The translations under genes and the position numbers were made by a program. From Lactarius indigo (lineage: Eukaryota > Basidiomycota > Agaricomycetes > Russulales > Russulaceae), in NCBI GenBank assembly GCA_025766275.1, contig JAFKAC010000003.1, positions 186,001 through 250,000 on the forward strand: a stretch of 64,000 nucleotides of DNA, written 5' to 3'. The notes under the pieces were generated by a model, which saw only the letters and a program-made list of their open reading frames with translations, was not told the DNA's origin and made no database searches. Within the stretch, counting starts at the first letter, position 1. Every line of letters begins with the position of its first letter. Of this stretch, positions 1 through 64,000 are shown piece after piece.

Positions 1-344
1 TCTGATTCGAGGCTACCGTTCGTCCTGTTGACGAAAACAGTCGTGCCCGCGAAACCTCGAGAAAAGCCAAGTCGCCAGAAAATACATGCACATATCAATG
101 ACTTGTTTCGGGTAGCAATCCCATAAAATAGAACGCGCAGGCAATCGGGTCATACACCCTCCCAAAGGGGGCAGAAAAATTCGTGGACTTGTACAAAAAC
201 TTCCAGAGACATATCGTGCTACGCACGCAACCCCTGCATACGCCTCTGGTGGCAAAACATCCGCCAGTCTCGGTCTAACCTACATGGTATACCGTAATGG
301 AAGTTCTTCTCTTCCGTCTCTATAAGCGCACATTATCAGTTCTC
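1..344. other. Downstream flank of F-box copy 1
   Basis: This stretch lies just past the stop of the first F-box copy (minus strand). It resembles the 3' flanks of the next copies, at about 2850-3220, 5764-6100 and 9230-9390. It is best read as the conserved 3' untranslated part of the tandem unit. I see no separate gene in it. Confidence 0.5.
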
Positions 345-2012
345 TCAGACAGGAATGAGCATGGAATAACGTACCGTCCGTGAGATCACAATGATCCACT
401 CCCTGTCTGCCACGACCTGCACTACGCGTTTTAAAGATATATCACCCGCCACGATCTTGCGAAATGGCAAGTGGGTCGTGACTTGGCCCTCTATCCAGTG
501 TTCGCCCAATAGTTTAGTTGAGGGTGGCCCCGGGCCAAGGGAGGGCTTGGAGGGGATCAACGACGTCTTTTTCGTTCTCTTTTTGATGTATCGCACACGG
601 AGGGAGTCATAATCGCGGACTACCAAAGGCGCGTAACCTGTGATCCAGAAAGGACCAGCCGGTCTTGGCAGAATGCCATTTCCGAGAGGGAGAATGCGTG
701 TACCGGCGGGGCCCCAGTCTACCCAAGGCACGTGACGGACACCAGACTGAACGGCGGACTGAACGGCAGAGAGGAGCGGTCCGACGCTGATAAACATAGC
801 ACACTGACAAACGCCTTTGTCTCGGGTTCGGAAACCGAGGACGAGCCCGATAGTGCTAGCCCTGTAGGGGCGGAAGGGAAATGGTCGTCTCCGAGATGTT
901 TGGGACTCCGTTCGTTCTTGAGGCTTCGAAGTCGGTATCCACTCTACACCGCTCGTGAACACGGAAGTCGGGTTGGTGTACTCGAAAATTGGTAACCTGA
1001 GGAAGCACAGGCTGTGCAGGCATGGTTGCTGAAATACAAACCGAAGCCTGCAAATTTCTATAGTATTTGTGGCGCACTGTATCAGGGCGATTAGGCTATT
1101 GTCCGGATCGATGACTACAACCCTCAGGGTTCCCAACAGATGATAAAGCTATGGGATTCTGCTTAAAATTCGGACGATACCGAAACAACTCAAAAGTATC
1201 ACTCACTTGTGTAACTCTCCCTGTTTTCCACGAGATGACGGAGAAAGTACTGTAGGCCAATATTTCATGCACCGCGGTCACGAGAATATGATCCCCCAAA
1301 ACTTCTATTTCTGGCTTTCTACAGTCGAAAATAGGGTGAACGGGGAGAGAAACTGTGTGCACCAGTGCGAGGGGATGACATGAACCCGTTGTGAACTCTA
1401 AGAAAGAAGCCTCAATGGCATGGCCGCTCCGTCCGCTTCTGCAGGGGGTGAGTCCGGGTCAGTAAGCCACTACTCGCGAAAGTACTGGAAAAATTATGAA
1501 CCTGATGGCCACAACCAAGTTATGGTCTACGGCGAACACAATGTCCGAGAGCGGGCGAATAGCTGCCAAAGATATGTGTGACCAACGTGCTTCCGCATTT
1601 TGCCGGGCGGAACTCGAATACAGGTCTAAATATCCGTACCGTGCAGCATTCGTCACTGCTTTGTAGATTAAGTATCCATCTTGAAGGATGTAGCAACGAG
1701 CGTGAGGCTCTTCGCTAGTGAGAAACCGAGTAAACATGTTGAGCTGCAGATTGTCCCACGCGGTTTCTTGATGTTTCAGAAGAGCTACACGGTCGCGGAG
1801 AGAAAAATCGGAGTCGGGGGGAGGAGGTCTTCAAGGAGATTGATTTTGGTACGCAGGAAATATTGAAGGGAGGCGCTGCCAGAGACGACATCACAAAATC
1901 TGCGGCATGTGTGCTGGACTGAAAGCAGATCTTCAACCTGTAGGTGAGCAAAAATCTGAATGAGTAGTTCTGTTGGAAGTTTGGGGAGGGTATCGGAAGA
2001 GTTGGTAGACAT
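345..2012 (-). pseudogene. F-box protein, tandem copy 1 (single frameshift)
   Basis: The gene starts MSTNSSD at 2012. An N-terminal F-box (LPTELLIQIFAHLQVEDLL, about residues 11-29) follows, then QHTCRRF and SASLQYFLRT, as in its neighbours. Such proteins normally act as the substrate-recognition part of an SCF ubiquitin ligase; no substrate can be inferred. Introns by homology to copy 2 lie near 1440-1500 and 1140-1205. The last exon (345-1136 and a little upstream) is open to a stop at 345. The frame breaks once, at the G run 1816-1821 (a C run on the coding strand): it is one base short of the frame that continues DFSLRDRVALLKH. A lone homopolymer indel may be a sequencing error, so the copy could be functional. 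Confidence 0.7.
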
Positions 2013-3220
2013 AAAGGAAGGTTTTAGTGAAGCCGGGCGGTGATCCTGAGGACACCAGCATTGAAATAGAACTGCGTATCGGAGTCGCTACTCATTGTGT
2101 TGACGACTGGCACGGCAGGTATACGACCCCTCACGTCTTTCATAGCTGCGGGCCTGCGGCCGCGTGCAGCGTAGTACAGTCCTCGCTGTACTTTCGAGCC
2201 CTTAGATTGGATGATAAGAACTGAGAACGGTTCCGGTCCAGTAACGCAGCGCCGCAGTCCCATCGACGTGGGAAGACTCACACGTCTGCTGTTGCGTCTG
2301 GTTGATTTCATCTGCGTGGCGCGGTGGCGCTCGGAATACACCACATAGGACGTCTTGGTTGAGTACGCATCGATAGGTGTTGGACGTAATGCTTGTGAGC
2401 GATTCAGCTCTCTGAATTCTTATTGATGTTGAGAGTCGAAAGTATCCCTCTGAGTCGGAGTATCGACGACTTGTAATCTTGGACAGTTGGGTGCTGGCCC
2501 GAGCCGCCCTTGGAGATGCCCGGGCCGACGATCCCATTCGATGTTCCGGGCTTTGCCTTGGTCCGAGTCAGTCCTTGGTCTCGCCTTGGTTCAAGTTGGT
2601 TCTCGCTGGGTTGTTAACTTTCGTTGACCCTTCTCTCTGCATATAACCGCAAATACACCCCTCCGTGCAGTACAGTAAATATGGATCTTGGCACCTTTGG
2701 GACTTGCTTTGGGGCGAGCCTGGTGAAGGTCACGTGCTAAACGATCTGGGTCAAATTCATTTGTAGTTACAAGTTACGGGTGAATCTAGTTCCAAGTGAG
2801 GAAGCAAACATTTGTAAAACGTTTTTACGAAGATGCGCGGGTATAACATCACAAATAGTCGAGCTTGAACTCTGATTTGAGGCTGCAGTTCGTCCGTCCT
2901 TTTAACGAAAACAGTCGTGCTCGCAAAACTTTGAGAAAAGCGCAGACACTATATAAAATGTACCATACATCATTGAATTGTTTTGGATCGCAATCGCGTG
3001 ATCCGAATATATAACGCACAGGTAATCGTGATAAATCATACATTCCCCGAAGAGGTGCACAAAAGGTTTGTGGAATTGTACAAAACATGTCCGGAGACAT
3101 AGCGTGGTACGCCACCACCCAGCGGCAATACACCTGTCACAGCCCCAATCTAACCCACATGATACACCGTAATGGAATGTTCTTTTCCCCCTCCTCTATC
3201 GGCGCATGTGGTCAGTTCTC
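2013..3220. other. Spacer between F-box copies 1 and 2
   Basis: The part nearest copy 1 (about 2013-2560) resembles the upstream regions of copies 2-4 (near 4837-5130, 7740-8100 and 11180-11490), so it probably holds promoter and 5' leader. The part from about 2795 is the unit boundary: an acatttgtaaa...gtttttac motif recurs near 5700 and 9165. From 2850 the sequence is the 3' flank of copy 2. No independent gene is seen. Confidence 0.5.
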
Positions 3221-4836
3221 TCAAGCATGAAGGAACACGGAACGACATACCGCCCGTGAGATCACAACGATCCACTCCCTATCTGCCACAACCTGCACGA
3301 CTGCGGCGACGCGTGGTAAAAATAGACTACCAGCTACGAACTCGCGAAATGGCAAGTGGGTCTTGACTTTACCCCCCACCCAGTGTTCGCCGAAAAGTTT
3401 AGTTGAGGTTGACCCGAGGGAAGGCGCGGCGGGGATTGACGACATCGATGTCTTTTGCTTTTTGATGTACCGTGCGCGGAGAGGATCGTAGTCACGGACT
3501 ACCAAAGGCGTGAAACTTGTGATCCAGAAAGGGCCCGCCGGCTTAGGGGAAATACCATTGACAGGGAGAACGCGTGTACAAGCAGGGCCCCATTCGGCCC
3601 AAGGCACGAGACGAAAATTAGAGTGAGCGACAGAGAGGAGCGCTCGAACACTGGCAAACATAGAATATCGGCAAAAACCTCCGTCTCGGGTTCTGTAACT
3701 GAGAGTGAGACCAATAGTGCTAGCCCTGTTGGAGCGGAAGGGAAACTGTCGTCTCCGAGATGTTTGGAACCCTAATCGGTCTTGAGGCTTCAAAGTCGGT
3801 ATCCACTCCATACCGCTTAAGGACACGACGGGGTTTCCTGGCAACCTGAGGAAACACAGGGTGTGCAGGCACGGGTCCGCAGATTCGAACCGGAGCTTGC
3901 AAATGTGTATACTGTTCGTGGTGCTCTTTATCAGGGCGATCAGGCTATTTTCTGGATCGATGACTACAACCTTTAGCGCTCCGAACAGCTGATAAAGCTA
4001 CGGAACTCTGGTTAAAATTTGAATGACACCGAAACGACTCGAAAGTACCACTCACTTGTGTAGCGCTCCCTGTTATCCAGGAAACAGCAAAGAGGGTGCT
4101 ATGACCACATGATTCACACGCCGCAGTCACCAAGATATAATCCCCCAAAACGTCCACCGTTGCCTTTCTGGGGAGAGAAATCGTGTACAGCAATGAGAGG
4201 GGATGAGGTGCACCCGTCGTGAACTCTAAAAAAGAAGCCTCAGGAAATCCATCCTGTCCACTTCTGCTGGGAAAGTTCAGAGTCAGTAAGATATCCTACT
4301 CGCTAAAGTATTGGAAGTATTAAGAACCTGATGGCCACGACCAGGTTATGGTCTACGGCGAACACTATGTCAGAGAGTGGGCGAAGAGCCGCCAACGAGA
4401 TGTGAGTCCACGGTGCTTCCGCATTTGGCCGAGCGGAACTTGAATAAAGGTCTATATAACTGTACCGTGAAGGATTCGTGACCGCGTTGTAGATTAAGTA
4501 CCCGTCTTGAAGGATATAGCGGGCTTTAGATGTTTCGCTAGTCGTGAGCCGAGTGAACTCGTTGAGCTGGAGATTGTTCCACGCGGTTTCATGATGTTTC
4601 AGAAGGGCAATACGGTCGTGGAGAGAGAAATCGGGAGGCAGAAGGTCTTCGAGGAGATTGATTTCGGTACGCAGGAAATACTGGAGAGAGGCACTTCCGG
4701 AGACTACATCATTGAATCTGCGGCATGTGTGCTGGATTGACAACAAATCTTCAAGCGGTAGGTGAGCAAAAATCCGAATAAGTAGTTCGGTCGGAAGTCC
4801 TGGGAAGGTATCGGTATTAGAAGAGTTGGTAGACAT
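3221..4836 (-). CDS. F-box protein, tandem copy 2 (intact)
   Basis: Predicted CDS: complement(join(3221..3988,4056..4266,4328..4836)), 495 residues. The start MSTNSSNTDT is shared with copies 1 and 3. The F-box lies at about residues 14-55 (LPTELLIRIFAHLPLEDLLS, then QHTCRRFNDVVSG). The remainder matches no domain I can name; it contains QDGYLIYNAVT, LSDIVFAVDHNLVVAI and LGDYILVTA. Intron 1 (61 nt) has a CTGAC branch site and TTTCCCAG acceptor; intron 2 (67 nt) runs GTGAGT to TTATCAG. Both keep the frame, which fixes the model. The likely role is substrate adaptor of an SCF ubiquitin ligase; the substrate is unknown. This is the only undamaged member of the five-copy cluster. The rules of the family are known; the assignment of function is inference. 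Confidence 0.8.
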
Positions 4837-5763
4837 AGAGGGAGGACGTAGTGAAACTGGGCGGTGTTCCTGAGGATACAATGGTTGATATAGAATGGCG
4901 TATCGGGGTCACCACTCGTCACGTTGATAACGGGCATAGTAAATACACGACCCTTATGTCTTTCGTAGCTGCGGCGTAGCAGCAAGCGTAGCAGAGTGCT
5001 CACTGTGTCTTCAGGCTTTAAGATCATCTGATAAGAATGAGCAAAAGAACGAGAACGATTCTGGCCCTGTACCGCAGCGCCGCAGTCCCTTCGATGCGGG
5101 AAAAGGCGGTGACTAATACTTTTCTCCAAGGGCGAGCTGGGACCGAGTAAAGGTCACATGCCCAATGACTCTGACCGAAAGTGAAGTTAAATGCGAGGTA
5201 TGAACATATTAAAACGCGAACGAGGTTTTGAAGACCAAGAGTCAAGCACAGCGCACACTAGCATCTTACAAGAAAGCCGTGTGTTATCACGACCAGAGAC
5301 CTATCCACGAGCCTACAAGCGGTCCGAATACGACTTGAAGCTTGAAGCATCCGATCAAGCATCCGATACCAGGAATCGTTTTCTTACTGCGCATGGCGTG
5401 AAATCAGGCACAACCGTAGGAAGCGTGAAGTCTAAGCCACTGTACCATTAGCAATGTATTTATTCACTTTTTCTCTGGTAGTTATAGGGGGCACCTAGGA
5501 GCAACTGTAGGACACCGCGTGAATCACGCTAGTCTGTTCGGTCTGCTATGACCTGTACTCCAGGATATAAATTGGTCCAAAAAAACAGATCGGAACGCGA
5601 GCAATAGCAATTCGCCCGTATCCGCGATGGGATATTCTGCAAACAGAATCAGATTCTTTAGGACCTATAAGTACAAGTCCAAACCAAGGACTAAGTCAAC
5701 ATTTGTAAATACGTTTTTACTGAAACGCTCGGGCACAACACCACAATTTCGTCGCGCTTACCG
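4837..5763. other. Spacer between F-box copies 2 and 3
   Basis: From 4837 to about 5130 this is the upstream region of copy 2, similar to that of copies 1, 3 and 4. The stretch 5130-5700 closely resembles 8600-9180: both hold agtaaaggtcacatgcccaa, then a cttacaagaaagcc-type motif, then the unit-boundary motif. No gene is supported; the short open frame at 5191-5451 is not conserved. Confidence 0.5.
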
Positions 5764-7739
5764 CTAATTTGGGGCTGAATTTTCACCCTTTAGACGAAAA
5801 CAACCAAGCTCGCGAAACTTTGAGAAGAGCACAGTTACTAGATAATACATGCCGACACCATAGCCTCGTTTCGAGTTGCAATAACATAATCTGAAAAAAG
5901 ATCGAACGACAAGCAATCGGGATAAATCAAGGGATAAATCATACGTGCCCCATAGGGCGTCGAAAATTTGTGGGCCTGTACAAAACAAGTCTGGAGACAT
6001 AGCGTGGTGCGCGCGCGCGCAACCGCCACGGTCTTCGTCTAGCCCACATGGTACACGGTAATAGGAGTCTTTTTCCCTCTTTCCTATCAACTCACATGGT
6101 CGGTTTCTCTCACGAAGGAGCATGAAACAACGTACCATCCTTGAGATCACAATGACCCACTCCCTATCTGCCACAACTTGCACTACATGTTTTAAAGATA
6201 GATCCCCCGTCACGAACTTGCGAAGTGGTAAGTGAGTCTCGACGTAGCCCTCTTTCCAGTGTTCGCCAAACAGTTTAGTCGAGGGTGGCCCAAGGGAAGG
6301 CGTGGAGGGGATCGACGACATTCCGAGTCAGACTTCTTTTTCTTTTTCATGTACCGTGCGCGAAGGGAGTCATAATCACAGACCTATCAAAGGTGCGTAA
6401 CTTGTGATCCAGAAAGGGCCCGCCGGTTGGGGGAAAATACGGCCAAGGGGGAGAATGCGTGTGCAAGCGGGGCCCCAGTCGGCCCAAGGCACGTGATACA
6501 CACCAGAGTGGGCGACAGAGAGGAGGGCACCGACACTGACAAACATAGAGTATTGGTGAACACCGACTCGTGTCACGTAACTGAGGACGAGCCAAATAGT
6601 GCCAGCTCTGTGGGAACGGAAGGGAAACGGTCGTCCCCGAGATGTTTCGGATCCCGTTCGATCTTGATGCTTCGAAGTCGGTACCCACTCCATACTGCTC
6701 ATGGGCACAAAGGGGCTCCCAGGTAACCTAAGGTAACACAAGGTCTCCAGGTCTGCGTCCACAGACTTCGAACTGAAGCTTGCAAATACGTATAGTGTTT
6801 GTGGCGCCCTTTAGGCTCTTTATCAGGGCGATCAGGTTATGGTCTGGGTCGATGATTACAACCCTTAGCACCCCGCACAAGTCGATAGAACTACGAAACT
6901 CTGGTCAAAATCTGGATGGCACCGAAACAACTCGGAAGCGCCACTCACTTGTGTAGTTCTCCCTGTTTTCCACGAGACAGCAAAAAAGTTGCTATGGATA
7001 CATGATTCACATTTCGCGGTCACCAAGATATAATCCCCCAAAACTTGCACCTCTGTCTTTCTGGGGAGAGCAATCGTGTGCACCAATGAGAGGGGATGAG
7101 GTGCACCCGTCGTGAACTCTAAAAAAGAAGCCTCAGGAAATCCATCCTGTCCGCTTTTACTGGGGAAAGTCAGAGTCAGTAAGACATCCTGCTCACTGAA
7201 GTATTGGAAATATTAAGAACCTGATGGCCACGACCAGGTTATGGTCTACGGCGAACACTATGTCAGAGAGTGGGCGAAGAGCCGCCAACGAGATGTGGGT
7301 CCACGGTGCTTCCGCATTTGGCCGAGCGGAACTTGAATAAAGGTCTATATATCCGTAACGTGAAGGATTCGTGCCAGTGACCGCATTGTAGATTAGGTAT
7401 CCATCTTGAAGGATATAGCGCGCTTGAGACGCTTCAGTCGTAAACCGAGTGAACTCGTTGAGCTGGCAGATTGGTCCACGCGGTTTCATGATGTTTCAGA
7501 AGGGCAACACGGTCGCGGAGAGAGAAATCAGGAGGCGTCAGGTCATCAAGGAGATCGATTTTGGTACGCAGGAAATACTGGAGGGAGTCACTTCCAGAGA
7601 CGACACCATTGAATCTGCGGCATGTGTGCTGGATTGACAAGAGGTCTTCGAGCGGTAGGTGAGCAAAAATCCGAATGAGTAGTTCGGTCGGCAGTCCAAG
7701 GAGGGTATCGGTATTGGTATTGGAGGAGTTGGTAGACAT
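5764..7739 (-). pseudogene. F-box protein, tandem copy 3 (frameshifted)
   Basis: Begins MSTNSSNTNTDT at 7739 with the F-box LPTELLIRIFAHLPLEDLLS. Compared with copy 2 there is a one-base insertion near 7468-7475 (frame changes after AWTNL, then resumes as QLNEFTR), and a further frame change near 6376-6420 inside the last exon. The 61-nt first intron and the second intron are recognisable by position. The reading frame near 5764-6321 passes the place where copies 1 and 2 stop and reads on into the 3' flank, so the true 3' end is uncertain and may be near 6110. Decay or sequence error cannot be told apart from one copy. Confidence 0.65.
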
Positions 7740-9391
7740 AGAGGAAGGTCGCAGTTTTGGTCGTAGTGGCACCGGGCAGTGATCCTGAGGACACTGGTAT
7801 TGATATAGAACGGCACATCGAAGCCACCACTCGTCACGTTAATGATGGGCATAGCGTATACATGACCCTTATGTCTTTCGTAGCTGCGGCGTAGCAGAGC
7901 CCTCACTGTATCTTCGGGCTTAGCTTTAAGATCAGATGATAGCAACTCAAGAATGAGAACGATTCTGGCTCGGTACCGCAGCACCGCAGTCACGTCGACG
8001 TGGGAAAATCCACGTCTGCACTCGAGTCTGCCAGTGGTTGATATTTGATCTGCACGGTCCTCAATTGAAAATTGTTCACGACTAAATTTACCTTCTCTCT
8101 GCATATTACTCACATGCGAGTCGGCGCTCAACGCTCAGTACTCGGTGTTTGCCTCTTGGTTTGCCTCCACTTGACTTGAAGTCGGTCGGTCAATATACCC
8201 GGGCCGGTCATGCTATTCCACCATCCTTCGTCCACCATGACTCAACCACCAGAGTTACGACTGCAAATCCTTCTGTTTACTGACGTGGGGGGGTTTGCGG
8301 GACGTGAGATAGGCCCTTGGATACAGTATTCCGAGTCCACGTCTGCCTTAGTCCTGGGAACCGTCGCTAGTAACAAGGTTAGCAGGTCACCCTCGATCTG
8401 AAATATCGTCTTCCACGCTGCTGACCCGAGAAAGTGATAGTGTACCACTAAGAATGATGCAGGACACATCGGCAATCGCGTGCTGGACTGGAAACTGGAG
8501 CCCGAAATCCAATTCTTTTGGAGTATTCTGCATACGCAACACCGAATGTGCAAAAGTATGAGGTACTCACAAGGTCCCATTTACTGGAAAACAAACGGTA
8601 TGGCGAGTTGTGAGCTGGCAGCGAGTAAAGGTCACATGCCCAATGACTTTGTGAAGTCAATTGTAAAGTGTGAACGGATTAGAACGCGAGCGAGGTTCTG
8701 ATGACCAAGAATTAAGCATTGCGCCCATTAACATTTTACAAGAAAGCCACGCGTCATCATGCATCACGACTGGAAACCGATTCACGACTTGAAGCCGGAG
8801 GCTTGAAGCGCCCGACGCTAGAAACCGAATTCTTACTGCGCATAGGGTAAAACTAGGCACTACCGTTTAGGAAGCTCTAAGCGCTACGATTAACAGTGTA
8901 TTTAGACTCGTTTTTCTCTGGTGGTTATAAGAGGCGCCGAGGAGTAACATATGTAAATCATGTTAGTCGTGTCTGGTCTGCTATGGCCTGTATTCTTGGG
9001 TATACACTGATTTTAATTTTAATTTTGAAAACAAACAAACAAACAAATTGGAACGTGGGCAATAGCAATATCGCTCGTACACACCTAGGATATTTTGCGA
9101 ACAGGATCAGATTCTTAGGAGCTACTTTTATAAGTACGGCCTTGTACTAAGTGAGGAGGCAACGTTTGTAAAGATATCTTTACTAAGACGCACAAGAATA
9201 ACAATAGTCGCGCTTGCATCTGATTTGAAGGCTACAATTTCGTCCAAAGGACGAAAACAGTCGTGTACTCGAAACTTTGAGAAACGTACAGTCACCAGAT
9301 AATACGTGCAGAGTCTGCAGACACTATAGCCTTGTTTCGGGTTGCAATAACATAACCTGAAAAATACTGAACGACAGGCAATCGGAATAAA
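7740..9391. other. Spacer between F-box copies 3 and 4
   Basis: The longest spacer of the cluster. 7740-8130 is the conserved upstream region of copy 3. 8600-9180 repeats the 5130-5700 spacer. Between them, 8200-8590 has no counterpart in the other spacers. It contains a plus-strand start at 8237 reading TQPPELRLQILL, reminiscent of an F-box start but without continuation. I treat this as non-coding or a small relic. Confidence 0.4.
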
Positions 9392-11179
9392 TCAAGTAAT
9401 AGATTGTACATGGCCCCAAGGGGCATCGAAAAAATCATGCCATTGTATGGCGAAACAAGTCGGGAGACAGAGTGATATGCGCGCACACAACTGCCACGGT
9501 CTCCGTCTATTAACCCACGTGGTACACGGTAATGGGTGTCCTTTTCCCTCTTTCCTATCGGCGCACATAGTCGGTTTCTCTTGTGAAAGAGAATGGGACA
9601 ACGCACCATCCGTGAAATCACAACGACCCACTTCCCTATCTGCCACAACCTGCGCTACGGATTTTAAAGATATATCACCCGCCACGAACTTGCGAAATGG
9701 TAAGTGGGTCTTGACGTGACCCCTTTTCCAGTGTTCACCAAACAATTTAGTCGAGGGTGGCCCAAGGGAAGGCGTGGAAGGGACCGACGACATCGACATC
9801 TTTTTCTTTTTGACGTACCGTGCGCGGAGGGAATCGTAATCGCAGACCACCAAAGGTGCATAGCTTTTGACCCAGAAAGGGCCAGCCGGCTGGGGGAATA
9901 TACCACTAAGGGGGTGAATGCGTGTACAAGCGGGGCCCCAGTCGACCCAAGGCACGTGACACACGCCCGAGTGAGCGAGAGAGAGGAGGGCACTGACGCT
10001 GGCAAACATAGAATACTGGAGAACACCCCCGTCCCTGGTTCTATAACTGAGGATGAGCCAAATAGTGCTGGCTCTCTTGGAACGGAGTCGACTCCGAGAT
10101 GTTTCGGATCTCGTTCGATCTTGATGCTTCGAAGTCGGCACCCACTCCGTACTAATCGTGGGCACGAAGGGGCTGCCGGGTAACCTGAGGTAACACAGGG
10201 TGCGCAGGCGTAGGCCCGCAGATTCGCACTGAAGTTCGCAAATACGTATTGTGTTTACGACGCTCTTTACGCTCTTTACCATGGCGATCAGGCTATTGCT
10301 CGGGTCGATGACGACAATCTTTAGCATTCCAAACAGTTCGCAGAGCTACAGACCTCGATCAAAATTTTGACGACACTAAAGCGACTCGAAAGCGCCACTC
10401 ACCTGTGTAGCTTCTCCCTGTTTTCCACGAGACGGCAGAGAGGACACTGCAACTCGTTAATTCATCCTTCGTGGTCACTAGGATATAATCTCCCAGAACT
10501 TCCACTTCTGGCTTTATGCGGAGAGAGACCTTATGTGCCAATGAGAGGGGGTGAGGTGCGCCAGTTGTGAACTCTAAGAAAGAAGCCTCAGAAGTCCCCT
10601 CATGTCCGCTTCTGTAGGAGAAAGTCAGAGTCAGTAAGACATCCTACTCGCTAAAGTATTGGAAAGAGTTAAGAACCTGATGGCCACGACCAAGTTATGG
10701 TCTAACGGCAAACACAATGTCAGAGAGTGGGCGAAGAGCCGCGAACGAGATGCGAGTCCAAGGTGGCTCCGCATTTTGCCGGGCGGAACTCGAATAAAGG
10801 TCCTATATATCCATACTGCGCCGCATTCGTGACTGCTTTGTAGATTAGGTATCCATCTTGAAGGATATAGCGGGCTTGAGACACTTCATTAGTCGTAAGA
10901 CGGGTGAACTCGTTGAGCTGGAGATTGTTCCAAGCAGTTTCGTGGTGTCTAAGAAACGCGACACGGTCGCGGAGAGAGAGATCGAGAGGGAGGAGGTCTT
11001 CGAGGAGATTGATTTCGGTACGGAGGAAATACTCAAGAGAGGCGCTGCCGGAGATGACGTCATGAAATTTGTGGCATGTGTGCTGGACTGACAACAGGTC
11101 TTCAAGCGGTAGGTAAGCAAAAATCCGAACGATGAGTTCGGTCGGCAATCCAGTGAGGGTATCGGAGTTGGTAGTACAT
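9392..11179 (-). pseudogene. F-box protein, tandem copy 4 (frameshifted)
   Basis: The F-box reads LPTELIVRIFAYLPLEDLLS, but the ATG of copies 1-3 is out of frame here (ATGTACTACC at 11179), so the usual start is lost. A one-base insertion near 10803 shifts the frame after YGYI, where copy 2 reads DLYSSSARPNAE. The last exon (9392-10327 and a little upstream) is open for over 300 codons and matches the C-terminal half of copy 2, including GPFWVKSYAPLVV and KLFGEHW. At least two lesions make this copy probably non-functional as written. Confidence 0.65.
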
Positions 11180-11684
11180 AGAGGGAGGATCACAATGACA
11201 CCGGGCGATGATACTGTCGGGCTGAGGACACCAGTGTTAATATAGAACCGCATAGTATCGAAGTCACCACTCATCACGTTGATACCCTAGCATGGTAAAT
11301 ATACGACCCTTATTGCTTTCGTAGCTGCGAGTCTGCGGCGTAGCACAGTCTTCAATGTACCTTCGAGCTTTAACGTCATCTGATAAGAACGAGAACAATT
11401 CATTCCGTGCGCCGCTGCCCGCTGACGTGGGGAAATTCACACATCTGCTTGATTTCGTCTGTGCGGCGCAGCAAGAGGAACGCACCACCTAGGAGAGCGA
11501 AGCAGCATAACTCCATTTGAATTAACGTGAGGGATCATGGCGCGAACTGAGGGGTAGCGAGCAATTGGTCACGATGACAGCCTCCCCCTGCGCCGCAAAT
11601 TTTCCAGACACTCAACCCTAATCGCTCGCTCTTAACCAACGTGATAAACGGCGAAACGAGTTCCCCCATCCTGTCGATTCCTGG
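11180..11684. other. Upstream region of F-box copy 4 and 3' flank of copy 5
   Basis: 11180-11490 matches the upstream regions of copies 1-3. After about 11500 the sequence no longer resembles the other spacers, consistent with copy 5 being an older, diverged member. No gene is seen. Confidence 0.4.
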
Positions 11685-13315
11685 TCAGACTCTTCCAGGC
11701 GGGCCGTGGGAAATATAGAACTGACGTACCTTAGGTGAGACCACAACTATCCACTCTCGTTCCCCCACGATATTGGAAGGATGTAGGAAAGTGTCCTTCG
11801 ACGCGAACTCGCGATAGGGTAAGCGCGTCTCGACTTCACCCGACTTCCAGTGTTCGCCGACCACCTTTGTCGAAGCGGATATTGGAATCTTGAAGTTCCA
11901 ACGACGGTGATGGGTTCTCTGCTGTAGATGGAATATGAACTGCGCGCATGGGATCGTAATCGTGTACAATCAACGGGGAGGTGGCATGTGATCCAAAAAG
12001 GGCCAGCTGGCGCTGGCACGACGTCGGAGTAAGGGAGGATACGTGTCCCGAGAGGGCCCCAGTTTTTCCAAGATACCTTGCATACACCCGAGTGGACCAG
12101 AGAGAGAAGTGCGGTGACAGCTGAAAATCACAGCATATTCGGATCGCCGAATACTCGGTTCTGGTATGTGATAACTGAGGCGGAGCGTCATGGTGTCAAC
12201 TCTAGAGGAGCGGAAGGGAAGAAGACGCCCTCGAGAGAATTGAGACTCCGCGCGACGCTTAGAGGACGCGATCCACTCCTTGGAAAACACGGAGGAGAGT
12301 ATTGATGCGTTTGGCTTCAGCGGTGGTAGCCCGAGGGAGCATACATTTTGCATGCAGGGGGGGGAAGAGGCAAGTTCGAGTTTGTGGATCTCCAAAGTAT
12401 TTATGGACTCTCTTATCAGCATGATAAAGTTGCTATCGATGACTGTGACTTTAAGCGCTCCTGGTAATGCACCGAGCTGTGGAAAGCAGTTCCAAAACGT
12501 GATTAAGACTGAAGTGACATAGTAAAAGTACCCACAAATGTCACAGTCCCAGCCTTCCATGAGACGAGGTAAACGGAAGAGCGACAGTTTTGGATGTACT
12601 GCCGTAGCGAGGATGTGATCGCCAAGGAATTCCACCTCGATCCTAATGACTCCAAGATAATCAACCAAAGGGAGAGATTTAGTATGCGCGGCTGAGAGGG
12701 GGTGAGGTGCGCCTGTCGTAAACTCAAAGAAAGCAAGTTGGTGTTGGACAAGCCTGGTGGAGGTTCCCTTTTCCCTGCGACTTGTCAGCAAAGTGACCGC
12801 CAAAGTAATGAGAAGGCCTCTCAACCTGACGGCTACAGCTAAGTCATTGTCGACAGAGAACACGAGATTATAAGGGATTTGGAAGTCTTTCAGAGAAATG
12901 TGGACCCAATGCGGCTCCTCCTTGGGTGGGGAAGCGAAAAGGTCCACATATCCATATCGGGTCAGGTCTGTGTTGGATCTGGAGATCAGATAACCGTCCT
13001 GTATGATATTCTTGCGGAGATAGGGCTCCGAGTTTATGGAGAATTCTGTGTATAGGTTCCATTGTAGATCATTCCACGTCTTTTCAGTGATGTCGCAGGA
13101 GCTCGAGACGCTCAGAGAAAGGACAGTTTGGGGGTAGAAAGTCGTCGACACCGTTGAGTTGAGTGTGTATGATGTACTGGAGATACGAGGTCTCAGCAAC
13201 GATGGCTGTAGTTTCGGCGACATGTCCCCTGCATAGATAACAGATCTGTGACTGGGAGGTAAGCAAAAATGTGGACTAGTAGCTCCGTTGAAAGGTTAAG
13301 GAGGTTGCAGGACAT
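11685..13315 (-). pseudogene. F-box protein, tandem copy 5 (diverged, broken)
   Basis: Starts MSCNLLNLSTELLVHIFAYL at 13315, an F-box like that of copies 1-4 but clearly diverged. Relative to copy 2 there is a +1 shift around 13195-13205 (before SYLQYIIHTQ) and another at about 13092 (stop just after LELLRHH; the next frame continues KTWNDLQWNLYTEF). A long frame then runs to 11970 with matching landmarks (QDGYLI, LEFLGDHILATA). Near 12000 the frame changes again to reach GEHWKSGEVETRLPYREFA. The position at the far end of the array and the divergence suggest the oldest copy. Confidence 0.6.
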
Positions 13316-13912
13316 CTCCCTAGATCCAGGCTGGCCGCCGAGTAGTAAGGAGAGTGAGGACAGCGTACAAGAAGCACCTGGGGCTTTAGTTGTAAACGCA
13401 AGTTACAAATGAGCTGCGGGCCCAGCTTTGTCCTACTGTGCTTTATCGTTTGGCTTCTGAACAAAGGAGTGACCGAGAATCCCAAGAGCTTACGCAGCTC
13501 CTACAGAATCACGAGCGCCCCTCGTGTAGCAATTACGTTATTGGAGAAGGCGGCCTATGTAAGGGATCGACCGAGTAAATGGCAGAAAGTGCTCTGAGAC
13601 TCGAGTGGGCCTGCGCCGCAGGGTTGTTGCGGCTTCTGTTGCGGATATAATATACTTTATAGCTTGATGCAGTATATTTATCAACGAACCTGGATTATCT
13701 TGGCTAGACCCTACAGGACCTAAGCGTTCTTTATTTACTTTGCCTTGGCCGTTGATACGATCGGTCGTTTTTTGTCTCTGTAGCGTGCCAGGTGTTCAAA
13801 ACAAAAAAGGTTACAGCTTGATGACTCAGTCTATAACCCGATCTACTGGGAAGACGTCCCTCAAACGAAGTGACAATACACGTACCGACTCTGAAACCAA
13901 CCAATTGAAGCC
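13316..13912. promoter_or_regulatory. Upstream region of the SAICAR synthetase gene
   Basis: No conserved coding region is seen. An AT-rich TATA-like stretch (gatataatatactttatag, about 13644-13663) lies roughly 250 bp upstream of the ATG at 13913. A start site cannot be fixed from sequence alone. Confidence 0.35.
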
Positions 13913-14985
13913 ATGGTTTCTGCCCTAATCGATACCAATATCCCTCAGCTCAAGTTACTCTCCAAGGGTAAGGTACGCGACATCTATGCAACATCCTCGC
14001 TGGAGCACCTGCTCTTCGTTGCATCCGATCGCATATCTGCATACGATGTCATTCTGAAAAATGTGACTACCTCCTTTGTATGTCGGGATCCTGCTTGATG
14101 ACCCGTTATGTAAGGGCATTCCTGACAAGGGTCAAGTCCTCACGGAACTATCGCTCTTCTGGTTCGACAAGCTCAAAGATATTCATCCCGAACCATGTCG
14201 TGACGTCTCGGATCGAATGAGATGCCCGAAGGAGGTACACCAACACAGGGAACAAGTTAGAAGGCCGCTCCATTCTTGTTAAGAAAGCAGAGGTCGTACC
14301 CCTCGAGGCGATCGTGCGGGGATATATCACGGGTAAGTATCGTCAGCGAACACTACTAGCACCGGGATTTACGCAAGAATTCTAGGCTCTGCATGGGCCG
14401 AATACAAGAAATCCCGTACGGTTCATGGAATCCCGCTACCAGGTGGCCTCCTGGAGTCAGAGAAGTTCCCCAGCGCCGCTCTTCACACCCTCCACAAAGG
14501 CAGAGCAAGGAGCTCACGACGAGAACATCTCCCCCGAACAAGGTAAATCGATTTACCTCACCGTGCCACGTAGCGCCACTCACGCCTAATCCCTACAGCC
14601 GCCGCACTCATCGGGCAAGAACTATACGACAAAATTTCTGCCGCGGCCGTGCGGCTTTACACCGCCGCGGCGGAGCACGCAGCCTACGCGAGGGCTCATT
14701 GTCGCTGACACAAAGTTCGAGTTTGGGCTCATCGACGGGGAGCTCATCCTCATCGACGAGGCGCTCACCCCCGATTCGTCGCGTTACTGGCCATTAGAGG
14801 GGTACGCGCCTGGGCGCAGCCAGCCGAGCTTCGACAAGCAATATCTTCGTGACTGGCTCACGTCGCAGGGTTTCCGAAAGGGCCTTGAAGGTGGCCCAGA
14901 CGGTGAGGGCTGGACAATGAGCGAGGAAGTCGTCCGAGAGACGCGTGAGAAGGTACCTGAGCGCGAGAGACTTGCTGCTGAGTGA
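13913..14985 (+). CDS. ADE1: Phosphoribosylaminoimidazole-succinocarboxamide synthase (SAICAR synthetase), with apparent indels
   Basis: The enzyme joins CAIR and aspartate in cytosolic purine biosynthesis. The ATG at 13913 is followed by [13 protein letters not shown] (ATP-binding start of the family) and [12 protein letters not shown]. After an intron at about 14060-14112 the frame resumes with [20 protein letters not shown]. Further landmarks are [38 protein letters not shown] and [13 protein letters not shown]; the stop is at 14983-14985. Several single-base insertions, near 14181, 14215, 14232, 14253 and 14473, break the frame although the protein sequence either side is conserved. Either this is a very young pseudogene or the assembly has indel errors; the gene is normally single-copy and needed for purine prototrophy, which favours error. 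Confidence 0.8.
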
Positions 14986-15059
14986 TCGGTAATGACGGAC
15001 GTCAGCGAAAGCATAGTTCATGGGGATATAGAGGGTAAGGGAATTACAGTTGCTGTATG

Positions 15060-16886
15060 TTAAACGCATGGAAATGGAGATTGTGTCCGCGATGACGCTA
15101 ACCTCGCCTCTTCCACATACGTCCGTAATTTATGCACTATGCTACGCAAATTTTGGCTGTACTTAGCCGAGGTCGGCACAACGTCGAGCACACTACCATC
15201 GTTGCCCATATTAGTCCTCACGAACTCCTCAAGCCGCACGAGCTTTTCACGAGCCAGCCGAACCTCCTCCGGATCGCCATCGCTACCCAGTAAATCCGCT
15301 TTGTTCGCGATGACCATGCGCGCGCGAGCGCTCATCCCAGGCTTGTACTTCTCCAGTTCTTCTTGGAGCATACGTAGCTCAGTCCCAGGGCGCCGGACCC
15401 GAGAGATCCACGACAGTAGATTAAAGCAAGGGAGCGTTCCATGGAACGCAAGAACGAGTGCCCAAGTCCTACGTTGTCCGATGCGTCCTCGATGAGTCCT
15501 GGGTTGTCGGCGATGGTAAACCTGAATGTCTCGAGGAGTTCTTGTGAGTCCCTTGTGAGAGATCCCTGGTTCCGCGTCAGGTGAATCAGCGTACGCGCCA
15601 CTCTCCATAAGTTCCCGCTCGCGCTGCTCCTCAATACTCGTCTCGTCATAGACCACGGCCGTCTTCTCCGCCCACGAACGACCCGTCCTCTGCAACGCGC
15701 ACCACGCCAACGACAGGGTTCAGCGTCGTGAACGCGTACCCAGCCACGGCGCTCCGCGCACGACCGCCAGTCAGTGCACGCAACAGCGTACTCTTCCCTG
15801 CGTTCGGCGCGCCCGACGAGCCCAACGTCCGCGAGCAGCTTCAGTTCAAGCTCAAGCGTCACGCGCTCGCCCTCGTATCCGCGCGTCGCAAACTTGGGCG
15901 ACTGGGTTCGTCGTCGAGTGGAAATGTGGATTTCCGAACCCCGGCGCGCCCCCGGAGGCAACGAGCGTGCCGAGCTGCTTCACGCGCGGCAGGCCGAGCG
16001 GCGCATCCTGGGGCGCGCTGTAGCGTCCGGTGGGAGGTGATCGAGGTCAAGGGCGAGCGGCGCAGCGTCGCGTTGGCGACGCGCGGCACGCATCTCGCGC
16101 TCGGCGCGCCAGAGATCCCACTCGGCTTGTTTGAATGCAGAGCGGCCTGTGTTGTCGTCCTCGTACGTCGGGTAGTGCACCCAGCGGACGCTCCCGCCAG
16201 CGCTGGCGGCGCTCGTCCTTGTCGAGCTGCGCGTACGCCTCTTCCTCTGCCTCCCACTCGTCCTGTGTACGCCGCGGATCGCCGCGCGTGAGCTCGCGCA
16301 CGACCGTGCCGAGCGGAACACGTAGGACGACTGGCGCACCAGGCTCGCCCAGTGCTGCCAAGTTCCCATGCCTTGACCGCCGGCGTTTCCTCGCACATGA
16401 GATGGGACAGATGAGAGTGTCGTGAAGGTGTGGATCAGGGAGGATGTAGACGTCGCCGCCGCGCCCGCCAGTTACCGCCAGAGGGAGGTCCGTGTGGCTT
16501 GAACTTCTCTCTGTGGAAGGCGACACAGCCATCGCCCCCTCGCCCTGAGTGCGAGTAAGCATTATACTGAGAGTAGAATGGCGCATAAACCACACACCTG
16601 CGCGTACGTGCATTATGAGATGGTCGAGAAAGGTTTCGCCCTGCCAGTCAGATTGGCGTAGTTTCCCTGTGCGAATCTAGGTGTGACGTACCCCTTGCCT
16701 CCGTTTCCACTCGGTTTTCCGTTTCCGAAATTCTGCATCCTTTTCTTCCTGTTCGTCAGGCGTTAATTCTCGGTCCTTGGGATTCAGACGTGGCGAGTTT
16801 GGGCCCGCACGCGGAGAAACGGTCGAGTATAGTCGGAAACGCGAGAAAGCGACGCGAAGGTCTAGTGTAACCGCATTTTTTCGCAT
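15060..16886 (-). CDS. MTG2: Obg-family mitochondrial GTPase (MTG2-like), with apparent indels
   Basis: Obg GTPases assist large ribosomal subunit assembly; the fungal Mtg2 form acts in mitochondria. The N-terminus at 16886 is basic and Ser/Arg-rich ([20 protein letters not shown]), fitting a presequence. After short introns the Obg fold appears ([12 protein letters not shown], then [15 protein letters not shown]), then the P-loop [13 protein letters not shown] (near 15790-15820), the G3 region [10 protein letters not shown], and the G4 motif NKAD. Single-base differences break the frame at about 16550 (one G short in a G run), 16470, 15418 and 15386, each flanked by conserved sequence. The two genes at 13.9-16.9 kb converge with only about 75 bp between their stops. 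Confidence 0.75.
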
Positions 16887-17518
16887 GGGCGCATATACGA
16901 AGGTCGTAGTCTTTTTGTAGAGGACTAGCGCCCAGCAAGAGGCAACAAGCGCCTGTAGACCCTAACCTATATATCGTTAAACATTTCCCGATTTTGCGGT
17001 TTTCGACCTTCGCTCACTGGCAGCTCTCCCCTGATGTCTAGCCTAGTAGTGGACACCGCATTTACTCTTTTATCGCATATTTATTCCGTATATTTACAAC
17101 TTAGAACTGAGAAGATCTTCCCCCTGCGCTACGTATACATTCCTACGACCAGTAAGGCAGGTCACTGTTCGCGTTCCTCTGCATGCGACACTCGCGTGCG
17201 GCCATCAACCATCCAAGTATGATCCACTCGCAACCGATGCGGATATTCCTGCGAAGTTAAGCGCAACGCGAAGGGCCTGTGCTATATCATACGCGTTATT
17301 CAACATGCTGCACCCCCGCGCAGTCCTTAGCGATTCTGTATACACGCGTCCTTCGAACTCGGTCGGCATCTTCTACAAAATATCACACCATACAATGACC
17401 TTGCACGTACTTTTACCGCTTTCTGAAGTCCTTACTTTTCTTGATTCGGCTCGAGCATCTCAGGCCGCGGACAAGCTGACAGTATGGGAAACAACAAGCT
17501 TGGTATTCGCAAACTTGG
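16887..17518. repeat. Flank shared by the two LRR F-box arrays (left side)
   Basis: Sequence from about 16985 matches 25355 onward: cgaccttcgctc, gcagctctcccct, a tatttacaact-like block and gagaagat/gagaagaa followed by ccccc. The similarity continues through tcacaccat (about 17385 and 25733) and gacaagctgacagt (17471 and 25825) to the ends of the F-box genes. The AT-rich tatattta...gagaag block looks like the promoter/R region of an old LTR, but no LTR ends were found. No gene is supported. Confidence 0.55.
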
Positions 17519-19192
17519 TCATATCCCCCAACGCGTCGGTGACCATCTACTAGTGAGGAGGTCCGCATGGTTGACGCCGAGGCGAATCATGTCTAAATTA
17601 GAAATAACTTTTCGTCCGGTTTCCGGACCCTTCCCACCCGCAGCTCGGGATTCACCCTTGACACGATCTGAAATGGGCATGTGGTTGTGCTGGTTGTGCT
17701 GGCTAAGGCTTTGCCGCTCTGCGAATCTGGAACTACAGAAGGTGCAGAAGTACTTGTCGTGGTGTAGCACCTAGTAACGTCCCACTATCCCGGGAGAGGG
17801 CCGGGAGGATCGTTGGTGGCGGAGATAACGTGAACGGAACTGTCGGAGGGCCACCGCAAAGGCAATGAATGACGATGCGGCTTCCCACAAGGGTCCGTAC
17901 GCCCGCCCAAGGTCCGGCACGCAAGAGGTCGCGCAGGGAAGGGAGCAAAGCCGTGTGCTCCCCGTCGGCTTGACACAAAGCGCGCAAGACAGACGTCGCA
18001 AGTTCACCGGCCACACGAAAGTCTTTGGCGCCGCCGAATGTGCGGATAAGCTCCACCCATTGCCCACCGTCCACGCCACCCTCTCCAGCGAGAGGCTTTG
18101 TTGTTTCGATGTCTATATCTTCGATACGTGATAGGAAAGGGGAAAACTGGTCACAAATTTGGGCCATGCAGGACAACTGCCAGTCCAACTGTTCGCACGA
18201 AATTCGCAGCTCAACCCGTGTAGGAGCTCTTGGGTGGGTAAAGCAGATGGAAATGGCATGGTTGGAGATTCGAATGTTTGCTCGACTATTCGGCTTTTGG
18301 ATCCCAATCCGGTCGATGAATCGGCCAAGTCGCAAAGCGTCCATAGTGGGTTGGCTAAAGAACGTAATATCGATATCCTCGAGACCTAGGAGCATCGATT
18401 CTGGCCACGAGGCTAGTCTAGGTACTTGCTAGTTCCCCGATATTTGAAGCAGGTGAGAGCAGGGAGAATGACGCGTTCCCTTGATGAGTGGAGGTAAGCT
18501 GAGGTGGTTGCGGCGTGGGCGGAAGGGAAAGGAAATGGAGTGATAGTTTTCTGAGTTGGGTCATGCCGGACAGGGGACTTGCGAACGGCTTCTGGCGAGA
18601 AATAACCGACTCTAGGAATTTCGTGAAGATGAAGGTCCACAATGTCCTTGTGAGAGTGAAAGGAAGCTGCAAGGAACGAGGGAAAGGCAATCCTGGTGGA
18701 GTGAAGACTACGGAGGTGAGGACCCCACCGAAAGGCACTAGGGCAGGGTCAGCTGCAGTGTTATCTCGAGAAAGAAGAACGAGCTTTTCTAGTTTCGAAA
18801 ATGGACTCAGAGATTGTGGAAACTTGCTCCAGGAGCGAGCTAGTGATGGTGAGGCTGATAGAGCTAACACGATCAGATTGCTTCAGTGCAGCCATGATAT
18901 TGCCCTCATCCTCGGGAGCAGGGGGATCGAGAGTGGGAGACCCTCCATAGTTCACAACTGAGAGGCAAACATGGCCAACAGTCTATGGTCTTCAAGACAG
19001 GCGTTCCGTACGTGCAGCGGAGGCGGAGATCTAGACCCACTGGTGACGTAAATATGATTTGTCGCCATCTTCGGGACACGTGTACGAGCGTTGGCCAATC
19101 CTGCGAAGAGCCGTCCAGAAAGTGAAGAAATATGTTCAGAAGGATGTCATCGAAGAGCATCTCAATCGTTGCTTGGTGAGAAAAAGGCCCTT
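17519..19192 (-). pseudogene. LRR-type F-box unit with C-terminal C2H2 finger, array A unit 2 (decayed)
   Basis: Aligned with the intact unit at 25966-27524, this copy shows the same order. The F-box (MLFDDILLNIFLHFLDGSS at 19160, then WPTLVHVSRRWRQIIF) comes first. Then come NYGGSPTLDPPAPEDEGNI, the repeat region with LSGMTQLRKLSLHFLSL, and a C-terminal zinc finger CTFCSSRFAERQSLSQHNQH with Cys-x2-Cys-x12-His-x4-His spacing. Frame changes occur near 18955, 18860, 18720 and 18400, and again before the finger, so no long product is possible. A 47-nt in-frame GT-AG junction (19193-19239) links it to the preceding unit, as in array B. Confidence 0.7.
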
Positions 19193-19239
19193 CTCAAAAC
19201 GTATTAGCGTGGGGTACTGGCACTATGTACACGTCGTAC

Positions 19240-20628
19240 CTGTTCCACGAAGTTCGTTGATCCGTGGTCGCTCATATTCTACCGCTATGAAACGACCAGA
19301 GAGTCGGCATGAGTGCATGAATGGTACTATGGCTTCCCACAAAGGCGCATAACGCGGCTCGGGCTCCCGGATGCAGAGTTTGTGCAGGGCAGGTAGCACA
19401 GTTTCGCGCCGTTTGTCTGATAGTTGCAAAGCATCCACGACGTTTGTCGAGTGATCTCCAGTTACGTGGAACCATTTTGCACCTTTGAATCGGCGGATAA
19501 GCCCCAGCCATTGTTCAGGGTCGCTGTCGTCCTGCCCACTTGATGGTCGCGGCGTGCTGATGTGTAGATCCTCCACACTGGCAAAGGAAAGTCGAAAAAT
19601 GACGGCAGATTAGATAGATGAAGAGAGACCGCTGTGCGTGGTGTCTTGCAAAGCACTTGCAGTTTGAGGCGCGTAGGAGATCCTGGTTGGGTTAAGGAAA
19701 TGGAAATGGCATGCTGAGAGGATAGAATATCGGCCCGACGATGTGATTTCTGTATTTCCTATTCGGTCGACGAATTCGCGGAAGTTTGGATATGTCGAGG
19801 ATGTACATATCCAACGTGATTCGTGATATCCCTGAGACCAGGAGCATCGATTCCGGCCACAAGGCTTTCTAAATACGCGTCTGTTCCTCGAAGATCAAGA
19901 CGAGTGAGAGCAGGGAGAGTAATGCGTTGGACCGGACGGGGAGGGAAATGTAATGTGATCTGCGGCGGAAATGAAATGGAGCGAGAGTGATCGGAGCTGG
20001 GTCATCCCGGACAAGGCAGTCACAAGCATTGATGGTGAAACGTGCCAAATATTGAGAACTTCGTGAAGTCGAAGATCTACAAGGTTCCTGGAAGAATAAA
20101 GAAGCAGGGGGAGTACGGGAAAGGTGATCCTCAGTCAAGTGGAGACTACGGAGGCAGTGGACCCCACCGAAAAGTGTTGGGTAGAGTCAGGCTGCGCGCT
20201 ATCTCGGGACAGAAGGACGAGGTCTTCCAGTCTTGAAAATGACCCCTCGATGACGGAAAGCTTTTCCAGAAGCGATCTTGTGACGGTGAGGCTGATAGAG
20301 CTAACACGATTAGATTGCTTTAGTACGGCCATGATACGGTCCTCATCCTCAGGAGCCGGAGGATCGAGTGCTGGAGAACCCCCGAAGTTCACGACGATAG
20401 GCAGGGTGGGCCAGTGATCCAGGGTCTCCGAGACTGGTGTTCCATGCGTACAGAAAATTCGGAGATTTAGGACCCATTGAGAGGCAAATACAATACGTCG
20501 CCACTTGCGACACGTTTGCACAAGCCTAGGCCAAAGGCGTGGAGAAGCATCCAGATAATAATGAAATATCTTCAGAAGCACCTTGTCGGAGAGCTTCCCG
20601 ATCGTCTCTTGTCGAGAAAGGGAACAAG
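19240..20628 (-). pseudogene. LRR-type F-box unit, array A unit 1 (decayed)
   Basis: The unit begins ETIGKLSDKVLLKIFHYYLD near 20628 and continues WPRLVQTCRKWRRIVFASQ and FGGSPALDPPAPEDEDRI, closest to the first unit of array B (30468-31824). Frame breaks occur near 20140, 19870 and 19580. The last part (19240-19576) is intact and reads HISTPRPSSGQDDSDPEQW to VEYERPRINELRGTG, ending in the phase-1 splice donor shared with array B. This is a pseudogene as written. Confidence 0.7.
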
Positions 20629-20679
20629 TTAGCGAGCGGTAGCGCAGGCGCCGTGCGAAATACGTACCTTTTCCTTTGC

Positions 20680-20800
20680 AGTTTCCAGGGCATTCTCTTG
20701 CTGAAGAAATGAGTTGCGCCGGGGGCGATAAGTGTCGGGCACGGGCACGTCTATTAGGAGATCCATGATATACACCGTCACGTCCTGCAGAGACCTGAAG
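20680..20800 (-). other. Probable upstream coding exon of array A
   Basis: On the minus strand this reads VYIMDLLIDVPVPDTYRP and ends LETAKEK before a GTACGT donor. The sister sequence at 31875-32000 reads VYIPDIPIDVPVPDTYRP and ends LENGREK before GTGAAT. The differences preserve this frame better than the others, so it is probably coding. How it joins the F-box frame is unresolved: the obvious donor is phase 0 while the F-box exon seems to need phase 1. Confidence 0.45.
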
Positions 20801-20867
20801 ACGCTAGATCACTTACTTAGGAGAGCGCATAGAGGGGAATTCATGAGGCAACTATTTCCAGCGTATC

Positions 20868-20875
20868 TTTATATA
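20868..20875 (-). promoter_or_regulatory. TATA box of F-box array A
   Basis: The minus strand reads TATATAAA here, followed by GATACGCTGG. The same arrangement (TATATAAG, then GATACGCTGG) lies at 32082-32089 upstream of array B. It is the only such box in front of either array; none was seen between units. Confidence 0.5.
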
Positions 20876-20909
20876 GAACACGGGGATAAGTCACACGCCT
20901 GACTTGTGG

Positions 20910-22689
20910 GACCGACGGGCCAAGCGATGGACTGCTGTGCACATTGATTGCCGAGCGAGCTGACGTGAGCACCGCTAGCTCAGGCTGTGCTTGCTGTAAT
21001 TTGAATATAGACTACTAATCAGCATCAGTAGTCAGCAAGGTCGTAAAGCTGTGACGAGTAATAGACGTCGACCCGAGGGGAAGTGTAAATGAAAGAGATA
21101 GAAAGGAAATAGGAAAGACGGACGGGAATGCAGACGGACGCACGGAGGCAGGCGACGATTGTTAGAGCTAAGGTAAAGGCATGAATGATATTTTCCGAGT
21201 CCAGAAGGATTATGATCCTTACGGTACAATGCGAAGGGGGCCGTCTTCAGTTTAGACACTGCAATAAGTAAGTTACGGCAACTTCAAGTTGAACTTGGTG
21301 CCCCGAAAGGAAGTGCTATGCTTCTTCGGTGAGATAAAAAAAGAACACTCGTCAACCTTTGCGTGCCAGTGAACCCTAATAATACTTACCGGCCCACCCC
21401 GCCCGCTCCTGCTCTATCTACTGTAGGATCTAGGAGCACTCACTTAACTTCGCTCGCATGCTCGACAACGGTTTCCTTCCCCGATTGTAGAATAGATTCC
21501 CGCAGATATGGAAATACCCGGCTACCGGAGCCCTTCCGCATAAAGCACGCAAGCGGTTCGAAGAACACGAAGAGACGAGGTGACCGGAATGTTTGACGTC
21601 CATTTAGATTTTATTTTTTAGGGCCGTCTCATCGGGTCACGTGGACGTGGTTTCATACAATTTGTAATTCGTACATTCCCGTCAACGACCAGTCAACGAT
21701 TCCGATTATGCCAGCTACATAGATGTCACAAGCAGGTGCTGACATCCATGCTGGAGTTTGCATGGGAGCTGCTAGTCAGTAGCGTGGAAATTATCATGTG
21801 AGCTGCGTCGATTGTTACTGTTGAGCATCAGCACCTCTTTGCAACAACAGTGAAAACCGTGTCGTCTCGCATGTTGAGCAGCACGCTAATCAGCTATGAT
21901 CTAGAACACAGCCGGGGTTGCCTCTGCACTGGATGCAGAGTACTTGGGCTGAGCATGACGAGAGTAGGGAAAACCTAAAATGACGTCCTGTGCAGCAAGG
22001 GGCATTAGTAGCATCTAGCAATGTAGACGAGAGGGGCTTGTACTTAATTTTAAAACCTCAACCCCTTCTGTCGTCCCGGCCCAAGCCTTATCAACAGCCC
22101 GAACATCAGCCTACTGCCAACTGACTCAACTCCAACGACAACAGCGCTAAGACCACAACTAGAGTGGGCTACTGCCGACTCTGACCCGGGGCTCATTGGC
22201 AACCGACCCCACTTTGCGATGAAAGAGTCTGTGCACTCTCAACTTCGGCCTGAGCTGGAGAGACGGTGGGAAGAGCAAGCTTGTCACTGCTTGTGGGGGG
22301 CGCTCGCCTCACTCTCACCCTCCACCAGCTCAGAGTAGCTTGTACAGATCCCACCTCTGCCGGCCCTCCCATTGAGGCTGAGGATTGAGACTCAGGTGTT
22401 GCTTCGGCTAATGTGTTCCAGTGCCAAATATTGTCGGGGTGTAAGCCTGTGCCATGCTATGATAAGCACTGACAATCGGGGGATGTTGGAGGGGTAAACT
22501 ATGACAGAGGCGAGGTCGGGCTGTACCGTATTAACGTCGCACAGAATGGTCAAATTACTGTACCTCCAAATAAGGAATGTCAGAATTTTCGTTCGGCCTC
22601 CGACGGGACCGCGCCCGTTTCCCGGTTGCTCTCTTTTGTTTCTTTTGTCAGCAGATCACACATTCGGGCCTGTGATACTTGGCACTACT
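20910..22689. other. Gene-poor spacer
   Basis: Similarity to the array B flank ends near 20905. I see no conserved reading frame on either strand in the next 1.8 kb. Scattered low-complexity purine tracts lie near 21080-21170 and a tttattttttaggg block at about 21609-21623. Confidence 0.4.
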
Positions 22690-24343
22690 CACTTGTTCTT
22701 CTGTACCGCGAAATGGGAGAGCATCGGCCAATCCCCTGTTGGGCACCACGACCGACCTTCGCACTGCGCTAAAGCGCCACCGTGAGTGCGCCTTCATAGA
22801 CGCCCTTAACGAGGTTAGCAATCCGAAACATGACCCATGTGACGCTGCTACGTTGCAGATATGGCGCGTATCTCGCCAAAGAGCAGATCACCAACCCTGT
22901 CGTGTCATACACATATATGCTCAAGCTCGTCGAGTCCTGGCTTAAGCACCACAGCATGGCCTCCTCCAACGTCTCAACGTCACACGGCGGCCGCTGGCTG
23001 ACGGTGACCGGGGTGCCCGTGTCGAAAGCCGACGACTTTCTCGGCGTGTCATACCAGCTCTACCAACACGCCAGGACGAATGAGGACATTCTCTGCATGA
23101 TTGGTTACGTTCTCCCCGCTGCGTTGCACGTGCACGTGCAGACGGTCGCGCCGACGATGTATTTCGGCTCGCCGCGCACGCTGTGGACAAGGCCACGTAT
23201 ACACCGTGGCAGGGCAGCAGCGGCACTGGAGCGATGATGACCTGAAGGAGTTCATGAGACGATACTGCTCCGACGCAGAAGACCCGACTTCCATTGTCAT
23301 TGACATCAACGATGGTGGCTACGACTTGGACAAGCCCGGCAATGAGGCAAACCTCAACATACAATACACGCAAGGAACAGCGTGGCCGACCCCTTATGTC
23401 TTCTATAGCATTTGGGGGTTTAATGGTCAGATTGCAAGACGTTCCGCAGACGGTCAGCTCGTCTTACGGCGGCGGCGAGCAGACCTTCCCGCCTGACTAT
23501 GTGACGAAGGTGGGCGAACTTTTCGTGTAGCTCGGCGCGCGCGGCGTCAGCATACTCTTTCCGAGTGGTGTTGGCGGTGCGGACTGCAAGAAAAACGGCG
23601 ACTCTGGCGTTGTCCAATTCCAGCCCAACTTCCCTGCGACTCGTACGTTTGGCTTAATGTTTTTCCCTCGCAAGCGGTACGCAGGCTTGATACCCGTCGC
23701 TCAACACTCCGCTACAGATTTTGCAGATCCTTGGGTCGCCAGCGTTGGCGGGACGATGAAACGTGACCCCGAGATTGCGACACCTCTCTCCTCCGGGGGC
23801 TCTTCGAACAGTTTTGAACGCCAGACCGACGTCGTGACCGGTTTCTTCCGGCGATTTGGCGACCAGTATGCCGGCCGGCCTTTACAAGTACGCTCGCCTC
23901 CGTGACCGAACCTGACTTATTCTCATTTGCAATTTGTATAGCGCTTCGAGCCACAGCCTCCCTGACGTTGCTGCGCAGGCGGTAGACTATTGTAAAAGGG
24001 ACGGCGAGCTCGACATCGAGGAGGACACGAGCTGTTCGGCGCCACTACGTCTTCCCTCCCATCTCTCTGCGTCGACCTTCCTCGAATACTCAGCTGACCG
24101 CTGACGTACAGGTCGTGGCAGGCACAATCTCGCTGTTGAATGACTATCAGCTTTCATTCCACAGGCCAGTGCTCGGCTTTCTCAACCTCTGGCTATACAA
24201 CACCGCCAGTCAGGGTCTCGACAACATCACCTCTGGCTCGAACCCGGGCTGCGCTACTGATGGATTCTCCGCTGTCCCTGGACGGGATGTTGAGATTCAG
24301 CGCGTCTATGCGCGACGTTACGTTTCTGCCTACCTACCGTAGT
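22690..24343 (+). pseudogene. Sedolisin (S53 tripeptidyl peptidase) pseudogene, copy D
   Basis: Fragments align in order with the intact sedolisin at 60437-62611. They are propeptide (TTDLRTALKRHRECAFIDAL; LKHHSMASSNVSTSHGGRWL; YQLYQHARTNEDIL; VQTVAPTMYFGSP), catalytic region (NEANLNIQYTQG), SSYGGGEQTFPPDYV, VASVGGT, and C-terminal GSNPGCATDGFSAVPG. The stretch between propeptide and catalytic domain is deleted around 23190-23240. The catalytic Asp of ANLDIQY is Asn here. A stop follows LFV near 23528, the oxyanion-site Asp of SSGDFG is missing, and the GTSxSAP serine segment was not found. The gene is dead. It separates arrays A and B. Confidence 0.8.
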
Positions 24344-24463
24344 AACCTGTCTAAACTAAAAGTCTTTCTGTCATGTCCTGTCACTCCTTAGCGCGACGTT
24401 TGTACGTCCTCAATTTCTTTACCCGTTAGTTAAATACTTTCGCTCGTTAGTACCGTCCACCTC

Positions 24464-24615
24464 AGTCATCGCCCGTACGCGATTCCTGAGGTGAGAAGCT
24501 TTACCGTTCGTTACCTTACAGTTCACTCACACCTGGATAGTCTTTCGTGTTATCCAGGTAAATACAATCTTAGTCATCGCCCGTACGCGATTCCTGAGTC
24601 TTTCGTGTTATCCAG
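24464..24615. repeat. Interleaved short direct repeats
   Basis: A 27-nt sequence (agtcatcgcccgtacgcgat plus tcctgag) occurs at 24464-24490 and 24572-24598. A 17-nt sequence (tctttcgtgttatccag) occurs at 24541-24557 and 24599-24615. In the second occurrence the two are adjacent; in the first they are 50 nt apart. Copies are exact. Confidence 0.85.
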
Positions 24616-25354
24616 TTCGCTCCGCGCGTGTGTTTCCGTGCTCCCGAAACTATCCATAACCTACACGGGATCCTGTGCGTCTCAAGGCTCGTGCTTCCTC
24701 ATTTCCGACGTTGATATTGGGCTCCATAGGTGACGGCCTCGGGTTGCCTTATTTCAAGAAACTGCTGGACAGGTTTTCCATCCCTAAACCGGACTAATTG
24801 CGCTGCTCAATAAGCTGACCGAAAAGTTGTTCCGCCTCGGGTCGAGCGACTCGAGATTTCCGCGGCAAAATTCGTCGAGGACTCGGACTTTCAAATAATG
24901 AATCAAGAGAACTTGGACCCGAACATGGTCCTTTTTCGTCTAACGTCTCCACTTGGGAAAATTCACCCTGATTACCCCGAGTGCGGAAGTAACAACCGTT
25001 GAAATGTCGTCTTGACAAGTTGTATACGCTACAATGAGGTCATGTCCTCATTCAAAGCGTCGGTGGGCTACATATTTATTCTCTGCCTACTCGTCTGGCC
25101 ACAGTTCGCGGTTGGGTTAAATATGATGTTGTAACTCGCCTCTGTATATTTTTATCGGATATCTACTTTCACAAACGGTTCCGATGAACCTCGTACAGCA
25201 TGCCACATACTCCTTGCGACATGCACGTGGACAGTCTACGAAAACCAGGAGCCTGATGCGTGCAATATCGTTCGGTTCGCAGTTTTCCAGCGTCCCGACC
25301 GCACCGCCTTTTTCGGCCGACATCATGATATCAGTGGAAACTTGAAGTCTTGGT
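24616..25354. other. Spacer without recognisable genes
   Basis: No conserved frame was recognised on either strand. The interval lies between the end of the sedolisin relic and the start of the flank shared by the two F-box arrays. Confidence 0.4.
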
Positions 25355-25965
25355 TTTGGACCTTCGCTCGCTAGCAGCTCTCCCCTAGTATATAGCCTAT
25401 TGTGGGACACCTTCATATTATATTCCATGTATATACAACTCCGAACAGAGAAGAACCCCCCTGTGCTCCACATCCCGGGAGGACTCCGGCGTGCGGCCCC
25501 ACTGTTTGCATTCGCCTGCATGATACGCTCTCGTGCAGCCTTAACTATTCGGTAGCGACGCATTAGCAACCGAGACGGGCACTCCAGGGAAGTTAGGTGG
25601 TACGCGTGAACCTGCACGACTCTTTGGACAATGGACTTCCTTGGATTTCTGGCTCAACTGATCCTCCACGTTGCCGCGCGGCACCAGCGATTCAAAGCGA
25701 CTCAAAACCCGACCGAGACCTCTACCAAATCTCACACCATGCAAAGGCCTATGCGATCTTATATCCCTCACTCAAGTCCTTACTTGATGCTGTTCGAGCA
25801 CCTCAAGTTATATTCTGATATCGACAAGCTGACAGTGCGGAAAACAAAGAACTAGTACTCGCAAGCTCAACCACATCCCCCTACGCGCCGAGGACCATTT
25901 GAGGATGCCTACTTGGTGTACGTCGAGGCGAGTCACTTCTAAATTACAAGGTCAAAATTTTTTCT
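25355..25965. repeat. Flank shared by the two LRR F-box arrays (left side, array B copy)
   Basis: Counterpart of about 16985-17518 on the same strand. It is downstream of the F-box gene on the minus strand and so may include its 3' untranslated region. No gene is supported in it. Confidence 0.55.
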
Positions 25966-27524
25966 TCAGTCTCCATCCCCCTCCCCACTCGCAGTTTGGG
26001 ATTCCGGTCCCGCCATCCCCTCGACAGGAGGCACATGGTTGTTGGTGTTATGCAGACTGAGGCCTTGCCGCTCTGCGAAACTGGAGTTACAGAGGCCGCA
26101 GAAGTATTGTCGACGTATACCTGACATCTCTTCATTCCGGCAGGCGACTGGGGAGACCGTCGATGGTGGTGGTACTTGTACGGAACCGCCGGGGGTCCAT
26201 CGCGAGGTGATGAATGACGATGCGGCTTCCCACAAATTCCCATACGCCGATTTGAGCCCCGGTACACAAAGCTCACGCAGGGTAGGGAGAATAGTAGTTG
26301 AGTGTTCGTTAGATTGACATGAAGCATGTAATATAGCCGTCGCAAGTTCGCCAGCCACACGAAAGTCTTTTACGCCGATGAATGGGCGGATAAGCTCCGG
26401 CCATTGCCCACTATCCATGTCGTCCTGTCCAGTGGATGGTTTTGTCGCTTCGATGTCCAGATCTTCTACGCGTAACAGGAATGGGGAAAATTGGTTACAA
26501 ATTTGGGCCATGCAGGACAACTGCCAGTCCAACTGTTCGCACGAAATTCGCAACTCAACCCGGGCAGGAGCTCTAGGGTGGGTAAAGCGAATAGAAATAG
26601 CGTGCCCGAAGATTTGAATTTTTGCTCGACTATTTGACCTCTGGATTTCTATTCTGTTGACGAATCGGCCGAGTTGCGAAGCGTCCATGGTGGGTTGGCT
26701 AAAGAACGTAATATCGATATCCCCGAGACCGGGAGCATCGATTCTGGCCACGAGACTGTCCAGGTACTTGCTTGTTCCCCGATATTTGAAGTTGGTGAGA
26801 GCGGGGAGAACAACGCGTTCCCCTGCTGGTGGAGGTAAGTTGACGTGGTTACTGCGGGAGAGGAGGGAAAGGAAATGGAGTGATAGTTGTCTAAGTTGGG
26901 TCATGCCGGATAAAGCATTCGTAAACGCTTCTGGGGGAAAATAACCAGCCCTAGGAATTTCGTGGAGCTGAAGATCTACAATGTCTTGTGAGAGCGAAAG
27001 GAGCTGCGGTAACGAGGGAAAGGCAATCCTGGTGGAGTGAAGACTACGGAGGTGAGGGCCCCATCGAAAAGCGCTGGGAAGGGCCTGCTGCATGTTATCT
27101 CGGGACAGAAGAACAAGTTTTTCTAGTCCCGAAAATGGCCCAGGGATTGTAGAAAGTTGTTCCAGGAGGGTACCAGAGACAGTGAGGCTGATAGAGCTAA
27201 CACGATCAGATTGCTTCAGTGCGGCAATGATATTGGCCTCGTCCTGGGGAGTGGGGGGACCGAGTATGGGAGTTCCTCCGTAGTTCACGACGAGAGGGAA
27301 GCATGGCCAACAGTCTAGGGTCTTCAAGACAGGTGTCCCGTATGTACAATAGAGTCGAAGATCTAGACCTAGAGGTGACGCAAATATGATGTGACGCCAT
27401 CTTTGGGACACGTGTACGAGCGTTGGCCAAGACTGTGAAGAGCCGTCCAGAAAATGAAGAAATATTTCCAGAAGGATGTCGTCGGAGAGTATCTCGATGG
27501 TTACTTGGTGACAAAAGGGCCCTG
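25966..27524 (-). CDS. LRR-type F-box unit 4 of array B with C-terminal C2H2 zinc finger (3' exon)
   Basis: Open for 520 codons from the splice acceptor at 27525-27527 to the stop at 25966. The F-box lies at its start (VTIEILSDDILLEIFLHFLD, then WPTLVHVSQRWRHIIFASPL). Next comes VVNYGGTPILGPPTPQDEAN and a leucine-rich region of irregular repeats (LRSLHSTRIAFPSL; MTQLRQLSLHFLSL; LPALTNFKYRG). Only this last unit ends in a zinc finger (FCGLCNSSFAERQGLSLHNT), spaced Cys-x2-Cys-x12-His-x4-His. The F-box suggests SCF-type substrate recognition; the finger may bind nucleic acid or protein. It appears to be the last exon of a four-unit gene rather than a gene of its own: its only upstream ATG (27555) lies inside the intron. 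Confidence 0.8.
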
Positions 27525-27571
27525 CTGAAAATAAATTAGCGTGGGACGCTGGCATCAGGTATGTGTCATAC
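27525..27571 (-). other. 47-nt in-frame intron between F-box units 3 and 4
   Basis: On the minus strand the segment starts GTATGACACA and ends CGCTAATTTATTTTCAG, with a CTAAT branch site. Removing it joins phase-1 ends so that ILA runs into GPFCHQVTIEILSDD without a stop. Read through, the upstream unit stops inside this segment at a TGA that overlaps an ATG (TGATG). The acceptor is followed by another CAG (a NAGNAG pair). Confidence 0.75.
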
Positions 27572-28987
27572 CTGCCAAGATATCTGCCCCACGGAATTCA
27601 TTGGTCCATAGAAGTCGCTCGTATTCCACCGCTATGAAACGACCGGAGAGCCTGTATGAGCGCATGAACGGTTCTACAGCCTCCCGCAAAGGCGCATAAA
27701 GCGGTTCAGGTCCCCGTATACTGATTTTGTGCAGGTCGGGTAGCACAGTCCCGCGCCGCTTGTCTATTGGTTGCAAAGCACGTACGACGTTTGTCGAGTA
27801 GTCGCCAGCTACACGGAACCATTTTGCACCTCTGAATCGGCGGATAAGCGCTATCCATTGTCCACAGCTGCTGCTGTCCCGCCCACGTGATGGTCGCGCC
27901 ATAGTGATATGTAGATCCTCCACACGAAAAAGAGATGCTGAAAAATGACCGCAGATTTGAGCGATGCAGAACGGCTGCAAGCGTGATGTCTTGCAAAATA
28001 CTTCCAATTTAAGACGCGTAGGAGCTCCTGGCTGGGTTAAGGAGAGGGAAACGGCATCCCCGGAGAATAGAATATCTGCTCGGCGATGTACCTTCTGCAT
28101 TTCTATCCGATCAATGAATTTGCCAAGTTTTGGAACGTCGCATACAAGAAGGCTATTGGACAATGTGATTTCGATATCCCCGAGACGAGGAGCATCGATT
28201 CTGGCCACAAGGCCTTCCAAGTACCCTGTGATCCCTCGAAAATAAAGGCAGGTGAGAGCAGGGAGAGTGATGTGTTCCCTTGGTGGTGTAGGAGAGACAG
28301 TGTCAATTGCGGTGAAAGGGAAATGGAGTGAAATCGATTGAAGTCGGGGCGTCCCAGATAAGGCATTTGCGAATGCCTCAGGTGACAAACCGTCCGCAAG
28401 GGAAATTTCGTGAAGTTGAAATTGAAGTTGAATATCGACAAGGTTCCCAGAAGAATAAATGCGCTGCAGGAGTGCGGGGAAGACGATCCCTGTTAAGTGA
28501 AGTCTGCGAAGGTGCGGGCCCCACTGAAAATCGCTAGGCAAGGCACGCTGGGCGCCATCTCGAGACAGAAGAACAAGCTCTTCCAGTGTCGAATACGACC
28601 CCTTTATTGCGGAAACCTTTTCCAGAAGCGAACGAGTGAGAGTGAGGCTGATAGAGCTGACACGATCAAACTGCTTGATAGCGGCCACAATATTTTCCTC
28701 GTCCTCTGGAGCAGGCGGATCGAGCATCGGAGATCCTCCATAGTTCACGACAAGAGGTATGCGGCGTGGTGAACACTCTAGAGCCTTCAGGACAGGCATT
28801 CCGTACGTACAGTTGAGTCGAAGATCTAGACCCAGAGGTGACGCATATAGGATTTCTCGCCATCTTTGAGACACTTGTACTAGCGTTGGCCAAGACTGTG
28901 AAGAGCCATCCAGAAAATGAAGAAATATTTCCAGAAGGATGTCGTCGGAGAGTATCTCGATGGTTACTTGGTGACAAAAGGGTCCTG
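27572..28987 (-). CDS. LRR-type F-box unit 3 of array B (internal exon)
   Basis: 1,416 nt, an exact multiple of three with phase-1 introns on both sides. It opens with GPFCHQVTIEILSDDILLEI and FLHFLDGSSQSWPTLVQVSQ (F-box). Then come VVNYGGSPMLDPPAPEDEEN, leucine-rich repeats (LRRLHLTGIVFPALLQRIYS; LQSISLHFPF; LPALTCLYFRG), and YLEGLVARIDAPRLGDIEIT. It closes with FIAVEYERLLWTNEFRGADI at the next donor. No indel or stop interrupts it. Units 2 and 3 are very similar, suggesting recent unit duplication. Confidence 0.8.
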
Positions 28988-29034
28988 CTGAGAATAAGTT
29001 AGCGTGGGATACTGGCACTAGGCACGCATTGTAC
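28988..29034 (-). other. 47-nt in-frame intron between F-box units 2 and 3
   Basis: Minus strand: GTACAATGCG at the donor and CGCTAACTTATTCTCAG at the acceptor, with a CTAAC branch site. It has the same length and phase as the other junctions. An in-frame TAG inside it would end unit 2 if it were not removed. Confidence 0.75.
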
Positions 29035-30420
29035 CTGTTCCACGAAGTTTATTGATCCGTAGTCGTTTGTATTCCACCGCTATGAAATGACCGCCTAGCC
29101 ACCATGAGTGCATGAACGGTTTTACGGCCTCCCGCAAAGGCGCATAATGCGGCTCGGGTTCCCGTATGCAGAGTTTGTGCAGGGCGGGTGGCACAGTCCC
29201 ACGCTTCTCGATTAATAGTTGCAAAGCACGCACGACGTCCGTCGAGTATTCGCCAGCTACATGGAACCATTTTGTACCTCTGAATCGGCGGATAAGCTCT
29301 AGCCATTGTCCACGGCTGCTGCCGTCTTGCCCACCCGATGGTCGCGCCATACTGATGCGTAGATCCTCCACACGAGACAGGAATGCTGAAAATTGAATGC
29401 AAATTTGAGCGACGCAGAAAGGCTGCAAGCGGAATGTCTTGCAAAGTACTTGCAATTTAAGGCGCGTAGGAGCTCCTGGCTGGGTCAAGGAGAGGGTGAC
29501 GGCATGCTCCGAGAATAGAATATCTGCTTGGCGATGTACCTTTTGCATTTCTATTCGTCCAATGAATTCGCCAAGTTTTTGGACGTCATATATCAGGTTA
29601 TTAGAGAATGTGATTTCGATATCCCCGAGACGAGGGGCATCGATTCTGGCCACGATGCCTTCCAGATACCCTGTGATTCCTCGAAAAGTAAGGCGAGTGA
29701 GAGCAGGGAGAAGAACGCGTTCCCCGGACTGTGGGGGAGCAGAAATGAAAATAGGGGTGGAAGGGAAATGGAGTGACATCGATTGAAGCCGGGGTGTCCT
29801 AGACAAGGCATTTGCAAATGCCTCGGGTGACAAATTATCCGAACGGGATATTTCGTGAAGATGAAGATGAATATGGACGAGGTTCGAGGAAGAAGAAATA
29901 CGCTGCAGGAGCGCGGGAAAGACGACCCCTGTTAAGTGAAGTCTACGAAGGTGCGGGCCCCACTGAAAATCGCTAGGTAGGGTCAGCTGCACGCTTTCTC
30001 GGGACAGAAGAACAAGGTCTTCTAGGTTTGAAAGTGGTCTCTTGATCGTGGAAAGCTTTCCCAAAAGCGAGCGAGTGAGAGTGAGGCTGATAAAGCTAAC
30101 GCGACCAGACTGCCTTAGGGCGGCCACGATATTGTCCTCATCCTTGAGAGAAGGGGGATCGAGATTCGGGAACCCTCCATAGTTCACGACGATAGGCGTG
30201 GGCCAGTAATATAGAGTCTTCGGGACAGGCGCTCCGTATGTACAATGGAGCCGAAGATCTAGACCCAGAGGTGATGTGAATATGATGTGTCGCCATCTTT
30301 GGGACACGTTTACGAGCATAGGCCAAGACTGTGAAGAGCCATCCAGAAAATGAAGAAAGATTTTCAGGAGGACGTCGTCGGAGAGCATCTCAATCGTTAC
30401 TTGGTGACGAAAGGGTCCTG
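29035..30420 (-). CDS. LRR-type F-box unit 2 of array B (internal exon)
   Basis: 1,386 nt, a multiple of three, phase 1 at both ends. Starts GPFRHQVTIEMLSDDVLLKI, FLHFLDGSSQSWPMLVNVSQ (F-box). Continues VVNYGGFPNLDPPSLKDEDN, leucine-rich repeats, YLEGIVARIDAPRLGDIEIT, and ends FIAVEYKRLRINKLRGTG at the donor. It is uninterrupted. The first ATG in its frame is inside the F-box (30388), too late for a normal start, which supports reading it as an internal exon. Confidence 0.8.
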
Positions 30421-30467
30421 CTCAAAACATGTTAGCGCAGGGCGCTGGCACTATGCACGCGTCGTAC
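30421..30467 (-). other. 47-nt in-frame intron between F-box units 1 and 2
   Basis: Minus strand: donor GTACGACGCG, branch region CGCTAAC, acceptor TTTTGAG directly followed by CAG. Ending at GAG gives 47 nt and at CAG gives 50 nt; both keep the frame. An in-frame TAG (GTACGACGCGTGCATAG) shows that the units are separate frames only if the intron is retained. Confidence 0.75.
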
Positions 30468-31824
30468 CTGTTCCACTGAGCTCGTTGACCCATAGTTTTT
30501 CGTACTCCACCACTATGAACCGACCGAAGAGACTACATGAGTGCATGAACGATACTACAGCCTCCCGCAAAGGCGCATAAAGCGGCTCAGGCTCCCGGAT
30601 GCAGAGTTTGTGCAGGGAAGGTAGCACATTTCCGCGCTGCTCGGTTGATAGTTGCAAGGCACGTGCAACGTCTGTTGAGTAGTCGCCAGCTACATGGAGC
30701 CATTTTGCGCCTGTGAATCGGCGGATAAGCCCCAGCCATTGTCCACGGCTGCTGCCGTCCTGCCCACTTGGTGGTCGCGTTGTACTGATGCGTAGATCGT
30801 TCACACGCAAAAGGAAAGAGGAAAATAGACTGCAGATTTGAGCAATGCAGAACGGCTGCGAGCGTAATGTCTCGCAAAGTACTTGCAATCTAAGGCACGT
30901 AGGAGCCTCTGGCCGGGTCAAGGAAATGGAAATGGCACGTTCAGAGGATAGAATATCTGCTCGACGATGTACTTTCTGCAGTTCTATCCGGTCGATGAAG
31001 TCGCGAAGTTCGGGTACGCCGATGAGTCGGATGCGCTCATTGAAGAATGTGATTTCGATATCCCTGAGACGAGGTGCATCGATTCTGGCTACAAAGCCTT
31101 CTGAATACGCACCGATCCCTCGAAGATTAAGACGGATGAGAGCAGGGAGAATAAAACGTCCCCCAGACGGGGAGGGAAAGCCAACGTGATTAATGGCGGA
31201 AGCGAAATGAAGCGAAAGGAATTGAAGCTGGGTCATCCTGGACAAGGCATCCACGAGCGTCGCTGGTGAAGTATTGATAACTTCTTGAAGCTGAATATCT
31301 ATAAGGTTCCTGGAAGAATAGAGGAGCCGCGTGAGTGTGGGCAAGGTGATTCTAGTCAAGTGGAGACTACGGAGGCGTGGGCCCCACCGAAAACTGCTTG
31401 GTAGAGTAAGCTGCACGTCACCACGGGACAGAAGGACGAGGTCTTCCAGTCTCGAAAATGGCCCCCCGATTGCGGAAAGATTGTCCAGAAGCGAGCTTGT
31501 GACAGTGAGGTTGATAGAGGTAATACGACCAGACTGTTTCAGTGCGGCCTTAATATTGTCCTCGTCCTCGGGACCTGGGGGGTCGAGTGCTGGAGATCCT
31601 CCGAAGTTCACGACAATAGGCAGGGTGGGCCAGTATTCTAGAATCTTAGAGACTGGCGTTCCATGCGTACAGAATAGTCGGAGGTTCAGAGCCCGCTGAG
31701 ATGCAAAAACAATATGTCGCCACTTGCGACATGTTTGTACAAGTCTAGGCCAAAGACCTGGAGAAGCATCCAGATAATAACGAAATATCTTCAGAAGCAC
31801 TTTGTCGGAAAGCTTCCCGATTGT
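30468..31824 (-). CDS. LRR-type F-box unit 1 of array B (first F-box exon)
   Basis: 1,357 nt, ending in phase 1. Starts TIGKLSDKVLLKIFRYYLDA, WPRLVQTCRKWRHIVFASQR (F-box). Then FGGSPALDPPGPEDEDNIKA, leucine-rich repeats (LRSLHLTRITLPTLTRLLYS; MTQLQFLSLHFAS; LPALIRLNLRG), FVARIDAPRLRDIEITF, and FIVVEYEKLWVNELSGTG at the donor. No ATG precedes the F-box in frame: the codon before ACA ATC is GTG. The start must therefore lie in an upstream exon, probably 31875-32000. Intron TTTAG acceptor at about 31828-31830. Four such units in a row give about 1,905 codons. Confidence 0.8.
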
Positions 31825-31874
31825 CACTAAACGAGAAGGGGGAAATCAGCGAGCGGCGGAGGCACCGTATGGAA

Positions 31875-32089
31875 TATTCACCTTTTCCCTTCCATTTTCC
31901 AGTGGATCCGCTTGTTGTGGTAACAGGCTTGGGGGGCGATAAGTGTCGGGCACGGGCACGTCTATTGGGATATCCGGGATATACACTGTCACCCCCTGCG
32001 GCAGAGCATTGAAGACCCTAGATCACTTACTTTGGAGAACACATTAGGGGAAATCAACTGGGCAAGTATTGCCAGCGTATCCTTATATA
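31875..32089 (-). promoter_or_regulatory. Leader exon and TATA box of F-box array B
   Basis: The minus strand carries TATATAAG (32082-32089) and, downstream, a conserved possible exon reading VYIPDIPIDVPVPDTYRP and ending before a GTGAAT donor (31881). The region matches 20650-20875 of array A. A short ATG-started frame (MCSPK at about 32045) precedes a GTAAGT. The exact start codon and the join to unit 1 could not be settled. Confidence 0.45.
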
Positions 32090-32119
32090 GAATACACAGG
32101 CACTTGAAGTTATCACACG

Positions 32120-33361
32120 GCGCAACAAGGTTTTGGAGCATGGCGAACGCCACATACACGCACTATACACGCCTGATGTGTGCGCCAGCCAGGACCGCTG
32201 TGCACACTGCGGTAATAATTGCCGTGAGGTCTATCCTGTACTGTACTGTAAACCGCCGTGTGCACCGCTGTACAGCACCCCAGGCCTCCGACAGATGGAC
32301 TTATTGTACAAAAAATAAAAATACTGTAAAACAAAACAAAACACGGGGATGGGAAGGGCGCAGGGGTAACCCTCCTTGAACTCGTACCATCACTATTTCT
32401 CCTCCATTGGAGTTCTGGTGTTCTGGTCGAAGGCGTTCCCCTCGGGGGTTGTGGTGTCTATAGCCACGGGGACGCACTACCTACACCTGGCTGTAAGTCG
32501 CTTAGGCGCTGCCCACCACATCCCACTGTCAGGTACAGTGGCCCCCTCACTCTGCTATTTGCGCGTCACGACCACTCTCCCATCCATCATTCACACCTCC
32601 CGAATTCTTCTTCTGCCATCATCCACCACCAAGTAATGCCTACGTACGTTTGAGCTCATCCTTTTTACTCCCCAGACTTTAACGGCTTTTTAGCCTGTCC
32701 CCCTTTTCCGTTTGTTTACGTCGCGGCACATTCACTCTTATCAACCCTGCTCACTCGGCTCATCGCGACTACTTGCGCATGTATAAGGGGGCTCATCGCG
32801 ACCACTTACCCATGTATAAGGGAGGTGGGTTTTGTTGGCAAGACGGTAGTGAGTAGTGAGGGGTTTTTTTTTTTTTTTTTTTTACCACATAATGCGTAAC
32901 CTCATCCAATTTTATTGTACTAGTACCCTAGTACACCTGCTTGTCGTCGTGTATTATAGCCACAATTTTCCCTGCAATTGTGATGCAGTTGATGGACTCA
33001 TAACCAGCCGGTTGCATGAGAATGGGGGTCGCAAGCGACTAGTTGACAGCAGAGATACAGTAAGTTACTAGGAGCTCGACGCGTGCAATATCGATGTCGG
33101 CGTCGGCGAACTTTATCGTACAGTATTAGTCATGCCGAGTAATTCCACTCAAAAAATACCTCCGGACCCACATTTCAAGCTCTTAAATTTTTTATACAGA
33201 CTCTGAGCTTCCCCCGAAGAATCGTGACACGTCCATAGTAGTCCGAATATCACCGGGGGTTGGTGCATATAGCTTTTTCTAGGAAACCTGCTTGTCAAGG
33301 ACTCATGGAACCAGCACATCCTCAGTGTGTTGCATTTACATGGTATCACAAATTCGAGCGA
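32120..33361. other. Spacer with microsatellite-like repeats
   Basis: No gene was recognised. A 33-nt unit beginning ggctcatcgcgac and ending catgtataaggg is tandemly duplicated at 32757-32789 and 32790-32822 (30 of 33 positions equal). A run of 20 T lies at 32864-32883. Confidence 0.6.
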
Positions 33362-34242
33362 CTACTCGCGTTGTACCAGGGCTAACAGCCCTAACCCGCA
33401 CAAAAGCGCATATTTCAACTGCGGGAAGTCATTCTGCCAACGCGACCCTTAGTCTGATCTACGACAAGGAAAATACCGCCACGTACCAGAGCAATCGTCA
33501 CGTATCCGACGTATGGCAAGAATCTATCCAGAAGAAAAGAGCTGAGTAAGCACTAGACAGCCCTCACAACAGGGATGACGACGGACCCGCGGACTTTGCC
33601 AATTATGTGTTTGTGCTCCAACCAGTCGAGGCCCTGATACAGTTCTACGTCGTCGAGGTAGTTATTGTCCCCCTTGGTAAGGAGCAGCTGGTTTTCAGGG
33701 CGAGGCGTGGTCTCGCGAACGCTGCGAGCAGAGGTGAGCCTTCCACTCCCGCGCGTTATCGAAGGGAAAAGGGGGGAGACGAACCCATCGACAACCTTCA
33801 CGACGTCATGCGTCTCGAGAACACGGTGCACGATAGGGATGTCCTGGCCGGGGATCCTGTAGACGGTGATGTCGCCCGTCTCGTAGCGCTTGTTTGCAGG
33901 GTTTACAAGGAAGAGGAGGTCCCCGCGGTAGAACGCCGGTTCCATGGAGCCACTGAGGATTGTATGCGACACGCAAATGCCGTCGGCGTGGGGGTCGGAG
34001 AACGAGAGAGAAGAGGGACCACGCACCTGAGGACGACGACAATCGGCGATTCTGTATTTGTGATAAGTCCAAGGCCTTTCCAGATCATGAGACCCGAGGT
34101 AAGGACAGAGGCAAAGTTGAGGACCTGGAGGAGGACCTGTGGGGGGAGTGGGGTTAGTTCACGGAAACGCCGGATACAAAAAGGAACGACACACATGGCG
34201 AAAGCCAAGCCTTCGGAGTGTTTTGATCTCTTCTGAGAACAT
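33362..34242 (-). CDS. SEC11: Signal peptidase complex catalytic subunit SEC11
   Basis: Predicted CDS: complement(join(33362..33433,33487..33523,33587..33952,34027..34136,34195..34242)), 210 residues. Sec11 cleaves signal peptides on the luminal side of the ER membrane. Visible: start [16 protein letters not shown], a membrane anchor ([20 protein letters not shown]), the catalytic Ser in SGSMEP, the His in IVHRVLE, the Asp in [27 protein letters not shown], and the C-terminal segment [20 protein letters not shown]. All joins keep the frame. Inside the third exon a 63-nt stretch (donor GTTCGT after VVDG, acceptor CTCGCAG) could also be removed in frame, giving 189 residues, nearer the usual family length. 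Confidence 0.92.
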
Positions 34243-34456
34243 CTGTCACGGGTGGTGTCCTTCAAAGAGATAATTGCAGGTTCAAGACCTTGTCGAATGT
34301 GCTGGTCTTGCTGAAGAGGATGTCGACGTCCAAGTTGACGCGCGTTGACATGTTGACACGTTGACCCGGAGATCAACATATCAGATTAGATATCCTTGCT
34401 CTGCCACGGATTGCCAGTTTTTGACCAGCACCCTGACCATTCTCCAGACCCCCGAC
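34243..34456. promoter_or_regulatory. Divergent promoter of SEC11 and TRM82
   Basis: Only 214 bp separate the two start codons on opposite strands, so both promoters must lie here. No TATA box was seen. A run of near-repeats of ttgac(a/g)cgttgac (about 34333-34369) lies in the middle; its meaning is unknown. Confidence 0.55.
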
Positions 34457-36533
34457 ATGACGTCCTACCCGCACACAAATTTATTTCACGGAGAACAAAA
34501 AACAGTAGCTACTTCAGGGCCTCACATCCAGGTCCTTGATTCAAAGTACGCCGCAAGGATTCCACTTGTAAACATTTTCTTGAACTGAACCTCAGATCAG
34601 GAGAGCTACTTCGTTCGACCGTGTCGTTTGAGGAATCGAAGCTAGATGAGGTGTTGAAGGCGGGACCTGTGCGCTGCGCTGCCGTTGACTCTAGACACAT
34701 TCATCTGGCCACAGCCGGGGATGACAAGCAGTTAAAAATCTGGGCGATCGACACCCTGCAGCTTCTGAGCGAGCGGTGCGCAACCTGTTCTCCCAGGGCA
34801 TCTTCTTTCAACTGAATTAAAAGCATAGAGAGCTCCCGAAAAAGCCGACACAGATCGCGTTTACGCGTTCCGGAGATACAATCGTTGTCGCAGATAAGTT
34901 CGGAGACGTCTTCAGGTTCGCGCGCACCGTGCCAATTTTTTTTTCTTTCCCTACTCACGGTCCTGCAAGCTATCCGCTTACTCCCCTGCCAACAACCACC
35001 CTAACACCCGCACCACCCACCGAAGCCGACACCCTCGCCTCACATGAGAACCCATCGGGCGGGACGCTCGTTCTGGGCCATGCCTCCCTCTTGACCGCGT
35101 TCCTCCTCTGTCCAGACGAGACACACATCATCACTGCAGACCGCGACGAGCACATCCGCGCGAGCCGGTTCCCACACGGATACACAATCGAGAGCTTCTG
35201 CCTCGGGCATAAAAGGTATTCTTCACTCCTTCCCACATGCCTTTCCTCCTACAGTGGCTCAAAGCTAACGTAGGTTCGTCTCGGCGATCCATATCCCGCG
35301 TGACACCACTGCTCACGGGGTCCTCGTGTCCGGCGGCGGGGATCCGGTGCTGAAAAGTGTGGGACTGGCGCGCGGGCAGACGGCTATACGACGTCGCGAT
35401 CGAGGATGCCGTGCGTCCGTTCGTCGTCGTGCGCCGTGCGCAGCGCAGGCGCGGCTATGACAGCGATGGGGAGCGCAAGCCGCCCAGCCGGAGGTGGCTC
35501 GCGAGGCAGCGCCGCCGGGAGGCGAAGGCTGCTTCCGGCGCGGCAATGCCCGCTGATGGGGATATGGGTTCAACACCTGATGTGGAAGATGCCGAAGTTG
35601 AGGACGAAGGCGAGGGAGGAGCCGGGGCCGACAGCGCGGTTGGGGTTGGGATTGAGGATGACGGTGATGAGAGTGGAGATGAAGGGACCGAGGCAGACGC
35701 AATGCCGACCACAGCTTCCCCGGAGATTGAAGAACGGCCACTCGTGCTCGTCGTGCAGAAGATCGACTCATTGAAGATCTGTAGGCGGACTGGCCGTCGT
35801 GTTCAGCGCAGTTAGGGTGCGTTCCTAGGGATTCCCTTTACCTACAAACCAGCTGACAACACCTTTCGCCCAGTGCAACAGCAGCTAGTTCTGGTTTGTG
35901 TTGCCTCCAGACCCTGTCGCAGGTTTCGGGAGAAGCCACTTGCTGTGCATGCGTATGACTTGGGTCGCCCCATCATCACGTTTGCGCCCGTAACTGGGAG
36001 CCCTGACTGCGTGTGGGTATCCGTGGACGCCCATTGGTCCGAGGAGGGCCCGTCTCCCGATAAACCCTCTCATGTCAGGCTGGTTCGGCTCGCGCTGGAC
36101 TCGGTCAGTCGCAAGTCTTACCAAGTTACGCTTATAATTAACAGGAATCACACAGGCAAGCGAGGTCTCCCCGCCGCCGCCGTTGCTATCGACTCTAAAC
36201 GGCGCGTCTGTCATTCCGGGTACGCCAACACTGCAGTAATTCTCCTCTTCTTTCCTTTCCGTTGATACAACCCTGGCAGCAACCTAAACGTGAGATCTCC
36301 GCGCTGCAGTTGTACGAACCCCTCACAAGCCTCCCGAAAAACATCGACGCGACTCACAACCCGATGATCCGCGACGCGCCCAACTCCTCCGCTGACCCAG
36401 ACAACAGGGAAGCATAGCGCAAAGGCTGCAGGAAAGATGCGCACGCGGATGGCGCTGCTTAAGCAAGGCGCGGTAACTCAAGAAGAGCCACCTGTGAAGA
36501 AGGCCAAAGGAGCAGGTGCTGAGGAAACTTGAC
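34457..36533 (+). CDS. TRM82: tRNA (guanine-N7) methyltransferase non-catalytic subunit TRM82 (WD repeat), with two apparent indels
   Basis: Trm82 is the WD40 partner of Trm8 for m7G46 of tRNA. Start MTSYPHTNLFHGEQ at 34457. Exons: 34457..34545, 34596..34775, 34829..34915, 34970..35215, then from 35274. WD-like landmarks: VRCAAVDSRHIHLATAGDDK then QLKIWAID; KKPTQIAFTRSGDTIVVADK; LLTAFLLCPDETHIITADRD; FVSAIHIP; SGGGDPVLK then WDWRAGRRLYDV. An acidic Gly/Asp/Glu-rich insert lies at about 35560-35700. The tail KKAKGAGAEET ends at 36533. The frame is off by one at 35355 (extra A, after DPVLK) and at 35781 (extra T, after SLKI); surrounding sequence is conserved, so sequence error is likely. Confidence 0.8.
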
Positions 36534-36875
36534 TGATGTGATGGACGAATCATAGCACTGGGTCGACTGGGCAAGAAGATACATATATTGTAGTCCAAAT
36601 AAATATGAATTGTCAGTCCAGAACTATGGCGACGGTCAGTGAGAAAAGTGTGCCCGCCACCTCAAACGAGGACTGCTGTTTCTATCTCCCAGACTCTGCA
36701 TATTGCTTTTGAAGTGCAAAGCATGCCAAAGAGGTCGTGGTTGGAGTAGAAAAGAGAAAATCGGGCCGTTACAGTAACTGCCTCAGCGGGAGCAGCGGGC
36801 CGAGTCACCGCGTCATGGTGCACAACAGCGCCTCAGAACAAGATGATCGGTATAGCCTCAAAAGTCGACCCTCTA

Positions 36876-39057
36876 TTAAACGATGGCTTGTAGCTTCACG
36901 AAGTCTGGCGTGCCGAGACCGGTTACCTGCGTGCGCGTAGCGCGAAACCATCAGCCATCAGTTCTCCGTTACGCGGACACTTATGTAGCGCAATACGCAC
37001 CGGATCCCATCCCTTCACCGCGGAGAAGCCTTGCGTACCACAGCCCGGGTTTGATCCTGACTTGATGTCGTTGAAAGCCGACGCGCTCGTGGAAGTGTAG
37101 ATCAGAGGGTTGACGAACCCGAGCGGTGGCTTGCCATGAGAGATCAAAAAGTCATTCAGGAGCGAGAAAACACCTGCCGCGGTCTGACACACCCCGTGAG
37201 CTCACGTGTTTTATGATCCAGGAAAAGGTTTGGGGAGACACGTACGGGCGCCGAGCAACTTGTACCGCCGACGCTGGTGATCCTTCCGCCTAACTACCAC
37301 CTGGAAGTTCTGAGCCTGTGCTGCGATGTCGGGGTATGCGCGGCCATTAAGACCGTGTCAAAATTCCGTCAGCCTCGTGGAGAGAATTCGAATATCCGAA
37401 ACCGGGGACGTACTTGAACAAGCCCTGGTTCTTAGGTAGCCGATAGTTCGCCAGGTAGCTCGAGACCTGCGTGCTTTGGTAGGTCGGGCGCGTAAAGTAG
37501 TTCGAAAAACCGCCGCCGGAGAAGCTCACTGCGACCTCGGGGTTAATGCGAGTCGTGCCACCAACGGCCGTAACGAATGGGCCTAACAAAAGGTGGCGTC
37601 GTCGCAAGGTTCACAATGGCGTGGGACACAAGACAAAAATTGCCTTACAGGATGCAGGGAAGGCCGGATCGAATTGGACCCGGTTCGTGCCGTCGTTCGT
37701 CGTACAGTCTCCTTCACCAACGCCAAAGTCCCCACTCGAGAAGAGAACAGTAGAGCCGCGCGAGCCTAGCTGAGCGAACAGGTTGCACACGGTCGTCGCG
37801 TAATCTTTGGGGACCGTCTGCTCATCGTCGCCATATGAAGTGCTGATTGTCTGCGGGATAGACGTCCCAGCCAGCACAAAGTTGAGCCAGTCCAAGTACG
37901 GTTCGCTCGTATTTGCTGGCGTGTTGGAATCGGGAATGAAGGGGGGAGAACCGCCCGTGCTCCAGTAGGTGCTCGGCGTCGGGAAGGCAATGGCTTCGGC
38001 ATATTGGATATCGAGGTTAGCCTATGTGAGAGGATAGAAAAAAAGATCAGCGGTGATGGATCTAGGTCGAACCGCCCATTATTCACCTCTACACCAGGTT
38101 CATTCTGGTTGTTTCCACCTCCATTGACCGGCACGACCGTGAACGCCGCTAAGGCACCATCAGGTCGGAACCGGGTCATGAATGTTTTCAGATCTGCGTG
38201 GTTTGCAAACTCGTCGAGGTAGCCTGCGATCCCGAGTGTGTTGTTTGACGTGGCGGCGGGAACGTACGCCGCCGTGTTGTACAGAGCACGCAAGCACGTT
38301 GGGGTGATGGTCGTCGCGCAGCTGGCTGGCACAGTCGCAGCCGAGAGGGGCTTGCCATTTGCCAATGCCTCCCGCAGCGCTGGGTCACCGTCCTGCAGCG
38401 TCGTGGCGTTGGGCTGCAGGTGCATCGCCCGTCGCATCGCCTTGGGTGAACCGAAATACGTGGTCGGCGCAACTGTCTGCACGACCTTGTGTAGTGCCGC
38501 TGGTACGGAATAGCCGATCGTGCGGAGAACCGTATCGTTCGTCTCAGTGTGTCGGTACAGCTGGTACGACGCCCCGAGTAGATCGTTTGCTTTCGACACA
38601 GGCACCCCAGCAAGCGTCAGCCAGTTACCGCCGTGTGTCGGCGAGACGGAGGATGAGGGAACATCGTGGCGTTCGAGCCAGGAGTTGACAAGCTCCAATG
38701 TGTCAGGGTGAGGAGCTACAAGTTCGGCAACTTCCTCCTTAGACAAGTGCATGCGATATCTACCCAGTCACATATGCGTGAATATAAATATACGCGCAGG
38801 AGGAGGAACGTACTTTGGATGAGCCGGGTCGCTGATTTCGTATAGGGTGTCAACCAATGCGTTCTCACGGTGGGGTTTGAGCGCGATACGGAGGAGGTCT
38901 ATGGTGGTTCCCTCAGGGTGGGTGTCCCTGGCATTCCCAGTTCTTTGGAACAGTATTCCACGCGTGCTTCACTTGCAAGTCATCCCAGCGCGGGGCGAGG
39001 GGTGATGCAAGGGTGAAAGGGACGGCAGCGAGAACGGAGAAGGTCGATAGCCAATAC
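36876..39057 (-). pseudogene. Sedolisin (S53 tripeptidyl peptidase), copy A, damaged
   Basis: Secreted serine-carboxyl peptidase of the tripeptidyl peptidase type. Start [19 protein letters not shown] (signal peptide) at 39057, then propeptide ([37 protein letters not shown]). The catalytic domain keeps the Glu/Asp pair region, [42 protein letters not shown] (nucleophile Ser) and the Ca-site tail. Intron positions match the intact copy at 60437-62611. Lesions: an extra base near 38918 (after GHPP), an extra A near 37287 (VVV to GG), and loss of the CAG acceptor near 37365. Copies A and B are close relatives in opposite orientation. Two of three lesions are single-base insertions, so the gene may be intact in reality. 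Confidence 0.8.
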
Positions 39058-39108
39058 ATGAGGGAGTCGAACGACACTGAGGGAAGCACCACAAGGAAGC
39101 ACAAGAGA

Positions 39109-39115
39109 TTTTATA
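39109..39115 (-). promoter_or_regulatory. TATA box of sedolisin copy A
   Basis: The minus strand reads ggactataaaatctc, 52-58 bp before the ATG. Copies B (60381-60387) and C (63755-63761) have the same box at the same distance. Confidence 0.65.
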
Positions 39116-39201
39116 GTCCATTCTCCTGTCAAAGTTATGCTGGGAAGTGGACGACTAGTGTACCGCAAGTGCCAAGTTCCTAGTTGTGAATGGAGGAAAT
39201 A

Positions 39202-39220
39202 TTTAGGGCCTGTTCGGCGC
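39202..39220 (+). repeat. Left 19-nt inverted terminal repeat (tttagggcctgttcggcgc)
   Basis: Exact reverse complement of 48375-48393. Ends GGGCCTGTT with TTA/TAA next to them recall PIF/Harbinger-type elements. The promoter homology between sedolisin copies A and B stops exactly here, as expected for an insertion boundary. Adjacent inside is a small hairpin: cattccccc 39255-39263 with gggggaatg 39268-39276. Confidence 0.7.
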
Positions 39221-40260
39221 GGGGAATGCAGCATCACGGCGCAACATGAGAATGCATTCCCCCGGTCGGGGGAATGAGTTCCCATGAGGTAATGTTCGGT
39301 GTCTCTGAACGCCCCTCTGGCCCAAAAGAAAATAAATTGTTTTTGTCCCATGTATCCTCACGTGTGATGACAATACGTCACAGTGGTGACTAGTCACTAG
39401 TCACTGTTATCAGAGATAGTAATAACAATATCGAGATTACTAGCGGTCCTCCCTGTTCAATCGTTCAAGGTCGCACACTTGCATAAGTACCTTGGATGTC
39501 ACTTGAGCTATGCTCTGGATGATTCAGAAGGGTTCGTCACTCTCCTCCACCGCTCAACTTGCTCACCCTTTCCTGCACCGCGTTCCACTGGCTTTGGACA
39601 ACTTGGACCTTTCCCGCTCTACATTTCCGATGGTTTTGCGACCTCCCTCAGTTCCCCCTGGTCTCCACTCGAGCAATTCCTTATTATATCAATACCCGTA
39701 CTTATCCTTGTATAAATTCCCTGTATTTATTACTTTCAAAATAGAGAAGAACTTTCCCAGGACTTCAGATCTCAGCAGGCCCTCTGTCTGTGTTCCCAAG
39801 TGCGCTGCACTCGCGCGCACACTTAGTGACTGAGTTCATATGAATCCATTGTGGGTATAATAACGACCAACAATTTTTGTGAAGCGCAAAAGCGTGCGTG
39901 ATCCATTGTGTTGCTGGTCCAAGTATTGCCAAAGTTTCTCACATTTCGCACTCCCGAGCATGATGCACATTCGCGCGGCCCTAGCTGCTTAAATTTAGTG
40001 CCTTCCCAAATGTATAGGACATATATTCGAAGTTTCGCGCTGTGCAGACATCTGCACGACTGGTTGTGATGCTTCACACGATGCACCTGTCCCCCAACAT
40101 AGCGACTCCCAGGCCTGAGGTTGAGAGTGCAAAGAACCCTCAGCCCCGAATTTATTGGAAAATGCCCAAGAGCCCATTTTCCAGGGTCCAGTACTTTCGG
40201 AATTCCGACAACAATCTCAACAAGGTCGCTAGGTATTTGTGACCTCAGGGCTGACTGAAA
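39221..40260. other. Left arm between the terminal repeat and the Helitron
   Basis: No gene was recognised. A perfect 12-nt palindrome gtgactagtcac lies at 39386-39397. From about 39600 to 39800 a block with gcgacctccct, tataaatt and agagaagaactttccc resembles the promoter part of LTRs and of the blocks at 17090 and 25430; LTR ends were not found. Confidence 0.4.
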
Positions 40261-40919
40261 TCCCACAAGGGTGCATACTACCCATATACCTCACGAACAC
40301 ACACAGCATTCATACAGTGCGCCCTCATCACATGCGTAACAGAAGTAATGTCAATATGTTGTCTTAGTGAATCACACAAAATGTTACTCATTCTGTGCGT
40401 GTATGTGAGTGCACACAAGTGTATGCATATACAGGTGCGCGACCTGTGCACACTTGCTGGAGCCGATAAGGCCATAGATGTATTACCAAATGTATACAAT
40501 ATATAAATGCTCGATGTGCACTTTGCTGACACATAGAAATTTTCCGCTGACACATAGAATGCTGATTCATACGGTCCGGCTGGTTTCGTCGGTTTCCGGT
40601 GATCGTTGTTTGCTTTCGTAGCACACAATTCGCACCAACTGAGTGTTTTACGACGTTGCTCGCTTTTTCCGTTTTTCAGTTGGAGATTTGCTTGGCAGCG
40701 AATATGTTCTGAGCGACTGGTGGTTTCACACTCTTCGTCTTTCTTTTGTCTCTGGCTGATTGTCCCGTCGTCGTCCTGTTCATCTGTCGGCTTGGACAAC
40801 TTCTCCTTTTTCGAATTCTCCTTCCGTCACTCCTCTATAGGGGTTTCTCTGCACCACAGGTTCATGGGTGGCTTTCTACTGCTTTATTTGTGCGACTTCC
40901 TCCACACTGTTAGCGACAC

Positions 40920-41412
40920 ATGGTACCGACAGTTCGTTTGCGTGATCGTCAGAGGAACAATGGTGACCTCCCCGGTGATACTGGAAACAATGATGCTACC
41001 AATTTGAGTCCAGCTCAGCTTGCGCAGCGGCGGCGACGAGAACGTGAAAGACTGCAGCGCAATGGTGCTGCTGTTCCAAATGATTCCCTTCAAGAGGAGA
41101 CTGCTAACGAAGATCGACGAGACACAACGCGACCAAGGTTGCATGAAGCCGTAAGTTTCACAATATACTTTTCTAGGTTTCCACTCATATACTTGTTGTA
41201 GCGTGAAAGACAGCAAAGGGAGCGCGTTAATGTCCAGGTCCCTGAGGATGCTACAGACCACGAGAATACTGGTTTGAGTGCCGCTCAAATCGCACAGCGA
41301 CGCAGGCGAGAACGTGAAAGATTGGCACGAATGACAGGACATGTTGGAAATGATTCCGTGGGACAAGACAGTCGTCACAATGATCAACAAGAAAGGAGAC
41401 GAGCAAGAGTGC
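40920..41412 (+). CDS. Helitron protein, N-terminal Arg-rich exons
   Basis: ATG at 40920 (MVPTVRLRDRQRNNGD). Exon 40920-41152 ends at a GTAAGT donor; the next starts at 41202 after TTGTTGTAG. The protein holds two related basic repeats, NLSPAQLAQRRRRERERLQ and GLSAAQIAQRRRRERERLA, about 100 residues apart. It probably continues through further short exons into the Rep region (FRAARHVPQANEIDEHYLGS). Function of the repeats is unknown; they are suitable for DNA binding or nuclear entry. Confidence 0.55.
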
Positions 41413-41514
41413 GTGGGACCGTCTGTTTTTGAATATGCACTGAACAGCTGACAGCGTTCCACACCGTATTCCATCAACAGTCAGACACGCCAACGTCAGT
41501 TACAACGTGCAACA

Positions 41515-43570
41515 GTGCGTACTCATGTCACACTCTTTTCAAATCTTATTTTGCTACAGTTCCGTGCTGCCCGTCATGTACCACAGGCAAATGAAATCGA
41601 TGAGCATTATTTGGGGTCATTTGACCTGGAATGCCCGTCTTGTCATGCCCTTCATTGGCAGGCGGAGAAACGCAGCCAATCATCTAATAATCGTCCTCAG
41701 TATGCAGAATGTTGCCGTGCTGGTGACGTCTCCGTAGATCTCCTTGACACAATTCCTGCCGATTTACGTGCTCTTTATGAAGGCCACAGCCATGAATCTG
41801 TCGAATTTCGCCGTCACATCAGATCTTACAATAAAGCATTGGCCTTCACATCTACAGGGGGAAGCGGTCATCTGATTAGCAACACATATGACGGTCACGG
41901 ACCACCACTGTACAAAATTCAGGGCGAAATCCACCATCAAATTGGGTCCATCTTGCCTGAAGAAGACGGAGCACCGTTATACAGTCAAATGTATATTTAC
42001 GATCACGAAGAAGCTTTACAGTATCGAATGCACAATAACCTGGAACGCAATGTTCGCACCATGGACACCTTACAACGTGTCCTTGAAAATCTGCATCCTT
42101 TTGTTGATGTTTATCAACAGGCATTTCAATTGTGCCAAACGACTCCGTTGACAGAATATCGCATTCAGTTGGACCTAAGAATCGGATCTGATCGACGGCG
42201 GTACAATTTGCCAACAACCAATAATGAACTCGCACTGATTATCCCAGGAGACGAAGACGCATGTGCGAATGCGCAAGATATTATCTTGCGTCCTCATGGA
42301 GGTCCTTTGGTGCGAATTTCAGAATGCCATCCTGTGTTTCTTACCTTGCATTTTCCGTTACTCTGCCCCACCGGTCAAATGAGTTGGCATCCGTGCATTC
42401 CTTACCTTCACCTTGGCCGCGAACCAACCCGACAACAGCGGTTTATAACGCTGTGCGATTTCGCCAAATTTCGACTGCATCCACGACCATCTACCATTGA
42501 ATCATCTCATTTCTTCCGCGCTGCACATTTACTACAAGAATTGATCGTCCACCTCTGGGCTGCTGCAGAAAACTCGCGGCTTACTTGGATTCGTCACCAC
42601 CAAGCAAATCTTCGTGCTGAACTTTATCAGGGGGCCGTGGATGCGTTGCACGAAGGTGTTGATGCCGCTTCCATTGGAAGTAAAATCATTCTTCCGTCGA
42701 GTTTCACAGGTGGACCACGTTTCATGCATAAAAACTTGCAAGACGCGCTTGCACTGTTACGGAGATTCGAAGGTTCTGACTTGTTTATCACGTTCACAGC
42801 AAACCCTCAATGGAGAGAAGTGAAAGAGGCGTTACTTTCCAATCAAGCTCCACACGACCGACCTGATCTGGTTGTGAGAGTGTTCAACTTAAAAGTTGAA
42901 AGTCTCATTGACGATCTCATGCAGAACAGCGTTTTCGGCACCGCAGAAGGCTTTGTATACACTGTGGAATATCAAAAGAGAGGACTTCCGCATGTGCATC
43001 TCATTCTTTTCCTAGAACGAGCCTCACGCATTTCTACAACGCAAGCTGTTGACGACGTCATTTCCACAGAATTTCCTGATGAAACTTGCAATCCACGTCT
43101 TTTCGAACTCGTCAAAAAATTCATGGTCCACGGTCCATGTGGTGCTGGCCAGACTTCGCCTTGCTTAGACTCGAACTGGCAAGTGCAGCAAACAATTTCC
43201 GAAACCATTTCGCGAGCAAACAGAAATCACGGGAGATTCCTATGTTCACACACGCCGACGGAACACCGGTCAATTTGTACCTATCGGCCATCATTTCGTC
43301 GACAATCGCAGCATCATTTCGTACTCACCCTACCTCCTGCTCAAATACAACGCACACTATTAATGTGGAATGCACCGCAGGCTTTCATGCTGTGAAATAT
43401 ATTTACAAGGTGTGGATCATTGCTCTCCCCGTGTTTACTTATCAGTCACTGACTAGGTTTCATACAGTATGTCTACAAAGGCCCTGATCGCGCATCCATG
43501 ACGGTGCACACACACGACTCTCTAGATAGCCATGAAACAGGATCGTCCTGTTGAAAGGGACGAAATCAAA
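41515..43570 (+). CDS. Helitron Rep (HUH endonuclease) region
   Basis: Open for over 620 codons. A zinc-binding-like start (FDLECPSCHALHW ... AECC) precedes the Helitron-like N domain; FMHKNLQDALALLRRFEGSD and LFITFTANPQW are typical. The HUH metal site is LPHVHLILF (His-Val-His) at about 42990. Near 43385 the long frame ends, and the coding sequence continues in another frame (TAGFHAVKYIYK), interrupted by an intron (about 43409-43471), to YVYKGPDRAS and RPVERDEIKLYVDG. The nicking and strand-transfer tyrosines are expected here. Some single-base lesions are present. Confidence 0.8.
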
Positions 43571-43699
43571 CTTTATGTTGATGGACTGTTACATTAGCTC
43601 TTCTGAAGGTTACGCACGACTAATGGGATGGTCCACACACAGAGTACGTTCATCCTCTGCTCAGCTATATGATGTACTTATATTTTTAGGAATATCCTC

Positions 43700-45856
43700 C
43701 AATGACGCAACTGCCTGTGCACCTTGAGCGAGAGCAATATGTAGTCTTCAATCGAAACAATCCAAACTGTTTGCATGCAGAAATGGACACGCAACTTACA
43801 GCGTTTTTTAAAGCCAACCAGGAATATCCTGAAGCTCGCACTCTCCTCTATGCAGACTTTCCTTCCAAATTCACTTGGAATAGAGAGCGCAGACAGGTGG
43901 TTGCCCCGCAAAAAAGGGAAAAACACAGGCCGTCTCGTTTTCATCCCACCAAATGCAGGGGAGAAATTTTATGCGCGACTGATCCTTTCACATGTGACCG
44001 ACATTCGCAGTTTTGCTGATCTTCGTAAATACGAAGGCACGTTGTATGGCACAATTCGCAAAGCCTGTCTGGCGCGCAACTTATTGGCTGACGATGCCGA
44101 GTGGAAGCACACCTTACATGACGCCAAGTTTATGCAAATGGGCCGAAAAATGCGATTAGTATTCGTGACAATCGTTCGAGATTGCCAACCATCAAACCCA
44201 GCACAACTGTGGGAGCTTTTCAAAGACGCCCTCTGTGATGACCTATCTCATTTTTTACGACTCAAAAATATACCTGTCACTCCTATCGACAACGTTTTTG
44301 ACTATGGCCTATTTCTCATTCAAACACGCCTGCAGCTGGATGACAAATCAATGCGATCAGTTGGACTGCCTAATCCGATGATGGAGTGGGACCATATTCT
44401 GCATAATCCACATCCTTTCGCGCCGATTGCTTTTGATGTTGATGAACAAAGCCGACTTTTAATAGAGTATCTACCACAGCTGAACGTCGAACAGCGGTCT
44501 GCGTTTGACGTCATCCTGCATGCTGCACAGAACCAAACTGGCGACAACGTTTTTCTTACAAGGGGCCGCTGGAGCAGGCAAAACTTTTGTCTACAACACG
44601 TTGTGCTATGCTGCTCGCTCACAAGAAATGTGCGTACTTTGTGTGGCCTCCTCAGGAATCGCCGCGCTGTTACTGCCAGGAGGCCGAACGGCTCACTCCA
44701 CTTTAAAAATAAAAATCGACCTTACACCATCCTCCGTATGTTCAATTTCAAAGCGATCTTCGTTGGCAACATTCCTTCAAAAGGTTCAATTGTTAATCTG
44801 GGATGAATGCTCCATGCAACATCGCTACTGCATTTGAATCTGTCAACAGGACTTTACAAGACATTCGAGACAACACATCCAATTTTGGAGGAATTACCAC
44901 AGTTCTCGGTGGCGACTTCTTACAAACGTTGCCAGTGGTTCCATATGGAAGCAAGTCAGACATCATTAACTGCTGCCTTACTATCTTCACCTATGTGGCC
45001 GTCAATCATACCTCACTTTCATACTTTAGAAAAAAACATGCGAGTCGGAAATGACGCAGATGAACAACAATATGCTTTCTGGCTCCGTCAAGTAGCGAAA
45101 GGAACTCTAAATGACTGCTGATGACAACATCTACGTTCCAGATCACTTACGATGTCCAACCAATGATTTACAAGCCCTTATTGACCATACCTATCCCAAT
45201 TTGACATGTCCACAACCAATGGAATACTTTCGGGAGCGTTGCATCCTTGCCCCTCGTAATCGTGAAGCAAACGAGATCAATGAGATCATTCTTGACAAAC
45301 TTCCGGGGCAGGTGCATCATCTATGGGCTACTGACGAAGCATTCGACCCTGACACAGAGTCTCCTTCGGCACAATCCTATCCACCAGAAGTGCTACACAG
45401 TGCTACTGCCATCTGGATTTCCTGAAAGCACACTTGAAGCTAAAAATAGGATGCCCCATTATTGTCTTGCGCAACATGCACTCTGACGAAGGACTATGTA
45501 ACGGTTCTCGAGGCATTGTGACACAAATCACTCCACGACTCATTGAGGTGCTGTTGCATAACGGACAGACTTATCTGCTGCCACGCATCAAACTGTTTTC
45601 AACCGATGGCCAGCTGCCATTTCATTTACAACGCCGGCAATTCCCAATCGCCCTTTCTTTCGCCGTTACAATCAACAAATCGCAAGGACAGTCATTTTCC
45701 ACCGTTGGTGTTGACTTACGACTACCTGCATTTGCCCACGGCCAACTGTACGTAGCGTTGTCGAGAGGCAAATCGAGGAACAAGGTGAAATGCGTCCTCA
45801 ACAATGAGACCACTCCACGAACAAAGAACGTCGTCTATCGTGAAGCAATCTTATAA
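43700..45856 (+). CDS. Helitron Pif1-type helicase region
   Basis: Superfamily 1 helicase that unwinds DNA during rolling-circle transfer. Order: MTQLPVHLEREQYVVFNR and FPSKFTWNRERRQ; PPNAGEKFYARLILSHVTDI; Walker A FLQGAAGAGKTFVYNTLCYA (about 44550-44610); VASSGIAALLLPGGRTAHST; Walker B LLIWDECSM; VLGGDFLQTLPVV; ERCILAPRNREANEINEIIL; LKIGCPIIVLRNM; NGSRGIV; FAVTINKSQGQSFSTVGVDL; YVALSRGKSRNKVKC. Stop at 45856. Frame breaks occur near 43910, 44555 (one T short in a T run), 44800 and 45425, so it is disrupted as written. Confidence 0.85.
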
Positions 45857-46073
45857 TCACCCTCCCGTGCGTCTTCCACCCTTCCATCCCTCACAAGCTC
45901 ACTTTGAATAGATTACCAAGCTATTCACTGTATACAAGTACCCCTAAACCACAGGAATATCCTAAGACGGAAACACGTTCGCCACATAGCTGACTGTTGT
46001 TTTAATAAGCCGACTCGGTGTGAGCCCCTCTTCGGTCAACCGTCATATTCCTCCTCCCAAAATAACGTGTGAA

Positions 46074-47887
46074 GCCATGGGTACGAACATGCCTGCCGAA
46101 GGAACTGCATATATGAATGCACGAGCAAGTCTGCAGAACCCTCGCATCATACCAGGACCTCACAATACAATCGTTGTCGATGCCGTCCTTTCTTGTTCTA
46201 TGCCAATCGTTGGGACACATATCATCTGCAGCCTCTGCTACCTTACTCGCCGGCAAAATGAAGTGATAGATGAGGGAACGTATGACATCTATGCCAAGGT
46301 ACATTTTCATTGACTGCCAACAACGAAATGTACTGACTTGACGATACACCAGATCGTCTGTTTTCCGTCCACGCTCCCACCCCGCCAGCCCAACTCGACG
46401 TGACACCCAATTTGACTTGATGGGTGATCTTTTACACTTGTGGCCCGTTTCACCTCACACGAATGCAAACATGGACTGAACTCATTCCAGCAAGAGTGAC
46501 TGTCTCCGGAAGAGTTTCCACTGTCCAACGAGATATTCACTGCAGTTCACCATGTGTCTATCACAGGTGATCAGACTGAGCAGCAAGCAACACATACATC
46601 GCTGTCCGTGGTATTCTGGGAATTCGACCAATGTGGCCAGATCGTTCTCAACATCTTCCTTGCATCAACAGCAACATTACTTTCACCGGAGACCTACTAA
46701 CATATGAAAACGATCAAATCATGCTTGCCTGTGGATGACATCACCTATCTACCTCGACCTCCCGAGCCTCCGATGAGAATCAGGGTAACGATGAATCATA
46801 CTTGATGACAGCAGCAACTTGGGCCACCGTTGGTCTCTTTCTACTGTTAAATGCCGATGTCTCTCCTGTCTCTCCTACTTGTACGCTACTGTACAGGTCT
46901 TTTTCCAACCTGAAATCAAATTCTCGTCCATGTCTGCTTCCGACTCCAAACCAGTGCTGAGTGAGCAACATCACCCCTATTGAAAGACATTGAGATAACG
47001 CAGCCCGGCACTCCCTTTCTCTATCACTCCATGTCAGCATCAACGGTCTCATTCAAATCCTGCTCGCATTGTCCTCCAAGGACTAACAAATCTGCAGCGA
47101 CGTCGTGCAGTGCCAGGCAAAGGAAACACATTCATTTATGATGCTATCTTCACATGTGCGGACAACAATGGGAAAGACGGCATTGGCAGCTTCCTGATGC
47201 TATGTTGGGCAAGACAAAAGCTGAAAACCAGACGATGTTTATGAAATCGAGGCGAAAGTATGCAAACACAGTGTTCAACTACGCAAAACATCGACTGACA
47301 CAAATAGATTGTCGCTTTCAAACCCGGACTGAAACATCAATAGTGACAACTATGGCGATAACGAAATCGACTTGCTCGGAGAAATTGAAAAGGCATGTCA
47401 TTCCTAACTTCTCAATAACCCCCCCAAATGACCATTCCCTACCAGTTGCAGCCCCTCGCCATTGACGATGAGCCAGAAATCGATGACATCATTCGAAATT
47501 TCTGGCGCAGGAATGGTTTCATCAATTACCAAAGAGCCCCCGGAATTCTTCATCTACTGCTACACAATATGTAGACGGTGGCACTGAAGACATTGCACTG
47601 CGAGGCATGTTATCAAACAATCCCAAATGGCCTGAACCCATCAAGCGACTTCCTGATGTGAAATCAATCATCGCTTTCACAGGGATACTGCAACACTTCG
47701 AACCATACAGTCCTCCCACCAAACCAGAAACCACATGTGTCGTCGTGGCCATCAAAGATATTGCGTACATTTGCAAACCGAAAGATGCAGAGAAACAAGG
47801 AACACAGCCAAAGCAACCTCCCAGCGAACGCAAACTGAACATGCGAGAGCGAATCAAGGCACGCAGTCGCACCACCACCGAAAACTA
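46074..47887 (+). pseudogene. Helitron accessory frames, two OB-like (RPA-like) repeats
   Basis: Two related segments lie in tandem after the helicase. Segment 1: PRIIPGPHNTIVVDAVLSCS (about 46140) and later ITFTGDLLTYENDQ, then DDITYLPRPPEPP (46665-46775). Segment 2: RRAVPGKGNTFIYDAIFTCA (about 47105) and SIIAFTGILQHFEPYSPPTK, KDIAYICKPK (47665-47785), with a basic tail ending at 47887. The shared pattern VxGxxNTxxxDAxxxCx ... IxFTGxLxxxE ... DIxYxxxP suggests a duplicated beta-rich, possibly OB-fold domain, as some Helitrons carry RPA-like genes. Stops and frame changes break both segments. Confidence 0.5.
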
Positions 47888-48105
47888 GCTCTTCTCAAAC
47901 ATCAAACTCTCCTTCCGCATCGCAGGTGAAGCTAGGAAAAAGGAAAGCAGAACCAAGGAACGAAGAAACCAGTGAAGAAACTTGACTTATTAATGGCTCC
48001 TATTTACGATGTCTGCATGTACGATATTCTCATTGGCGTTAACGAATGCGAAACAGTGCAACCTGACCCCCCCCCACAAACGAACATATGCACACCATTG
48101 AAAAC

Positions 48106-48137
48106 GACGGCCCGGAGGGCCGTCCTTTCAACGCTAG
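48106..48137 (+). terminator. Helitron 3' terminal hairpin and CTAG end
   Basis: Stem gacggccc/gggccgtc with loop gga, then ctttcaacg and the terminal CTAG (CTRR consensus). The host sequence resumes with T. Confidence 0.85.
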
Positions 48138-48393
48138 TGTAATTAATATCTGAATAAATGTATTATTAATAATGTTTTGTAGTCACAATTGCGTGTTGGG
48201 ACAGAGAATGAGAAGTGGTAAATGGGTATTTTTGCTGCGCCATTTTAATAGGGTTGCGCCGAGGAGTCTCTTCGCCAACTCCTTGGCGCAACGTGCACCG
48301 AACAGCAACTTTGGCCCCCGGCGCATAGGTGGGGCAGTGTTTTTTTTTGGCGGATTCGCCGCGGCGCACCGGGTGCGCCGAACAGGCCCTAAA
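48138..48393. repeat. Right arm ending in the 19-nt inverted terminal repeat
   Basis: Ends gcgccgaacaggccctaaa (48375-48393), the exact inverse of 39202-39220. It contains a 14-bp stem with one mismatch: ttgcgccgaggagt 48254-48267 pairs with actccttggcgcaa 48278-48291. It is probably the right end of a TIR transposon, either the one whose left end is at 39202 or a related copy. Confidence 0.6.
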
Positions 48394-48841
48394 AAGTGTT
48401 GCAACAGTGGACTAAGGATAGTATGGAAGAGGCTAGTCGTGCGAAGGGGTAGAGCTTCGAATCCATTTCGCCTGTCTCAAACACGAAAACTCCAATCCTT
48501 CTTCACATGGTCTCAACAAGTTTTCTAGGCTACGCGTCGATGGACCATAAGAAGAAAGGTGTCGAAGAATTAGACCTATTCAAGGATGGCGCGCTGTGCA
48601 TTTTCAAGTGAGACAGCATCCTGTCTTTGTTCGTAGCCCGGTTACACCCCTGCTAATGGAACCGAGGTTTTGGTACTCAGTACTCAGTACTCAGCCCTCA
48701 CGCCTCGCGGCCAAATCCGCAACTCCCTCCACCTGGCGAGAGGTTACTGTAAAGAACGAACCTAATATGATTGAGCAGGGATCGGTTCACTGTCTGGCTG
48801 ATACTTTCTTGGCTTCAGCAACGAACCTTACTATACGCTAG

Positions 48842-48943
48842 CCCGCGGGCCACGTCAACATCGAAGGCAACGAAGCAGCCAAACCGGAAGCAAACCTCCC
48901 AGCGGAGGGTACGACAACCGCGGTGACTGTCCTCCAGAAATAG
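48842..48943 (+). pseudogene. LINE RNase H fragment
   Basis: Reads PAGHVNIEGNEAAKPEANLP before a stop, matching the RNase H motif GHSGIKGNEAVDGKA in the LINE at about 56330. Only this short piece was found; it is a relic. Confidence 0.6.
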
Positions 48944-50509
48944 TCTGATATACAACAAATCGTAGTAAAGCAACGACGCAAAACCAATCCCAAAGTGAAA
49001 GAATGGACGGAACCGCCGCGAATAGAAGGGGCTTGAGCGCATCAATTCTTCACCACCATCATTTCGCTTCCTGAAAATAACTAGTGACCCAAATTTCCAA
49101 GAAAGGCGTAAGCTCAAATGAGGGCTTGAGTTGATTCAGAAAGGCGGACTGCGCTGTTGTCCCCTCGCCGGACCAAAATCTACACCCCATGCGCTCTCCG
49201 TCCCAGGCAGCTTGGAACGTTGAAGACTCGCCGAAGCGTGATTATATGAGGTTTCCGGAGCAGCCAGCGATCATGGCCAGCAGACGAGAAGTTGGTCCGA
49301 CGCTGCGGGTACAGTCGCTTTAGGGGGAATCCACTGGTAGTGTTTATGTGCGGCCCAGTAGGTGGATGGTTGAGCAGAGGATGGGGGAAAATGTCCAATC
49401 AACTGGATATGAGTGAGATCAATGGTAACCCGGTGACGTTCTGAAAGTCCGGGGAGATCAGCAGCCTGAGTAGGTGAATGATGGGGTGTGTCCGTGGCGT
49501 ATGAACGCAACCCTGGATGATATCGCGGTCATGGTTTCTTCGGCCATTGTACCCAGCTGGGACATACCAAACTCGGGGAAAATAGAAGGGCTGTCTCACA
49601 GCAAGGGAGGGGCTGTATTCGTGCATTTTTTGGACTAAAAGGACTCTTGGAAGTTATTTTATTTTGTGCCCGCTACCCTGCATTTCATATACCTCAAATT
49701 GATTCGTCGCCGACTGGCGAATGTGGCCCGGGTCTGCCGAGAAACCCGACAAGTTGGCTCGAGTGTAGAGTGTGCAACATTTTCTTGGCAGGTACGCCGA
49801 CCTGGCCCACTCTTCGTTCGGGCTGTCCGAATTTCTTGCGTCGCGGTTTTCTCGCTCAATTCTGGGCCAATTGACTGTTTTGTGTTTGCCTTGCATACAC
49901 TGCGCTGCGCAAAGCCTCAATCTAAATCCGATGTCAAGGCCCATGATACTGCAGGACGGTAAACGGCAGTGGCCGCTGTCCGAGTCAGGCAGCCAATGCC
50001 GATCATCATCCTGACAAGTCATGTGTTGGTCTACGTTCCTGTAGTACTGAGTGTTTGTACTGTTGGCGTGCAGGGTCCGCCAAAGATCCTGTTATATACA
50101 ACACAGACACGACGACCGAGATCCACCTTGGCGACAACAGCCACTACAAGGTCGGCTGACAATGACCTTGCAAAGGATCATCGCTCAGACATGTAAGGTG
50201 TCGTTCAATGGTGTGAGAGTTGAGGCCAACCCAGGAGAGGTGGGAGTGGAGTGGAGTGTTTGGTGTCGTCGTCCGCGGTCCGATGTAACCTTAGTTTATA
50301 TAACCCAATCGGAACAGAAAACCCTCTCTACACTGACCGTCTCAACTGAACCGCTTGACCATCGACCGCGGTCAAAGATATTCGGGACCTGCTCGATCGG
50401 TGCACGGTGTTCATGTGACAAAATAAAGGTTGCTATCATAGCACTCTCACACTGACAGCGCTCATATTCCTTGGCATTCAGGACCGTCCACTCCTTCATC
50501 CGCTCTTTC
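48944..50509. other. Spacer and upstream region of the GH47 gene
   Basis: No conserved coding sequence was recognised from 48944 to 50290. A TATA-like tttatataa lies at about 50295-50303, some 205 bp before the GH47 ATG. Confidence 0.4.
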
Positions 50510-52699
50510 ATGTTCACCCCCCAACCTCTCTATGGCGTCCTCCGCCGTCCTCTCGTCCGTATCATCTTACTCTGTCTTTTCATTATATTTCTCTTTGTCG
50601 CATTACTCCCTCACACAGACCCATCCGGCTTCTTCGATGGTGTCCCATTCCCTCAAGATCAACTACCACCTATCCCTCCCCGCCCAGTAGGCCCACCGCG
50701 TCACCGTATCAAAGCCCAGCGCCCGCTGGCGGATCACATGTCCGCACCTGACGGACCGTGGGCAGAGCGGGCGGACGCCGTGCGCGGCGCCTTCCAACAC
50801 GCCTACCAAGGCTATCTCGCTCACGCGGCACCACACGACGAGCTGATGCCGATCGCCAAAACTCCCGTCGATAAGTGCGTCTGTCCTCCTCTACCTCGCG
50901 CTGGAGCAGTTTCAGTTGATCGGATTAACACCGCGCCATGCGTAGCTTCAACGGCTGGGGGCTTTCCATCGTCGACTCGCTGGACACGATGTGGCTCATG
51001 GGTCTTTTCGAAGAGTTTGATGCCGGACTTGCCGTCGTGGCTAACGTGACCTTCCCAATGTCACCAGTACGTACCCCCAGTCCCACGTGATTCATTCTGT
51101 CGATCTTTGACGTTGATGTGTATTCGCGCTTGGTGTTATGTAACGAACAGACAAAATATGCGCCATTCTTTGAGACCGTCATTCGGTATCTCGGGGGACT
51201 GCTCTCCGCGTACGCCCTCTCGCAAGACCCCATCCTCCTTGCCCGCGCCGATGACCTCGGGACCGCACTCTTACCCGTATTCAACACGACCTCGGGTCTG
51301 CCGATGTTCTCGGTCAATACTGTGAATGGCAAGGTTGCCACCGGATGGGGCCAGGACGCTCTTTTCGCCGAAGCACTCACCTGCCAGCTCGAATACAAGT
51401 ATCTCGCGTATCTGACGGGCCGAAAAGTATACTATGAAGCCGTGGAGAGGGTCATGGAAATTGTGTACGAGGCAAACGTCACATCTACGGGAGACTTGTT
51501 TCCGATGTCGTGGTCCCTAAATGATGGTTTACCAATTGGTCGTATGTCTCGTTATTTTTTTTTTTTAGATCTAGCTGGCTTGGTTGCTGATGGAGTACTA
51601 GGGAAGGTGTCCGCCGGTGCAAGTGCAGACAGCGCGTATGAGTATATGCTTAAACAGTGGCTTCTCACCGGCCGCACGGATACTAAAGCGCGTGATCTCT
51701 GTGCGCTTTCACCTTTTTTCTTGCGTCGTTTAATTCATTCTGCGCAGACATCCGATCTGTAGATGCAATCCTCGATCATCTCACTTACCTAACTCCAAAT
51801 CGCAGCCTCCTCTATGTTACCGATGCCACTGTGGATATTCACGGAACTTTCAACCCCTCCCACAAACTCGAGCACTTGACCTGCTTCCTCCCCGCCACGC
51901 TGGCGCTTGGTGCTGCGACGCTCCCCGATATCCCACAGAGACATATGTGGGCCGCCCGCGCGTTCGCACATACATGCTGGATGCTCTATGCCGACTCGCC
52001 AACAGGGCTCGCGCCAGATGAGGTCCTCATGCGCACGAAGGGTGCGCTCGTTCCCCCATCGTCCTTCGGTGGTCCGTGGGTCACCCACCTGGAACAGTGG
52101 GAGCAAAACGGTAGCCAGGGCGATCCCCCAGGCGTGCCATCCCCCGAGTCGGTCAGGGACACCGATACGCCGGCGGAGTACACGCCTATCAGGCCGAGCT
52201 ACCTCTTGCGTCCGGAAACGGTGGAGAGCTTCTACTTCCTGTGGCGCACCACGGGCGACGTGATGTGGCGCGAGCGTGGGTGGGCAGTGTTCGAGGCGCT
52301 GGAGCGGGAAGCACGCGTTGAGGGTGGCGGATACGCGAGCGTTGAAAATGCGTATCGCGTCGGTGGACCGAAGCGCGATGAGATGCCGAGGTGAGTCTGA
52401 GTGTCGTGCGATGGTAGGGTTGTACTCACGATTTCTGCGATCTCCGAAACTCAGCTGGTTCCTTGCCGAAACGTAAGTTGTCATCGTTTACTGTACTCCT
52501 TTTGGATTTTACTGACGGTCGTCTGGCATGCAGACTCAAATACCTATTTTTACTTTTTACGGACGAAGATCCTGTCCCAATGGACCGGTGGGTGTTCAAT
52601 ACTGAAGCACACCCTCTGCCGGTGTTCCATTGGTCGGTGTGGGAGATGGAGCGACTTGGGATCGCGCGGGGCGTCCAGACCGAGCAGGATACTCCATAA
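50510..52699 (+). CDS. Class I alpha-1,2-mannosidase (GH47), type II membrane protein
   Basis: Predicted CDS: join(50510..50874,50946..51066,51151..51541,51602..51700,51748..52390,52455..52472,52534..52699), 600 residues. The enzyme trims alpha-1,2-mannose from N-glycans in the ER or Golgi. Start [17 protein letters not shown] is a short cytosolic tail, followed by a membrane anchor ([17 protein letters not shown]) and a Pro-rich stem. GH47 landmarks: [101 protein letters not shown] and the calcium Thr in FNTEAHP. All six introns are GT-AG and keep the frame; exon 6 has only 18 nt. ER or Golgi placement is inferred from the anchor; an EDEM-like role is less likely. Confidence 0.92.
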
Positions 52700-53403
52700 C
52701 ATTATAGGGCTCATATCTGACGGGGGAAATACAGTACGGGGTTCATATATTGTATATATTCTCACGGGGTTCATCTAGCGATTGTGACTCATCCGTCATC
52801 TAGATGATGAAGGGGAGTAGTACGGATATTTTAAAGGGATGTTCCAAGGGCGCTTCGGATACCGTGTAAAGTAACAAGAAAAGAAAAAAACACGAAGTTG
52901 TCGCGCAGATTGCGGCCGACTCTCGCTAATAGTTTGAGTATCTCTCTCCTTAGTGCCGTGGCACCTTGCCGCATGGCAGCTTATCATCATTTTACTCGAA
53001 ACGACATCATAAAATGAACGTTCGCAATCTTGTGTCGTCGATTTGATCCTCTTCGCCGCTTCATCTGCGTCCACATTCAGAACCGTCTCCCGCTTTCACC
53101 GACTTGATCCAAACTTGATCCGACACCCAACAAGTCGAAAACTTCCGAGTCAGGACGAACTCTCACTACACTCGCGGCACTTCGGGCCTACCGACTTTCC
53201 AATAAGCTTCCCTATTTCTAACGTATCATTCCGCTTATCTTGTGGCCCAACCATGCCAAGAGTAATGTGCACGTAGCATGATCGAAAACCTTGATCGAAA
53301 AGGTATGCTTATGTAACAACTCTCTCGGAAATCTGCGGCCCGCATTGCCCGCATTTCCCCCCGGCCATCGCCGCCTGCCAGTGTCCCTTTAATTTGTCTT
53401 TCG
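52700..53403. other. Spacer between GH47 and the sedolisin fragment
   Basis: No conserved frame was recognised. The signal peptide and promoter expected in front of a sedolisin are absent from 53200-53403. Confidence 0.4.
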
Positions 53404-54016
53404 ATGTCCCTTCCACCAAATTGGGACGATGTGTACGTGAAGCACAGATGGGGTGCTATCCCGGAGAGTTGGGAGAGCCTGGGCACCCCACCAGCTGACA
53501 CTACCATCGACCTCCACATTGCGCTCAACGCCCACCATGAGAACGCCCTGGTCGACGCGCTCTACGAGGTCAGCGACCCCAGACATCCAAAGCACGTCCT
53601 CTACGCCGCCACTTCTTCTTCACGTGCGCATCGCACATACTCACGTATAGCGCTTCTTCTGTGTTAGATACGGCAAGCACCTGTCCAAGGAACAGGTCGC
53701 GGAGCTCGTCGCGCCGCACCCAGACGCGCTCGCGCTCGTCCGGTCCTGGCTCGAGCACCACGGCGTGCCGCCCGCATCCGTATCCACGACGCACGGCGGC
53801 GGCTGGCTGACCGTAGCCGCCGTGCCGGTGTCCCGGGCGAACGCCCTCCTCGGCGCGTCGTACCAGCTCTATCGACACGTTGAGACGCACGAGACGGTCC
53901 TGCGCACGCTTGGCTACGCGCTCCCCGTGATGCTGCTCGCGTACGTGCAGACCGTCGCGCCGACGACGCACTTCGGCTCGCCGCACCCGCGCGGCCTCGG
54001 TGGCGACACCGCGTGA
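53404..54016 (+). CDS. Sedolisin propeptide-only gene (truncated), copy E
   Basis: Predicted CDS join(53404..53591,53668..54016), 178 residues. It aligns with the activation peptide of copy [112 protein letters not shown]. It then stops at 54016, before any catalytic residue. The signal peptide is missing; the first ATG replaces the copy B sequence APRWDD. The frame is otherwise free of lesions. The intron donor is GC (CCAAA|GCACGT) where copies A and B have GT. Either a relic or a small intracellular propeptide-like protein. Confidence 0.65.
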
Positions 54017-54356
54017 GCACAATAACGTGTTCTCTCGGGATTGCGGGATACCCTCGCACAAGTACCCCGTGTGAATATAGAATTGTTAGCCATGGACCCT
54101 GTAGTGGCGCTTGGGTTTCCTAGGTTACATTCGATGACTTGTCATGAGTCCTCAGGCAGGAATTGATATCCAAATTCGAAATCAGGCCTCTGCCTGAGTC
54201 CATTGGTCAATCAGGTTTTTGGTTCCTCAGAAAAAAACTGAGTAGTTAGTTGGATTGTGTTCATGGTAGAATCAACCAAACGCGTTTCATAGGATATCTT
54301 TTCCCCCAAATTTCGCAAGTTAGCCAGATACGGGAGCTAGCTACGTGGCGACAAAT

Positions 54357-54366
54357 AGATATATTA
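54357..54366 (+). repeat. Left target-site duplication of the LINE (agatatatta)
   Basis: The same ten bases recur at 58005-58014, directly after the poly(A) run. The first A of the right copy could belong to the poly(A). Confidence 0.6.
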
Positions 54367-54385
54367 CGCGGTTCTTTTCTGCCTT

Positions 54386-55765
54386 ATGTCTTCTTCTTTC
54401 AACTCTATTGCCTCTCAGGTGCCCGCTCACGCCCCCCATGTTATGAGCCCTTCCACTTCCTCTTCCAGGAATGTTGGTATTGTCTCCACTAACCAGGGTC
54501 AGGTTGCGAGGCCTTCTTCTCGTTCCAGATCTCCGAATCCCTCCACTACCTCTGAAGTCGACCCTTTGGCCAACAACGAGCGTTACGTGGAAGTGGCAGG
54601 AGTAGGAATGGTGAAGTGGGGAGCATATCGTTGTTTGATCCATGGCCTTGATCTCGAGAACTGTCTCGAATCATGTGTCGCGGAGCTAGACACCGTTTCT
54701 GATGATAGGACTGAGAGAATGCGCTTTTGTGGCCGTCATGGTGGAGCGTCATGTAAGCACTTATGTGCCATGTGCCCACGTATTGATGTCAACAGGTGTA
54801 GGTGCCAGAAACGCCGGGCTGATAATCCGCCACTGTCGCAGCGCACTGCGAACGCAGTTGTCGGTACAGCTCCCGTTGAACCGCCCCTTGTTTCAAATGG
54901 GGTTTCCGACGTCCTTGACTTTTCTGTTTTCAATATCTTGAACGTATTCCGTCGTCGCCTGTTCATCAAAAGGGAGACAATTCTCGATCACGTGACGCTG
55001 GCCCAAAAAGACGATCACGGTTCATACACATGGGTTGTCCTGGATAAGGACTTCCATAACATGATGATGGCCCGTGCTGTCTGGACCATCGCCAACGGGA
55101 CAGATTTGGGGTCTCACCTCAAGGAATTGGTCAAGCGCACTTTCTTTGTTTTTGTTCTCGAGATTCTCTCCGTGGGGAATGATGTTTCGTTTTTCACCCT
55201 TAGTGCTGGTGAAACAAAACATAACTCTGCGCAGCAAGAGAAGAAGAGACTTGCTCGTAAAAATGCCCGTGCTGCAAAGCGCGAACGGAACAGAGTGGCT
55301 ATCCAGGACGCTAAGCGTGAGGACAATCCCTCTCGACGTATGCAGGCTCGCAAGACCTGCGGCAAGTGCAAAACTACTTTCGCCACTCGTGGCTTAAGGA
55401 AGAGGCACACGTGCAATGTTGGATCTGAAGAACAAGCGGGTCCAAGTGCTTCGTCTCGGTCGGTTATAATGCGCGAAAGAGCGGAGGCGCGAGCGTCTGG
55501 TGCCGCGGTGGCTAATGCTGCTGCAGGTCCTAGTACAACACCTCGTCGTCCCACTCCGGCTGCGTCTACTGTAGAGACAACAGCCACACACTCCTCGTCA
55601 GTTCCTGCGGTAACGGACACCTCGCGGGTTGGAGAAGCTAAGTGCAATTTCATTTTCCGGTCTTCGGGACGTGAATGCGCGCGTAGGGAAGGGTTGGTAT
55701 TGTGGACCAATGGACGCCATGTCTGTGGGACCCACGCCCGGCTCGTGACCCAGTTGCAACTCTAA
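54386..55765 (+). CDS. Putative ORF1 of the LINE derivative (unknown Cys-rich basic protein)
   Basis: 459 residues, uninterrupted. Visible parts: a Ser/Pro-rich N-terminus (1-60); a Cys/His-rich region (YRCLIHGLDLENCLESC, FCGRHGGASCKHLCAMCPRI, CRCQKRR); a middle domain without recognised motif; a strongly basic segment (KKRLARKNARAAKRERNR, about 285-305); a zinc finger-like CGKCKTTFATRGLRKRHTC; a low-complexity Ala/Ser/Thr region; and a C-terminal CNFIFRSSGRECARREG ... HVCGTHARL. I do not recognise a named family. Its start is 20 nt inside the element boundary, which fits a LINE ORF1 acting as an RNA-binding protein. It could instead be a host gene. Confidence 0.6.
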   Translation: MSSSFNSIASQVPAHAPHVMSPSTSSSRNVGIVSTNQGQVARPSSRSRSPNPSTTSEVDPLANNERYVEVAGVGMVKWGAYRCLIHGLDLENCLESCVAELDTVSDDRTERMRFCGRHGGASCKHLCAMCPRIDVNRCRCQKRRADNPPLSQRTANAVVGTAPVEPPLVSNGVSDVLDFSVFNILNVFRRRLFIKRETILDHVTLAQKDDHGSYTWVVLDKDFHNMMMARAVWTIANGTDLGSHLKELVKRTFFVFVLEILSVGNDVSFFTLSAGETKHNSAQQEKKRLARKNARAAKRERNRVAIQDAKREDNPSRRMQARKTCGKCKTTFATRGLRKRHTCNVGSEEQAGPSASSRSVIMRERAEARASGAAVANAAAGPSTTPRRPTPAASTVETTATHSSSVPAVTDTSRVGEAKCNFIFRSSGRECARREGLVLWTNGRHVCGTHARLVTQLQL

Positions 55766-55867
55766 CTGACTGCCTATATATGGTTCCGGGCGTTTGGAGA
55801 TGTTACGTCGGTGTTTTTAAGTGTCATGGCGTAACTAAGATAAGGTAACTCGGAGGCTTTCTTTTAT

Positions 55868-57642
55868 ATAGTTGTAAGACCTCGTGCACTCTCGCACAAA
55901 AGGCCATTCACGGTAAGCATACCGGCCAATAAGAACGCCTCAGTAAGCGAAGAAGGACATGCTAGGGAGAAAGTGAAGGTCTACACCGATGGGTCAGCAC
56001 ACAACGGCAAAGTAGGAGCAGCGGCTATTCTATTCCGACAGGGAGGTCCGATCCGCAAGTTGCATTACCACCTAGGCCCAAGTTCACTGCACACTGTTCA
56101 TGAAGCGGAACTCACGGGTATTCTGTTAGGTCTACACTTGATAAGAATGGACAAAAAAGGGAAAACCAGCTACTCTATTGGAGTGGATAACCAAGCAGCA
56201 TTAAGCGCACTCTCAGTGGTAAAGTCGTCACCAGGCCAATACATCGCTGACGAAGTTTTGGTTACCGCAGCACGTATAAAGAAAAACACAAACTCCCCAA
56301 ATTATTCACTCAAATTCATGTGGACGGCCGGCCACTCCGGTATCAAGGGAAATGAAGCGGTAGACGGCAAAGCAAAAATAGCAGCTGACGGATTAACCTC
56401 AGACATAAAAATGCTTCCCCCGCTGATACGCCCAGCACGTGGCTGGCCAGGTAAATTACTTATTTTGTGCATTTCAGTACTTTCCCGTGCTTCGGCCAAT
56501 CTCGGGCATTGGCCCACTTGGCGGACCGACTTTCCCGCGCTTCGGCCGAGCTCGGGCATCGGCCCATTCCTTTCCTTTCGCTTTGCGACCTCACTTGGTG
56601 GCTCCCTAGGGTCTACCCTACATTTAGATCTATATCTCTGATTCCATGTATATAAACATCCTGTAACTACCCCTTTCACAAAAAGTCAATCTTAGTCCCC
56701 TTTCCCTCAGAGCTTAGAGCACTGAGGGTTCCAGTACTCTTCGCTCGCCGCGCTCTCCCGAGTGCCACATCCTCGCGCACCCTTCGGCACTTTAGAGCGA
56801 CGTTTCCCCCGAATCGGCCGACCACTATGCGAAGTCACAAGTTCCGCGGTGACCTGCACGCCCGGTAGTGCAGACAGTCTTCTTAGTCTATCTAGTTACC
56901 TTCCGCGCTTTCTCGAGCGCCCCGCACTCTCGCGCACCCTTAACAATCGTTGTGCGACGCGTCCCCGACCGAGGCGATTCCCTGTGCGAAGTTGCGATAC
57001 CCGCGAAGGCCTGCACGACCGGCAGCACGGCTTCACGCCTCCCGAACCCAACTGTCTCGAGCTGCTCTACAAACCGTCTACTGGCAGTTTGGGGTATCAC
57101 CGCTACTCCTCAAACCGCTAAAAATTAACAGATTGGCCATGCTTCAACAGAAAAGAACCACCCTGAGAAACTGGTGGAAGACTGAATGGGCAACATCAGC
57201 ACACGCACAGAAGACTAATGCCATAGATCCCTCCTTGCCATCCAATAAATACCTTAAGCTGATCAATGATGACAGGTTATCAAGGGCGGATGTCAGCCGC
57301 ATATTCCAACTGAGAACAGGGCACATACCGCTCAACGGTTACCTCGAACGCTTCAAATGGGTTGACAACACAAGATGTCTGGCCTGTGGACACCCAAAAG
57401 AAAATTCCTGGCACTTCCTCCTTGAATGCCCATCCTACTATGGGCACGAGAGATGGGCGCTCATAGCACAGTGCAAAAAGAGAAACCCTGAATTAGTGGA
57501 CATCCTAAACGATGCAAGCATGTTAGTCCCTCTGGCAAATTACATACACGCAACGGGCCACTTCAAACAGGTCAAAAACACCGAAGCCACCGCAAGCCAA
57601 CAAAGCAGCCCCAACACGCACACACCAAACCCCACGTTATGA
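55868..57642 (+). pseudogene. LINE RNase H and C-terminal zinc knuckle, split by a solo LTR
   Basis: First part (55868-56423): RNase H with the acidic residues in VKVYTDGSAHNGKVGAAAIL, HTVHEAELTGILLGLHL, IGVDNQAALSAL and WTAGHSGIKGNEAVDGKA. The second part (57104-57642) resumes KPLKINRLAMLQQKR, WWKTEWATS, LSRADVSRIFQLRTGHIPLN and the knuckle CLACGHPKENSWHFLLECP. If 56424-57103 is removed, leaving one copy of CCGC, the frame reads MLPPLLLKPLKIN without a break. The N-terminal part of ORF2 (endonuclease, reverse transcriptase) is absent. Confidence 0.75.
56424..57099 (+). mobile_element. Solo LTR (676 bp)
   Basis: Begins TGATAC and ends GTATCA (6-bp inverted ends, canonical TG...CA) and is flanked by CCGC on both sides (56420-56423 and 57100-57103). 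A TATA-like tatataaa lies at about 56648-56655. No internal retrotransposon genes are present, so it is a solo LTR left by recombination. Confidence 0.8.
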
Positions 57643-58005
57643 TGGGCAGATGCCCCAAGCCCAACCAGGGCATGAAGAGTCCTCTGACCGGCGAACCCAA
57701 GTTCTTTGCACAGCCACATTTGCAACTGCAAACATCAAAATCATCAAGGCACCCAAGATGACACACACCACCTGGCGGCAAAAAACTTCAACTTGTCTTG
57801 GCACACAACAGCGCCTCAGAAGCACCTGACACTTGGTGCAACACAACACCGCTTCTAATCCTAGGAGTGGAGAGGTTTTAAATGGAGGGGAAGAGAAGTA
57901 GGACAGTCTCAGACAAACTTCAGGGTGCAACAGTAAATACTTAGTGAAGTGCTACATAGGGTTCTGTACCCCAAGGTTCACAGAAATGGATAAAAAAAAA
58001 AAAAA
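57643..58005 (+). other. 3' untranslated region and poly(A) of the LINE
   Basis: Non-coding after the RNase H stop, ending in 14 A at 57992-58005 followed by the right target-site copy. No gene is seen. Confidence 0.55.
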
Positions 58006-58189
58006 GATATATTAGGCGTGAACGTGGACGAAGGTCGAGTTGTAAGAAGTATACGTGATAGGTGACCGGTGACCGGCAAATAGGTACTGTAGTACTTAGG
58101 TGGGTAGATAATAGCTGGTAATTGACCCGGGGTATACGCCGAGACAAGTACTACCCACCTACCCACCTAATCTGGTTATACGAGCTCGA

Positions 58190-58460
58190 AAACTTGCCGA
58201 GAAATCTCTTTGTTGGCCATTGCAGCAGACACATACACTGTAGAACACGCGCACGCAAGCCGGAGTGATCACCGTGGCGCAGCTGTCCGGCGCAGTCGTG
58301 GCTGAGTCGGGCTTGGCATTCACCACTGCCTCCTGCGGCTCCTGGTCGCCATCTGGCAGCGTCGGGGCATTGAGTCATAGGCGGGGCGAACCTAAATACG
58401 TAGTCGGCGAAACTGTCCGGCTGTACGAGCTCGTACAGTGCCGCGAGTACGGCATAGACC
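58190..58460 (-). pseudogene. Sedolisin fragment, copy F part 1
   Basis: Minus strand reads APTLPDGDQEPQEAVVNAKP and TAPDSCATVITPACVRVFY, matching [20 protein letters not shown] and [18 protein letters not shown] of copy B (about 61090-61220). Both ends run into unrelated sequence. Confidence 0.7.
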
Positions 58461-58715
58461 CTGAAAACCTTGACAATTTCCATATTAGCGAGAACCATTG
58501 AAAACTGGTGTTGCTGTAAGACCAAGGACGATCGATGATCGATTATTTTCAGAGGATTTTCCTGGTGTTGTATCTCCCATCGCGTCGCATTGGATGACAC
58601 GCATACATAGGATACAATCCCAAATAACTGAGAATTCTAGAGCCAGAGCCAACTACCCGAGGGAGCCGTGTCGATGGCCCAGCGCATTGCGCCCGAACCC
58701 AACCGCGAGAGTTGA

Positions 58716-59010
58716 TTGAAGTGCCCTACGGGGAGAAACCCAGATCATCCAAAGTACATTCTTTGCTCTGCTCGCCCCTTCGCGCTTGTGTATCCCGATG
58801 TGTCGGAGGTTAGATATCGCACCACCTGTCCAGGGAGGAAGTTGCCAAGCTCGTCGCGCTATACTCAGACACGCTCGAGCTCGTCAACTCCTGGCTTGAA
58901 CACCATGGCGTGACATCCTCCTCTCCTTCAAAGTCTTGATACAGTGGCTGCTGGCTGACACTCACTCACCGGGGCTCCATAGTCCGCGCCGTACTAGCTG
59001 GCATACCATG
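58716..59010 (+). pseudogene. Sedolisin fragment, copy F part 2
   Basis: Reads NPDHPKY before a GTACATT donor, and after GGTTAG continues (with one indel) as [26 protein letters not shown], matching the propeptide of copy B. It is in opposite orientation to part 1, about 250 bp away, so the copy is rearranged. Confidence 0.65.
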
Positions 59011-60436
59011 AAAACGATGCTGGTCTATGTGCGATTGCAGGACAGAGACTGTCAATGCCCAACACATGGGGTAGTAGGGATAGGTGCGCAAGAGAGGCGG
59101 TGGGACCGGGAAGAGATCTGGGACGACAGCTGGACGGGGACCAGAAGAGCTCTTATAGGAATTTTTTATTATCAAAGGTTACCAGCAAAACGAGACTTTT
59201 CAGGTCATGACCGTGGCCCTCAAGCAAGCCCGCAAGTCGACTGATATCGATATCCATCCATTGTGAGTCAAGTTTCGATATTACCATAGACAGCAACCCT
59301 AGAATAGTTGTATACCGTCCAGAGGGTGATCCCAGGCACGGAAGATGGAACAGAGAACTTAGTCGGTGATAGACAGAGAGGGCACCGCCGTCACAATCGT
59401 CCTAGTCTTCCTCATGAGGTTTCCGCGGAGCAACGGTTCACGTGACCGCAACACGGCCATCGATCATTCGCTTCAAGCCATCATTGATCTCAGCAAAGAT
59501 CTCAGGCTTGGCGCATCCCCAAGCTTTTGCCTAGATCTCACACGGATCGACAGTACCCCCGAGTGCTTCCCGTCTACCTTCACGTGGGACGCGGTGACAC
59601 GCTTTGCCTTTTGCATATAGGCGAAGAATTAGGTAGGAGAGCCCGAGGGAAAGGAAAGTCCGAAATCGTCGATCCTCGGAGATGGCGAGGGTGCGAGCAT
59701 GCCAATCCCTTGGTACTGTATTCGATTCAAGCTGTTCATCCCAACCGCACCCGGACGTCCTCGTAGGCTCAGTCATCCTGAAAAGTCTATTGCTCCCTGC
59801 GCCTAGATTAATACCAGGACCACCCGGCTCGGACTCAGTTTTTTCCATCGAAAACTTTTGGCGTGCTGACGGTGTGAACGCACTCTCGAGTTCGCGTTGG
59901 CAGCACGACCGAATTTCTCCCGGTGACCATGCGTGTGCTAGTAGAGAAGGCCTACCATGATCCGTATAGTGGGCCTAGATAATTCTAGATGAATGGATAA
60001 AGGATCTGATACCTGAAGGTGGCCCGACTACCACGTGCAGGCCCGTCTTCCACGGAGCTTGACCTGACATTGTCACCCGCACGAAGCAATGGGATAGACG
60101 AGTGCAACATGATGCAGCACAGGAGACCTGTTCTTGGCGCTCCGGTGACGGAACCGCGTGTGCACATGCAAGCCCATCACATGGCGGACACCACGGACAC
60201 CAGTGAACCAAGTTTCACTAGGTGACGTTTTTTATGTAAGCTAATTCAGTTCTGAAAACTCTGAAGTCTGATTGGTCAAATTTTCATACTAAAATATTTC
60301 CTCCATTCACAACTAGGAACTTGGCACTCACGGTACACTAGTCGTTCACTTCCCAGCTTAACTTTGACAGGAGAATGGACTATAAAACCTCTTGTGCTTC
60401 CTTGTGGTGCTTCCCTCAGTGTCGTTCGACTCCCTC
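59011..60436. other. Spacer and promoter of sedolisin B
   Basis: No gene was recognised. From about 59830 the sequence matches 63215 onward (tttttccatcg, ggtgtgaacac/gcac, gagttcg, ttggcagc, and so on through the promoter), showing that sedolisins B and C share a duplicated upstream segment. The TATA box is at 60381-60387. Confidence 0.55.
60381..60387 (+). promoter_or_regulatory. TATA box of sedolisin copy B
   Basis: TATAAAA, 50-56 bp before the ATG at 60437, conserved with copies A and C. Confidence 0.65.
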
Positions 60437-62611
60437 ATGTATTGGCTATCGACCTTCTCCGTTCTTGCTGCCGTCCCTTTCACCCTTGCATCACCCCTCG
60501 CACCGCGCTGGGATGACTTGCAAGTGAAGCACGCATGGAATACTGTTCCAAAGAACTGGGAATGCCAGGGACATCCACCCGAGGGAACCACGATAGATCT
60601 CCGTATCGCGCTCAAACCCCACCGTGAGAACGCATTGATTGATACCCTGTACGAAATCAGCGACCCGGCTCATCCAAAGTACGTTCTCCTCCTCCTACGC
60701 GTATATTTCTATTCATGCACATGTGACTGGGTAGATATCGCATGCACCTGTCTAAGGAGGAAGTTGCCGAGCTTGTGGCTCCTCACCCGGACACATTGGA
60801 GCTTGTCAACTCCTGGCTCGAACACCACGATGTTCCCTCATCCTCCGTCTCGCCGACACACGGCGGTAACTGGCTGACGCTTGCTAGGGTGCCTGTGTCG
60901 AAAGCAAACGATCTACTCGGGGCGTCGTACCAGCTGTACCGACACGCTGAGACGAATGATACGGTTCTCCGCACGATCGGGTATTCCGTACCAGCGGCGC
61001 TACACAAGGTCGTGCAGACAGTTGCGCCGACTACATATTTCGGTTCACCCCATGCAATGCGACGGGCGATGCACCTGCAGCCCGACGCCACAACGCTGCC
61101 AGATGGAGACCGGGAGCTACGGGAGGCATTGGCAAATGGCAAGCCCCTCTCGGCTGCCACTGTGCCAGCCAGCTGCGCGACGACCATCACGCCAACATGC
61201 GTGCGCGCTCTGTACAATACAGCAGCGTACGTTCCCGCCGCCACGTCAAACAACACGCTCGGGATCGCTGGCTACCTGGGCGAATTTGCAAACCACGCAG
61301 ATCTGACGACATTCATGAACCGGTTCCGCCCTGATGCGGCCTCCGCTGCGTTCCCTGTCGTACGGGTGAACGGAGGTGGGGACGACCAGACTAACCCTGG
61401 TGTAGAGGTGAGTAATGGGTAGTTCAGCGTAGAATCCAGCACCGCTAACCTTATTTTCTTCACTCTTATAGGCCAACCTCGACATCCAATATGCTGAGGG
61501 TGTCTCCTTCCCGACGCCGAACATCTACTGGAGCACGGGCGGCTCTCCACCCTTCCTCACCGACTCCAACACTCCGACAAACACCAACGAACCGTACTTG
61601 GACTGGCTCAACTTTGTGCTGGCTGGGACATCTATCCCGCAGACGATCAGCACTTCGTATGGCGACGATGAGCAGACGGTCCCCAAAGATTACGCGACGA
61701 GTGTGTGCAACCTTTTCGCTCAGCTAGGCTCGCGCGGCTCTACTGTTTTCTTCTCGAGTGGGGACTTTGGTGTTGGTGGTGGAGACTGTAAGACAAACGA
61801 CGGCACGAACCGGGTCCAATTCGATCCAGCCTTCCCCGCATCCTGTAAGGCAATTCTTGTCTTGTGTTCCACGCCATTTTGACCTTGCGACGACGCTGCC
61901 TTCTTTTGTTAGGCCCGTTCGTTACGGCCGTTGGTGGCACGACTCGCATTAACCCCGAGGTCGCAGTGAGCTTCTCCGGCGGCGGTTTTTCGAACTACTT
62001 TACGCGCCCGACCTACCAAAGCACGCAGGTCTCGAGCTACCTGACGAGTATTGGTACTAAGAACCAGGGCTTGTTCAAGTACGTCCCCGGTTTCGGATAT
62101 TCGAATTCTCTCCACGTGGCTGACGGAATTTCGACAGTCCTAACGGCCGCGCGTACCCCGACATCGCAGCACAGGCTCAGAACTTCCAGGTGGTAGTTGG
62201 CGGAAGGACCATCAGCGTCGCCGGTACAAGTTGCTCAGCGCCCGTACGTGTCTCCCCGAACCCTTTCCTGGATCATAAAACACGTGAGCTCACGGCGTGT
62301 CAGACCGTAGCAGGTGTTTTCTCGCTCCTGAATGACTTTTTGATCTCCCACGGCAAGAAACCGCTCGGGTTCATCAACCCTCTGATCTACACATCCACGA
62401 GCGCGTCGGCTTTCAACGACATCAAGTCAGGATCAAACCCGGGCTGTGGTACGCAAGGCTTCTCTGCGGTGACGGGATGGGACCCGGTGCGTATTGCGCT
62501 ACATAAGCGTCCGCGTAACGGAGAACTGATGGCTGATGGATTCGCGCTACGCGCACGCAGGTAACCGGTCTCGGCACGCCAGACTTCGTGAAGCTACAAG
62601 CCATCGTTTGA
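60437..62611 (+). CDS. Sedolisin (S53 tripeptidyl peptidase), copy B, intact
   Basis: Predicted CDS join(60437..60678,60735..61407,61472..61844,61913..62078,62138..62243,62304..62486,62561..62611), 597 residues. A secreted acid peptidase that removes tripeptides from N-termini. Signal peptide [19 protein letters not shown], activation propeptide to about residue 200, then catalytic domain. The Glu and Asp of the triad lie in VEANLDIQY, the oxyanion Asp in [13 protein letters not shown], and the Ser in VAGTSCSAP. The tail [13 protein letters not shown] forms the usual calcium site. All six introns are GT-AG and in frame. The upstream codon TTG (60392) in the same frame is not a start. This is the one complete member among six copies or relics in the window. 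Confidence 0.93.
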
Positions 62612-63816
62612 TAGAGAGTCGACTTTTGAGGCTATACTGATCATCATATCTCTATCGTAGCATGATGCCATGTGCATCTTGGAAGTTCTTACTGTTTTTG
62701 TACTAGGAAATAAAAGTTCAAATAACTACCACGTGCCTCTATCATCTGAGAAACCTCACACTCCGAGTCACTGTTGCACTCACCATCCTCCAGCTGTTCC
62801 ACAAAGTCTTCTGTAGAACAAGTAGAAGGCTCTTATAATTATCTTAGGTGGGCCTTTTCGAGACAGGAACGCCATTTCTCGGCGACCCAGTCATTCCACA
62901 TAGTTGTTGTAGCCGGGAGTCATAAAGAGCCAATTTAAGTTACTAAAAAAAGGCCGAGATACCCAGAACCACCCTTACTGTATCAGAAGAATATTTTTTG
63001 TGGGAACTTGAAACGAAGAGTTAAGTAAGGTGTTGATCGTAACAAGGCCTCAAGCGAAACTTCAAGCATGTGAACCTGCCAGTGGGTGTATATAGGACAT
63101 GGACCGCGGCCGCGGGAGACGCATGCCAAAGCTGGTGACTCGGAAGCTTGAAAAGTCACCCTGTCGCTTCCCGCCGCCACAATGTTCTACGGCAGTGATC
63201 CTAACTCGGACGCGGTTTTTTTTTCCATCGGAAACCCTTATCGTGCTTGTTATCGTGCATAAAGTACTGATGGTGTGAACACTATCGAGTTCGAGTTGGC
63301 AGCGTGACCAACTTTCTCCTAGGCATGCCGGAACCTGGGAAGGCATACTATGATCTGCGCAGTGGCCCCAGGTCACGCCGGACAAAAGGTATGTGATACC
63401 TGATGATGATTGACCAAGAGGTTGACCACCACGTGTAGACTCGACTTCCACGAAGCATGACGTGACATTTCCACCCACTCGAAGCAGTACATCCAACATG
63501 GTGCAGCACGGGAAATCGCTGTTCTTGGTGCCCGGTGACGGAGTCACGCGTGCACGAGGAAGCGCACCACCGTGCCGCACCACACGGCGACCAGTGAAGC
63601 AAGTTTCCCTGCGTGGTACCCCATTATGAAATTCGTTCCGATTGGTCAGGTTTTAACAACTGAAAGCGAAATGCCCACGATGACATTCCCAGGCCTTCAT
63701 CAGCACTTGTGGCTGCACCAGTCGTTCCCAGCTCGACTTTGACAGAATTATGACTATAAAACCTTTTCTGCTCCCCTGCGGTCCTGCGGCCTTCAGTGTC
63801 GTTCACCGACTCCTCC
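62612..63816. other. Spacer and promoter of sedolisin C
   Basis: No gene was recognised. About 63080-63816 repeats 59700-60436. The TATA box of copy C (TATAAAA) is at 63755-63761. Confidence 0.5.
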
Positions 63817-64000
63817 ATGTATTGGCTATCGACCTTCTCCGTTCTCGCCGCTGTCCCTTTCACCCTTGCATCACCCCTCGCACCGCGCTGGGATGACTTG
63901 CAAGTGAAGCATGCATGGAACACCGTCCCAAAGAACTGGGAATGCCAGGGACACCCACCGGAGGGGACCACCATAGACCTCCGTATCGCGCTCAAACCCC
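63817..64000 (+). CDS. Sedolisin (S53), copy C, partial at window end
   Basis: Starts [19 protein letters not shown] at 63817 and continues [20 protein letters not shown] and [17 protein letters not shown] to the last base. It is open throughout and almost identical to copy B. The rest lies outside the window. Tandem with copy B, same strand, about 1.2 kb downstream of its stop. Confidence 0.85.
   Translation, partial: MYWLSTFSVLAAVPFTLASPLAPRWDDLQVKHAWNTVPKNWECQGHPPEGTTIDLRIALKP

What the first reader, a model, noticed from the sequence alone, without database searches (positions are those of the whole stretch)
25966..31824. Four F-box/LRR units appear to be fused into one gene through 47-nt in-frame introns
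Seen: three junctions (30421-30467, 28988-29034, 27525-27571), each exactly 47 nt, starting GT, containing GCTAAY, ending AG, and each joining phase-1 ends so the next F-box is read without a stop. No room exists for promoters between units, the internal units lack a usable ATG outside the introns, and only one TATA box is found, upstream of unit 1. Known: Agaricomycete introns are short with CTNAY branch sites. Inferred: one transcript encoding about 1,905 residues with four F-boxes, which could bring several SKP1 molecules or substrates together. I know of no described F-box protein with four full F-box/LRR units, but I cannot search for one.
Basis: partly seen in the sequence, partly recalled or inferred. 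Interest (0 to 1): 0.9.

Follow-up and report, generated by a model that had tools for sequence, protein, structure and literature searches.

The report
Four-unit F-box/LRR gene in milk-cap
In the genome of the milk-cap mushroom Lactarius indigo, four F-box/leucine-rich-repeat units lie head to tail only 47-50 bases apart and are likely spliced into one protein of about 1,935 residues, predicted to be a ubiquitin-ligase adaptor with four docking modules where most of its relatives have two.

Summary
Three minus-strand junctions (30467-30421, 29034-28988, 27571-27525) are GT...GCTAAY...AG introns joining four open F-box/LRR units in phase 1; tandem NAGNAG acceptors make each 47 or 50 nt. GenBank already holds this locus as one hypothetical 1,935-aa protein, H4582DRAFT_822012 of Lactarius indigo; six exons of the window reproduce it exactly.

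It is not an isolated oddity. The genome holds at least 162 such units at 96 places. At 73 places two or more units are adjacent; among these only this one has four and none has three. The usual gene is a doublet: N unit, phase-1 intron, C unit. A motif rule blind to frame keeps the frame at 67 of 75 junctions. U1 groups with N units, U2 and U3 form a separate middle clade, U4 is C-type: an N-M-M-C expansion of the doublet. Middle units also occur in L. deliciosus and in unnamed sequences.

Transcripts, SKP1 binding and substrates could not be tested, and my searches found no paper on it. Best reading: an SCF-type adaptor carrying four F-box/LRR modules, a new variant of a known kind.

The parts
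32084..32089 (-). TATA-like box, about 40 nt upstream of the start codon
   Evidence: only TATA[AT]A on the minus strand of 25966-32300; promoter role not tested
32031..32044 (-). 5' exon 1 (ATGTGTTCTCCAAA)
   Evidence: public model P0121 reproduced exactly
31882..31961 (-). 5' exon 2
   Evidence: public model P0121 reproduced exactly; my own first choice of acceptor began this exon 24 nt earlier
30468..31826 (-). exon 3: unit 1 (U1), F-box/LRR, N-type
30418..30467 (-). junction intron 1, phase 1, 47 nt (to 30421) or 50 nt (to 30418), GCTAAC
29035..30417 (-). exon 4: unit 2 (U2), F-box/LRR, middle type
28985..29034 (-). junction intron 2, phase 1, 47 nt (to 28988, public model) or 50 nt (to 28985), GCTAAC
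27572..28987 (-). exon 5: unit 3 (U3), F-box/LRR, middle type
27522..27571 (-). junction intron 3, phase 1, 47 nt (to 27525) or 50 nt (to 27522), GCTAAT
25966..27521 (-). exon 6: unit 4 (U4), F-box/LRR, C-type, with a C-terminal C2H2-like stretch and the stop codon; its first 240 nt resemble U3

Best explanation
Window 25966-32044 (minus strand) is one Lactarius indigo gene, likely spliced through three phase-1 junction introns of 47 or 50 nt, that encodes a predicted 1,935-residue protein of four F-box/LRR units (N-M-M-C) and would act as a multi-module SCF ubiquitin-ligase adaptor. Shown: four open, constrained units; intron signals conserved at the same place across a large two-unit gene family; a public model of the whole as one gene. 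Inferred: two middle units were added to a doublet by unequal recombination between homologous units. Inferred: each F-box docks SKP1-CUL1 and each LRR solenoid offers its own surface, so that one chain holds several ligase cores or several substrates. Not shown: transcript, protein, SKP1 binding, substrate.
For: Public single-gene model over all four units, reproduced exactly by six exons of the window. The junction intron recurs at the same phase-1 place: with frame required it fits 74 of 75 junctions, 73 in phase 1, with length mod 3 = 2/0/1 in 47/15/12; blind to frame it keeps the frame at 67 of 75, 57 of 65 distinct; signature 70 of 75 against 2 of 1500, 8 of 3750 and 0 of 75 in controls. 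29 of 32 species-named proteins with a complete junction have the short, spliced linker. All three junction introns here carry in-frame stops, so reading on needs splicing. Ka/Ks between the four units 0.36-0.54. Middle-type relatives in L. deliciosus and unnamed sequences; P0018 and P0028 read past the intron into an out-of-frame next F-box. F-box plus LRR fold for U1: pLDDT 82.7, F-box/LRR ligase subunits first in Foldseek.
Against: No transcript seen. The public model may be ab initio. L. deliciosus gene models split the locus: P0025 (U1 relative) ends at the intron-1 stop and P0013 (U3 relative) begins behind the F-box and reads into the intron. U2 has an ATG before its F-box. Pfam finds no F-box in U2 or U4 alone and U1 and U3 score under the cut-off alone; it passes only over the whole protein. 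Foldseek TM-scores are low (0.22-0.39 for the first four) and plain LRR proteins follow closely in VIA. One junction of 75 has no frame-keeping intron and 8 of 75 fail blind to frame.
Confidence: 0.72

Rival explanations
1. One gene as above, but only some F-boxes dock SKP1; the other units serve as extra substrate-binding or structural LRR modules, so it works as a single SCF adaptor with a longer binding surface.
For: Pfam recognises U1 best (20.6 bits), U3 weakly (13.7) and U2 and U4 not at all when scanned alone; the F-box windows are only slightly more constrained than the rest in N units and not in C units.
Against: F-box cores of all four units keep the same pattern (LSDxxLLxIF...WPxLV...RWR); Pfam is insensitive here, as F-box-like is found in 27 of 28 two-unit proteins taken whole.
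Confidence: 0.4
2. Four separately transcribed genes, or truncated products from retained introns: each unit ends at the stop inside the following 47-50 nt segment.
For: Each segment holds an in-frame stop; L. deliciosus model P0025 ends exactly there and P0013 starts inside a unit; U2 has an ATG before its F-box.
Against: U3 and U4 have no in-frame ATG before or within the F-box; one TATA-like site only; splice signals and frame conserved over 75 junctions; no 5' exon like that of U1 exists between units, which are 47-50 nt apart.
Confidence: 0.12
3. A decaying tandem array or an assembly artefact without a coherent product.
For: A degenerate doublet with stops lies nearby at 17787-20602, so copies do decay here.
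Confidence: 0.05

Closest known systems
Two-unit F-box/LRR proteins of Lactarius (for example EDB89DRAFT_2239613, P0126; named only 'hypothetical protein')
   Same: Same units, same phase-1 junction place, N-type unit first and C-type unit last, 48-69% identity among most of the 28 aligned
   Different: Two units, about 1,050-1,460 aa; no middle units
F-box/LRR (FBXL) ligase subunits: FBXL2, FBXL17, TIR1, SKP2
   Same: Helical F-box followed by an LRR solenoid in the predicted U1 model
   Different: One F-box per chain in these (recalled); 11-16% identity to the model; U1-U4 repeat the whole pair four times
Baculovirus Lef-7 with three putative F-box domains (PMC6105029, passages read)
   Same: Several F-box motifs in one protein
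   Different: A small viral protein (287 aa in the case described) with motifs only, no full F-box/LRR units; the authors say their function remains to be shown
Soybean GmFBX505 (PMC5412402, passages read)
   Same: Two F-box motifs in one protein
   Different: The only one its authors report in a set of which they align 725 F-box proteins; motifs, not four full units

Membership tests
F-box/LRR (FBXL-type) proteins | F-box domain | tested here: met
   Whole protein P0121: F-box-like 39.3 bits (cut-off 24.3), F-box 25.6 (cut-off 20.5); single units under the cut-off or unseen
F-box/LRR (FBXL-type) proteins | LRR solenoid behind the F-box | tested here: met
F-box/LRR (FBXL-type) proteins | Binds SKP1 in an SCF ligase | not testable with these tools
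   no binding data
Two-unit Lactarius F-box/LRR family | N-type unit first and C-type unit last | tested here: met
   U1, U2, U3 on the N side and U4 on the C side of a 243-unit tree
Two-unit Lactarius F-box/LRR family | Phase-1 intron between units | tested here: met
   three of three junctions here, 73 of 75 in the family in phase 1
Two-unit Lactarius F-box/LRR family | Exactly two units | tested here: not met
   four units; hence an expanded variant, not an ordinary member
Two-unit Lactarius F-box/LRR family | C-terminal C2H2-type stretch (seen in some members) | tested here: inconclusive
   CGLC...H...H visible in U4, but Pfam zf_C2H2_ZHX only 11.5-13.4 bits, cut-off 27; zf-C2H2 in 3 of 28 two-unit proteins at E 0.01
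Single-transcript gene | Spliced mRNA over the three junctions | not testable with these tools
   no RNA reads available; only gene models

The most novel reading that the evidence does not exclude
Lactarius has evolved true multi-headed ubiquitin-ligase adaptors: a four-F-box chain, kept across species with its own class of middle units, that gathers several SKP1-CUL1 cores around one or more substrates, with retention of the stop-bearing junction introns as a dial for one to four heads.
Probability: 0.15. Interest if true: 0.85.

Novelty: new variant of a known kind. Interest (0 to 1): 0.55.

Why it matters
SCF adaptors are generally described with one F-box per chain (recalled), and the exceptions I found are slight: one protein with two F-box motifs in a soybean survey (PMC5412402, passages) and three putative motifs in a small viral protein (PMC6105029, passages). 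A fungal family with at least 73 places holding two or more adjacent F-box/LRR units, and one holding four, offers a natural series for asking whether several F-boxes on one chain recruit several ligase cores. It also bears on why mushrooms keep so many F-box genes: 210 are annotated in Flammulina filiformis, 80 of them developmentally expressed (PMC7567395, passages).

Tried and rejected
Fusion of four single-unit genes: rejected, since doublets with the same junction intron are the common form of the family in this genome. Read-through without splicing: rejected for this locus, since all three introns carry in-frame stops. Recent assembly duplication: rejected, Ks 0.35-1.02 between units. 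F-box constrained and LRR free as a sharp contrast: only weakly seen in N units, not in C units. Arrangement of units within a doublet: the AlphaFold model of P0126 has pTM 0.45 and a low-confidence linker (residues 471-491), so nothing was concluded. PDB by sequence profile: four matches at E up to 1, two LRR proteins and two SNF7 chains, no F-box entry. The third protein search, with the divergent doublet P0148, showed a second two-unit branch in L. hatsudake, L. pseudohatsudake, L. indigo and L. vividus.

Literature, seen as listings unless said otherwise: Lactarius + F-box gave 4 papers, none with a title on this subject; Lactarius indigo + genome 6; multi-F-box phrases 0 and 3; searches listed nothing that names the locus. 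Passages were read in PMC7567395, PMC5412402, PMC6921459, PMC8417538 (plus its section 8), PMC6105029 and PMC5029927. Only this open-access library was searched.

Limits: the three protein searches scored only the 7,990-7,998 candidates sharing most words, and one search listed 120 of 630 hits. L. indigo proteins of about 817-1,070 aa, where doublets would lie, fall between the length limits. Genome unit counts are lower bounds (the tool scored 83-93 of 601-661 candidates). In one search the frame was part of the choice of intron; one search is the test without it. The high identity of branch sites is partly by construction, as the best match to GCTRAY was taken. In one search proteins were kept only if the first unit matched past profile position 430 and the second began before position 12 (53 of 149).
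Full report
What is there. On the minus strand, 25966-31845, four open reading frames of 464, 467, 497 and 543 codons (stop to stop) follow each other with almost no space. They are one repeated unit, spaced 1,424-1,463 nt, 65-85% identical in DNA in the blocks found. The stretches between them start GT, hold GCTAAC, GCTAAC and GCTAAT, and end in two AGs three bases apart, so that a 47-nt and a 50-nt intron both keep the frame. Joined, they encode 1,945 residues with my own choice of 5' exon.

A public gene model exists. A search with the joined protein returned H4582DRAFT_822012 of Lactarius indigo, 1,935 aa, on a contig of 3,207,453 bp, the length of the window's contig. Six exons (32044-32031, 31961-31882, 31826-30468, 30417-29035, 28987-27572, 27521-25966) reproduce it letter for letter. 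So the window is L. indigo, and the single-gene reading is already in GenBank as a hypothetical protein. I could not learn whether RNA supported that model.

A family of doublets. One unit as query finds 93 places in the genome, another 83, a third 90; these are lower bounds. The first two merge to 162 unit places in 96 loci: 63 of two units, 32 of one, one of four; the third query adds none. In the 40 loci fetched whole, 33 have at least two adjacent units. With the 40 two-unit places fetched as junctions only, 73 of 96 loci have two or more, this one four, none three. Sixteen single-unit places were not fetched. Contigs C68 and C254, and some other pairs, show parallel series of hits and may be haplotypes or duplicated segments, so independent loci are fewer; 65 of 75 junction introns are distinct. 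Among the 149 proteins returned have one full unit, 32 have two, one has four, none has three.

The junction is an intron, by sequence evidence. With frame required, an intron can be placed at 74 of 75 junctions, 73 in phase 1, lengths 46-60 nt (one pick of 72); length mod 3 is 2, 0, 1 in 47, 15, 12. With frame ignored and only donor, branch and first AG used, the frame is kept at 67 of 75 (57 of 65 distinct), where a third would be expected by chance. Only 9 of 75 junctions are open and in frame unspliced. The full signature is at 70 of 75, against 2 of 1500 coding windows, 8 of 3750 shuffles and 0 of 75 antisense. Between distinct introns the donor is more alike (77%) than most of the rest (39-54%); the branch value (86%) is partly by construction. 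Among 53 proteins that hold a complete junction, 29 of 32 with a species name (seven Lactarius species) have a linker of 3-16 residues, as after splicing; P0131 (30) and the divergent P0148 and P0149 (90, 95) do not; all 21 without a species name have 26-39 residues, as when an ORF caller reads through an open intron. These are gene models, not transcripts.

Origin of the four. A tree of 243 units splits into an N side (69 of 71 first units) and a C side (68 of 69 second units); U1, U2 and U3 fall on the N side, U4 on the C side. In a careful tree of 27 rows, U2 and U3 lie in a separate clade of ten (support 100/97), with L. deliciosus P0013 sister to U3 (100/100) and with P0001, P0017, P0019, P0028, P0060, P0016 and P0084. 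P0001 and P0017, P0028 and P0060, and P0016 and P0084 are listed with equal contig lengths (11032, 4432, 75655), so I infer that each pair lies on one contig. P0018 and P0028 read on through the intron into an out-of-frame F-box of a next unit. Arrays with middle units therefore exist beyond this genome, though their full order is unknown. In L. indigo the middle type appears only here: beyond the four units of this locus the best match to U3 is 57% identical.

U4 is a mosaic. Its first 240 nt are 88.7% identical to U3 but at most 83.2% to any of 39 other C-side units compared, while bases 361-900 are 73.7-75.8% identical to U1-U3 and up to 84.1% to C-side units. This points to recombination between units at the intron and F-box, the likely route of expansion (inference).

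Function. All four units are open; Ka/Ks between them is 0.36-0.54. The U1 model (pLDDT 82.7, pTM 0.81) is a helical F-box and an LRR solenoid, and F-box/LRR ligase subunits lead the Foldseek list, at low TM-scores; FBXL2 and FBXL17 lead the VIA list, with other LRR proteins close behind. Pfam sees the F-box over the whole protein but in U2 and U4 alone it sees none. That each F-box docks SKP1 is inferred. Some relatives end in C2H2, SAM or ARID domains, so the C-terminal tail may be the variable part of the family (inference).

Against the reading. L. deliciosus gene models break the locus: P0025 ends at the intron-1 stop, and P0013 begins behind the F-box and reads into the intron. U2 has an ATG in front of its F-box. 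One family junction (L014) has no frame-keeping intron. No transcript was seen.

Verdict.

Noticed in passing
window 17787-20602 (-): A degenerate doublet of the same family: first unit with three stops, second unit broken into pieces.
   Followed up: partly
window 27286-27571 (-), start of U4: Intron 3 and the F-box start of U4 resemble U3 far more than the rest of U4 does, a sign of exchange between units.
   Followed up: yes
G000 contigs C68 and C254 (also C212/C281, C46/C226): Parallel series of family hits with equal spacing suggest haplotypes or duplicated segments in the assembly.
   Followed up: no
P0122 (L. vividus), P0142 (unnamed): Two-unit relatives with an added C-terminal ARID domain or two SAM domains.
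   Followed up: no
L021, L024, L026: Doublets whose junction intron is open and in frame, so that one ORF of 1,001-1,055 aa spans both units without splicing.
   Followed up: no
window 33553-34158 (-): ORF with SGSMEP...GDLLFLV, by eye like a signal peptidase I (SEC11) exon; recognised from memory, not searched.
   Followed up: no
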